From: an uncultured Pseudomonadota bacterium
Lineage (GTDB): Bacteria; Pseudomonadota; Alphaproteobacteria; Rs-D84
Length of the DNA: 38,217 nucleotides
NCBI GenBank assembly: GCA_902771695.1
Contig: CACXXP010000006.1
Location: 1-38,217, forward strand
Reading direction: 5' to 3'
Shown: one piece after another, positions 1-38,217 of the stretch
How the letters are laid out: the number at the start of each line of letters is the position of its first letter
Position numbering within the stretch: position 1 is the stretch's first letter
The notes under the pieces: generated by a model
Databases searched by the model: none
What the model was told of the DNA's origin: nothing
The model's input: only the letters and a program-made list of their open reading frames with translations
Program-made: the position numbers and the translations under genes

Positions 1-466
1 CCAATCCGCCAACATATACATGGTTTTTATAAATTTGTGGGGTTGCGATAATATCAACAACTGATGCGCCCCCCATCATATTTGTTGGACGATACACATC
101 CGCAATCCATACAATTTGACGATTTTTAGCATTTACTTTGACCAATTCACCGGTTGACAGTCCCGCATATACATAATTGCCATTACATATTGGGTGTTTG
201 TCACCGGCAACATATGTATTCGTTGCAAATCCCGAAAACACCTTGCGTTCCCCATCCCATATTGTATTGTCGTTTTTCTGGGTATACGGGCAATCTTGGG
301 TGTTTATGGTTGCAATACCTTCGGTCACATTTGGCACATTTGTATTCAGAATATTTAATGAATTTGATGCAAATATATCATCCCGCACGCCCGGCAATAT
401 CGGGTCGTGTTTATCACACGCAGTAACCGCCATACAAACACCAAATAAAAATGCAATTTTCCGCAT
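1..466 (-). CDS. bamB: BamB outer-membrane assembly lipoprotein, N-terminal part (cut by window edge)
   Basis: BamB is the beta-propeller lipoprotein of the BAM complex that helps insert outer-membrane barrels. About 155 residues are visible; the C-terminus lies beyond base 1. I read this start myself: ATG at 466-464, seven bases after the stop of the upstream TPR gene, with AAGG as ribosome site. The protein opens with a signal peptide ending in a lipobox (V-T-A-C, Cys17). Further in come a PQQ-propeller blade (VYAGLSTGELVKVNAKN) and the BamB-typical V-V-D-I-I-A-T-P followed by V-Y-V-G-G. The neighbouring TPR membrane protein is the usual alphaproteobacterial partner gene. The family call rests on these motifs plus context. 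Confidence 0.82.
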   Translation of the reverse strand, partial: MRKIAFLFGVCMAVTACDKHDPILPGVRDDIFASNSLNILNTNVPNVTEGIATINTQDCPYTQKNDNTIWDGERKVFSGFATNTYVAGDKHPICNGNYVYAGLSTGELVKVNAKNRQIVWIADVYRPTNMMGGASVVDIIATPQIYKNHVYVGGL

Positions 467-473
467 GTAAATA

Positions 474-1124
474 TTACCTTAAACTTTCAGCATTTGATTT
501 CAGAACCGCCGGTGCATTTGAATCACTGATTATTTTATCCAACCATTTGTTTGCCGCATCACGATTACCAACCGACAAATATTTTTGAGCAATGGTCAAT
601 GAAGCAGTGTAATAAAATGGCGATTTTTTTGTATCCAATGGTTTCAGATATTCTGCCACGGCATCTGCATCCATTTCATCGCCGCGAATACTGACGACAT
701 GCATACGCGCCAAATCACGAAATTCCTGTGTTTTTCCGTCTTTAACCAATTCGTCCAATTTTGTAACATCTTTGTCCAAGATATACGCCTGGAACATGGC
801 CAAATCGGCGGTTGCGCCCGATGTATTACGCGCAATTCCGACCAATGCGTTGGCATCCGTATCTTCCAATGCCGTTTCGTAATTTTCGGCCGTTGCCATC
901 TTTGACGCATTATGCGCGCGAATACCAATTTGTATGGATGTTATGATTATCATTATAACCAAAGCACCCGCAATAATATAATTGCCGTATTTTTTCAGAA
1001 ATTGCTGTGTTTTTTCGTTATTAACGTCTTCCCAGACCTCACGATACAGCGCATCTTCGGCATGTTCTTGATATGTTTTTTGTGGGGCTTTGACTTTTTT
1101 GTTTCTTTCCAGCATGTTTGCCAT
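474..1124 (-). CDS. YfgM-like TPR inner-membrane protein upstream of bamB
   Basis: A 216-residue protein with a soluble N-terminal stretch (1-47), one membrane helix at about 48-67 and a periplasmic TPR-like helical domain, the layout of the TPR_21/YfgM family. YfgM of E. coli works with periplasmic chaperones near the Sec translocon; the same role here is inference from family and from co-transcription with bamB. An upstream ATG at 1202 would extend it across the rpoH start. I chose 1124 because AGGAG lies eight bases upstream of it, and because the extension is lysine/isoleucine-rich and lies over the rpoH promoter. No clear promoter of its own was found in the 66-base divergent gap. Confidence 0.85.
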   Translation of the reverse strand: MANMLERNKKVKAPQKTYQEHAEDALYREVWEDVNNEKTQQFLKKYGNYIIAGALVIMIIITSIQIGIRAHNASKMATAENYETALEDTDANALVGIARNTSGATADLAMFQAYILDKDVTKLDELVKDGKTQEFRDLARMHVVSIRGDEMDADAVAEYLKPLDTKKSPFYYTASLTIAQKYLSVGNRDAANKWLDKIISDSNAPAVLKSNAESLR

Positions 1125-1153
1125 AGAATTTTTCTCCTGTATGTTTTGGTGTC

Positions 1154-1181
1154 TTGATAATTTATATTTTATTGCTATACT
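1154..1181 (+). promoter_or_regulatory. rpoH promoter (leaderless-type)
   Basis: TTGATA at 1154-1159 and TATACT at 1176-1181 are separated by 16 bases. Only nine bases follow the -10 box before the ATG at 1191, so the predicted transcription start (about 1188) leaves a leader of roughly three bases. No Shine-Dalgarno is present. Confidence 0.7.
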
Positions 1182-1190
1182 ATAAATGTT

Positions 1191-2114
1191 ATGAAAAAGC
1201 AAATCAAGAACGCATTAGTACCAAAATCAGAAACATCTATCGCCATACCAACCTATGGTGACGAAGGCAGTTTGTCCAGTTATATCCGCGCAATCAGCCA
1301 ATTTCCGATACTTTCTGCGGAACAAGAATACGAATATGCAACAAAATGGGTAAAAGACAAAGATAATGACGCGGCCGAAAAATTATTGGTCAGCCATCTG
1401 CGTCTTGTCGTGTCGGTGGCATACGATTTTCGTAATTATGGTATTCCAGTTCAAGAATTGGTGGCCAGTGGTAACATGGGACTGATGCAGGCACTGCAAA
1501 AATTTGACCCAGAACGCGGTTTTCGGTTTTCAACATACGCAATGTTTTGGATTCGTGCCGAAATATATGAAACTATTCTTAACAACTGGTCAATCGTAAA
1601 AATTGGCACATCGGCAAATCAAAAGCGTGTTTTCTTTAATTTAGCGCGGGCAAAGCGTGCGTTGGGTATTATGGACGGAAATCTGTCCGATGAACAAACA
1701 GAAAAAATCGCCGAATACCTTAGTGTTCCTGCTGAAGATGTTAAACGCATGTCCACACGCATTGTGGCACGTGATTTATCACTTAATTCACCGGCCCATA
1801 CCACCGAACAAGAAGGTGCAGATATGCTGTCCAACATGGCAGACAATGACATCAGCATTGTTGAAAAAAGTGAACAGCATGAAATGATGACACGTGGTGG
1901 CGCGTTATTACGTAAACATTTGGCAAACTTGCCCGAACGTGATCGGGAAATATTAAAGGCACGGCGTCTATCTGAACCGGCGGCAACACTTGAAATGCTG
2001 TCAAAAAAATATAATATTTCACGTGAACGTGTGCGGCAAATAGAAGAACGTGCATATAATAAATTGCGTGATGCAATCTTGGCTGAAACCACAGGTGGTA
2101 AAAATGACAAATAA
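1191..2114 (+). CDS. rpoH: RNA polymerase sigma-32 factor RpoH
   Basis: Sigma-70 family factor of 307 residues, the usual length for RpoH. Visible are region 2.1-2.4 (LLVSHLRLVVSVAYDF, then the FSTYAMFWIRAEI core element), the RpoH-specific box around residues 143-157 (Q-K-R-V-F-F-N-L-A-R-A-K) and the region 4.2 helix-turn-helix (YNISRERVRQIEERAYNKL). RpoH directs heat-shock and proteostasis genes. The start has no Shine-Dalgarno and sits directly after a -10 box, so the mRNA looks leaderless; the 5'-UTR thermosensor known from E. coli rpoH therefore cannot be arranged in the same way. The 3' end overlaps the next gene by 11 bases. Alphaproteobacteria often carry several rpoH copies; which one this is cannot be told here. 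Confidence 0.95.
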   Translation: MKKQIKNALVPKSETSIAIPTYGDEGSLSSYIRAISQFPILSAEQEYEYATKWVKDKDNDAAEKLLVSHLRLVVSVAYDFRNYGIPVQELVASGNMGLMQALQKFDPERGFRFSTYAMFWIRAEIYETILNNWSIVKIGTSANQKRVFFNLARAKRALGIMDGNLSDEQTEKIAEYLSVPAEDVKRMSTRIVARDLSLNSPAHTTEQEGADMLSNMADNDISIVEKSEQHEMMTRGGALLRKHLANLPERDREILKARRLSEPAATLEMLSKKYNISRERVRQIEERAYNKLRDAILAETTGGKNDK

Positions 2115-3132
2115 AATATTTTCTATTGGTGCGGCATTGGCGATACTTACACCATTGCATGCGCACGCGATGAATTATAAAACAGACCATTTTAATTTTT
2201 CTCTGACGGGTTATGGAACCATCGGCATCATTGAACCAAATTTTGAAAAGCCCGATATCATTGACGATTTTCGTGTCCGCGGACAGATTGTATATATGCC
2301 ATCAAACACCCATTCTTTTGGCGCGGTATATATGTTAGATGAAGATGCGGTGTACGAAGAAAAATGGTTGCACGATGCATTCGCATTTTGGCAATGGCGC
2401 GGTGTCGGTCGTATAGAAGCCGGTTTTACGGATTCTGTTGCACATAAATTGGGATTGGGATTGCCCGATGTTGGTGGCATGCGTATAAATCATGATTCTT
2501 TGATTTATCGTAAAATGGGGACAGATGACCGCCGTCCAGTAATTGCAAATAATGAAATCACAAATGGTTCCGAAGCATTACGCTTGAATATTGTATCTGC
2601 ATCACACAGCAATGTACAATATGGGGTATCTGTGGCGGGCATTACCGGCGATTACGATTATGGGGTTGATGCCGGAATTAAAATTAAACAGTCGGCGGCA
2701 AAAACAAAATATGCGTTTTCCATTGGGGCATCATTTATGAATCATTTGGACAATTATGAGACCGCTGTTTTTGTTCCAAATGTCACGGCTGATTGGCGTG
2801 CACAATTTGCATTGGGAACAAACATTCAATATAACAGCTGGGTTTTTGCATTGAATGGTCGTTTAATTTATGATGAAAATCCAATTGGTGTTGCCGCCGA
2901 TGGTATTACCGCCGGTGCCGGTGTTAGTTATGATTTGTTGAATTACACATTGTCATTATCATATATCTTTTCTGATACAGGTATATGGCATGATGATTTT
3001 TCCAACTATGCGGACCATACTGCACTTGCATCATTTAGGTATAAATACAGCAAATATGTTGACGGTTGGACATCTGTTGGTGTATCACGCGCAGAACCGT
3101 TCTTGGCCGCTGGATTGCGTGTGACGTTCTAA
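2104..3132 (+). CDS. Porin-like outer-membrane beta-barrel protein
   Basis: A 342-residue exported protein. Residues 1-22 form a signal peptide ending L-H-A-H-A. The mature part is a run of alternating hydrophobic/polar strands rich in Gly and aromatic residues, and it ends R-V-T-F with the terminal Phe recognised by the BAM machinery; this is the pattern of a Gram-negative porin of the Porin_4 kind. The ATG at 2104 lies inside the end of rpoH (11-base overlap) behind AGGTGG, so it should be translationally coupled to the sigma factor. An upstream in-frame ATG at 2050 was rejected because it would precede the signal peptide by 18 residues. Substrate is unknown. Confidence 0.72.
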   Translation: MTNKIFSIGAALAILTPLHAHAMNYKTDHFNFSLTGYGTIGIIEPNFEKPDIIDDFRVRGQIVYMPSNTHSFGAVYMLDEDAVYEEKWLHDAFAFWQWRGVGRIEAGFTDSVAHKLGLGLPDVGGMRINHDSLIYRKMGTDDRRPVIANNEITNGSEALRLNIVSASHSNVQYGVSVAGITGDYDYGVDAGIKIKQSAAKTKYAFSIGASFMNHLDNYETAVFVPNVTADWRAQFALGTNIQYNSWVFALNGRLIYDENPIGVAADGITAGAGVSYDLLNYTLSLSYIFSDTGIWHDDFSNYADHTALASFRYKYSKYVDGWTSVGVSRAEPFLAAGLRVTF

Positions 3133-3192
3133 ATAACGCGGCACTTGACAACATACAACAACAAATAAAAGATTCACGTTGAAATTATTAAA

Positions 3193-3220
3193 AAACGCCC
3201 CGTTTGGGGCGTTTCTTTTT
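3193..3220 (+). terminator. Intrinsic terminator after the porin-like gene
   Basis: A nine-base-pair stem (AAACGCCCC / GGGGCGTTT) with a GTTT tetraloop is followed by a T-rich run. The A-rich left flank may let it also serve the converging TPR gene. Confidence 0.9.
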
Positions 3221-3232
3221 ATATGTTTTTTT

Positions 3233-4216
3233 TTACTGTAATGCCTCTATCAATTTTTGTAATCTATCGGCGGTTTCAGTATCATTCAGTGATGTTGCAA
3301 TCGCATATGCAGATTCCAAATCTGTCCGTGCCGCTGCAACATTACCAATATTCAGATTTAACCCCGCGGACTTTTCAAAATAAGTCATCGCATGCATAGA
3401 TAAATCTTCTTTTTGTTCCATCGTGGTTGTTCCCTGAATTTGTTCGGAAATAACACGTATTGCCGATGTGTAATCATTTATTGCATTACCATATTCACCA
3501 ATCGCGGTATACGCTTCGGCACGTTCCGCATACACAGACGGACTGACGGTGCCTTCGGGGCGTGCAAGCGAATTCGTATAATCTGCAACTGCACCTTCCC
3601 AATTCTTGGTCCACAAATTCAATTGACCACGTTTGGCATACAAATCACGCAATTGCAAAACTTCGTTTGGTTTCGCCGCATATGATGCAATTGAATTATT
3701 TATATCGGTCAATGCTGATTCGAAATCTTCCAAACGAGTGTTCAACAAAGAACGATCATAATACGCAACTGAATTTGTATTATCTCTTTCCAGTGCGGCA
3801 TTAAAATCATTCATTGCCGATTGGTAATCACCAGATTGCATATACGCTTCGCCACGCAAGATATATGCATCTATCATTTCTTCGTCTGCCGCAATCGCCG
3901 CAGTTAAATCCGCAAATGCAGATTCCATATTTCCAGCCAAGATTTCACTTTTACCACGGGTATAATAATCAGATGCACGCATCAAATTTTCTTCGGTGAT
4001 ATCACTGCCCGCAACTGGTATTGCCTTGGCTGACACATGACTGCGCCCAAGAATATAAAATGTTGCCGCAATAAAGAACAATATTATAAACCAATAAACA
4101 TAAATAGACATAGACCACGATGAACCATTACGTGCCGAACGTTCAGATGTTTTGATTTGAACGCCACGAACCGCGGCCACCTTGGTTTGTGTTTTCTTTG
4201 TTATTTTTTTCTTCAT
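3233..4216 (-). CDS. Membrane-anchored tetratricopeptide repeat protein
   Basis: A 327-residue protein with a very basic 36-residue N-terminus (K/R-rich, cytoplasmic), one membrane helix at about 37-57 and a long extracytoplasmic TPR array. Repeat signatures include A-Y-I-L-R-G-E-A-Y-M-Q-S-G-D-Y and further A-x-x-D-Y/F-x-x-A-L units up to about residue 250. TPR arrays bind partner proteins; no catalytic domain is visible and the specific role is unknown. The start at 4216 has AGGGAG six bases upstream and a good promoter of its own located inside the upstream rluB end, so it can be transcribed independently. Confidence 0.8.
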   Translation of the reverse strand: MKKKITKKTQTKVAAVRGVQIKTSERSARNGSSWSMSIYVYWFIILFFIAATFYILGRSHVSAKAIPVAGSDITEENLMRASDYYTRGKSEILAGNMESAFADLTAAIAADEEMIDAYILRGEAYMQSGDYQSAMNDFNAALERDNTNSVAYYDRSLLNTRLEDFESALTDINNSIASYAAKPNEVLQLRDLYAKRGQLNLWTKNWEGAVADYTNSLARPEGTVSPSVYAERAEAYTAIGEYGNAINDYTSAIRVISEQIQGTTTMEQKEDLSMHAMTYFEKSAGLNLNIGNVAAARTDLESAYAIATSLNDTETADRLQKLIEALQ

Positions 4217-4241
4217 GTGAATCTCCCTTCCTTATGTTCGC

Positions 4242-4271
4242 ATTATAGAGAAGATTTTATAAGCGCGTCAA
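4242..4271 (-). promoter_or_regulatory. Promoter of the TPR membrane-protein gene
   Basis: On the minus strand TTGACG (4271-4266) and TATAAT (4247-4242) are separated by 18 bases. The predicted start of transcription is near 4235, giving a normal short leader that contains AAGGAAGGGAG. The promoter overlaps the last codons of rluB. Confidence 0.7.
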
Positions 4272-4944
4272 TTGTTTTTTCATCCAGTTCAACAATTTTT
4301 CCAGTCGGAATATTTTTTATACTAACAGGCCCATACATTATGCGATGCAGGGTGCGCACCGGTAATCCACAATGCTTTAAAACGATACGGATTTCATTCT
4401 TTTTACCTTCGGTCACAGTGATGCGTAAACGTTTATCGGGCATGATTTCTATTTTCATTGGCCGATATTTAATTCCATCAACCGTGGCACCTTGACGCGC
4501 CTTGTCCAATCGCGACATATTTGTTCCAACAACATCTGCAATATAAACACGTGGAATATCAGAATTTGGTAGGGTCAATTTTCGTGCCAACAATCCATCA
4601 TTCGTCATCAATAACAAACCCGTGGTTTTGTAATCTAATCGTCCCACATATCGCAAGTTATGGTATTCGCGTGGCAATACGTCATATATCGTATTCCGAC
4701 CACGTGGGTCACGCGTTGTTGTCACGGTATCTATGGGTTTATGAAATGCGTAAACACGCGTATCTTGACGGGAAACCACTTTTTCCCCATCTATTTTTAT
4801 TTCATCATTGGTATCAACAAAATGAACCGGTGTTTTTATAACTTCACCATTTACCAATACGCGTCCCTCTGCAATCATTTGTTCGGCACCACGACGTGAT
4901 GTCACCCCAGAATCCGCAATAAATTTTGCAATTCTTATTTTCAT
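4243..4944 (-). CDS. rluB: RsuA/RluB-family rRNA pseudouridine synthase
   Basis: A 233-residue enzyme with an N-terminal S4 RNA-binding domain (residues 1-50, including SRRGAEQMIAEGRVLVNG) and a catalytic domain whose G-R-L-D motif at 101-104 supplies the catalytic Asp104, followed by TTGLLLMTNDG. Family members isomerise a single uridine in 23S (RluB, RluE, RluF) or 16S (RsuA) rRNA. RluB is the usual alphaproteobacterial member, but the sequence alone does not prove the target base. Its ATG overlaps the stop of rsmE as ATGA, so both rRNA-modifying enzymes are translationally coupled. Confidence 0.88.
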   Translation of the reverse strand: MKIRIAKFIADSGVTSRRGAEQMIAEGRVLVNGEVIKTPVHFVDTNDEIKIDGEKVVSRQDTRVYAFHKPIDTVTTTRDPRGRNTIYDVLPREYHNLRYVGRLDYKTTGLLLMTNDGLLARKLTLPNSDIPRVYIADVVGTNMSRLDKARQGATVDGIKYRPMKIEIMPDKRLRITVTEGKKNEIRIVLKHCGLPVRTLHRIMYGPVSIKNIPTGKIVELDEKTIDALIKSSL

Positions 4945-5600
4945 TTTTTTATCTTTTCAATTGCGACCACGGCGGCAACTTCGGCACGCAAAATTGTACT
5001 GCCCAACGATACTGGAATTGCACCCGCATTATCTAATGCGGTAAATTCGGCATCAGAAAAACCACCTTCGGGACCAACCAAAATTCCATTTACACCATTT
5101 GGAATTGCAACCGGATTTTTACTGCCATATGCAAAACGTTCATCGGCAAAACAGATTTTTGATAAATCCAGTTTTGCAAACGATACTGGTGATAATATTT
5201 CGGGCACACTGTTGCGATTTGATTGTTCAGATGATTCTATGGCAATTTTTTTCATGCGTTCCCAATTTACATGACCCGCAACAGTCCGTTCAGTAATCAC
5301 CGGCTGAAAACATGCCACACCCATTTGGGTCGCCATATTTATCAAATCATCTGTGCGTTTAATTGGTGCGAAATATAGTATTATATTAGACGATGGGTCT
5401 GTATGATTTGTCTTGTTCCCAACAATCAAATTTTTTCCGTCATCTGACAACATTGCCGAAAATTCATTTCCTGCACCAAACACCAAACAATTTCTGGTTC
5501 GCATAACATGTCCCAAATAATGAGACACTTCGCGTGATGCCGGGATTATGTCGCCAGATTTCAGTTCATCACCGATAAAAATTCTTGGAATATTTTTCAT
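4941..5600 (-). CDS. rsmE: 16S rRNA m3U1498 methyltransferase RsmE
   Basis: A 219-residue SPOUT methyltransferase. Typical marks are the N-terminal PUA-like part (IPRIFIGDEL ... VSHYLGHVMR), the E-x-x-E-Q-S-N-R-N-S-V-P segment at 122-133, G-P-E-G-G-F at 177-182 and S-L-G-S-T-I-L-R-A-E at 198-207, which form the knot that binds S-adenosylmethionine. It methylates U1498 of 16S rRNA. A start at 5651 is possible in frame, but the family begins with this Pro-Arg-hydrophobic stretch, so 5600 is preferred. No Shine-Dalgarno is visible upstream. The next gene, rluB, overlaps by four bases. Confidence 0.93.
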   Translation of the reverse strand: MKNIPRIFIGDELKSGDIIPASREVSHYLGHVMRTRNCLVFGAGNEFSAMLSDDGKNLIVGNKTNHTDPSSNIILYFAPIKRTDDLINMATQMGVACFQPVITERTVAGHVNWERMKKIAIESSEQSNRNSVPEILSPVSFAKLDLSKICFADERFAYGSKNPVAIPNGVNGILVGPEGGFSDAEFTALDNAGAIPVSLGSTILRAEVAAVVAIEKIKK

Positions 5601-5619
5601 TAAAATTTTATTTCCATGC

Positions 5620-5648
5620 TTTATAAAATTCGTTTTTTCTGTTATAAT
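5620..5648 (+). promoter_or_regulatory. Promoter of the coupling-ATPase operon (leaderless-type)
   Basis: A perfect TATAAT at 5643-5648 is preceded after 17 bases by a weak TTTATA (5620-5625). Nine bases separate the -10 box from the ATG at 5658, and there is no Shine-Dalgarno, so the mRNA is predicted to be leaderless. Confidence 0.6.
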
Positions 5649-5657
5649 CATAACACG

Positions 5658-7916
5658 ATGGCTGAAAAGTTCAAGATTTTATCTGCTGGGAAAGACAGCA
5701 AGGGTTTGAATATATTCAAATCCACTGCCTATAAAGAGCATGAACAAACCCCAATAGCCCAGGCATTCTGGTCAATTCGTTGGGCTATTGCAGTATGGAT
5801 TATATGCGCACTGGCGTTTTGCTTCGCATTTGTTTTAGAACACATTTGGCGTTATGGATGGTCCCCAGCAACAGCGATGTGGATAAAAATCTATTTCAAA
5901 AATGCCTTTTCTTCGGCCGGATTGTCGGTTGTTGCAGAAATTCCATATTGGGCCCTGCGTTGTATAATGCATCCAGATTTTGCATGCATCGTTCCATTTT
6001 TTCCGATAATTGCGTTCTTTTTGTTAAACGACGATACATTGAAAAAGGAATTTAATCCGAACGGTAAAGACGAATATGACAAACGGTCTGGGCGCGAAGC
6101 AAACAAGAAAGATGTGGAAGACATGGGTCTGTATGGCGGATTCATGATGTTGCTTGGGTATTTCAAGGGGAAACCGTTAAAATTACCCAAAACAACATCT
6201 GTTTTGTGTTTGGCGCCTCCGGGAACTGGTAAAACCCAAGGTATCGTGTTCCCGACTATTTTTGAATGCCCGGATGTGTCCATGATTATAAACGACCCAA
6301 AGCCCGAAATTGACGCGGGGTCCAGTGGTTATCGTTCCGAAAAGGTTGGGCCGGTGTTCATTATGAATTGGGCGGGTCAAGACGAGCCAGAAAAAGGTAT
6401 TTATTACCCATCATGGAATCCTTTGTCGCCGGGCCACATCCCGTTTGCCACAGAACAACGCGAATTATACGTTGACTATATCTGCGATGTACTGGTTCCT
6501 GATGCTGTTGGCAGCAGTGCTGACCCGCACTGGACCCAAGCAGGTCGTGCAGGTTTGGCCGGATTTATACAGTTCATTGTTTCTAAAATTGAACGCGCCA
6601 AGGCCGATGATTATTTCTATGGGCGTCTGCAATCTGGGACATTTGACGCGGATGATGCGGCGGTGTTATCAGATTATTACTTTTCCATGATAAATGACCC
6701 AAATGCGTTTGCGGCGATGGGTTTAATAAACAAGGGCGAACTAAACGCAATGAACTATGTCCATATTGGTACATGGGCAAACATTCCCCAGGCGTGGCTT
6801 GGCAAAGAAGCATCGTTTTCAATGATGTTGGATTGGATGACCGAGGCCCAAATTGCTGTTGCCGCGAATTTAGCAGAACGTCAAAAGCAAGGCGACCAAA
6901 CCGTTATGATGGCCGACCCAATGAAAGATTGGTTGGAAAGCGCGGTTAATGAATGTCGCTCTTTTGCATATTCCAATCGTGCGGTCGCAGAATTAACAAA
7001 ACTTGCCAACACACCTTCAACGGAACGTGGGTCTATTATTTCAACAATTTTAACTGGGCTGGCTATATTCCGCAATGCCGCCGTCCGCAACAGAACATCC
7101 CATTCGGATTTCCATTTCTGTGATATACGTGGTATGGTTGACCCACGTGATGGTAAAATGAAACCGGTCACAGTTTATCTGTCGGTCAATATGGTTGATG
7201 CCAAGGCATTAACCCCTATTACATCCATGTTTGTTGAAACGATGTCAAACTTCTTGCTTGCCAATCCACCGGGGGCGGTTGGGCGTAGTGGTGAAAAAAT
7301 GGGGCCATATCCAGTGTTATTCCTGCTGGATGAAATGCCGAAAATGCAAAAAATGCAGGCCGTTATCCAAGGGCCCGATGTCGGTCGTAGTCAGAAAATA
7401 TCATACATGTTCATCGGCCAGGACATCCACCAGATTCAAGAAAAATATGGTGCAGATGCCGCATCAACCATTATGTCAACCACTGCGGCCAAGATTATAT
7501 TCCGTCAAAATGATTTTGATACCGCAAAACGTTTTGCCGATATGATACCGACCAAAATTACAACAGAAAAGAAAAAGGTCAAAGGCCCAGATGGTAAAGA
7601 AACAGAAAACAAAGAAAAGAAAGAAGAACCGGTATTCAGTCCATTTGATTTAATGAAATTGAAGGTAACCGTTGGTGGTAAACCGGCCGAAGCCGTTATT
7701 ATATACGAAGGTTATAACCATCGTCCGATTAAGGCGGAAATGCGCATGGCATTCAGTGATCCAAAAATGTCTGGATATATAAAAATGGGCCGCTGTTCAC
7801 CATTGCCAGAATTCTTGATTCCAACACATCATGCAATTTTGGAATATACCGGCATACCACGGTATTACAACCCACAAACAAACGAATTGAAAGATTTGAC
7901 CCCGGTCACATTATAA
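5658..7916 (+). CDS. VirD4/TraG-type type IV secretion coupling ATPase
   Basis: A 752-residue inner-membrane ATPase of the type IV coupling protein family, which hands DNA or protein substrates to a type IV secretion channel. Membrane helices lie at about 42-64 and 106-124, followed by a cytoplasmic RecA-like domain with Walker A (A-P-P-G-T-G-K-T, 186-193) and Walker B (V-L-F-L-L-D-E, 553-559). Between them is the family segment FIMNWAGQDEPEKG ... YPSWNPLSPG. A Lys/Glu-rich insert (about 637-658) sits near the C-terminus. Start at 5658 was chosen over the in-frame ATG at 5616 because of the adjoining -10 box. No other secretion-channel gene is in the window, so whether it serves conjugation, effector export or something else is open. 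Two lipoprotein genes follow within the same operon. Confidence 0.88.
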   Translation: MAEKFKILSAGKDSKGLNIFKSTAYKEHEQTPIAQAFWSIRWAIAVWIICALAFCFAFVLEHIWRYGWSPATAMWIKIYFKNAFSSAGLSVVAEIPYWALRCIMHPDFACIVPFFPIIAFFLLNDDTLKKEFNPNGKDEYDKRSGREANKKDVEDMGLYGGFMMLLGYFKGKPLKLPKTTSVLCLAPPGTGKTQGIVFPTIFECPDVSMIINDPKPEIDAGSSGYRSEKVGPVFIMNWAGQDEPEKGIYYPSWNPLSPGHIPFATEQRELYVDYICDVLVPDAVGSSADPHWTQAGRAGLAGFIQFIVSKIERAKADDYFYGRLQSGTFDADDAAVLSDYYFSMINDPNAFAAMGLINKGELNAMNYVHIGTWANIPQAWLGKEASFSMMLDWMTEAQIAVAANLAERQKQGDQTVMMADPMKDWLESAVNECRSFAYSNRAVAELTKLANTPSTERGSIISTILTGLAIFRNAAVRNRTSHSDFHFCDIRGMVDPRDGKMKPVTVYLSVNMVDAKALTPITSMFVETMSNFLLANPPGAVGRSGEKMGPYPVLFLLDEMPKMQKMQAVIQGPDVGRSQKISYMFIGQDIHQIQEKYGADAASTIMSTTAAKIIFRQNDFDTAKRFADMIPTKITTEKKKVKGPDGKETENKEKKEEPVFSPFDLMKLKVTVGGKPAEAVIIYEGYNHRPIKAEMRMAFSDPKMSGYIKMGRCSPLPEFLIPTHHAILEYTGIPRYYNPQTNELKDLTPVTL

Positions 7917-7918
7917 CA

Positions 7919-9157
7919 ATGCGCAAGATATCATCTTTTTTAACTGTTACCTTTTTGTTGATTGGTTGCAGTGCAACTGTTGAATCACGTCTTGATAATG
8001 TCCGCAATAATTACATGACCGAAAACGCAGACACAGAATTTGATGATAAAAACAATTTGGATTTATTACTAACCGCGGATGCGTTATTTCATGCAGGGGA
8101 TATTACAAATGCAGATGCCGCGTACGAAGAATTTAACAAGCGAAACATTAACACCACCGGTGGCGATATCTTACGCGAAATAACCACATTGACATTGGGT
8201 GCAAATGCGAATGATTATCGGCCGTATATGATGGATTCACTGTTTGTGTCATATTATCAATTGTGGGCAGCAATTGCGGATGCGCGTTGGAATGATGCAC
8301 GCGTAATCATAAATCAGTCATACGCGCGTCAACAAGATATGTCAATGGCGTATAAAAAACTGATTGAATCAAACCAATCAAAAATTTCTGAATCCGCCGA
8401 ATTATTACAATCGTTAAATAATGATAATCTGAAATGGACGGCGTATCGTGATATTATGAATCCGGCGCTGATGTATTTATCAGGCATATATTTTTTAACA
8501 TCAGGGGATTTTTCTGACGCGGTCACATATCTGAAACGTGCAAATGGTATGGTACCAAAAAATGATTTTATTACGCGCGATCTAAAAATGGCAGAATCAA
8601 AACAGAAACCCACAAATACTGTTTGGGTATTTGTTGAAGATGGTTTTGCACCAAAACTGACCGAAAAAAGAATCAGTTTACCAGTGGCCACGGGGCGCGG
8701 TGCAACATTTGTCACAATCGCAATTTCTGAACCTGAATTTCTGGAATCATATGTAAAAATAGATAACGCAAAAAATTTAGCAGATGTGGACGCAATGTTT
8801 ATGACCGAATACACGGAATATCGCACAAATGATGCGTTGCGTTCATTTTCATCCGCCGTGTCACGTGTTGTATTGCAATCATCGCTGTATAATTCGCATT
8901 CTGATGGTGCATCAATTCTTGGGTTGGTATCCACAATATATTCAGAATTTACTAACAGTGCCGAAGTTCGCACATGGGCAACATTGCCCAAGACAATATC
9001 TGTACTGCGTGTACCTAATAACAAAAGTGGCTTGATTGAACTACGTTCCAATGGTAATGTAATTAAACAAGTATCGGTTGGAACAAATGGAAATTATCTG
9101 ATATATGTTCGCACAACGCCGAATAAATATGATATAAAACAAATGAAATTGAAATAA
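7919..9157 (+). CDS. COG3014-like TPR lipoprotein
   Basis: A 412-residue lipoprotein: signal peptide with lipobox L-I-G-C (Cys17), then a helical TPR-like half (DALFHAGDITNADAAYEEF; YFLTSGDFSDAVTYLKRANG) and a mostly beta C-terminal half. The layout matches the uncharacterised COG3014 family, which in other proteobacteria is commonly encoded beside LpoB-type lipoproteins; here too an LpoB-like gene follows. The family assignment is from memory of organisation and pattern, not from a search. It starts two bases after the stop of the coupling ATPase and has no clear Shine-Dalgarno, implying coupled translation. Confidence 0.65.
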   Translation: MRKISSFLTVTFLLIGCSATVESRLDNVRNNYMTENADTEFDDKNNLDLLLTADALFHAGDITNADAAYEEFNKRNINTTGGDILREITTLTLGANANDYRPYMMDSLFVSYYQLWAAIADARWNDARVIINQSYARQQDMSMAYKKLIESNQSKISESAELLQSLNNDNLKWTAYRDIMNPALMYLSGIYFLTSGDFSDAVTYLKRANGMVPKNDFITRDLKMAESKQKPTNTVWVFVEDGFAPKLTEKRISLPVATGRGATFVTIAISEPEFLESYVKIDNAKNLADVDAMFMTEYTEYRTNDALRSFSSAVSRVVLQSSLYNSHSDGASILGLVSTIYSEFTNSAEVRTWATLPKTISVLRVPNNKSGLIELRSNGNVIKQVSVGTNGNYLIYVRTTPNKYDIKQMKLK

Positions 9158-9172
9158 ACCAAGGGGGAAAAC

Positions 9173-9790
9173 ATGAAGAAAATATTACCGATTGCATTAT
9201 GTGCTGTCCTTTGCGGTTGTGGGGAAACGACCGTCGTTGACCTGGACAATCCCAAAGAAGTCCAAGAAATGCAAAATGTCATGGAATTAGAATATCGTGA
9301 CTGGACCAAAACTGCCGAAAAGATGACCAATTCTATGTTGGCCAGTGGCGCGTTTGCAAAGGTTAAAAATCCAGTCATCGCGATTGGTGAAATACAAAAT
9401 GATACTATGCAACGTTTTGATACCGATATATTAACCAAAAAGATTCGTAAAACATTGGTAAATTCTGGTCGTGCCCAGGTGACAACCGGATTCAGAAATA
9501 ATAAATCTGCCGAAGATGAAACAACATATGCGGTACGCGACAAACGCGGAAACGATGAATACGATGCATCAACCATCGTATCCAAGGGAACTTTGGTTGC
9601 ACCAAACCTGTCTTTAACAGGTAAAATGTTGCAACGCAATCTGAAATTAAATTCTGGGTGGTTTTCGTCTGTGGATACACGCGTAGAATATTACCTGCAA
9701 ATGACACTGTCAGATGTTAAAACAGGTTTATCAGTATGGGAAGAAGAACAACCAATTGTTAAAGAAGGCGACCATGCGCCGACATGGTAA
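9173..9790 (+). CDS. LpoB-like lipoprotein (penicillin-binding-protein activator family)
   Basis: A 205-residue lipoprotein (lipobox L-C-G-C, Cys16) with the LpoB/YcfM pattern: a helix with W-T-x-x-A-E-K-M-T-N-S-M, then NPVIAIGEIQNDTMQRFDT, the alternating strands VNSGRAQVTTG, and LSLTGKMLQRN ... VEYYLQMTLSDVKTGLSVWEEE. LpoB in E. coli spans to peptidoglycan and stimulates PBP1b. Here the protein lacks the long disordered N-terminal linker of enterobacterial LpoB, so reach through the wall is uncertain. AAGGGGG precedes the ATG. It is the last gene of the operon and is followed by a strong terminator. Confidence 0.75.
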   Translation: MKKILPIALCAVLCGCGETTVVDLDNPKEVQEMQNVMELEYRDWTKTAEKMTNSMLASGAFAKVKNPVIAIGEIQNDTMQRFDTDILTKKIRKTLVNSGRAQVTTGFRNNKSAEDETTYAVRDKRGNDEYDASTIVSKGTLVAPNLSLTGKMLQRNLKLNSGWFSSVDTRVEYYLQMTLSDVKTGLSVWEEEQPIVKEGDHAPTW

Positions 9791-9816
9791 AGTCCAGGAT
9801 ACAAAACCTGTTATAT

Positions 9817-9843
9817 TTACCCCCGTTTGGGGGTAATTTTTTT
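9817..9843 (+). terminator. Intrinsic terminator of the coupling-ATPase operon
   Basis: An eight-base-pair stem TTACCCCC / GGGGGTAA with a GTTT loop is followed by seven T. Its T-run ends only two bases before the next start codon at 9846. Confidence 0.92.
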
Positions 9844-9845
9844 GT

Positions 9846-10337
9846 ATGCAGAAAAACAATTTCTCTTTTTGGGGTTGCGCCGTGTTAGGCATGCACGATG
9901 CGATTGTATCTACTACTGGCCTTGTTGTGGGGCTTGTTTTTGCGGCGGCTGGACAATATGTGGTTCTGTTAACGGCAATAATCGCATCGGTCGCAGCAGC
10001 ACTTTCTATGACGGCATCGGAATATCTGTCTGTTCGCACAGGCGAAAATTCAAATGTTGCATTGCGTTGTGGACTATCGACTGGGCTTGCGTATTTGTTT
10101 AGTTCAGGTATGTTAGTAATTCCTTTTTTATTTATATCAAATACTTTTGTTGCACTGGCGATGACAGGGGTCATTGCGGTATCAGTTATATTCTTTTTTA
10201 ATTATGTAAAATCGCATCTGTGTCATGAAAAGTTTTGGCCAAAATTTATCGAAATGCTGCTTATCTGTGCCATTGTGACAACTGTTGGGTTTATTATTGG
10301 GGAATGTGCAAAATTATGTTTTGGTTTGGAAATATAA
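9846..10337 (+). CDS. Small VIT1/CCC1-family membrane protein
   Basis: A 163-residue, almost wholly hydrophobic protein with about five membrane helices. G-M-H-D-A-I-V-S-T-T-G-L-V-V-G-L (15-30) is the VIT/CCC1 helix-1 signature carrying the metal-site Asp, and A-L-S-M-T-A-S-E-Y-L-S-V (about 52-63) is the helix-2 Glu motif. VIT proteins exchange Fe2+ or Mn2+ for protons. The cytoplasmic metal-binding helices rich in Glu and Met that normally sit between helices 2 and 3 are missing; the chain goes from helix 2 to helix 3 with about 15 residues. The start has no Shine-Dalgarno and lies directly behind the preceding terminator's T-run, so how it is expressed is unclear. Confidence 0.7.
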   Translation: MQKNNFSFWGCAVLGMHDAIVSTTGLVVGLVFAAAGQYVVLLTAIIASVAAALSMTASEYLSVRTGENSNVALRCGLSTGLAYLFSSGMLVIPFLFISNTFVALAMTGVIAVSVIFFFNYVKSHLCHEKFWPKFIEMLLICAIVTTVGFIIGECAKLCFGLEI

Positions 10338-10362
10338 AAAATGCCCAAACGGGCATTTTTTA
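10336..10362. terminator. Bidirectional terminator between the VIT-like gene and fabZ
   Basis: A ten-base-pair stem AAAAATGCCC / GGGCATTTTT with AAAC loop (GTTT on the minus strand) has A and T runs on both sides. It overlaps both flanking stop codons and serves converging transcripts. Confidence 0.9.
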
Positions 10363-10800
10363 TATTTGTGGATTATCATCCATTATTGCTGAAAACGTTG
10401 CCGATGCCACACGAACACCGTTCACAAACGCATTCCCAGAAAATTTGTGCATTTTCAATTTTGATGCAACTTCTTCTACATGCAATTCTAATGTATCACC
10501 TGGCAAAACCATACGTGCGAAACGCGCACTTTCAATAGATACAAAATATCCCAACATTTTTCCGCCATTATTGCCATGTGTCTTCATTATCATAAAACAC
10601 GCCGTTTGGGCCAATGCTTCCACTATTAAAACACCGGGCATAATAGATTTTGCCGGGAAATGTCCAGCACACCAAAATTCGTTATCACGGACATGCTTTA
10701 TACCAACCGCCGTTTTATCGGTAAATTCGCGGATTTCATCAATCAATCGCATATCACCACGGTGCGGTATAACTTGTTCTATACCCTGTGCATCTACCAT
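10360..10800 (-). CDS. fabZ: 3-hydroxyacyl-ACP dehydratase FabZ
   Basis: A 146-residue hotdog-fold enzyme that dehydrates 3-hydroxyacyl-ACP in fatty-acid synthesis; it competes with lipid A synthesis for 3-hydroxyacyl-ACP, which fits its place behind lpxD. I-P-H-R-G-D-M-R-L-I-D begins the fold, and A-G-H-F-P-A-K-S-I-M-P-G-V-L-I-V-E-A holds catalytic His47 and Glu61. Length is normal. AAGGA stands before the start and 16 bases separate it from lpxD. The usual next gene lpxA is not present; the operon ends here at a terminator. Confidence 0.96.
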   Translation of the reverse strand: MVDAQGIEQVIPHRGDMRLIDEIREFTDKTAVGIKHVRDNEFWCAGHFPAKSIMPGVLIVEALAQTACFMIMKTHGNNGGKMLGYFVSIESARFARMVLPGDTLELHVEEVASKLKMHKFSGNAFVNGVRVASATFSAIMDDNPQI

Positions 10801-10816
10801 TACTGCATTCCTTTTT

Positions 10817-11863
10817 TTAATCTTGATTTATATGTTTTTTGACCCAGGCATAATGCCGCAAGAATTCTGTACCGGGTGCCGCCGGATATCCCATATGACG
10901 CGCACCATCGGGGACATCGCGGAAAACACCACTGTTTGCGCCAACCTCGGCATCATTGCCAATTTTAACGCCATTGGCAATTCCAACATGACCGGCCAAT
11001 AACGCCCTGTCACCAACCGTAACACCACCGGCAATTCCAACACCAGATGCCAAAAAGCATTCACGACCAATCACAACGCCATGTGCAATTTGACACAAAT
11101 TATCTATCTTGGTTCCATCGCCGACCATTGTGTCCGTCAAGGCACCGCGGTCAATGCACGTATTCGCCCCAATCGATACACGATTTCCCAAAACGACACG
11201 CCCAACATGCGGTATAAATACGTTATGCCCATCTTGACGTGTATAACCAAAACCGTCTTTGCCAATAGATGCACCATTATGTATTACACATTCCGAACCA
11301 ATTGTTGCATTTTCAATATGCGCCCCAGAATGTATAACTGTGCCACGACCAATTGTAACATTTTTTCCAATGTATACGTTTGGGTATATTTTCACATCTG
11401 GCTCAATTACCGTGCCGCGTTCAATTGTTGCGAATTGTCCAACATAAGTACTGCGCCGGTCACGAAAGAACACACCTTTTTCAATATATGCATCCGCAGA
11501 AACACCACGGCGTGGTGGTTCGCGGTATATTTCACCCAATATTTTTACAATTTCACCGCGTGGACTGGCACACACCAGTAATGTTGCGCCATCTGGTGCA
11601 TGTGACACCATTTCTGGTTGCAATAAAATCACAGATGCGCGTGTATTTTCCAATACCGATACCGGTAATATCTTGAAGGCATTACTGTTTTGTTCCGTAG
11701 AATAAAATGCGATTTGCCCAGGACGTGCATCAGCAATCGGTGCAATTCCGTTTATCAGCGTATCCGGATTTCCACGTAATTCCAGTCCAAATTTTTCAGC
11801 GATTTCGCCCGCCGTCATTTTGGTTGCGCGTGGACCAAACAAAGATTTGATTATATTTAACAT
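10817..11863 (-). CDS. lpxD: UDP-3-O-acylglucosamine N-acyltransferase LpxD
   Basis: A 348-residue left-handed beta-helix acyltransferase that adds the N-linked 3-hydroxyacyl chain in lipid A synthesis. After the N-terminal uridine-binding domain (about 1-105) come many hexapeptide repeats ([23 protein letters not shown]), with the catalytic His region I-A-H-G-V-V-I-G. An in-frame ATG at 11890 is possible, but 11863 is favoured: a TATAAT box ends six bases before it, so the mRNA probably begins at this A. Skp upstream is cut off by a terminator, so lpxD needs its own promoter. Confidence 0.95.
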
Positions 11864-11869
11864 GCCTGT

Positions 11870-11875
11870 ATTATA
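11870..11875 (-). promoter_or_regulatory. -10 box of lpxD (leaderless-type)
   Basis: TATAAT on the minus strand (11875-11870) is followed by six bases and the ATG at 11863. The -35 region is only T-rich, without a clear hexamer. The intervening bases ACAGGC are not a convincing Shine-Dalgarno at that distance. Confidence 0.55.
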
Positions 11876-11913
11876 AACCAAAAAAAACAAAATAAAAGCG
11901 AAATATCAACCAC

Positions 11914-11939
11914 AAGAAAAAACCGCCCATACGGGCGGT
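11914..11939 (-). terminator. Intrinsic terminator of skp
   Basis: On the minus strand ACCGCCC / GGGCGGT with GTAT loop is followed by six T. It separates the skp transcript from lpxD. Confidence 0.9.
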
Positions 11940-11961
11940 ATTGCAATATTTACCAAAGATT

Positions 11962-12627
11962 TTAGAAACCTTTTGGTTTATCCATCTTGAACGAAGAAAC
12001 TTTTTTATCCAACGCTTTGATTACTTCGTCTGTGATATCTAAATTTGCGACATCTTTGCCGGTACGCGCAAAACGTCCGTCAATAACCAAAGACAAATTC
12101 TTCTTTTCAATGATTGCACCAATTATTGGATCCAAATGACCTTCTTGGATTTTCACCAATGCTTTTTGGAATGCGGCATCAATTGATTGTGCGCGTTCTG
12201 TTAAATCACGTTGTAATTTAGAAACCTTGCCTTGGTATTCAACAACACGGCGTTGCAATGCATCACGGGACAAAACATCTTGTGATTTTTCAATCTCTGC
12301 TTTTTCTTTTTCCAATGCTTTCTGTTGTTTTTCTAATTCGCTACGCAATTTTTCTTCGTAATTTTCTTTTTGTTTACGCAAATCTTGCAATGCCTTGGCA
12401 TCTGTTTGGATTGCGTCCATACGAATAACAGCCATACGCAAATCTGCACCTGTTGGTGCATCCGCAGATACTTCGCTGATTGCTTCATCTGCGCTTATTT
12501 CGTTATGGCCACCACGCAATGCAAAAACACCAATAATAGCAATTATCACCACAATTGCGGCAACAATACCAATTTTAGTGTATTTTTTTATGGCTGATTG
12601 TTCTTTATTTGTATTTGTTTCTACCAT
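11962..12627 (-). CDS. skp: Skp/OmpH-family periplasmic chaperone with membrane anchor
   Basis: A 221-residue OmpH-type protein. The core (about 60-215) starts with A-V-I-R-M-D-A-I-Q-T-D-A-K-A-L, continues as a long Lys/Glu/Gln-rich coiled coil (about 83-165) and ends with the beta segment NLSLVIDGRFARTGKDVANLDITDEVIKAL, here split by position rather than quoted further. Skp holds unfolded outer-membrane proteins in the periplasm. Instead of a short cleavable signal, 18 polar residues precede a helix at 19-37 with no convincing cleavage site, suggesting a chaperone tethered to the inner membrane. Location before lpxD and fabZ is the classical context, though bamA is not adjacent. AAGGATG precedes the start. 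Confidence 0.88.
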   Translation of the reverse strand: MVETNTNKEQSAIKKYTKIGIVAAIVVIIAIIGVFALRGGHNEISADEAISEVSADAPTGADLRMAVIRMDAIQTDAKALQDLRKQKENYEEKLRSELEKQQKALEKEKAEIEKSQDVLSRDALQRRVVEYQGKVSKLQRDLTERAQSIDAAFQKALVKIQEGHLDPIIGAIIEKKNLSLVIDGRFARTGKDVANLDITDEVIKALDKKVSSFKMDKPKGF

Positions 12628-12705
12628 GTTTTCATCCTTTTTGTTTTGTTGACGAGTTTACTATAGCAACAAAATTTATAAAATAAAAGAGAAAGTTATC
12701 AGAAT

Positions 12706-13380
12706 CTATCGCACTGGGGTCAATCTAATTTCCACACGACGATTGGTCAGACGCCCCCATTCATCTTGCCCGGCAATTGGACGCGCCGCCCCCCGTCCAA
12801 CGATAAACATACGCGATTGTTTAACATCATGTTCGGCCAAATACACCGCAACACGCTGCGCCATATCTAATGACAATGCATGCGCCGCAGTTGCATCGCG
12901 CATAGAATCTGTATAGCCCGCGATTTCAATAAATGTCGCATCATATTTTTTTAATATATCAGCAATTTTGCCAAGATTATCATCACCTTCTTCTGATATT
13001 TCTGGGGCATCCAGTTCCATAATCGCATCACGAACCAATATGATTACAACATCCGTTCCGGCACGTTGAACAGAAACACCTGGCCGACGCAATGCATCAT
13101 ATAATTTGTATTCTAATTCTGACATATATCCGATTATTATCGCGGATTCATTTTGACTTTTATCACCGTAATCTAATTCTGGTTTTTTATCCACCGCATC
13201 GACAATGGTGCGTCCGCCGCTTCCAAGGTAAATTGGCTTTTTTGCGATTTTCGCCGTTTCAGTCATATCAGTTAAACTTGCCCCCCGCAGATACGTTGGC
13301 CATGCAGAACGGTCGGGACTTTTATACCCTGCACACGCAGACAGCAATACACACATAAAAGCAATTATTTTTTTCTTCAT
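12706..13380 (-). CDS. OmpA-like peptidoglycan-binding lipoprotein
   Basis: A 224-residue lipoprotein (lipobox L-S-A-C, Cys16). The N-terminal half has no family I recognise. The C-terminal half is an OmpA-like domain: EIAGYTDSMRD, the helix L-S-L-D-M-A-Q-R-V-A-V-Y-L, RMFIVGRGAARPIA and the closing N-R-R-V-E-I motif; the Asp and Arg that bind diaminopimelate are kept. It should link outer membrane and peptidoglycan. It starts two bases after the pilin-like gene, with CAGG of that gene's end as ribosome site, so the two are likely one functional pair. It is not Pal, which is encoded at 37019. Confidence 0.82.
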   Translation of the reverse strand: MKKKIIAFMCVLLSACAGYKSPDRSAWPTYLRGASLTDMTETAKIAKKPIYLGSGGRTIVDAVDKKPELDYGDKSQNESAIIIGYMSELEYKLYDALRRPGVSVQRAGTDVVIILVRDAIMELDAPEISEEGDDNLGKIADILKKYDATFIEIAGYTDSMRDATAAHALSLDMAQRVAVYLAEHDVKQSRMFIVGRGAARPIAGQDEWGRLTNRRVEIRLTPVR

Positions 13381-13382
13381 GC

Positions 13383-13841
13383 TTACCTGGCGACAAATGT
13401 TATATTATTCGCGGGTGCAGAAATGCATTGCACATATTCAGTTGACGGCACACCATTTACAAACATTGCTTCGGCCCATGCCGGCACCGCCGCCGCAAAG
13501 AAATCACATTCACCATGCGTCAACCCATGCAATTTAATTTCAAATGTTGCCGTATCAACACCACCAACATCCACAGACCAACTTTTTCCAATTGGTGCCG
13601 CATCAGACGTTAATGCACCGGCCTTTATCAAATAATCAACCGATATACCGGTGTAATCGCCACGCATTCCCATCAACAAATTTGCATTTTTTGCAACTTC
13701 GCGCAATGTTGCGGCGGCGATAGTATTGTTTTGATTGTGACGTATAGAATTATATATTGCGATTGCACTTGCGGTCATGACACCAGTCACAGCCAACACG
13801 CCCAACATTTCAATTAAACTTCTTCCGCTTTCTGTTCTCAT
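13383..13841 (-). CDS. Type IV pilin-like protein (PilS-like)
   Basis: A 152-residue protein with a class III prepilin signal: a short charged leader ending at Gly6, then R-S-L-I-E-M-L-G-V-L-A-V-T-G-V with Glu at mature position 5 and a hydrophobic helix to about residue 29. A polar C-terminal domain carries two cysteines, Cys112 and Cys139, placed to close a pilin D-loop. It resembles minor pilins or PilS of type IVb systems; the exact family is not certain. It follows dnaX by 18 bases, with GGGGGGA as ribosome site, and is followed by an OmpA-like lipoprotein. No prepilin peptidase or pilus ATPase is in the window. Confidence 0.78.
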   Translation of the reverse strand: MRTESGRSLIEMLGVLAVTGVMTASAIAIYNSIRHNQNNTIAAATLREVAKNANLLMGMRGDYTGISVDYLIKAGALTSDAAPIGKSWSVDVGGVDTATFEIKLHGLTHGECDFFAAAVPAWAEAMFVNGVPSTEYVQCISAPANNITFVAR

Positions 13842-13859
13842 TTCATCCCCCCATAAAAA

Positions 13860-15392
13860 CTATTGTTTTGATATACCGACTATTTCTGCACCTTCAAACA
13901 AAGACATTGCATCGGCAACCATTGGATCAGATTCTACATCTGTTTCAATTTGTTCGCGCACGGTTTGATTTTGATGTGATTCTTCTATTTTGTTCAGTTC
14001 CCAATTTGTATTTGTTTTTGTATTCAGCCATGATGATAATTTCTTTTGGAAATCTGAATCATTGCCACGGTCAAAATAAGATATGCGATTACCTGTGATA
14101 TCAGAAACCTCTATATTTTTTGTAAAGTAAGAATAGAGCATGATTTCACGCGCATCCTTTAATAAATCCGCCAAATCAGCCGCCGTTTTTATTTGCACAG
14201 TTTCATTTTTCACATCGGCAACCTTTGGTGTAACCGGCGCAACGGCGCCTTTGTCTTGTTTTACCATTTCTGTCAATGGTGGCATATCGGCAACATGCAT
14301 TAAACGCACAACCAACATATCAAAGCATTGTTTTTGATTTGTTGCCGCCGCCATTTCCGGCACAGCCGCAACCATTACCTGCCATATACGTGAAAGAGTA
14401 TTCAATGACACATGTTTGTTTATTTCATTTATGCGCGCACGTTGATCGGCGGTATATGGGATGTTACTGCTGTCACCGGTATGCAATACGGGGTGCATAC
14501 GTGTTGCCCAATGTGTCCATTCCATCATATCGGTAAGCAGCATTGTTAAATCTGCACCATTGGTATAGATTTCATCAACCTTGGCCATGGCGGTTGCAAC
14601 ATTACCCGACAATATCGTTTGCATAAAATCAACAACAACACCACGATCTGCACGTTTCAACATGTCCATCACGGCGTTTTCATCAACATGTCCGCCGGTT
14701 TGCGCAATCGCCTGATCCAACAATGATAACCCATCACGCACAGACCCATCGGCCGCACGCGCCAATAATTCATTTGCCGCATCGGTCAGTTCTACTTTTT
14801 CTTGTTCGGCAATCCATGCAAAATGTTTTTTCAACACATCAACCGGCACACGCACCAAATCAAATCGTTGGCATCGTGATAAAATTGTGACCGGTACTTT
14901 ACGAATTTCGGTGGTTGCCAGAATAAAGATTACATGGGCCGGCGGTTCTTCCAATGTTTTCAGCAATGCGTTAAACGCACTGGTGGACAGCATGTGAACT
15001 TCGTCTATGATATAAACTTTATAACGACCATTTGTTGGACGATATTGTGCGGCATCCAATATTTCACGCATGTTATCAACACCGGTATGTGACGCGGCGT
15101 CAATTTCCAGAACATCGATATGTTGTCCGGCGGCAATTGCACGGCAATTTTCGCATACCCCGCACGGTGTTGCCGTTGGGCCATCAGACGACAAACAATT
15201 TAATGCCTTGGCCAAAATACGTGCAGTACTGGTTTTCCCTGTTCCGCGAATACCGGTAAAAATATATGCATGTGCAATACGTCCAGTTTTAATTGCGGTG
15301 GTCAGTGTTTTTACCAAAACATCCTGGCCGATTAACGATTGAAAATCCTGACTGCGATATTTCCGGGCCAAAACAGTGTAATTCGTATCCAT
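13860..15392 (-). CDS. dnaX: DNA polymerase III subunit gamma/tau DnaX
   Basis: A 510-residue clamp-loader ATPase. Visible are Walker A (G-I-R-G-T-G-K-T, 47-54), the zinc-binding cysteines (Cys66, Cys77, Cys80, Cys83), Walker B D-E-V-H (130-133), sensor 1 (FILATTEIRKVP) and the SRCQRF arginine-finger motif. After the collar domain a short linker leads to a C-terminal polymerase-binding region of the alphaproteobacterial type. Start 15392 has AAGGAAGA four bases upstream; an ATG 33 bases earlier is less likely. I saw no A-rich slippery site for a gamma frameshift. ybaB and recR, the usual downstream partners, are absent; a pilin-like gene follows instead. Confidence 0.95.
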   Translation of the reverse strand: MDTNYTVLARKYRSQDFQSLIGQDVLVKTLTTAIKTGRIAHAYIFTGIRGTGKTSTARILAKALNCLSSDGPTATPCGVCENCRAIAAGQHIDVLEIDAASHTGVDNMREILDAAQYRPTNGRYKVYIIDEVHMLSTSAFNALLKTLEEPPAHVIFILATTEIRKVPVTILSRCQRFDLVRVPVDVLKKHFAWIAEQEKVELTDAANELLARAADGSVRDGLSLLDQAIAQTGGHVDENAVMDMLKRADRGVVVDFMQTILSGNVATAMAKVDEIYTNGADLTMLLTDMMEWTHWATRMHPVLHTGDSSNIPYTADQRARINEINKHVSLNTLSRIWQVMVAAVPEMAAATNQKQCFDMLVVRLMHVADMPPLTEMVKQDKGAVAPVTPKVADVKNETVQIKTAADLADLLKDAREIMLYSYFTKNIEVSDITGNRISYFDRGNDSDFQKKLSSWLNTKTNTNWELNKIEESHQNQTVREQIETDVESDPMVADAMSLFEGAEIVGISKQ

Positions 15393-15450
15393 ACGTCTTC
15401 CTTTTGGCACAAGAATAGCAAACATATATCAAAATTCAAGCGGGAATTAT

Positions 15451-15482
15451 AAAAAACGGGTGCGATTTTGGCACCCGTTTTT
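15451..15482 (-). terminator. Intrinsic terminator of nusA-infB
   Basis: AAAAACGGGTGC / GCACCCGTTTTT, a twelve-base-pair stem with a seven-base loop, followed on the minus strand by T-rich sequence. Confidence 0.9.
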
Positions 15483-15503
15483 ACTTCTGATAATATTCCC
15501 TGA

Positions 15504-17909
15504 TTACAATTGTGCTTTGACTTCTTGGACCTCGTAACATTCTACACGGTCGCCTTCTTTCAGGTCGTTATACTTATCAAAACTCATACCGAATTCAACA
15601 CCGCCGGAAACTTCTTTAACTTCATTCTTTTCACGGCGTAATTCGCCAATTTTACCATCATATATAACAACGTTATCACGCAGTAATCGCACAAATGCGT
15701 CTTTTTTCACCACACCTTCGGTCATGCGACAACCTGCAACACGCGTACCCTTGCCCACCGTAAACAGTGCAATAACATCGGCATATCCGATAAAGTTTTC
15801 CTTCTTTTCTGGTGCCAATTTACCGGACAATATTTCTTTGATTTCATCGGTAATGCGGTAAACAACACTGTGGTAACGAATGTCAACGCCGCCGGATCGC
15901 GCCATATCACGAACCGCGGAATCTGCACGAACATTGAACGCAATTATCACCGCACCCGATGCAATTGCCAAACGGACGTCACCTTCGGTAATTTGACCGA
16001 CACCGGCAGACAATATATCAACCGATGCCTTTTCGGTTTTAATGCCACGCAACATGTCGGTAATGGCCTCTACACTGCCCTGGACATCGGCGCGCAGGAT
16101 GACCGGTAATGTCAATTTCTTGTCGTCACTGGTTTGTTTTGCAAACAATTCTTCCAATGATGAACGTTTAACCGCGTTTGCCTTGTCACGCGCGCGTTGC
16201 ATGCGGTATGCGGCGACTTCACGGGTTTGTGCCTCGGTTTCCATAACGTTCAATTGGTCACCCGCCGCCGGAACAGCATCCAACCCCAATACCATAACCG
16301 GTTGTGCTGGTTTTACCGATTTAACACGTTCGCCATTGGACATAATCAGACCACGCACACGACCAAATGTTTCGCCGACAACAAATACATCCCCGATTTT
16401 CAATGTTCCTTGGCGAATGATAACGGTTGCAACCGCACCCAAACCTCGTTCCATTTTTGCCTCTACAACCGTGGCAATGGCCGGCATATCTGGGTCTGCC
16501 TTTAAATCCATCATTTCCGCCTGCAACAAAATTGCGTCTTCCAGTTTATCCAGACCGATTTTCTGTTTTGCTGATATTTCAACGCATTGAACATCACCAC
16601 CCATTTCTTCAACCTGGACCTCTTGTTGTAACAGGTCTGTTTTAACCTTTTGTGGATTGGCTTCGGGCAGGTCAATCTTGTTAATTGCGACAATAAAAGG
16701 AACCTTGGCCGCACGAATGTGATTTATCGCCTCTATGGTTTGTGGCATGATTGAATCGTTTGCCGCAACCACCAATACGACAATATCTGCCATTTGTGCG
16801 CCACGTGCACGCATTGCAGTAAATGTTTCATGACCTGGCGTATCCAAAAATGTGATAATAGAACCAGATTTTGTTTTAACCTCGTACGAAGAAATATGTT
16901 GGGTAATACCACCCGCTTCACCGGCAACAACGTTCGCATTACGAAACGCGTCCAACAATGATGTTTTACCATGATCAACATGACCAACAACCGTCACAAT
17001 TGGGGCGCGTGGCTTCAAGTTATCTGGGTTTGGTGCGCGTTCAATTTGATCGGCATACGGTTTAACCTCTACACGTTTAACGGTGGCACCAAATTCACCT
17101 GCAATAATTTCTGCGGTGTCAGCATCAATTGATTGGTTTTGGGATACCATCATGCCCATTTCCATCAATTTTTTAACGACATTACCAACCTTTTCCGCCA
17201 TTGCCGCCGCCAAATCTTTCACCACAATTGTGTCACCCAATGTTACTTCGTGTGCAACCTTTTGCGGTGCATTGAACATTGCACGTGCTTTTTCGCGAAA
17301 ACGCTTCAATGATGCTTCGGACCGGCGACGATTTGCACCACGCAAACCAATTGCGTCATCGTCATCATCATCGCCCATAACAATATCATGCAATGATATT
17401 TTTCCAGTTTTTGCGAATTCTTTTTTGCCACCACCGAATTTATTGTTACGACGTTGCATTGGGCCATCATCATTTTCTGAATTATCATCCATGTGACGCC
17501 CTTGATTCTTTTTGCCACCGTTTTGTACAGAACGCGGTACAGATGTCGGTTCTACATATTCTTCTTGTTGTGCCTGTTGCGCAGAATTTTCACGTGCCGC
17601 CAATTGTTCTTTGACCTGTTCATATTCGCGTGATTCACGTGCAATTTCGGCCTCACGCGCGGCACGGGCTGCGGCCTCTTCGGCTTCGCGTTTTTTGCGT
17701 TCTTCTTCGCGGGCACGTGCGGCCTCTAGGACGGCGCGTAATTTTTCATCTGCCGGATTATGCGGTTGAACCGGTTTTACCGGTTCTTCACGCAATTCAT
17801 TCCGCCCGGGTGCAACAACACGACGGCGACGTTCAACGAAAACTGAATCGCCCTTCTTGCTTTGCACTGCGTCTAATGTCACAGATTTTCCAAGTGTCAG
17901 TGTTGCCAT
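15504..17909 (-). CDS. infB: Translation initiation factor IF-2
   Basis: An 801-residue GTPase that brings initiator tRNA to the 30S subunit. The N-terminal third is low complexity: an Arg/Glu/Ala coiled coil (about 52-112), a Gln/Asn/Gly-rich stretch and a run of seven Asp around 180-186. The G-domain begins near 305 with G-H-V-D-H-G-K-T (309-316), then D-T-P-G-H-E and N-K-I-D. Domains II-IV follow to the usual end. GGGAGG precedes the start. The ylxR gene normally between nusA and infB is missing; only 36 bases separate them. Confidence 0.97.
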
Positions 17910-17945
17910 ATTTTAACCTCCCGGGGTATATACAGTTATACAGTT

Positions 17946-19493
17946 TTATTCTTCGGTTTCTTCGGCCTGGGTGATACCAAATGCAATTTCACGTGCCTTC
18001 ATAATTACACGACCCGCCAAATGTGCACTCATCGTTTCTTCGCCCAATATTTCAACCAATTCGTCAGATGCCAAATCCGCCAAATCAGACAATGTCTTGA
18101 TTCCGGCCGCACCCAATTTCATAATAATTGGACGCTGGATGAAATCAAACGACAACAAATCATCGGACATCCCAAGTTTGCGACCTTCTTCAAAATAATC
18201 ACGTTCTAATTTTTCTAAATATGCCTTGGCACGATTTTGCAATTCAACCGCCAATTCAGTATTAAACCCTTCAATAGATTCCAATTCTTTCAATTCAACA
18301 AATGCAATTTCTTCAATTGTACGGAATCCTTCGGATACCAACAAATGAGCAATCATTTCATCAACATCCAAACCACGGATAAACAATTCGGTCTTTTCTT
18401 TAACTTCCTTGGCACGACGTTCTTGTTCTTCGGCTTCGTTTACAACGTCAATATTCCAATTGGTCAATTGTGATGCCAAACGAACGTTTTGACCACGACG
18501 ACCAATCGCCAAAGATTGTTGATCTTCGTTCACAACGACAACCGCACTGCGTGTATCTTCATCAACGATAATCTTGGCGACCTTGGCCGGTTGCATTGCG
18601 TTAACAATGAACACCGCCGGGTCTTCGGAATACAAAATAACATCAATCTTTTCACCATGGCATTCATTGATAACCGGTTGAATACGGGTCCCCTTGATAC
18701 CAACGGTCATACCAACCGCATCAATTGATGGGTCGGCTGTTTCCACTGCGATTTTTGCATGTGAACCCGGGGCACGTGCCACAGATTTAATTTTAATAAT
18801 GCCTTCGTAAATTTCTGGAACTTCTTGGACAAACAGTTTTTCCATAAACAACGGATGTGTACGGGTTAAAAAGATTTGTGGACCAGAATTAGAACGTGCA
18901 ACATCCATAATCAGTGCACGCACACGGTCACCAACCGCCAAACGTTCGCCCGGGATAAGTTCACTGTTTTTGATATAGCCTTCGGCCTTGCCGTTAATAT
19001 CAACAAATACATTTCCGAATTCAATACGTTTTACAACACCACTGATGATGTCACCAATGTTGTCCTTGAATTCTTCGTATTGACGACCACGTTCTGCATC
19101 ACGCACGCGCGCAGTCATAATTTGACGTGCCGTCTGAAACGCCATACGACCAAATTCTGGTTCTGGCAAATTATCTTCTACAACATCACCAACCGATGGA
19201 TTTTTAGAATATTTCTTTGCTTCGTCCACTGTCAGCATTGTAAATGGGCTGTATTCTTCGCCGGCCGCTTCTGGTGATTCAATAACATCAAACAATCGTT
19301 TTACATAAATTGCACCATTTTTACGATCTATATTTGCAACGATATTAAATTCTTCGCCATATTTGTGCTTTGCAATTTTTGCAATCGCTGCTTCTAATGA
19401 ATTGAAAACCGTTTCACGATCAATTTGTTTTTCACTGGCCAAAGAATCAATGGCCAACAACAAATCTTGACGCGGCATAGAAACAAAAGACAT
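17946..19493 (-). CDS. nusA: Transcription termination/antitermination factor NusA
   Basis: A 515-residue RNA-polymerase-binding factor. The N-terminal domain (about 1-130) is followed by an S1 domain (IISGVVKRIEFGNVFVDING), two KH domains (I-G-R-R-G-Q-N-V-R-L-A in the second) and C-terminal acidic helical repeats. AAGGGAG lies seven bases before the ATG at 19493. The rimP gene that normally precedes it is absent; instead there is a predicted 90-base leader with a strong hairpin. Confidence 0.97.
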   Translation of the reverse strand: MSFVSMPRQDLLLAIDSLASEKQIDRETVFNSLEAAIAKIAKHKYGEEFNIVANIDRKNGAIYVKRLFDVIESPEAAGEEYSPFTMLTVDEAKKYSKNPSVGDVVEDNLPEPEFGRMAFQTARQIMTARVRDAERGRQYEEFKDNIGDIISGVVKRIEFGNVFVDINGKAEGYIKNSELIPGERLAVGDRVRALIMDVARSNSGPQIFLTRTHPLFMEKLFVQEVPEIYEGIIKIKSVARAPGSHAKIAVETADPSIDAVGMTVGIKGTRIQPVINECHGEKIDVILYSEDPAVFIVNAMQPAKVAKIIVDEDTRSAVVVVNEDQQSLAIGRRGQNVRLASQLTNWNIDVVNEAEEQERRAKEVKEKTELFIRGLDVDEMIAHLLVSEGFRTIEEIAFVELKELESIEGFNTELAVELQNRAKAYLEKLERDYFEEGRKLGMSDDLLSFDFIQRPIIMKLGAAGIKTLSDLADLASDELVEILGEETMSAHLAGRVIMKAREIAFGITQAEETEE

Positions 19494-19537
19494 TCGTTAT
19501 CTCCCTTGGTATTTTGTTTTACGTCTTGTTTATCTAT

Positions 19538-19564
19538 AAGGGCGGGGTTTTTCGCCCCGCCCTT
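19538..19564 (-). promoter_or_regulatory. GC-rich hairpin in the nusA leader
   Basis: Ten base pairs, AAGGGCGGGG (19538-19547) with CCCCGCCCTT (19555-19564), surround a seven-base loop. Neither strand has a T-run after it, so it is not a normal terminator. It lies between the nusA promoter and the nusA ribosome site and may control nusA-infB expression. Confidence 0.6.
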
Positions 19565-19590
19565 AAAATTTAACTTCTAAGAACACTTGG

Positions 19591-19619
19591 ATTATAACAC
19601 CGAATCGGACAAATGCAAA
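19591..19619 (-). promoter_or_regulatory. nusA-infB promoter
   Basis: On the minus strand TTTGCA (19619-19614), 17 bases, then TATAAT (19596-19591). Transcription would start near 19584 and give a leader of about 90 bases. Confidence 0.6.
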
Positions 19620-19647
19620 TATTTTTTACATATTATGCTAAATATAT

Positions 19648-19676
19648 TTGACGGCTGTGTTTTTGGACTCTATACT
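19648..19676 (+). promoter_or_regulatory. lptF operon promoter (leaderless-type)
   Basis: TTGACG (19648-19653), 17 bases, TATACT (19671-19676). The ATG at 19684 begins seven bases after the box, at the predicted transcription start itself. No Shine-Dalgarno. Confidence 0.72.
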
Positions 19677-19683
19677 TTATCTG

Positions 19684-20742
19684 ATGAAGACATTGGATAA
19701 GTATTTTACACGGCAACTAATCGGAATCTTTGTAATGTTGCTGATGATATTAACTGGACTGGCATGGATGGTCCAGATTATGTCTATGATGAAATTTTTA
19801 ATCAGTTATGGTGTCCGACTTAGCAGTTTTTTAGGCCTGACCATTATGATGGTACCGTTTATATTATCCATCATTGTGCCATTTGTGACATTTATTGCGG
19901 TACTGTTTGTGTATAACAAGATGATTGGCGACAATGAAATTGTTGTTATGGCTGCATCTGGAACATCACCAGGAAAGATAGCACGCCCAGCATTGATTTT
20001 GGCGGGGATATTGACATTGGGAAATTTAATATTGAATCTGTGGATTGTTCCGGCGACCCAGGCAAAATTTTATGATACACAATGGAATCTGCGGTATGGG
20101 TTGGCGCATCTAAAACTACAAGAAGGCGCTTTTACTGAAATGACACACGATTTAGTTGTGTATGTTGACAAGGTATCTGGGTATGATTTGAACCATGTTA
20201 TGCTGTCTGATACCCGTAAAGATAAATCTCAAATGATAATATTTGCCGAAAATGGTAAACTGATTACAACAATGCGTGGATTGTCCATTGTTATGACCAA
20301 GGGCGCATTACAGGCAACCGGCAATGGCAGTATTATTGGAACATTTGACAGTTTTGATATGGATTTAAGTTTGCCCAGCAAAAATAATTCTGGGTCATTT
20401 AAGTCACGTCGCATGCCAACGTTTGATTTGTTGCATTACGCATCACAAGATTTATCGTTAAAACAACGCAAGACCGTTTTAACGGAATTGTGCACCCGAT
20501 TCTTGCAACCGATTATGAATTTCATTTTGGCGGCACTGTGTTTGACAATATTATTACGTTCATCACTGTTGCGACGACGGACAAGTTTTGCGCCGGCACT
20601 TTCCGTCCTTGCGATGTCTGTGGTTATGGCGGCATTTATGTCCGCATCTAATATGTTGGAAACAACGGCGCACTTGTTTATGCTTGGTGGGGCCCAGGTT
20701 ATATTACTTGGGATAATAATGGTTATATTGTTAAAGAAATGA
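19684..20742 (+). CDS. lptF: LPS export permease LptF
   Basis: A 352-residue inner-membrane subunit of the LptBFG transporter that extracts lipopolysaccharide toward LptC/A/D. Helices lie near 12-33, 54-76 and 99-121, with a periplasmic beta-jellyroll of about 130 residues and three further helices at the C-terminus (SFAPALSVLAMSVVMAAFM). M-I-G-D-N-E-I-V-V-M-A-A-S-G is the family coupling-helix motif. The in-frame ATG at 19648 lies within the -35 box, so 19684 is the better start. The stop overlaps lptD as ATGA. LptG is not adjacent. Confidence 0.92.
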   Translation: MKTLDKYFTRQLIGIFVMLLMILTGLAWMVQIMSMMKFLISYGVRLSSFLGLTIMMVPFILSIIVPFVTFIAVLFVYNKMIGDNEIVVMAASGTSPGKIARPALILAGILTLGNLILNLWIVPATQAKFYDTQWNLRYGLAHLKLQEGAFTEMTHDLVVYVDKVSGYDLNHVMLSDTRKDKSQMIIFAENGKLITTMRGLSIVMTKGALQATGNGSIIGTFDSFDMDLSLPSKNNSGSFKSRRMPTFDLLHYASQDLSLKQRKTVLTELCTRFLQPIMNFILAALCLTILLRSSLLRRRTSFAPALSVLAMSVVMAAFMSASNMLETTAHLFMLGGAQVILLGIIMVILLKK

Positions 20743-22751
20743 AGAAAATTTACGGTATTCTTGCACTGATTCTGATATCGCATGACGCACATGCGTTGGC
20801 AGTTGATATGAACGAACCAACGGTTATCAAGGCAGACAAAATCGAATATAACCTTAAAACAGAAACAATTAAAACGGTTGGTAAAACAGAAATATCTAAT
20901 AAATCCGGCCAAAAGATGACATTGGCAGATTCGTACATCACAAAAAACGGAACTGATTTATCTGGAAATGATATTCAGATATGGTTGGGACCACACGTAT
21001 ATGTTGAATCAAAAAATGTCACCAAAGAAAATAGTATAACCATCGCAAAACAGGCGTCGTTTACCGCGTGTAAAAATTGCGACAGTTTTGGCGAAGCGTG
21101 GGAAATATCCGCAAAAAGGATTAAGCATAATTTGGATAATCATATGCTTTATTTCTATAACATGTTGTTTTGGATATATGATTTGCCAGTTATGTGGTTG
21201 CCTTATTTTGACATGCCCGATCCAACGGTAAAACATAAAAGTGGTTTTTTGATGCCTAATTTTGAATCCACAAATAAAATGGGAACTCAGATTAATTTGC
21301 CAGTATACTTGTATTTGTCTGACACACATGATGCAACCGTGACATTTTCATATTTGACCGCCGAAAATCCATTATTTCAATTAGAACATCGTTTAAACGG
21401 TGACCATTCAGAATTTCGCACACGTGGTTCTTTTACACATAATCGCGAAGGCAAAAATCGTTGGCATGTATTTCATGATGATGTCATAGAACTTGGCGAA
21501 AATGCGCGCGCAAACATATTCTTGGAACGCGCATCTGATAAAACGTACTTGCAGAAATATGGATTTTACAGTGAACAACCATACCTGGATTCTGGGGCCA
21601 GATTGGAATTATTTGGGCAATCTGGTTATGTTGTTGCGGACGCCCACGTATTTCAAGAATTGCGTACAAATTCAACCCATTATTCTGCACCGGCGGGCGA
21701 CATTTTACCGAATATATACGCTGTTTATCAAACACGTCCATTATTTGCATCAACATATGCAACATTTATGGGGGATATTTTGGGCATATCTGGGGATGGG
21801 TTCGCATCGCAACGTCTTATTGGCGAAGCACGTGTGACATCGCCATGGACGGTATGGGGTGGAAATCGCATAACCGCCAGTGTCGCGGCGCGTTATGATA
21901 TCTATAATTTCTATAACACTGAAATGATAGATGGGGAAGTATATTCCGGTCTAAAAAACAGATTCTTGCCCAGTGGATATCTGGAATGGGGGTTACCATT
22001 ATTCCGTCCTCGTGAAACATGGACACAAATTATTGAACCACGCGCACGTGTGACATTTATGCGCCATATTCACGATAGTGAATTCGCAAACAGTAATGAT
22101 TCTGCTGGTGCATTGTTGTCGGATGCAACACTGTTTTCATCAAATCGTTTTTCTGGGCTTGATTTGTGGGAAAACGGGACTTTCGCCGATTATGGATTAC
22201 GGTGGGCCGCATTTAATTCTGACGGCGAAACAGTTGAAACTTTTATTGGACAGTCATACGATTTTACAAAGCGCGCCGCAACTGACCCCAACAGCGGATT
22301 CCATGATGGTCAATCGGACTATGTTGGACGTATTGGATATAATAATATGAAATGGCTTAATCTGTATAGTCGTTTTCGCCTGTCCCAGGAAAATTTAGAA
22401 TTGCGTCACATAGAAACAAACGGAGTGATTGGAACAGAACGAAACTTTGTAAATATCGGCCACATTTGGTCAAAACAGTTCTATGATATATTGACCGAGG
22501 TAGAATCCATTCACGAAATAATGGGCGGTGTTGGAATTGGGATTACTGATCGTTGGTCTGTGCGTTGGGACATGATATATAATGCGACTGAAAATCATTG
22601 GCAACAACACCGTGGTGCACTGTATTATGAACATCCGTGTTATTATCTTAGTTTCGGATACCGTCGTGATGGAACGATAAAGGAAGATTACAAGGGAACA
22701 ACAACATTCCAATTTAGATTTGGCATAAGTGTAGATGGCAAACATTATTAA
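20739..22751 (+). CDS. lptD: LPS assembly outer-membrane protein LptD
   Basis: A 670-residue outer-membrane barrel that inserts lipopolysaccharide in the outer leaflet. A signal peptide (1-20) is followed by an OstA-type jellyroll (VIKADKIEYNLKTETIK, like LptA) and a long barrel. L-P-Y-F-D-M-P-D-P-T-V-K with SGFLMP is the family signature. Cysteines in F-T-A-C-K-N-C could form a disulfide, but the spacing differs from E. coli LptD. It is translationally coupled to lptF, and its last codons overlap the ribosome-site region of surA. Confidence 0.93.
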   Translation: MKKIYGILALILISHDAHALAVDMNEPTVIKADKIEYNLKTETIKTVGKTEISNKSGQKMTLADSYITKNGTDLSGNDIQIWLGPHVYVESKNVTKENSITIAKQASFTACKNCDSFGEAWEISAKRIKHNLDNHMLYFYNMLFWIYDLPVMWLPYFDMPDPTVKHKSGFLMPNFESTNKMGTQINLPVYLYLSDTHDATVTFSYLTAENPLFQLEHRLNGDHSEFRTRGSFTHNREGKNRWHVFHDDVIELGENARANIFLERASDKTYLQKYGFYSEQPYLDSGARLELFGQSGYVVADAHVFQELRTNSTHYSAPAGDILPNIYAVYQTRPLFASTYATFMGDILGISGDGFASQRLIGEARVTSPWTVWGGNRITASVAARYDIYNFYNTEMIDGEVYSGLKNRFLPSGYLEWGLPLFRPRETWTQIIEPRARVTFMRHIHDSEFANSNDSAGALLSDATLFSSNRFSGLDLWENGTFADYGLRWAAFNSDGETVETFIGQSYDFTKRAATDPNSGFHDGQSDYVGRIGYNNMKWLNLYSRFRLSQENLELRHIETNGVIGTERNFVNIGHIWSKQFYDILTEVESIHEIMGGVGIGITDRWSVRWDMIYNATENHWQQHRGALYYEHPCYYLSFGYRRDGTIKEDYKGTTTFQFRFGISVDGKHY

Positions 22752-22764
22752 GAAAGGAGAACGG

Positions 22765-23583
22765 ATGAGAAAAATACTGGTTTTTATAATGATGTGCCTT
22801 GCGTTAAATGCAAATGCGGCAACAGTTGTCGCGACCGTTGACGGTAAACCAATCACAGATACCGATATAACGGCACGCACGAAACTTATGGCGCGTCAAG
22901 GCAACACGTCCACAGACAATCGCCGCCAGGCATTACAGAACATAATTGATGACAGTGTTAAATTGAAATATGCGGCAAACTTTAATGCGGTTCCATCTGA
23001 AAAAGATGCTATTACAGAATTAAAACGTATGAACCTTGGCAATTTAACTGATTCAGAACGCAGTATGGCCATATCTGCAACACGTGCAAATATCGCATGG
23101 CAAGTGATTATTGGCCGAACAATTATGCCAACCATAGAAGTCAGCAAGGAAGATATTTCCGCCGAAAAAATGGCATTGGAACGAGAACACGGATTACCAT
23201 TGGAAATGACATTGGTTCGTTTAATAGATATCCCTGATGATATTGCAAAAAAACTTACCAAACCAAAAAGTTGCGATGATGCTGTGAATATGGCAGAAAA
23301 CCTTGGGGGCGTTCCACAAAAATTCACCGCGGTTCAATATGAAATTGCCCCAGAAATACGCGAAAGAATCACAGGATTGCCAATGCTGACCTGGTCAAAA
23401 CCTGTGGACAGTTCGGTATATTTGGTATGCAATGTAAAAAAGACCAAAGAATACGGAAAATTGGATGATATAATAAAGCAAAATGCAATATATAAACAGG
23501 CATCTTTTATTGCCGACCAGCAATTAAAACAACTGCGGCGCAAGGCCGTTGTAATTATTAACGATAACCGGTATAAATTATGA
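22765..23583 (+). CDS. surA: SurA-like periplasmic chaperone
   Basis: A 272-residue exported protein with signal peptide (1-19, ending A-N-A) and a SurA N-terminal chaperone domain: V-A-T-V-D-G-K-P-I-T-D-T-D-I, then the helix R-R-Q-A-L-Q-N-I-I-D-D. A middle segment (about 150-220) is a short, poorly conserved rotamase-like domain, far from a canonical parvulin, so the protein is probably a chaperone without isomerase activity. AGGAG stands before the start at 22765; the upstream ATG at 22735 lies within lptD and adds a charged extension before the signal peptide. The lptD-surA order is typical for proteobacteria. Confidence 0.85.
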   Translation: MRKILVFIMMCLALNANAATVVATVDGKPITDTDITARTKLMARQGNTSTDNRRQALQNIIDDSVKLKYAANFNAVPSEKDAITELKRMNLGNLTDSERSMAISATRANIAWQVIIGRTIMPTIEVSKEDISAEKMALEREHGLPLEMTLVRLIDIPDDIAKKLTKPKSCDDAVNMAENLGGVPQKFTAVQYEIAPEIRERITGLPMLTWSKPVDSSVYLVCNVKKTKEYGKLDDIIKQNAIYKQASFIADQQLKQLRRKAVVIINDNRYKL

Positions 23584-24719
23584 AAAAAACAATCCTGTTT
23601 GATTTGACTCCTGCAGAATTAGAACAGTTCGTCACCAATATGGGACAACCGCGCTTTCGTGCAAAGCAAATTGCCGAATGGATGTCACGTGGTGCGCCAG
23701 ATTTTTCGGTTATGAAAAACATTCCTGAAACATTGCGAAATGATTTAGACGCGGTTGCAAAAACTTTGCCGGTCACGGTTATTAAACGTTTGGCGTCGGC
23801 GGACGGTCAAACAGTAAAATTCTTGTTGGAACTGGGGGATGGCGAACGAATTGAATGCGTTTTGATGCGAACCAGTTATGGCAACAGTGTTTGTGTCAGT
23901 TCCCAGGCCGGATGTGCCATGGGATGTAAATTCTGCGCCAGTACATTACTTGGATTAAAACGAAATTTAACCATAAACGAGATTTTTGCCCAAATACTTG
24001 TCGCCCAATGGGAATTGCGCACCGACCGACAATCAGACAAGCCAATACGCCCAAACGGCGATGCAAATAACAATGATGTTTCGCATATTGTTGTTATGGG
24101 CACCGGTGAACCATTACAAAACACAGAAAATGTTATCGGATTCATTGAACGTGCAAATCACGACATGGGAATTGGGTGGCGGCGCATTACGGTATCCACA
24201 TGTGGAATTGTACCGGGCATAGATAAACTTATTGAATGGGGACGCCCAATCAACCTGGCGATATCTTTACATGCACCAAATGATGCCCTGCGGCGCAAAA
24301 TAATGCCCATAGCGAACAAATACAGCATCACGGATATAATGGATGCCGCGTGGCGATTTACCGACGTCCACAACCGGCAATTGATGATAGAATACATATT
24401 ATTGGGCGACGGGGACGGTAAATTGTTAAATGCGACCGAAGAACACGCCAATGAATTGGTTGAAATCGTTCGTGGCAAAAATTGTATGGTGAACCTGATT
24501 CCGTGGAATGCGGTGGCGGAACGTGATTTTACATCGCCATCGGGGAATGCGGTTCATCGTTTCCAAGATATACTTATTAAAAACGGTATTCACACACGCA
24601 TACGGCGTGAACGTGGCACCGATATTGGTTCCGCATGCGGACAGTTAAGGATTAGTGGCGAGGTGAGAATGTCCAGCAAAGGAGCATCAGATGATATTGG
24701 AAAAAATAACAAGCAGTGA
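23580..24719 (+). CDS. rlmN: Dual-specificity RNA methyltransferase RlmN
   Basis: A 379-residue radical-SAM enzyme that forms 2-methyladenosine at A2503 of 23S rRNA and A37 of some tRNAs. The [4Fe-4S] cysteines are C112-A-M-G-C116-K-F-C119. The methyl-carrying Cys353 lies in S-A-C-G-Q-L near the C-terminus. The N-terminal helical domain (F-R-A-K-Q-I-A-E-W) is complete. The ATG overlaps the surA stop as ATGA and the 3' end overlaps the next gene by 29 bases, so it is embedded in the envelope operon. Confidence 0.96.
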   Translation: MKKTILFDLTPAELEQFVTNMGQPRFRAKQIAEWMSRGAPDFSVMKNIPETLRNDLDAVAKTLPVTVIKRLASADGQTVKFLLELGDGERIECVLMRTSYGNSVCVSSQAGCAMGCKFCASTLLGLKRNLTINEIFAQILVAQWELRTDRQSDKPIRPNGDANNNDVSHIVVMGTGEPLQNTENVIGFIERANHDMGIGWRRITVSTCGIVPGIDKLIEWGRPINLAISLHAPNDALRRKIMPIANKYSITDIMDAAWRFTDVHNRQLMIEYILLGDGDGKLLNATEEHANELVEIVRGKNCMVNLIPWNAVAERDFTSPSGNAVHRFQDILIKNGIHTRIRRERGTDIGSACGQLRISGEVRMSSKGASDDIGKNNKQ

Positions 24720-25437
24720 TATGCGTGAATATAATACCATTGAAGATTTTATCACCTTTGGTAAATTGTACCCAAATGCAGAATTCGCCATCCAGGCACA
24801 TCCACCAAAGTTTTATAAATACCAACCACGTTATGAATGGACCAATACTTTCGCAACCGCCTGCAAAGTTAATAATATAAACATGGCATTGCATATAAAT
24901 GGACCATGGCGTGATGATATGTGCAGCAATGGTATAATCGCCCCCGAGGTCAAACATCTAATGGATTTGCGACGTGATAATGGCGGACATGTTATCGGAC
25001 GAATCCAGATAAACATAAATGGTGGCAACCAAGAATACATGTTTAATGCAAATCGTGTGGCCGACATTATTCGCGAATACCCCGATATAGAATTCATATT
25101 CCAATACACACCGGCACAATATGAACGTGTGACCGCATTGGATAAAACAGGGGCCAAATTTTCGTTACTGTACGATGCATCGGGTGGTCGCGGCAAAACA
25201 CCGGACGAATATTATGGCCCAGTTATGCAGAATCATAAAATGGGATACAGTGGCGGTATATCCCCGGAAAACGTGGAATACATACTGGACCGGGTTAACA
25301 TGGTTTTACCATCTGATTATGTCACATGGATAGATGCCGAAAAGAAATTGCAAAACCCGTACACAGGGCGATTTGATGTTGCACGTGCCTTGGAATATGT
25401 CCGCCGTGCAAATAATTGGATACATCGGCAACGTTAA
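24691..25437 (+). CDS. TIM-barrel protein resembling phosphoribosylanthranilate isomerase
   Basis: A 248-residue protein of alternating beta/alpha elements. The C-terminal half looks like TrpF: L-L-Y-D-A-S-G-G-R-G-K-T (a D-x-G-G-x-G-x-T phosphate loop), M-G-Y-S-G-G-I-S-P-E-N-V (like the A-G-G-L-x-P-x-N-V strand) and W-I-D-A-E followed by R-F-D-V-A-R-A. The N-terminal half differs from TrpF (AEFAIQAHPPKFYKYQPRYEW). No tryptophan genes are nearby, so a role in tryptophan synthesis is not supported; substrate is unknown. AAAGGAG six bases before the ATG fixes the start inside rlmN. Confidence 0.6.
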   Translation: MILEKITSSDMREYNTIEDFITFGKLYPNAEFAIQAHPPKFYKYQPRYEWTNTFATACKVNNINMALHINGPWRDDMCSNGIIAPEVKHLMDLRRDNGGHVIGRIQININGGNQEYMFNANRVADIIREYPDIEFIFQYTPAQYERVTALDKTGAKFSLLYDASGGRGKTPDEYYGPVMQNHKMGYSGGISPENVEYILDRVNMVLPSDYVTWIDAEKKLQNPYTGRFDVARALEYVRRANNWIHRQR

Positions 25438-25464
25438 TCGCTGTATCGGACCAAATCTAAAAAC

Positions 25465-25490
25465 AGATTCCGGCTTTCGCCGGGATGACG
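25465..25490. repeat. REP-like palindrome
   Basis: CCGGC-TTTC-GCCGG flanked by GATT and GATGAC. It matches the widely dispersed proteobacterial palindrome of the type GTCATCCCGGCGAAAGCCGG, read on the minus strand. Only one copy is in the window. It lies between a gene end and a terminator, the usual site for such elements. Confidence 0.55.
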
Positions 25491-25493
25491 ATA

Positions 25494-25521
25494 AAAAACG
25501 GTTGCGATTGCAACCGTTTTT
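25494..25521. terminator. Bidirectional terminator
   Basis: A twelve-base-pair stem AAAAACGGTTGC / GCAACCGTTTTT with GATT loop lies between converging genes (rlmN operon and the Cys-rich protein gene). Confidence 0.92.
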
Positions 25522-25552
25522 ACTAACCACTATTACTGGCCACTGGTACTGA

Positions 25553-27469
25553 TTACATACCTACGCTGAAACTATCACCGTAACTTGCAACGTTTTGACC
25601 ACCAATTGAACATTTGATATCTTCAAAGCCCTGTTTCAATTGGTTCTTTTTAACCAGTTTAGATGTGATAATACCACCGGCGGTACCCAACACAACACCC
25701 GCGATACTATCCGATGCCAAACGTGCGGTATTGAAATTACCTTCGGCATCTTTCCATACGGACTTTTCAAATCCGCCCATCGTAGAATTCAATTTACCAT
25801 ACGATGCAGTGATTTTTGCACGAATATTGACGATTGCGTTGTCATCATATACGCACTGACCGTTTTGGACAGTTTTGCCTTCTTCGTTGCACTTGCAGAT
25901 ACCATTTGCATCATTCTTGGCACCTGGGACCGTGCATTCGCATGCGGTATAGTTATTGATTTCACGTTGATACGGATTTATGCACTTGCAATTACCACTG
26001 ACCGTATCAAATTTCATACCGTTCGGACATTGTGTATTTGCATTATATACGCATTGACCATCAACAATAACTTTCTTTGGGTCATCGCATTTGCAATTGC
26101 CATTTGCATCATTTGTTGCACCGGCAATTGCACATTTGCATGCGGTGTTATTGTTTATTTCGGTTTGGTTTTCCGCACTGCACATACAACGTCTTTCGGT
26201 TGCATTGTAATACATTCTGTCGGAACACTGTGGTGTAGAGTCACCACCGCCGCCGCCACCGTTGCCACCGTTGCCAATGCATTGGCCACGACCGTTTGCC
26301 GCGATAGAGAATTTTTTACCACCATCATTACATGTACATGTATCGGTTGACGCGTTGTATGTCGCACCATTTGAACCACTCTTTGGCAAATAACAACATG
26401 CCTTGCCATTTTGGGTTGAACGAGTTTCCAAACATTTTTGCAAACTTGTTTTACCACCTTGACCGCCACCATTGTTAACATTGTTATTGTCACCAATTAC
26501 CGTGGTGTTACCATTATCACTGTTGTTGTGGTTTTCGTTTGAATTGTTATTCTCGCTGCTGTTTGATGTCGTCTGATTGTTATCATTTACCTGTTGATTC
26601 TGTTGATTGGTATTCACATTGGAATTTCCAGAATCAGTTATATTACCAACATCATTTATGTTAATGATTGTCCCATAATTACATTGACTTCCCTGTGGAC
26701 ATTCATTTTTACTTTTACAACGTGGTGGGGTTGCAGAAGTATCCAACCATTCGTTATCTGGACATTTACACTGGCCACCTATCATTACACCACCATAATT
26801 AAGGCATTCTTGCTCTTTCTTATCTCTTGCTGCTTCTTTGTCTTCTTCGCATTTGCTGCCATTCCATTTCTGGCCGGACTTTACACATTCACATTGACGC
26901 AAAGAATCATTCCATTTGCCACCATTGTTAACGCAACGATATTGTTCAGCACTGGCCATACAAATTGTTGCACTGGTTGCACCATTGGCGGTTCTGGTTT
27001 CATCAACACAGATTTTCTGGCCGACAACCTTTTTGCAATAGAAATGCATCTGACCTATTCCGCTCATACCAACGTGTTTGTATGTTTTTATTTGATCCGC
27101 GGTACAATCCTTGATATAACCACCACCAGTTAAATTCAACATTTCCCAGGCATTTCCACCAACACTGTTACAACGATACAATCTTATATCGTTTACACTG
27201 TCCGATTTCCAAACGTGGGTTGCAGGCATCAATGTAAACACACCATTATTGCAACCATCTATTGCCTTGTGTCCACATGCAATTCCATAACGACCTTCAT
27301 GCTGGGCAGTATTTTCATACAAGAACTGATTCTTGTCACGATCCATGTCCCAAATCGTCTTTTCTATACGTTGCACATTGCAGTTATAAGTTGCCGCACC
27401 AACAGCAGACCCAACCACCAAACACGCCGCAACAACGGAAAAAAACTTTGCAAAATCAGTGATTTTCAT
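25553..27469 (-). CDS. Large Cys/Asn-rich exported protein with EGF-like repeats
   Basis: A 638-residue protein I do not recognise. Signal peptide about 1-26. A first Cys-rich region (30-263) carries short C-x-C units such as R-Q-C-E-C-V. An Asn/Gln/Ser/Gly-rich, probably disordered linker spans about 264-340. A second Cys-rich region (346-540) includes two aligned 46-residue EGF-like units at 430-475 and 496-541 (shared E-I-N-N, T-A-C-x-C, N-D-A-N-G-x-C-K-C, D/N-G-Q-C-V-Y). A C-terminal domain follows, with a Gly/Ala-rich hydrophobic helix at 587-602 (SIAGVVLGTAGGIITS), then basic residues and one more Cys620. This suggests a surface or periplasmic protein anchored by its C-terminal helix. 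AAGGAAAGAG precedes the start. Adhesion is a guess only. Confidence 0.8.
   Translation of the reverse strand: MKITDFAKFFSVVAACLVVGSAVGAATYNCNVQRIEKTIWDMDRDKNQFLYENTAQHEGRYGIACGHKAIDGCNNGVFTLMPATHVWKSDSVNDIRLYRCNSVGGNAWEMLNLTGGGYIKDCTADQIKTYKHVGMSGIGQMHFYCKKVVGQKICVDETRTANGATSATICMASAEQYRCVNNGGKWNDSLRQCECVKSGQKWNGSKCEEDKEAARDKKEQECLNYGGVMIGGQCKCPDNEWLDTSATPPRCKSKNECPQGSQCNYGTIININDVGNITDSGNSNVNTNQQNQQVNDNNQTTSNSSENNNSNENHNNSDNGNTTVIGDNNNVNNGGGQGGKTSLQKCLETRSTQNGKACCYLPKSGSNGATYNASTDTCTCNDGGKKFSIAANGRGQCIGNGGNGGGGGGDSTPQCSDRMYYNATERRCMCSAENQTEINNNTACKCAIAGATNDANGNCKCDDPKKVIVDGQCVYNANTQCPNGMKFDTVSGNCKCINPYQREINNYTACECTVPGAKNDANGICKCNEEGKTVQNGQCVYDDNAIVNIRAKITASYGKLNSTMGGFEKSVWKDAEGNFNTARLASDSIAGVVLGTAGGIITSKLVKKNQLKQGFEDIKCSIGGQNVASYGDSFSVGM
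25847..26182 (-). repeat. Two 46-residue Cys-rich repeat units
   Basis: Codons 430-475 (26182-26045) and 496-541 (25984-25847) encode aligned units with the same cysteine spacing, separated by 20 residues. They are diverged in sequence, so this is an old duplication. Confidence 0.75.
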
Positions 27470-27507
27470 TTCTCTTTCCTTTTGGTATAAAATCCCTTTT
27501 CTGATTG

Positions 27508-27536
27508 ATTATATCATAAATACCGACATATTACAA
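27508..27536 (-). promoter_or_regulatory. Promoter of the Cys-rich protein gene
   Basis: On the minus strand TTGTAA (27536-27531), 17 bases, TATAAT (27513-27508). The leader of about 30 bases contains a good ribosome site, in contrast to the divergent gene. Confidence 0.6.
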
Positions 27537-27587
27537 ACACAAAAAAACAATTATCTTTTCATGATTTTATATAATTTTTTAACATTG

Positions 27588-27616
27588 TTGACAAACAAGT
27601 TAGTGTGTGTTATGTT
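27588..27616 (+). promoter_or_regulatory. Promoter of the predicted outer-membrane protein gene (leaderless-type)
   Basis: A consensus TTGACA (27588-27593), 17 bases, TATGTT (27611-27616). The ATG at 27626 lies nine bases downstream, with no Shine-Dalgarno. Confidence 0.68.
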
Positions 27617-27625
27617 TTGTGCGCT

Positions 27626-28705
27626 ATGAACAAAAATAACAGATTTTTATTTATCAATAAAAAATATTTGGCGACTTTCGTTTTAACCGCACTGTTTGGT
27701 GGTAATGTTGCCGCACAAAATGTCACCGGCGACACAATCCATCACTTTAACCCAATGGAAACATTGACGCATACACGGTCAATCATACCGAACGAACCAC
27801 ACAAACCCAAAAATCCAGTTGTGAAATTTTCCAACCCCGAAGACGCGTTGTATGTTGAATTGGAATCTTTTACACACGCAACAACCAATAATTTGCATAC
27901 TGTGTTTTGTCCATTGGTTGTCGTTAAACCTTTTGTTCGTATCCATGATAAATTAACCATCGGCGCAACAACCACTCAAATGATTCAGAATTATTTTGGA
28001 CCGCAAATGACATCTATTACACACGATATGTATGCGACCGTTGCATTGCGAACATCGGTTGGAACATTTGATGTCAAATATGGTAAATTTTCCGCACTGA
28101 ATTATTCGCCAAAGTTTTCCAAGGTAATGCCAATCAGTCATTACTTTATAAATGCAAAAACACTGAACACTGGGCATTATTTTCCGCGCGCAATAATCGC
28201 AACATATACCGGCCAAGAAATATCTGTATCCGGTGGATACGCCGAATATACACCCGGCATGGCATTCCATGGTGATGGATATGTGGTATTCGTTATGCAA
28301 CAGAATTTGGGCGAAAACCTGCAAGTCGGTGGAATGTTAATCACCAACCAAAAAGACGTTATCGGAAACCTGCAATTAACATGTGACCTATGTTACAACA
28401 TGTCCGTGTTATTACAAGTGGTAAACTTGGGCGAACGACCGGCGTTCTTTGGAACATACCAATACAAATTAAAGGATAATGTCGCATCCATCGCAATAAA
28501 TGGTTTTGTTCAATCCCAAGACGGTGTAATGGGCGGCACAATCGGCATATATCACAAAAGCGGTGCGTATTTTTCCGCCGGTGCGGTTAAACATGAACCA
28601 ATGTATGAAAATGCCGATGGCACACCAAATGAAAAATTTGATAAATTCACCCCATCGATTGAATTGGGTATAAATCGTGCCGTATTTCCAAAACGCAGTA
28701 AATAA
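27626..28705 (+). CDS. Predicted outer-membrane or exported beta-rich protein
   Basis: A 359-residue protein not recognised. It has a long signal peptide (basic start N-K-N-N-R-F-L-F, hydrophobic stretch about 15-26, cleavage after A-A-Q region at about 30). The mature part alternates short amphipathic strands (LTIGATTTQMI, VALRTSVGTFDVKYG, IIATYTGQEISVSGGYAEY) with Gly and aromatic residues, as in a beta-barrel, but it ends R-S-K and not in an aromatic residue. The in-frame ATG at 27605 overlaps the promoter, so 27626 is chosen. It is divergent to the Cys-rich protein with a 156-base shared control region. Confidence 0.65.
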   Translation: MNKNNRFLFINKKYLATFVLTALFGGNVAAQNVTGDTIHHFNPMETLTHTRSIIPNEPHKPKNPVVKFSNPEDALYVELESFTHATTNNLHTVFCPLVVVKPFVRIHDKLTIGATTTQMIQNYFGPQMTSITHDMYATVALRTSVGTFDVKYGKFSALNYSPKFSKVMPISHYFINAKTLNTGHYFPRAIIATYTGQEISVSGGYAEYTPGMAFHGDGYVVFVMQQNLGENLQVGGMLITNQKDVIGNLQLTCDLCYNMSVLLQVVNLGERPAFFGTYQYKLKDNVASIAINGFVQSQDGVMGGTIGIYHKSGAYFSAGAVKHEPMYENADGTPNEKFDKFTPSIELGINRAVFPKRSK

Positions 28706-28735
28706 TTGCTAACGCTGCGGCGCGACACTCAAAAA

Positions 28736-28766
28736 CAAAAACACACCGCATGGTGTGTTCTTATTT
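28736..28766. terminator. Terminator of tRNA-Val (likely bidirectional)
   Basis: ACACACC / GGTGTGT with a GCAT loop plus an extra A-T pair. T-rich sequence follows on both strands (TTTTTGTTTTT on the minus strand). Confidence 0.82.
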
Positions 28767-28767
28767 T

Positions 28768-28844
28768 TGGTGGATGTTAAGGGACTCGAACCCCTGACCC
28801 TCTGCGTGTAAAGCAGATGCTCTAGCCAACTGAGCTAAACATCC
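28768..28844 (-). tRNA. tRNA-Val (anticodon UAC)
   Basis: Reading the minus strand from 28844: acceptor GGATGTT pairs with AACATCC, the D-loop has AGCTCAGTTGGCTAGAGC, the anticodon stem TCTGC/GCAGA encloses TTTACAC (anticodon TAC), and the T-arm has GGGTTCGAGTCCC. Discriminator A at 28771 and an encoded CCA (28770-28768) complete the gene. Confidence 0.97.
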
Positions 28845-28893
28845 AAAACGCATGGGCAATGATAAATTATATTTTTATCATTGTCCAGTTTTT

Positions 28894-29193
28894 TTATTTT
28901 GGCAACGGCATACCTGCGGTTGCATCGGCCATAACATCATCAATTATCGTGTCGGCCTTTTGCTTGGCATCACGCACCGCGGCCAAAACCGCTTCTTCTA
29001 TGGCCGGAATACCCTGGCCCGCCAATGCCGGATTTATTGTCACAGACATGATGTCGTATTTACCAGTCATACCGACAATGCATGTTCCACCCGGCGCGAT
29101 ACCTTTGACCTGCATCCCAGATAATTTTTCCTGGGCAGCGGCGACCTTGGATTGCAATTCGCTGGCCTGGGCCATTAAACTTTCCATATCCAT
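28894..29193 (-). CDS. ybaB: YbaB/EbfC nucleoid-associated protein
   Basis: A 99-residue small DNA-binding protein. It starts with a helix of M-x-x-L-M-A-Q-A-S-E-L-Q-S-K-V, then G-x-C-I-V-G-M-T-G-K-Y-D-I-M-S-V-T-I-N-P and the C-terminal helix E-E-A-V-L-A-A-V-R-D-A; all fit YbaB. AAGGA precedes the ATG at 29193; the earlier ATG at 29220 lies in the terminator of pnp. The usual partner dnaX is elsewhere in this window, so the pair has been split. Confidence 0.9.
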   Translation of the reverse strand: MDMESLMAQASELQSKVAAAQEKLSGMQVKGIAPGGTCIVGMTGKYDIMSVTINPALAGQGIPAIEEAVLAAVRDAKQKADTIIDDVMADATAGMPLPK

Positions 29194-29211
29194 TTTATTT
29201 CCTTTTGATTT

Positions 29212-29238
29212 ATAAAACATCCGGTCATTTGACCGGAT
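29212..29238 (-). terminator. Intrinsic terminator of pnp
   Basis: ATCCGGTC / GACCGGAT with an AAAT loop on the minus strand, followed by GTTTTAT. It lies directly before ybaB. Confidence 0.8.
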
Positions 29239-29242
29239 ATTT

Positions 29243-31408
29243 TTATTTTTCTTCTTTACCGGTCTTTTGGTTTATTCCGACCATGGACATACGTGTTTTG
29301 CCACGTTTGTCCGCGCCCAAATACTTTACGTAAACCGGGTCACCTTCTTTCAATCCGGCATCTTCAATTTTTGCCAAACGTTTTCCGGTGATTTCAGAAA
29401 TATGAACCATAGATTCAAAACCATTCAAAATTTTGACGAATAATCCAAAATCTTTGACCCCAGATACCACACCCGCATAGATTTCGCCAACTTCGGGTTC
29501 GGCAACGATTTCTTTGATACGTGCGATTGCCGCATCGGCATCTTCACGGGTGACCGCCAAAATCTTGACCGTACCATCGTCTTCCAAATCAATGGTTGTG
29601 TTGGTATCACGTGTCAATGCCTGAATCACAACGCCACCTTTGCCAATAACTTCGCGGACTTTATCCGGGTTGATTTTCATTGTGTACATTTGTGGTGCAT
29701 ATTCGGAAACATGATCACGTGGTTTCTTAATTGCACTGGTAATTTTACCAAGGATGTGCATACGGCCATCTTTCGCCTGGGCCAACGCCTTTTCCATAAT
29801 TTCAAATGTAATAGATGTAATTTTAATATCCATCTGTAACGCGGTAATACCATGGTCGGTTCCGGTTACCTTGAAATCCATATCGCCAAGATGGTCTTCG
29901 TCACCCAAGATATCGGTCAATATTGCATAATCATCGCCTTCTTTGATAAGGCCCATCGCAATACCCGCCACCGGGCGTTTCATCGGAACACCACCGTCCA
30001 TCATGGCCAACGTTGCACCGCATGTTGTTGCCATTGACGAAGAACCGTTTGATTCCAAAATGTCAGAACACAGACGTATTACATAATCAAATTCTTCACG
30101 CGATGGAACCATTGGGTGAACCGCACGCCATGCCAAATTACCATGCCCAATTTCACGACGACCCGGGGCCTTTAATCCCTTGGCTTCACCAACCGAGAAA
30201 CCCGGGAAATTATAGTTCAAGATAAAATCGCGGTCTTCGGTCCCATCCAAAGATTCCAACGGCAACGCGTCCTTGCCACCACCAAGTGTCAATGACACTA
30301 ATGCCTGGGTTTCACCACGTGTAAATAATGCAGACCCATGTGCACGTGGCAACACACCCAATTCAATTTCAATTGGGCGAACTGTTTTTGTATCACGACC
30401 ATCAATACGTGGCTTGCCCGCCAAAATATTGGAACGCATAATGCGCGCAGTGATATTTTCAACAATTTCATCGGCAAATGATTCCAATGTTGATGTTGCA
30501 ACCACTGTTTCTGGGAACATTTCTGGAATAAGTGCCTTGGCACTGCTGTGGATATCGGCCAATGTTTCCAAACGGGTTAATTTTTCCTTGATACCAAGTG
30601 CCTTTTCAATATCGCCAGCGAATTGTTCAAACTTTTCTTCCATTGCGATATATTCTGCGGTCTTTTCTGGAATTACCCAACGTTCTTTACCAGCATTTTC
30701 GGTCAATTCATTGATTGCCTTGATAACCGCTTGTTGTTGATCAAAACCGAATTTAACCGCACCCAATGTGGTTGCTTCATCCAATTCACCAATTTCAGAT
30801 TCAACCATCAACACACCGTCCTTGGTTGCCGCAACGACCAAATCCATTTCTGAATTTTCCAAATCTTTCTTGGATGGATTCAGAACATATTTGCCATCAA
30901 TATAACCAACACGCGCCGCACCAATTGGTCCCTGGAACGGAACGCCTGACAATGCCAATGCCGCAGACGATGCAATCATTGCCAAAACATCAGGTTGATT
31001 TTTACGGTCATATGAAAAGACCTGGGCAATAACTTGGACTTTGTTCTTGAATGTTTCTGGGAACAGCGGACGAATTGGACGGTCAATTAAACGCGCAATC
31101 AGTGTTTCACCAATTGACGCCTTGCCTTCACGACGATCACGTGAACCCGGAATACGACCAGCAGACGCAAATTTTTCTTGGTAATCAACGGTCAAAGGAA
31201 AGAAATCTTGCCCTTCAACCGCGGTCTTTTCGGCACAAACCGTTGCCAAAACCATTGTTCCACCCATTGTCGCCATAACCGCGCCGTTTGCCTGTTTAGC
31301 AAAACGACCTGTTTCTAAACGCAATGTTTCATCACCATATTGTATTTCAACCGCAACTGGGTTGTTCAGATGAGTTTTTTCATCTTTCTTGATTAAACCA
31401 AATAACAT
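29243..31408 (-). CDS. pnp: Polyribonucleotide nucleotidyltransferase (PNPase)
   Basis: A 721-residue phosphorolytic 3'-5' exoribonuclease, part of the RNA degradosome. Two RNase PH-like domains (the second with R-I-D-G-R-D and A-L-F-T-R-G-E-T-Q), a linking helical domain, a KH domain (V-I-G-K-G-G-V-V-I-Q) and an S1 domain (GEIYAGVVSGVKDFGLFVKI) are all present. GGAGGAAAATT before the ATG at 31408 fixes the start; the ATG at 31447 lies upstream within the leader hairpin. It has its own promoter and leader downstream of the rpsO terminator. Confidence 0.97.
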   Translation of the reverse strand: MLFGLIKKDEKTHLNNPVAVEIQYGDETLRLETGRFAKQANGAVMATMGGTMVLATVCAEKTAVEGQDFFPLTVDYQEKFASAGRIPGSRDRREGKASIGETLIARLIDRPIRPLFPETFKNKVQVIAQVFSYDRKNQPDVLAMIASSAALALSGVPFQGPIGAARVGYIDGKYVLNPSKKDLENSEMDLVVAATKDGVLMVESEIGELDEATTLGAVKFGFDQQQAVIKAINELTENAGKERWVIPEKTAEYIAMEEKFEQFAGDIEKALGIKEKLTRLETLADIHSSAKALIPEMFPETVVATSTLESFADEIVENITARIMRSNILAGKPRIDGRDTKTVRPIEIELGVLPRAHGSALFTRGETQALVSLTLGGGKDALPLESLDGTEDRDFILNYNFPGFSVGEAKGLKAPGRREIGHGNLAWRAVHPMVPSREEFDYVIRLCSDILESNGSSSMATTCGATLAMMDGGVPMKRPVAGIAMGLIKEGDDYAILTDILGDEDHLGDMDFKVTGTDHGITALQMDIKITSITFEIMEKALAQAKDGRMHILGKITSAIKKPRDHVSEYAPQMYTMKINPDKVREVIGKGGVVIQALTRDTNTTIDLEDDGTVKILAVTREDADAAIARIKEIVAEPEVGEIYAGVVSGVKDFGLFVKILNGFESMVHISEITGKRLAKIEDAGLKEGDPVYVKYLGADKRGKTRMSMVGINQKTGKEEK

Positions 31409-31448
31409 AATTTTCCTCCGTTTTATTGGTTTGTTTACTTTTATCATT

Positions 31449-31524
31449 GCGAAGAAAAATTATTCGTTATTGCATTCTGGGAAAATCCGAAAACAAATGC
31501 AAAAATGAACAATTTCTTCTTCGC
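31449..31524 (-). promoter_or_regulatory. Long stem-loop in the pnp leader
   Basis: Arms 31524-31507 and 31465-31449 form 17 pairs with one bulged A and two G-T wobbles. Inside the loop TTGCATT/AATGCAA (31502-31496 with 31476-31470) forms a second stem of seven pairs. In E. coli a pnp leader hairpin is cut by RNase III and PNPase then represses its own synthesis; this looks like the same device. Confidence 0.75.
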
Positions 31525-31532
31525 CGATGCCG

Positions 31533-31561
31533 ATTATACTTTCATATTTACCTGTTTGCAA
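31533..31561 (-). promoter_or_regulatory. pnp promoter
   Basis: On the minus strand TTGCAA (31561-31556), 17 bases, TATAAT (31538-31533). Transcription should begin near 31526, almost exactly at the foot of the leader hairpin. Confidence 0.7.
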
Positions 31562-31573
31562 ATATTTTATGAA

Positions 31574-31600
31574 TAAAAAAGACCGGCATTCATGCCGGTC
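31574..31600 (-). terminator. Intrinsic terminator of rpsO
   Basis: GACCGGCA / TGCCGGTC around a four-base loop, followed on the minus strand by TTTTTTATTC. It ends the xseB-mutS-truB-rpsO transcript. Confidence 0.92.
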
Positions 31601-31606
31601 AAAAAC

Positions 31607-31879
31607 TTATTTACGCAGCCCCAATTTCTTAATCAGTTCTTCGTATTCTTTTTCATCACGTTTCTTGATATATGCCAACAATTTTTTACGTTGGTTAACC
31701 ATACGCAGCAATCCACGACGTGAATGCAAATCTTTATGGTTATTTTTCATATGTTCCGTTAAATTACGGATACGTTCTGTCAAGACCGCAACTTGTGATT
31801 CAACCGAACCACCATTATCTTTATCACTTACCTTAAAGGCGGTGATAATTTCTGTTTTTTTTGTTTTTGTAATGGACAT
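31607..31879 (-). CDS. rpsO: 30S ribosomal protein S15
   Basis: A 90-residue protein of normal length, binding the central domain of 16S r[37 protein letters not shown] and the closing L-G-L-R-K are diagnostic. AAAGGA lies before the ATG at 31879; the 16-base gap to truB indicates one transcript. The order truB-rpsO-pnp is the classical one. Confidence 0.97.
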
Positions 31880-31895
31880 TACATTTTCCTTTGAT

Positions 31896-32765
31896 TTAAA
31901 TTGTTCTTTTCGGGCGCAGTATTCCATCTGTCACCGTACCTATACCAATAAAAACCTTACCAGAATAGACACGATACATTCCATCAGAACACGCAACCCC
32001 CACAAACCCACCATTCTTGTACAGATTGACAGATTTACCGTTCAGATCCAGAACCGGAATGTCCCCCAGTCCAGAATCTATTGGCGCCAGATATTTACTG
32101 ACGTCTGCACCATTATTAAACAGATTTTCCAAAAAATCAAGTCGGACCGCATTTTTTAATAAAAAACCACTGGTTTGACTGCGGCGTATGGCGGTAACAG
32201 TTGCCAAACTGCCACAGGCATATGCCAAATCACGTGCAATACTGCGAACATATGTGCCCGGCGCGCAAGACATACGAAAATCCCATGTATCATCTATACC
32301 GTCCAATAATTCCAAAGAAAATATTTCCACTGTGCGTGCCGGTATTTCTGGTTTTTCACCATTACGTGCCAATTCATAGGCACGCCGCCCACCAATGTGA
32401 ACAGCACTGTATATTGGTGGAATTTGGGATATTTTACCAACAAAATCCGATATTTTGGAACGCAACATATCAAACGTAGGTATTACATCTGTGCGTCTTA
32501 CTTCGGTCCCAGTAGAATCCAGAGTATCTGTTTCAACACCAAATTTGACAGAAAACAGATATTCTTTGGTTCGGTTGGTATTATCTTCTATGAACGGCAC
32601 CATTTTGGTGGCATTTCCTATGGCAACCGGCAATACACCCGACGCCATCGGATCCAATGTTCCAATATGACCATTTTTTTTCGTACCAAAAACACGTGCT
32701 GCGCGCGCGGCTGCACTTTTAGAAAACATCCCAGATGGTTTATCAAGAATTATCCAACCGTCCAT
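31896..32765 (-). CDS. truB: tRNA pseudouridine-55 synthase TruB
   Basis: A 289-residue enzyme making pseudouridine 55 in the T-loop of tRNAs. [15 protein letters not shown] supplies catalytic Asp38; K-E-Y and [19 protein letters not shown] follow, and C[13 protein letters not shown] is kept. The start at 32765 lies one base after the mutS stop and uses AAGGA inside the end of mutS. The ATG at 32801 is rejected because the family begins with G-W-I-I-L-D-K-P. Confidence 0.96.
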
Positions 32766-32766
32766 A

Positions 32767-35304
32767 TTAGTTTCCTTGGCCAAATAAAGACAATTGTTCA
32801 CGCATACTATCTGGCGTTTCTGTTTTTTCCACGCGCGAATTTTTCGTCATATTTTTACCAGAATTTTCTTTGTGTATGGTGCGATTTCCTTCAAGTCCGG
32901 CCAGCACGGACGCCGCGCGTTCCACCACAGATTCCGGCATTCCCGCCATTTTTGCAACATGTATCCCGTATGACCGATTTGCAACCCCAGAAATTATGCG
33001 GTGCATAAACACAATTTCATTGTTATGTTCACGTACATCTATGGTCAGACACGCAACATTTTTCAATTCACCGCCATTTTGCGCAACCAGGTGCGTCAAT
33101 TCATGGTAATGCGTTGCAAATAATGTCCGCGCCTGCAAATTATCAAGGTATTCTAATACCGCCTGGGCAATAGCCATACCATCGTATGTCGCAGTTCCAC
33201 GGCCAATTTCATCAAATATTATGAATGAATGTGGGGTTGCACGACGCAAAATATTCGCGGTTTCACCCATTTCAACCATAAATGTTGATTGACCTGCGGC
33301 CAAATTATCTGACGCACCAACACGACTGAACAATTGGTCACAAACACCGATCTTGGCACTGTTTGCCGGCACAAAAGAACCCAAATGCGCCAACACAACC
33401 AACAATGCATTTTGACGCAGATATGTTGATTTACCGGCCATGTTGGGACCTGTCAATAAAGCAACCGATTGTTTATCTAAATTACAATCATTTTTAACAA
33501 AACTGTCACCATGTGCACGCAACACAGATTCTATGACCGGGTGACGACCACCAACAATATTGAAATTGGATTCTTTGGTTATTTCTGGGCACATCCAATT
33601 CCATTCTTTTGCCACCGTCGCCAAAGAATACCATACATCCAAATCTGCAATTAAATCCGCCGCCATCAACAAATCATTTGAAATTCCACGAATTTGTTCT
33701 ATGAATTGGTCTATGATTTCTGTCTCTATAGCCGCCGCTTTGTCTGCAGAGGTGCGAATATCATTATCTAATTCTATTAAACGTTCAGTTGTAAAACGAA
33801 CATTTCCGGCCAAAGTTTGCCGATGAATAAACCCAGAATCCGCCCGCATCATTTCATCTGCACGTGCAGACGGAACCTCTATGAAATACCCAAGAACGTT
33901 ATTGTATTTTATCTTTAGTGTATGAATACCTGTGTCGTGTGCATACTGTGCCTGAAGCGATGCAATTGTTTCTTTGGCACCATGCGATAACTTACGCATT
34001 TTATCCAATGCCAAATCAAAACCATCACGCACAACACCACCGTCACGAAAAAATGTCGGCAAATCATCCGCCAATGCAGAATTTAATTTTGATGCGATTT
34101 CATCATGCGTTGTGATGTTTTCCATACGCATCGCCAATGAAGAATCCAAACGGGTTGATATCATCTTGATATTCGGCAATTCAATCAAGAAATCTGTGAT
34201 ATTACGCATATCACGTGGCATACCGCGTCCAGATAACAATCTGGACAATGCACGTCCAACATCAGGCACGCGTCCCAACATTCCCGATACCATACCACGA
34301 ACATCAGCATTGCGTATTAAATGTCCAATGTGTTCTTGGCGTGTACGAATTTCATTTACATCCCCAGAAAGTGCCCGCAAATAAGAACGCAATTTACGTC
34401 CGCCCGCCGCTGTTTTTGTATTATCCAATACATCCAACAAACAACGCCCACCATCATTTATCGGGGCATCTATTTCTAAACTTTTCCATGTGGCCGAATC
34501 TATCAGCATTTGTGCCCCGGACTTAAATCTGTACGGCGCCCGAAATGTCAATGCGGCCCCACGTTGTGTATTAAACAAATATCCTGCCAATAATCCAACA
34601 GCCGTATTTGCATTACTTTCATCAACACCATCAGAAAACACCGATGATATTATTGTGCCAATATCCGTACGACGATATATCTTGTCAAAGACCGGTGTTG
34701 TTTTGAAAATGTCACGTATACGCAGTATCGTCTTATTTTCAGCATCCAATGATGGATATATAACTTCGGCCGGCGATATGCGAACCAAATCGTCAATTAT
34801 ATCGTCGGTTTGCCCAATGAAAAATTCACCCGTTGAAATATCACACCCCGCAATATCAAATGTATTCCCGGTTGGTATAACCGCAATCAGAAAGTTGGAA
34901 CTTTTCGGCGACAACAAATTTTCATCTGTTAATGTCCCAGGCGTCAAAACACGTATGATTTTTCGTTCTATGAATTTATGCCCACGTTCTTTGGCCTGGG
35001 CCGGCGTTTCCATTTGTTCAACCAATGCCAATTTGTACCCTGCCCTGACCAGTCGCCCGAAATAGTTATCAGACGCATGCCACGGAATTCCGCACATTGG
35101 AATATCCTCGCCATCTGCATCGGTACCACGCGCGGTCAAAACAAGCCCCAATTTAGAACTGATTGTTTTTGCATCATCAAAAAAAGATTCATAAAAATCA
35201 CCCAAACGAAACATCAGCAATGCATCAGGATTTTCTGCTTTGAAATCCACATACTGCTGCATTACCGGGGTAAGTTTACTTTTTTCGGCCATTACCAAAT
35301 CCAT
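32767..35304 (-). CDS. mutS: DNA mismatch repair protein MutS
   Basis: An 845-residue mismatch sensor. The N-terminal mismatch-binding domain carries L-G-D-F-Y-E-S-F-F (canonical G-D-F-Y-E with the mismatch-wedge Phe just before it), and the C-terminal ABC ATPase has Walker A G-P-N-M-A-G-K-S-T near residue 615, then S-T-F-M-V-E-M and D-E-I-G-R-G-T-A-T-Y-D-G. The start overlaps the xseB stop as TAATG; a second ATG at 35292 is possible. mutL is not in the window. Unusual but not unique is its place between xseB and truB. Confidence 0.96.
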   Translation of the reverse strand: MDLVMAEKSKLTPVMQQYVDFKAENPDALLMFRLGDFYESFFDDAKTISSKLGLVLTARGTDADGEDIPMCGIPWHASDNYFGRLVRAGYKLALVEQMETPAQAKERGHKFIERKIIRVLTPGTLTDENLLSPKSSNFLIAVIPTGNTFDIAGCDISTGEFFIGQTDDIIDDLVRISPAEVIYPSLDAENKTILRIRDIFKTTPVFDKIYRRTDIGTIISSVFSDGVDESNANTAVGLLAGYLFNTQRGAALTFRAPYRFKSGAQMLIDSATWKSLEIDAPINDGGRCLLDVLDNTKTAAGGRKLRSYLRALSGDVNEIRTRQEHIGHLIRNADVRGMVSGMLGRVPDVGRALSRLLSGRGMPRDMRNITDFLIELPNIKMISTRLDSSLAMRMENITTHDEIASKLNSALADDLPTFFRDGGVVRDGFDLALDKMRKLSHGAKETIASLQAQYAHDTGIHTLKIKYNNVLGYFIEVPSARADEMMRADSGFIHRQTLAGNVRFTTERLIELDNDIRTSADKAAAIETEIIDQFIEQIRGISNDLLMAADLIADLDVWYSLATVAKEWNWMCPEITKESNFNIVGGRHPVIESVLRAHGDSFVKNDCNLDKQSVALLTGPNMAGKSTYLRQNALLVVLAHLGSFVPANSAKIGVCDQLFSRVGASDNLAAGQSTFMVEMGETANILRRATPHSFIIFDEIGRGTATYDGMAIAQAVLEYLDNLQARTLFATHYHELTHLVAQNGGELKNVACLTIDVREHNNEIVFMHRIISGVANRSYGIHVAKMAGMPESVVERAASVLAGLEGNRTIHKENSGKNMTKNSRVEKTETPDSMREQLSLFGQGN

Positions 35305-35507
35305 TACTCTGTGGGGTTGGTGATTTTCAATGTTTCAATTTTCAATTCGGCTTCTTTCAGTAACTGTTCACAATAGGCCTTTAATTTGATACCTTGTTCA
35401 TATGCCGCAACCGAATCCGCCAATGGCAATTCCCCAGATTCCATCTTTTTAACCAATTCGCTTAACTGCTTGTATGCTTCTTCAAATGACAACTTATCTT
35501 TATCCAT
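35304..35507 (-). CDS. xseB: Exodeoxyribonuclease VII small subunit
   Basis: A 67-residue coiled-coil subunit that binds XseA. L-S-F-E-E-A-Y-K-Q-L-S-E-L-V-K-K-M-E-S-G-E-L-P-L-A-D-S-V-A is close to the family consensus, here given with spacing only. AGAGG precedes the ATG at a somewhat long distance. The last codon of this gene and the first of mutS share one base (TAATG). Confidence 0.93.
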   Translation of the reverse strand: MDKDKLSFEEAYKQLSELVKKMESGELPLADSVAAYEQGIKLKAYCEQLLKEAELKIETLKITNPTE

Positions 35508-35563
35508 TGTATAAACCTCTTAAGAACAACAGAAAGATACAAAATTAAAATTTAATATTCCAC

Positions 35564-35590
35564 AAAAAAACACCCAAACGGGTGTTTTTT
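35564..35590 (-). terminator. Intrinsic terminator of infC
   Basis: AAAAAACACCC / GGGTGTTTTTT, loop GTTT on the minus strand, followed by a T-run. It overlaps the infC stop codon. Confidence 0.92.
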
Positions 35591-36146
35591 ATTTTGCCGG
35601 TTTTGCCGGCGCGATTACTATCGATTTGGTTCGTTCGTCTGGTTTTGAACGGCTTTCCAATGTGCCACGTTCACCAATCAATTCAACGACGTGGGCAAAC
35701 AGCCCCGGAATTGCGTCTTTACCCATGGCCAGCGCCCTTTTTGACCCCTTGGTCATAACCGCAATTTTAACCTTGTCACCATTTTCCAAAAATTCATATA
35801 CTTTACGTAATTTGATCTGCAAATCATTTTCTTCTATGAACGGTTTTATCCAAACCTCTTTCATTTCAACGATTTTCTGCTTTTTTTTGGCTTCGGCGGC
35901 ACGTTTTTTCTGTTCGTATTTGAATTTTCCGAAATCCATTATTTTTGTCACAGGTGGTGTGGCATTTCCGTTTAATTCCACCAAGTCCATTCCCAAATCT
36001 AATGCCATTTGAATTGCATCAGATGTCTGCATTACACCAAGATTTTGACCATCATTGCTAATAACCTGAACAGTTTTTGCAATTATACGATTATTTGTGC
36101 GTGGTCCCATATCACGACGGTTATCACGATTATTTACTGGTTTAAT
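35589..36146 (-). CDS. infC: Translation initiation factor IF-3 (AUU start)
   Basis: A 185-residue factor that keeps 30S subunits free and checks the start codon. G-P-R-T-N-N-R-I opens the N-domain, V-T-K-I-M-D-F-G-K-F-K-Y-E-Q-K-K leads to the linker, and the C-domain has K-E-V-W-I-K-P and L-R-K-V-Y-E-F-L. The first in-frame ATG is at 36110, but AAAAGGAG stands six bases before an in-frame ATT at 36146, and the 12 added residues (K-P-V-N-N-R-D-N-R-R-D) match the basic N-terminal tail of the family. AUU starts are typical for infC and allow IF-3 to limit its own synthesis. rpmI and rplT do not follow. Confidence 0.92.
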   Translation of the reverse strand: MKPVNNRDNRRDMGPRTNNRIIAKTVQVISNDGQNLGVMQTSDAIQMALDLGMDLVELNGNATPPVTKIMDFGKFKYEQKKRAAEAKKKQKIVEMKEVWIKPFIEENDLQIKLRKVYEFLENGDKVKIAVMTKGSKRALAMGKDAIPGLFAHVVELIGERGTLESRSKPDERTKSIVIAPAKPAK

Positions 36147-36153
36147 TGTACGC

Positions 36154-36160
36154 TCCTTTT
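36154..36160 (-). promoter_or_regulatory. Ribosome site that defines the infC AUU start
   Basis: AAAAGGAG on the minus strand lies six bases before ATT (36146-36144). It is 43 bases from the first ATG at 36110, too far to serve it. Confidence 0.82.
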
Positions 36161-36175
36161 ATGTATATGTGCCAT

Positions 36176-36204
36176 AGTATTAAACATTTTTATAGATTTT
36201 TCAA
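36176..36204 (-). promoter_or_regulatory. infC promoter (probable)
   Basis: On the minus strand TTGAAA (36204-36199), 17 bases, AATACT (36181-36176). The -35 box lies inside the end of the UDG gene. The -10 is a weak match. Confidence 0.45.
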
Positions 36205-36933
36205 CAATTTTTGCACATTTTGCAGGACCGCCCAGACATCACGTTTTGTGTCTGGTTTCAATATGATATAATTCGGATGATATATTGAAAACACATGTAT
36301 ATTGTTTGGTAATATCGTTTCTGCACCGTGATTATGTATAAGGTCTATACCCGCAAATTCGGATGCCGCGATTGTTCCAAGTGTTATTATAATTCGGGGT
36401 TCGGTCAATTCTATGAACCTGTTCACAAATGGACGTGATAAATCCAATTCTGTGCGTGATGGTGTCCGCCCCCCAGGGGTCCGCCAAAACAACAATGGCG
36501 ATATTGAAACAGTTTCACGCGACATACCAATTGCCCCCATCATTTTATCCAGTAATTCACCCGCCCCCCCAGACAATATTTGCCCACATGCATCATCATC
36601 ACTGGACGGAATATCGGTGATTATCATTACTCCATTGGGATTCGTTGCGGCATGTGGCAAAACAACATTTGATACGCCGGTACGTAATGGATGATTAAAT
36701 TCCAAAATCATGCGCGATAATGAATCTATGGTTGTTGGACGCATGGCCATTGCGACCGCTGTATCCACAGACATTGGAACAACCGGTGATATCGGTGGCA
36801 CAACGCTTGCAACCGTGCGTGTGCGCTCTGGGGTTGGGGCTGGATGCGATATCATTTCATTAAAACCTATGGAATCATCAGATAATTCCCACCTTACACC
36901 GGCCAAAATAAGATCCTTTAACAAACTTTGCAT
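36190..36933 (-). CDS. Uracil-DNA glycosylase family protein (family 4-like)
   Basis: A 247-residue protein. Residues 1-25 match the helical start of alphaproteobacterial family-4 enzymes, about 30-65 is a Pro/Thr/Val-rich linker, and the glycosylase domain follows: M-I-I-T-D-I-P-S-S-D-D-D (motif 1 position), G-Q-I-L-S-G-G-A-G-E-L-L, I-S-P-L-L-F-W-R-T-P-G-G-R-T-P-S and I-Y-H-P-N-Y-I-I-L near the end. The four iron-sulfur cysteines of classical family 4 are absent (only one Cys in the chain), and motif 1 is T-D-I-P rather than G-E-x-P-G. It should remove uracil from DNA, but activity with the altered motif 1 is not certain. Confidence 0.75.
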   Translation of the reverse strand: MQSLLKDLILAGVRWELSDDSIGFNEMISHPAPTPERTRTVASVVPPISPVVPMSVDTAVAMAMRPTTIDSLSRMILEFNHPLRTGVSNVVLPHAATNPNGVMIITDIPSSDDDACGQILSGGAGELLDKMMGAIGMSRETVSISPLLFWRTPGGRTPSRTELDLSRPFVNRFIELTEPRIIITLGTIAASEFAGIDLIHNHGAETILPNNIHVFSIYHPNYIILKPDTKRDVWAVLQNVQKLLKNL

Positions 36934-36953
36934 AATAAATATTCTCTTTTATC

Positions 36954-36982
36954 TTGATTTTTAGAAATTTTTATTATACACT
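36954..36982 (+). promoter_or_regulatory. pal promoter
   Basis: TTGATT (36954-36959), 17 bases, TACACT (36977-36982). A minus-strand TATAAT for the UDG gene (36978-36973) overlaps this -10 box, so the two divergent promoters share bases. The leader holds AAGGGAG at 37005-37011. Confidence 0.55.
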
Positions 36983-37018
36983 AGCCCATGAGCAACAGAA
37001 ACTCAAGGGAGTATTTTC

Positions 37019-37597
37019 ATGAAAATAAAAAACTTTGCTTTATTAGCTGGTGCTGCTGGGTTACTGGCGGCATGTGGTGGTTCAAGTGTTGTTGAACCAG
37101 AAGATTTGAACGGTCAACGCGTTTTCTTTGCGTTTAACTCTTCGGAAATTTCCGATGCAGCGCATGATAACTTGATGGGCCAAGCTCTGTACATGAAATC
37201 ACACGATGATGTAAAAGTACAGATTGCTGGTAACTGCGACGAACGCGGTTCAACAGAATACAACTTGGCATTGGGTGCACGTCGTGCAAACGCGGCCAAG
37301 AAAGTCCTTGTTGAAGAAGGTATCGATGCAAAACGTATTTCTACCATCTCTTATGGTAAAGAACGTCCATTGGTCAAAGGTACGGGAAAAAACGCCCGTT
37401 TGGGCGTTTTTTTTGCACAAAAACACCGGCAACGCCGGTGTTTTTTATATTTTATGGGCAATGATGCACGTGTCTTGGACCCCCGGCCACCCAAATTCAG
37501 TTTCGGGTTTAGAATACGTTTTTATAATTTCAAAATTATTTGCCCCCAGCATTGTTTCCATATCCTCTATACGTATTATATTAAAATCCGTCGTTAA
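37019..37597 (+). CDS. pal: Peptidoglycan-associated lipoprotein Pal with abnormal 3' end
   Basis: Residues 1-121 are clearly Pal: lipobox L-A-A-C (Cys19), V-F-F-A-F-N-S-S-E-I, A-G-N-C-D-E-R-G-S-T-E-Y-N-L-A-L-G-A-R-R-A and I-S-Y-G-K-E-R-P. Pal ties the outer membrane to peptidoglycan in the Tol-Pal system. After K-E-R-P-L-V-K-G-T-G the frame runs straight into an intrinsic terminator (37387-37414), and the final N-R-R-beta-strand segment (about 15 residues) is missing in all frames. No stop occurs until 37595, so the nominal 192-residue product has a nonsense tail. Either a real deletion or an assembly error. AAGGGAG precedes the ATG. Confidence 0.85.
   Translation: MKIKNFALLAGAAGLLAACGGSSVVEPEDLNGQRVFFAFNSSEISDAAHDNLMGQALYMKSHDDVKVQIAGNCDERGSTEYNLALGARRANAAKKVLVEEGIDAKRISTISYGKERPLVKGTGKNARLGVFFAQKHRQRRCFLYFMGNDARVLDPRPPKFSFGFRIRFYNFKIICPQHCFHILYTYYIKIRR
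37387..37414 (+). terminator. Intrinsic terminator inside the pal reading frame
   Basis: AAAAAACGCCC / GGGCGTTTTTT with GTTT loop and eight T. It begins at codon 123 of pal, before any in-frame stop. Confidence 0.9.
37418..37446 (-). terminator. Intrinsic terminator of the methyltransferase gene
   Basis: AAACACCGGC / GCCGGTGTTT with a three-base loop; T-run on the minus strand. It stands back to back with the pal terminator, four bases apart. Confidence 0.88.
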
Positions 37598-38059
37598 TGT
37601 GGTATTTAACGGCTCTGTGATGGTTATTTCACCAAGCTCCCCTGTGAATAACTCTATAAATAAAATTCCTTTATCCTGTAATATATGATTCAATTGTGCC
37701 AAACAATTTGAAACCTGGTTATTGGTTAAATGACATAATATATAGGACAATATTATACAATTAAACGAATTATTATTAAAATTCAATTGCGACACATCGC
37801 CCTGAATAAATTTTGCGTGTGATTTTTTATTTTTGGCGATGGTAAGCATATTATCTGACGCATCTATTCCGGTGACATTATACCCCAAATTTGATAAATA
37901 AACCGCATTATTACCCGAACCGCATCCCAAATCTAAAATTGCCGTTTCTTTTTCAACATATCTTAATAAATCTTTAATATGACATGATGGGGCGGAAAAT
38001 AATTTATCATACTCGTACGCGATAGAATCATAGGTCGAAACGTTTTTTCTTTTATCCAT
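37445..38059 (-). CDS. Class I SAM-dependent methyltransferase
   Basis: A 204-residue Rossmann-fold methyltransferase. Motif I is I-L-D-L-G-C-G-S-G-N-N-A, motif II is V-T-G-I-D-A-S-D-N-M-L, and a G-D-V-S-Q-L-N-F segment follows; the start T-Y-D-S-I-A-Y-E-Y-D resembles small-molecule or tRNA-wobble methyltransferases (Methyltransf_25/11). The substrate is unknown. Base use is visibly more AT-rich than neighbouring genes (many ATA, TTA, AAT codons), suggesting recent acquisition. A short TGGGA stands before the start. It converges on the truncated pal. Confidence 0.82.
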   Translation of the reverse strand: MDKRKNVSTYDSIAYEYDKLFSAPSCHIKDLLRYVEKETAILDLGCGSGNNAVYLSNLGYNVTGIDASDNMLTIAKNKKSHAKFIQGDVSQLNFNNNSFNCIILSYILCHLTNNQVSNCLAQLNHILQDKGILFIELFTGELGEITITEPLNTTLTTDFNIIRIEDMETMLGANNFEIIKTYSKPETEFGWPGVQDTCIIAHKI

Positions 38060-38080
38060 AATATTCCCAAAAAATTTTAT

Positions 38081-38132
38081 AAAAAAGCCGGCGTTTTTAT
38101 TAAATAAATATTTTTTAATTCCCGGCCTTTTT
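38081..38132 (-). terminator. Possible terminator of the partial gene at the right edge
   Basis: AAAAAAGCCGG and CCGGCCTTTTT pair with one bulged base around a 30-base AT-rich loop; T-run on the minus strand. The long loop lowers confidence. Confidence 0.45.
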
Positions 38133-38142
38133 GATAGTTTTA

Positions 38143-38217
38143 TTAATTTTTCCCAGTGATTTTGTTAATAATTTCGTTCAGGTGGTTTCGCGATTCAAAT
38201 GCTATCGTTATCACACC
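38143..38217 (-). CDS. C-terminal end of an unidentified gene (cut by window edge)
   Basis: An open frame of 24 codons enters from the right edge and stops with TAA at 38145-38143. Its last residues (F-E-S-R-N-H-L-N-E-I-I-N-K-I-T-G-K-N) look like a real protein end and are followed by a hairpin with T-run. No family can be named from so little. Confidence 0.4.
   Translation of the reverse strand, partial: GVITIAFESRNHLNEIINKITGKN

Follow-up and report, generated by a model that had tools for sequence, protein, structure and literature searches.

A pal reading frame that runs into its own terminator in the draft genome of an uncultured alphaproteobacterium

The systems closest to the locus described here include: (i) arfA of Escherichia coli, in which premature termination, or cleavage at a stem-loop, within the frame generates a non-stop mRNA, (ii) a case of 2008 in which a gene is left, by accident, with no stop codon ahead of the mRNA end (both in PMC3989581), and (iii) the complete pal genes of close relatives, exemplified by loci L075 and L076. 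In arfA the arrangement is regulated and the shortened protein is active (PMC3989581), whereas the arrangement reported here is private to one genome and the protein lacks a conserved end. The 2008 case, as PMC3989581 cites it, shares with pal the accidental origin of a gene that lacks a stop codon; it differs in that the apparent cause in pal, a gene of an uncultured bacterium of the gut, is a deletion that extends as far as the terminator of pal itself. The complete Pal loci of L075 and L076 carry the same gene at the same place with a similar double terminator and the same methyltransferase neighbour, but in these relatives the protein retains a C-terminal helix and strand and the stop codon lies ahead of the hairpin. 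The stretch of DNA analysed (hereafter the window, 38,217 nucleotides) is the whole of contig C6 of the source draft genome (G000), which has 969,079 bases in 23 contigs and is 93.4% complete.

The pal frame of the window starts at an ATG (37019, forward strand) and remains open to 37597, with a TAA at 37595-37597 and 192 encoded residues; no stop codon is present ahead of the hairpin at 37387-37414, as a first-pass annotation of the DNA had stated. The encoded protein is a lipoprotein with an OmpA-like domain that scores above the gathering cut-off of PF00691 (E 1.1e-19; 71.1 bits vs 27.2). The TIGR02802 equivalog is matched at model positions 1-92 of 104 (E 4.5e-32) with 110.2 bits, below its cut-off of 125.35; the intact relative L075 likewise falls below this cut-off (121.4 bits), yet covers positions 1-103. 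The same annotation had read Pal as intact through K-E-R-P, and the sequence is ordinary past this point, up to L-V-K-G-T-G (residue 123), and divergent beyond. Its further claim of a missing C-terminus stands, but the motif conserved here is N-R-N followed by A-T-T-T-V-K, rather than the N-R-R it had named, and this motif is not present in the window. A simple frameshift, which the annotation had judged inadequate, is ruled out, as the conserved C-terminus is gone from the aligned DNA itself. Over the retained codons, comparison with the four nearest relatives (L074, L075, L076 and L078) gives dN of 0.014-0.027 and dS of 0.21-0.29, and the four relatives give 0.011-0.022 and 0.19-0.32 among themselves, values that point to ordinary constraint on the retained part of pal. 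The gene is otherwise undamaged, with no decay apart from the deletion.

Table 1. Features at the 3' end of pal in the window, with positions, strand and evidence.
Feature	Position	Strand	Evidence
Retained pal, residues 1-123, with the lipoprotein signal and the greater part of the OmpA-like domain	37019..37387	+	PF00691, TIGR02802, dN/dS
Deletion point: 47-49 bp of the colinear relatives (end of conserved C-terminus and stop codon) missing	37386..37387	+	Pairwise alignment with L075/L076; multiple alignment with 13 relatives
Intrinsic terminator of pal (hairpin and T-run), now in the open frame	37387..37414	+	Fold; identity to L075
Run-on frame across the terminator to the stop codon at 37595-37597; overlaps the methyltransferase gene on the opposite strand	37388..37597	+	ORF
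Two-way terminator (the second hairpin) that separates pal from the methyltransferase gene	37419..37445	.	Scan, fold, stem search
SAM-dependent methyltransferase gene (204 aa)	37445..38059	-	PF08241, E 4.4e-21

The hairpin that the frame enters had been described as a perfect terminator hairpin, and the fold shows it to be strong: the segment 37380-37416 folds at -17.1 kcal/mol with 13 pairs (z -3.45), and none of 200 shuffled sequences folds as well. All 43 bases from 37388 to 37430 are identical to the terminator stretch that follows the L075 pal stop codon, which lies close ahead of this stretch; thus, the in-frame hairpin is the normal terminator of pal. A similar double hairpin is present in L074, L075, L076 and L078. 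A scan for consensus terminators listed the second hairpin alone (one hit, against 1.3 expected from shuffled sequence); the first was probably passed over because its stem includes its T-run, and a stem search recovered both. When this stem search was extended to the whole window and hairpins with T-runs were compared with same-strand frames of at least 100 codons, three were located inside such a frame: the two at pal and one at 10337-10360. The latter falls early in the open frame 10229-11002, close to its 5' end, and the true start of that frame may be downstream of the hairpin. The pal hairpin recurs in near-identical form elsewhere in the draft genome (30 of 30 bases at C2:39117-39146 and 25 of 25 at C3:55366-55390) and, judged by this recurrence, looks like a member of a family of standard terminators.

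Comparison with close relatives bears on how the terminator came to lie in the frame. The four nearest relatives are 92.6-94.0% identical to the window in DNA over the first 122 codons of pal, and all four have a complete pal 3' end at this place, the finding that the first-pass annotation had named as counting against its reading of the locus. L075 and L076 each align to the last 5.2 kb of the window as a single block (about 33.0 kb to 38217; 81% identity). The gaps of at least 3 bases are one at 37386 (49 bases vs L075, 47 vs L076), one of 13 bases at 38108 and a few of 3-5 bases; the sole gap larger than 13 bp in the 5.2 kb is thus the one of 47-49 bp at the foot of the hairpin. The alignments indicate that the anomaly is one local deletion ending at the foot of the terminator, through which the terminator of pal itself was brought into the frame. 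An assembly join was also among the proposals of the annotation. The colinearity on both sides, which continues through the methyltransferase gene into parB, rules out that unrelated sequences were joined; a local error of assembly, about 48 bp in size, is weighed below.

A fresh deletion linked to the foreign-looking methyltransferase was a further proposal, of which the deletion is upheld by the 47-49 bp gap in the colinear 5.2 kb, but the link is not. In both L075 and L076 the methyltransferase (63% identical over 204 residues) occupies the same position, beside a pal that is intact, and, thus, is neither new here nor the cause; a deletion caused by insertion of this gene is ruled out. The gene was not found in the 4 kb behind the intact pal of L074 and L078, and the methyltransferase between pal and parB appears to come and go among close relatives. 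The contig closes within parB, of which it has the 3' end (minus strand), as judged by a translation similar to the final part of the ParB-like frame found at that place in L075.

The nearest named public relatives by pal are metagenome-assembled genomes (MAGs) of alphaproteobacteria or unplaced proteobacteria, several of which are from the rumen, and some of the records are named Candidatus Enterousia. For nine MAGs of that genus from farm-animal guts, PMC12306168 gives sizes of 0.75-1.02 Mb. The source genome is probably near Candidatus Enterousia, its membership being presumptive. A full-length pal profile of 138 positions was searched against a genus set of 157 genomes that includes the source genome, and this pal was found in 149 (E 4.6e-69 or better). 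Among the other 148 pal-bearing genomes, 145 cover model positions 1-138 and three give partial matches: 1-136 in G059, where the gene meets a contig edge, 28-138 in G100 and 29-138 in G124. The source genome alone ends at position 126, and 0 of the other 148 genomes have a pal cut before position 136 (G059 ending at its contig edge). The remaining eight genomes include five with paralogue-level matches only (G032, G033, G068, G168 and G178; best E about 1e-45 to 1e-47) and three with no match at 1e-40 (G121, G123 and G128). Some of the eight are incomplete, so the absence of this pal is unproven for the group as a whole; G178 is 99% complete. Many members of the genus also have another Pal-like lipoprotein, encoded by a frame of about 130-150 residues at 50-60% identity (e.g., G003:C1:208153-208548). 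The search for a second pal that the annotation had advised recovered neither such a copy nor a Pal-like paralogue in the source draft, which would leave an important function without evident backup and counts against a real deletion.

Public-genome loci give the same picture of the intact gene, in sets that overlap in part with the genus set and with each other. Among the best 80 of at least 550 public pal loci, the C-terminal motif or a near variant closes the protein in all 80 (exactly in 73), and a hairpin with a T-run lies 0-56 nt behind the stop codon in 79 (median 19 nt); a separate set of 29 relatives has a complete pal in every member. This proximity of the terminator to the pal stop codon means that a small deletion can make a non-stop gene.

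The regulatory design that the first-pass annotation had entertained would make pal a non-stop gene similar to arfA, in which the in-frame terminator ties the level of Pal to ribosome rescue. The trait by which arfA is recognised, a hairpin or terminator in frame ahead of any stop codon, is present in pal, and the fold suggests that the arrangement would yield a non-stop mRNA if the terminator works; in that event, we infer on sound grounds from the terminator, most pal mRNAs would be without a stop codon. A regulated gene of the arfA kind is also expected to keep its arrangement in related species, but none of the other 148 pal-bearing genomes does so: the arrangement is private to one of the 157 genus genomes, and the nearest relatives keep a complete pal with a stop codon ahead of the same hairpin. 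A regulated origin is, thus, scarcely credible for this locus. As a caution, a frame that enters a terminator mimics a regulatory design until the copies of relatives are compared.

The consequence for the protein was modelled by AlphaFold2 from shallow alignments (28-29 sequences), with poor N-terminal residues in both models, such that the models serve as supporting evidence only. Mean pLDDT is 69.6 for the window protein (residues 1-131) and 77.5 for L075. In the L075 model, a helix (124-130) and a strand (132-137) form blocks of mean pLDDT 77-86; in the window protein, residues 120-131 have pLDDT below 50, no final strand of at least 3 residues is predicted and the strand at 33-36 is gone as well. 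The C-terminal helix and the last strand of the domain, by which a Pal is recognised, are thus missing from sequence and model. In the intact relative, the match to solved Pal structures extends to residue 133-134, within the part that the window protein lacks. These models bear on the idea of a tolerated deletion, in which the tail encoded by the terminator restores the last strand of the domain and a slightly changed Pal works. The tail has a hydrophobic stretch and the OmpA profile match extends into it (profile position 93 of 98, at protein residue 126), but the low predicted confidence of residues 120-131, the loss of two strands from the model and the well-modelled helix and strand of the intact relative argue against such restoration, which is considered very unlikely.

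A real local deletion of about 48 bp in one genome, in which the last codons and the stop codon were lost and the frame was fused to the normal terminator, is the reading that is preferred, with moderate confidence. Such a deletion would have taken out the last codons of pal, its stop codon and some or all of the short spacer that follows, and may have arisen in the sampled population by, for example, slippage ending at the hairpin; polymerase slippage is common at hairpins. Transcripts of the allele would end at the T-run without a stop codon, ribosomes would stall at about residue 130-131 with the product tagged or abandoned, and the Pal protein would be misfolded, as its last helix and strand are lacking. 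On rare read-through, the product would reach 192 residues and carry an unrelated tail. Should the mutation be real, pal would here be an envelope gene with a naturally occurring loss-of-stop allele.

A local assembly or strain-mixing error, in which case pal is complete in the organism and the draft has dropped about 48 bp, is a tentative but substantial alternative. The truncation is confined to a single draft, the one genome searched for this species, the pal gene has no other lesion and is under normal constraint, and Pal, a component of the Tol-Pal system, is usually important. In addition, the break is at a strong inverted repeat with near-identical copies elsewhere in the draft, and other conserved genes (RF2, SmpB and tmRNA) were not found in its 23 contigs (93.4% complete). 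Against an error of this type, both flanks are colinear with the relatives, the missing piece of pal has no match of more than 15 bases elsewhere in the draft, and the bases preceding the hairpin at six of its other copies have no 8-mer, and at most two adjoining bases, in common with the pal side of the join; thus, a misjoin through the repeated hairpin is not supported. In one copy (C2), the 6 bases just before the hairpin are also found in pal, 2 bases ahead of the join, a match that we take as chance. A real mutation is somewhat more likely than an assembly error, given the clean colinear flanks, the break at a hairpin and the 8 of 157 genus genomes without a match at the level of this pal, which suggest that its loss may be bearable. 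The lack of further decay fits a very recent mutation, but fits an artefact too.

The ribosome rescue genes of the draft were surveyed as well. Neither an alpha-type tmRNA nor SmpB was found in the source draft; SmpB is present in 34 of 34, and tmRNA in 21 of 23, of the other genus genomes in the sets searched. The draft has one RF-1-domain protein only, which is of the RF1 type in that it lacks the SPF motif, and RF2 was not found; this motif is taken here as the mark of RF2, and the release factor of G010 is called RF2 by it. No short ArfB-like RF-1-domain protein is listed in 40 genomes, save for two fragments (61-65 residues). In G004, G009, G010, G017 and G021, tmRNA is about 3-6 kb from a release-factor gene, which in G010 is that of RF2. 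When the tmRNA region of G010 was used in a DNA search, contig C8 of the source draft matched to one side of tmRNA only, with short matches elsewhere. TGA is the stop codon of 4 among the 29 long open frames in the window. These frames, and the fact that RF2 and tmRNA are neighbours in G010 and both missing here, make a gap likelier than a true loss, and the missing SmpB, tmRNA and RF2 are probably draft gaps combined with variable gene order. That the species truly lost trans-translation (no SmpB, tmRNA or ArfB-like protein being seen) and also bears a non-stop pal unique among the genus members searched is highly improbable. In G031, smpB and three more genes are located between two blocks that are 388 bases apart on contig C15 of the source draft (25421-25809); if trans-translation was lost, this closed slot would represent a true deletion, not a difference in gene order. 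Gene order does vary among the relatives, as exemplified by G006, in which smpB is about 23 kb from the RF1 block.

Follow-up and report, generated by a model that had tools for sequence, protein, structure and literature searches.

Known Stop-Less Genes and Truncated Genes

Gene deletions that truncate the 3' end are ordinary events, met with in pseudogene formation or as truncated genes in draft genomes. Genes giving rise to mRNAs that lack a stop codon form another group. Ribosomes that reach the 3' end of such a non-stop mRNA stall there; trans-translation then frees them and marks the product for degradation (PMC3989581). According to the same source, the Escherichia coli arfA gene, which encodes a rescue factor, yields its non-stop form through RNase III cleavage or premature termination at a stem-loop. 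Model genes harboring an intrinsic terminator within their open reading frame have also been built on purpose in the laboratory (Keiler 1996, cited in PMC3989581).

The window analyzed here, a stretch of 38,217 nucleotides from a gut bacterium's draft assembly, carries a pal gene that can be compared to each of these. As in ordinary 3'-truncating deletions, conserved 3' codons and a stop codon are lost in a single genome while the neighboring genes are intact; unlike them, the frame is by chance open through two terminators, so that a transcript without a stop codon is predicted. With arfA, it shares a stem-loop, located toward the 3' end of the frame, that yields, or here would yield, a stop-less mRNA (PMC3989581). 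Unlike arfA, it encodes Pal, and its stop codon is missing from a single genome only. The non-stop mRNA, ribosome stall and tagging predicted for it are also those of the model genes, although the latter are laboratory constructs. The stop-less pal of the window reflects an ordinary deletion or an assembly error and no regulatory design.

The pal Reading Frame

The open reading frame at positions 37019-37597 of the forward strand comprises 192 open codons. Its 192-residue translation starts as a Pal lipoprotein (MKIKNFALLAGAAGLLAACGG) and contains SYGKERPLVKGTGKNARLGVFFAQKH. Codons 1-123 (37019-37387), which cover the lipoprotein signal and the larger part of the OmpA-like domain, are intact and agree with those of relatives, the identity to L036 reaching 96% over residues 1-125. 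The frame has two hallmarks of a Pal. The N-terminal motif LAACGG, presumably the lipobox, includes Cys19, invariant in 32/32 aligned sequences, and the OmpA-like domain (PF00691) is matched at residues 36-126 with a Pfam E-value of 2.8e-19. The intact L036 Pal matches known Pal chains in solved structures (best 2aiz_P, 2.2e-21).

The C-terminal end is different. Codons 118-123 read LVKGTG and are directly followed by KNARLGVFF, the in-frame reading of a first hairpin with its U-tract, which the frame enters at ~37386-37414. The first-pass annotation had claimed that pal runs into a terminator hairpin before any stop codon, and this is borne out: the next in-frame stop, a TAA at 37595-37597, sits downstream of a second hairpin (37419-37445). 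The last part of the frame (37415-37597, forward strand) is a non-native extension that would be translated only on read-through of both terminators. The Pfam OmpA alignment still includes KNARLGV and reaches profile position 93 of 98; we consider this similarity between terminator-encoded residues and the lost NRN segment fortuitous.

The same annotation had described the conserved C-terminal segment as missing in all frames, and as an N-R-R motif. Its absence stands, since the native tail has no match in the three forward frames of 37301-37700; the motif itself, however, is N-R-N in the relatives. Searched against the whole window, the corresponding DNA of L036 and L038 gives no more than chance matches (9-13 bases), whereas the N-R-x segment is present in 109/109 related loci. 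Predicted structures, built on shallow alignments, are of low confidence for both Pal proteins modeled (mean pLDDT 60.5 and 61.0). The intact control displays a helix at residues 124-133 (block means 64 and 67), and the tail of the window protein is modeled, with low confidence, as unstructured (block means 44, 32 and 27). This speaks, though weakly, against the idea that the new tail completes the Pal fold. The gene of the window is a pal by descent with a damaged end.

The Predicted Terminators Downstream of pal

The first hairpin (37386-37414, forward strand) resembles an intrinsic terminator, with 11 perfect pairs (12 with a G-U pair), a 4-nt loop and a U-tract. Folding gives a centroid energy of -16.5 kcal/mol, an MFE of -17.3 and a z-score of -3.5, none of 200 shuffled sequences being equally stable. 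The second hairpin (37419-37445, forward strand) folds at -15.8, with a z-score of -5.0 and again 0/200 shuffles equally stable. A simple terminator scan reports only the second; the first, we infer, does not fit the scan pattern because its stem extends into its T-tract. An identical or nearly identical first hairpin is found 3' of the intact pal in L036, L038 and L039, and a different one in L037; in L038 it is identical to that of the window, letter for letter, over AAAAACGCCCGTTTGGGCGTTTTTTTTGCACAAAAACACCGGC. The second hairpin is also found in L036-L039, and both terminators of L037 and L038 lie at the same place as in the window. A 24-base core of the first hairpin has one further exact copy in the own genome, and four more with 1-2 mismatches.

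A terminator close behind the pal stop is a feature of these compact genomes. In the two sets of related loci described below, a hairpin followed by T's occurs within 100 nt of the pal stop in 28/29 and 76/80 loci, and in these same proportions (28/29 and 76/80) the hairpin with its T-tract starts at most 54 nt after the stop. Elsewhere in the window, the stop codon of infC (minus strand, 35589-35591) shares one base with a terminator-like hairpin at 35566-35589. Stops can thus abut terminators here, and a small deletion can readily create a stop-less gene.

The pal Ending in Related Genomes

Two sets of pal loci were compared. A genome search provided 29 related loci, the 30th being the window itself, and a contig search provided 80, the best of 413 loci encoding a relative. 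The sets share 14 pal sequences, leaving 95 distinct ones among the 109 loci. A native-like tail (NRNATTTVK or a close variant) followed by a TAA stop is present in 29/29 and 80/80 loci, with protein lengths of 137-139 and 137-142 residues, respectively. The relatives of G000, the genome of the window (969 kb, 23 contigs, 93% complete), are mostly recorded as Alphaproteobacteria or proteobacteria, several of them from rumen or gut samples, and four of the 80 loci are recorded as 'Candidatus Enterousia'.

A wider comparison covers 142 genomes of the genus, in which the protein tail was read, the stop codon itself being read in the 109 loci of the two sets. With the intact L036 Pal as query, a close pal is found at 1e-50 or better in 135 of them, G000 included. 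Among the 134 others, 133 reach Pal residue 138 of 138 and one, at a contig edge, reaches residue 136; two match only from residue 29 onwards, lacking the first 28 residues. G000 is the only one of the 135 that ends at residue 125. A large protein collection was also searched, whose clustering at 90% identity may hide a same-species copy; with only the 7999 candidates sharing most words scored, 7976 matches were obtained. The ten best all have an intact ending, and no protein of length 192 occurs among the 120 matches listed. One of these, P0026, is 126 residues long and ends inside the tail, possibly at a contig end.

The Deletion Junction and Its Flanks

The loss can be located by spacing. 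From codon 121 to the [C/T]GCCC of the hairpin, 7/8 relatives measured have 61-63 nt and the window has 14 nt; the remaining one, L048, has 66 nt, counted from one codon earlier. The junction thus falls at 37386-37387 (forward strand), give or take a base or two, with 47-49 nt of the relatives missing. Very probably, a deletion of this size, seen in this assembly alone, removed the last pal codons and the stop, a statement that covers a true deletion and an assembly error alike. It would have fused codon 123 of pal to the foot of the gene's own terminator. Among the observations that temper this explanation, the nearest genomes compared are only ~80.5-83% identical to the window in the pal block, and the window has more private amino-acid changes than three of four close relatives (3 vs 1, 1 and 2).

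The flanks are native. From ~33.0 kb to its end (~5.2 kb), the window is colinear with L037 and L038, at 81.0% and 80.5% identity, respectively. The divergent upstream neighbor, a gene of the uracil-DNA glycosylase superfamily by Pfam (udg, minus strand, 36190-36933), is intact and matched in L036, L037, L038, L039 and L048, the match in L038 extending to residue 241 of 247. No gaps or frame breaks relative to L037 and L038 are seen in xseB, infC, udg, the methyltransferase gene and the part of mutS compared (~760/845 residues), which indicates that errors are not widespread in this part of the assembly. In L037, L038, L039 and L048, too, pal adjoins the uracil-DNA glycosylase gene, and infC and mutS lie farther away. 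The own genome has its TolB_N match on another contig; pal is not adjacent to tolB, and the usual tol-pal order is broken.

The convergent neighbor downstream (minus strand, 37445-38059) encodes a class I SAM methyltransferase (Pfam Methyltransf_11/25). A fresh deletion linked to this gene, taken to be foreign, had been proposed. The deletion is supported, the link is not: L037 and L038 have the same methyltransferase (~63% full-length identity) next to an intact pal. Judged by these sequences, it is no new neighbor of pal. The spot that it occupies is variable; the gene was not found in the compared DNA of L036, L039 and L048.

True Deletion or Assembly Error

A true deletion in the sampled cells is held to be somewhat the better bet and is ranked ahead of an assembly error, which is nonetheless a serious contender at rather less than even chances; this division is a judgement and was not computed. 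In the latter case, pal would be complete in the cells, and ~49 nt near the hairpin and A-tract would have been skipped by the assembler or in a chimeric read. Several observations are in keeping with such an error. The stop-less pal is seen in a single draft assembly, its junction adjoins the base of a strong hairpin whose 24-base core has an exact copy elsewhere in the same genome, and the protein collection has no 192-residue counterpart among the matches listed. Moreover, pal is conserved and usually important, so that a real loss should be selected against, and its remaining codons look about normally constrained. On the other side, the local assembly otherwise looks sound, with native flanks and without frame breaks in the neighboring genes compared. 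The breakpoints weigh against both possibilities: no direct repeat was found at them in the window, L036 or L038, which leaves a true loss without that explanation. Deletion via direct repeats was accordingly rejected.

Selection on the remaining codons bears on the age of the event. Compared with four close relatives, codons 1-123 of the window carry 5 synonymous and 3 amino-acid private changes; the relatives carry 5-7 synonymous changes and 1, 1, 2 and 4 amino-acid changes. There is no clear sign of relaxation in these few changes, which have low power and are compatible with some relaxation. Without a clear sign of long relaxed selection, the deletion is either recent or not real.

If the deletion is real, most pal transcripts would lack a stop codon, ending in the U-tract; ribosomes would stall and be rescued, and Pal, deprived of its conserved C-terminal segment, would be made in a truncated or tagged form that probably works poorly. 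The gene should then be seen as damaged, not designed, the open frame across the junction being taken as chance. This would make pal a naturally occurring example of stop-codon loss in an envelope gene that is usually important. In either case, an apparent arfA-like gene can arise by a small deletion beside a terminator located close behind a stop codon, and stop-less genes claimed from draft genomes should first be checked against relatives and reads.

A Proposed arfA-Like Design and Ribosome Rescue

The first-pass annotation had also raised a striking regulatory design resembling that of E. coli arfA. In such a design, pal mRNA would be stop-less on purpose and trans-translation would control the level of Pal. 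The window pal does have what an arfA-type gene has, a strong in-frame hairpin with a U-tract before any stop, followed by a second hairpin, and the rescue machinery is common among relatives: alpha-tmRNA is found in 16/20 genomes of the genus tested and SmpB in 176/191 genomes of the order. However, the arrangement is not conserved. Complete pal genes with the missing codons in relatives had been named beforehand as evidence against this reading, and they are what is found: 109/109 loci (95 distinct sequences) keep the tail and the TAA, 0/109 lack a stop, and the stop precedes the terminator region in every relative read. In addition, Pal is no rescue factor, and the window tail has no confident model (pLDDT 27-44 in the last blocks, from a shallow alignment). 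The design is refuted as a conserved, genus-wide feature. A version restricted to this species, in which trans-translation or stop-independent release sets the amount of Pal made from a stop-less mRNA and KNARLGVF replaces the native C-terminus, is very unlikely.

An assembly join had been suggested as well, and the part of this suggestion that stays plausible is the error within pal discussed above; a chimeric contig joining pal to an unrelated locus is highly improbable. The terminator core is indeed repeated in the genome, once exactly and four times with 1-2 mismatches, but the DNA past the junction corresponds to what naturally follows pal in L037 and L038, including the methyltransferase gene.

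As for rescue in the species itself, searches of the readable part of G000 (93% complete) detected no SmpB, no alpha-tmRNA and no second RF-1 family protein. However, 12,001 of the 19,001 bases of one stretch of this genome read N, so that absences of rescue genes there prove nothing, and a loss of ribosome rescue in this species was dropped as an explanation. The tmRNA region of the relative G076 matches the own genome mainly at one end, and the smpB neighborhoods of two relatives have no match in another own-genome stretch. All 78 genomes of the genus examined have at least one RF-1 family protein. In L145, ARAGORN reports no tmRNA, yet the Rfam alpha_tmRNA model matches full length in that G076 stretch.

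Second Pal-Like Genes and Possible pal Loss in the Genus

The tol-pal system is described as essential in Caulobacter crescentus and not in E. coli K-12 (PMC7391070). A second pal in the genome had been put forward for searching. G000 has four OmpA-domain matches, of which only the window pal matches the Pal query at an E-value of 0.001 or better. Its readable part thus yields no second close pal, and compensation by such a gene was rejected. The second Pal-like OmpA protein known from 19/34 other genomes of the genus (G001-G034), with 50-60% identity and frames mostly of 130-155 residues, likewise has no counterpart in this readable part. In G032 and G033, this second gene is present and the close pal is absent, possibly a replacement of pal by a paralogue. 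Altogether, a close pal at 1e-50 is missing from 7/142 genomes of the genus, among them G106, which is 99% complete. Along with the second Pal-like genes, these genomes suggest that loss of pal may sometimes be tolerated in the genus.
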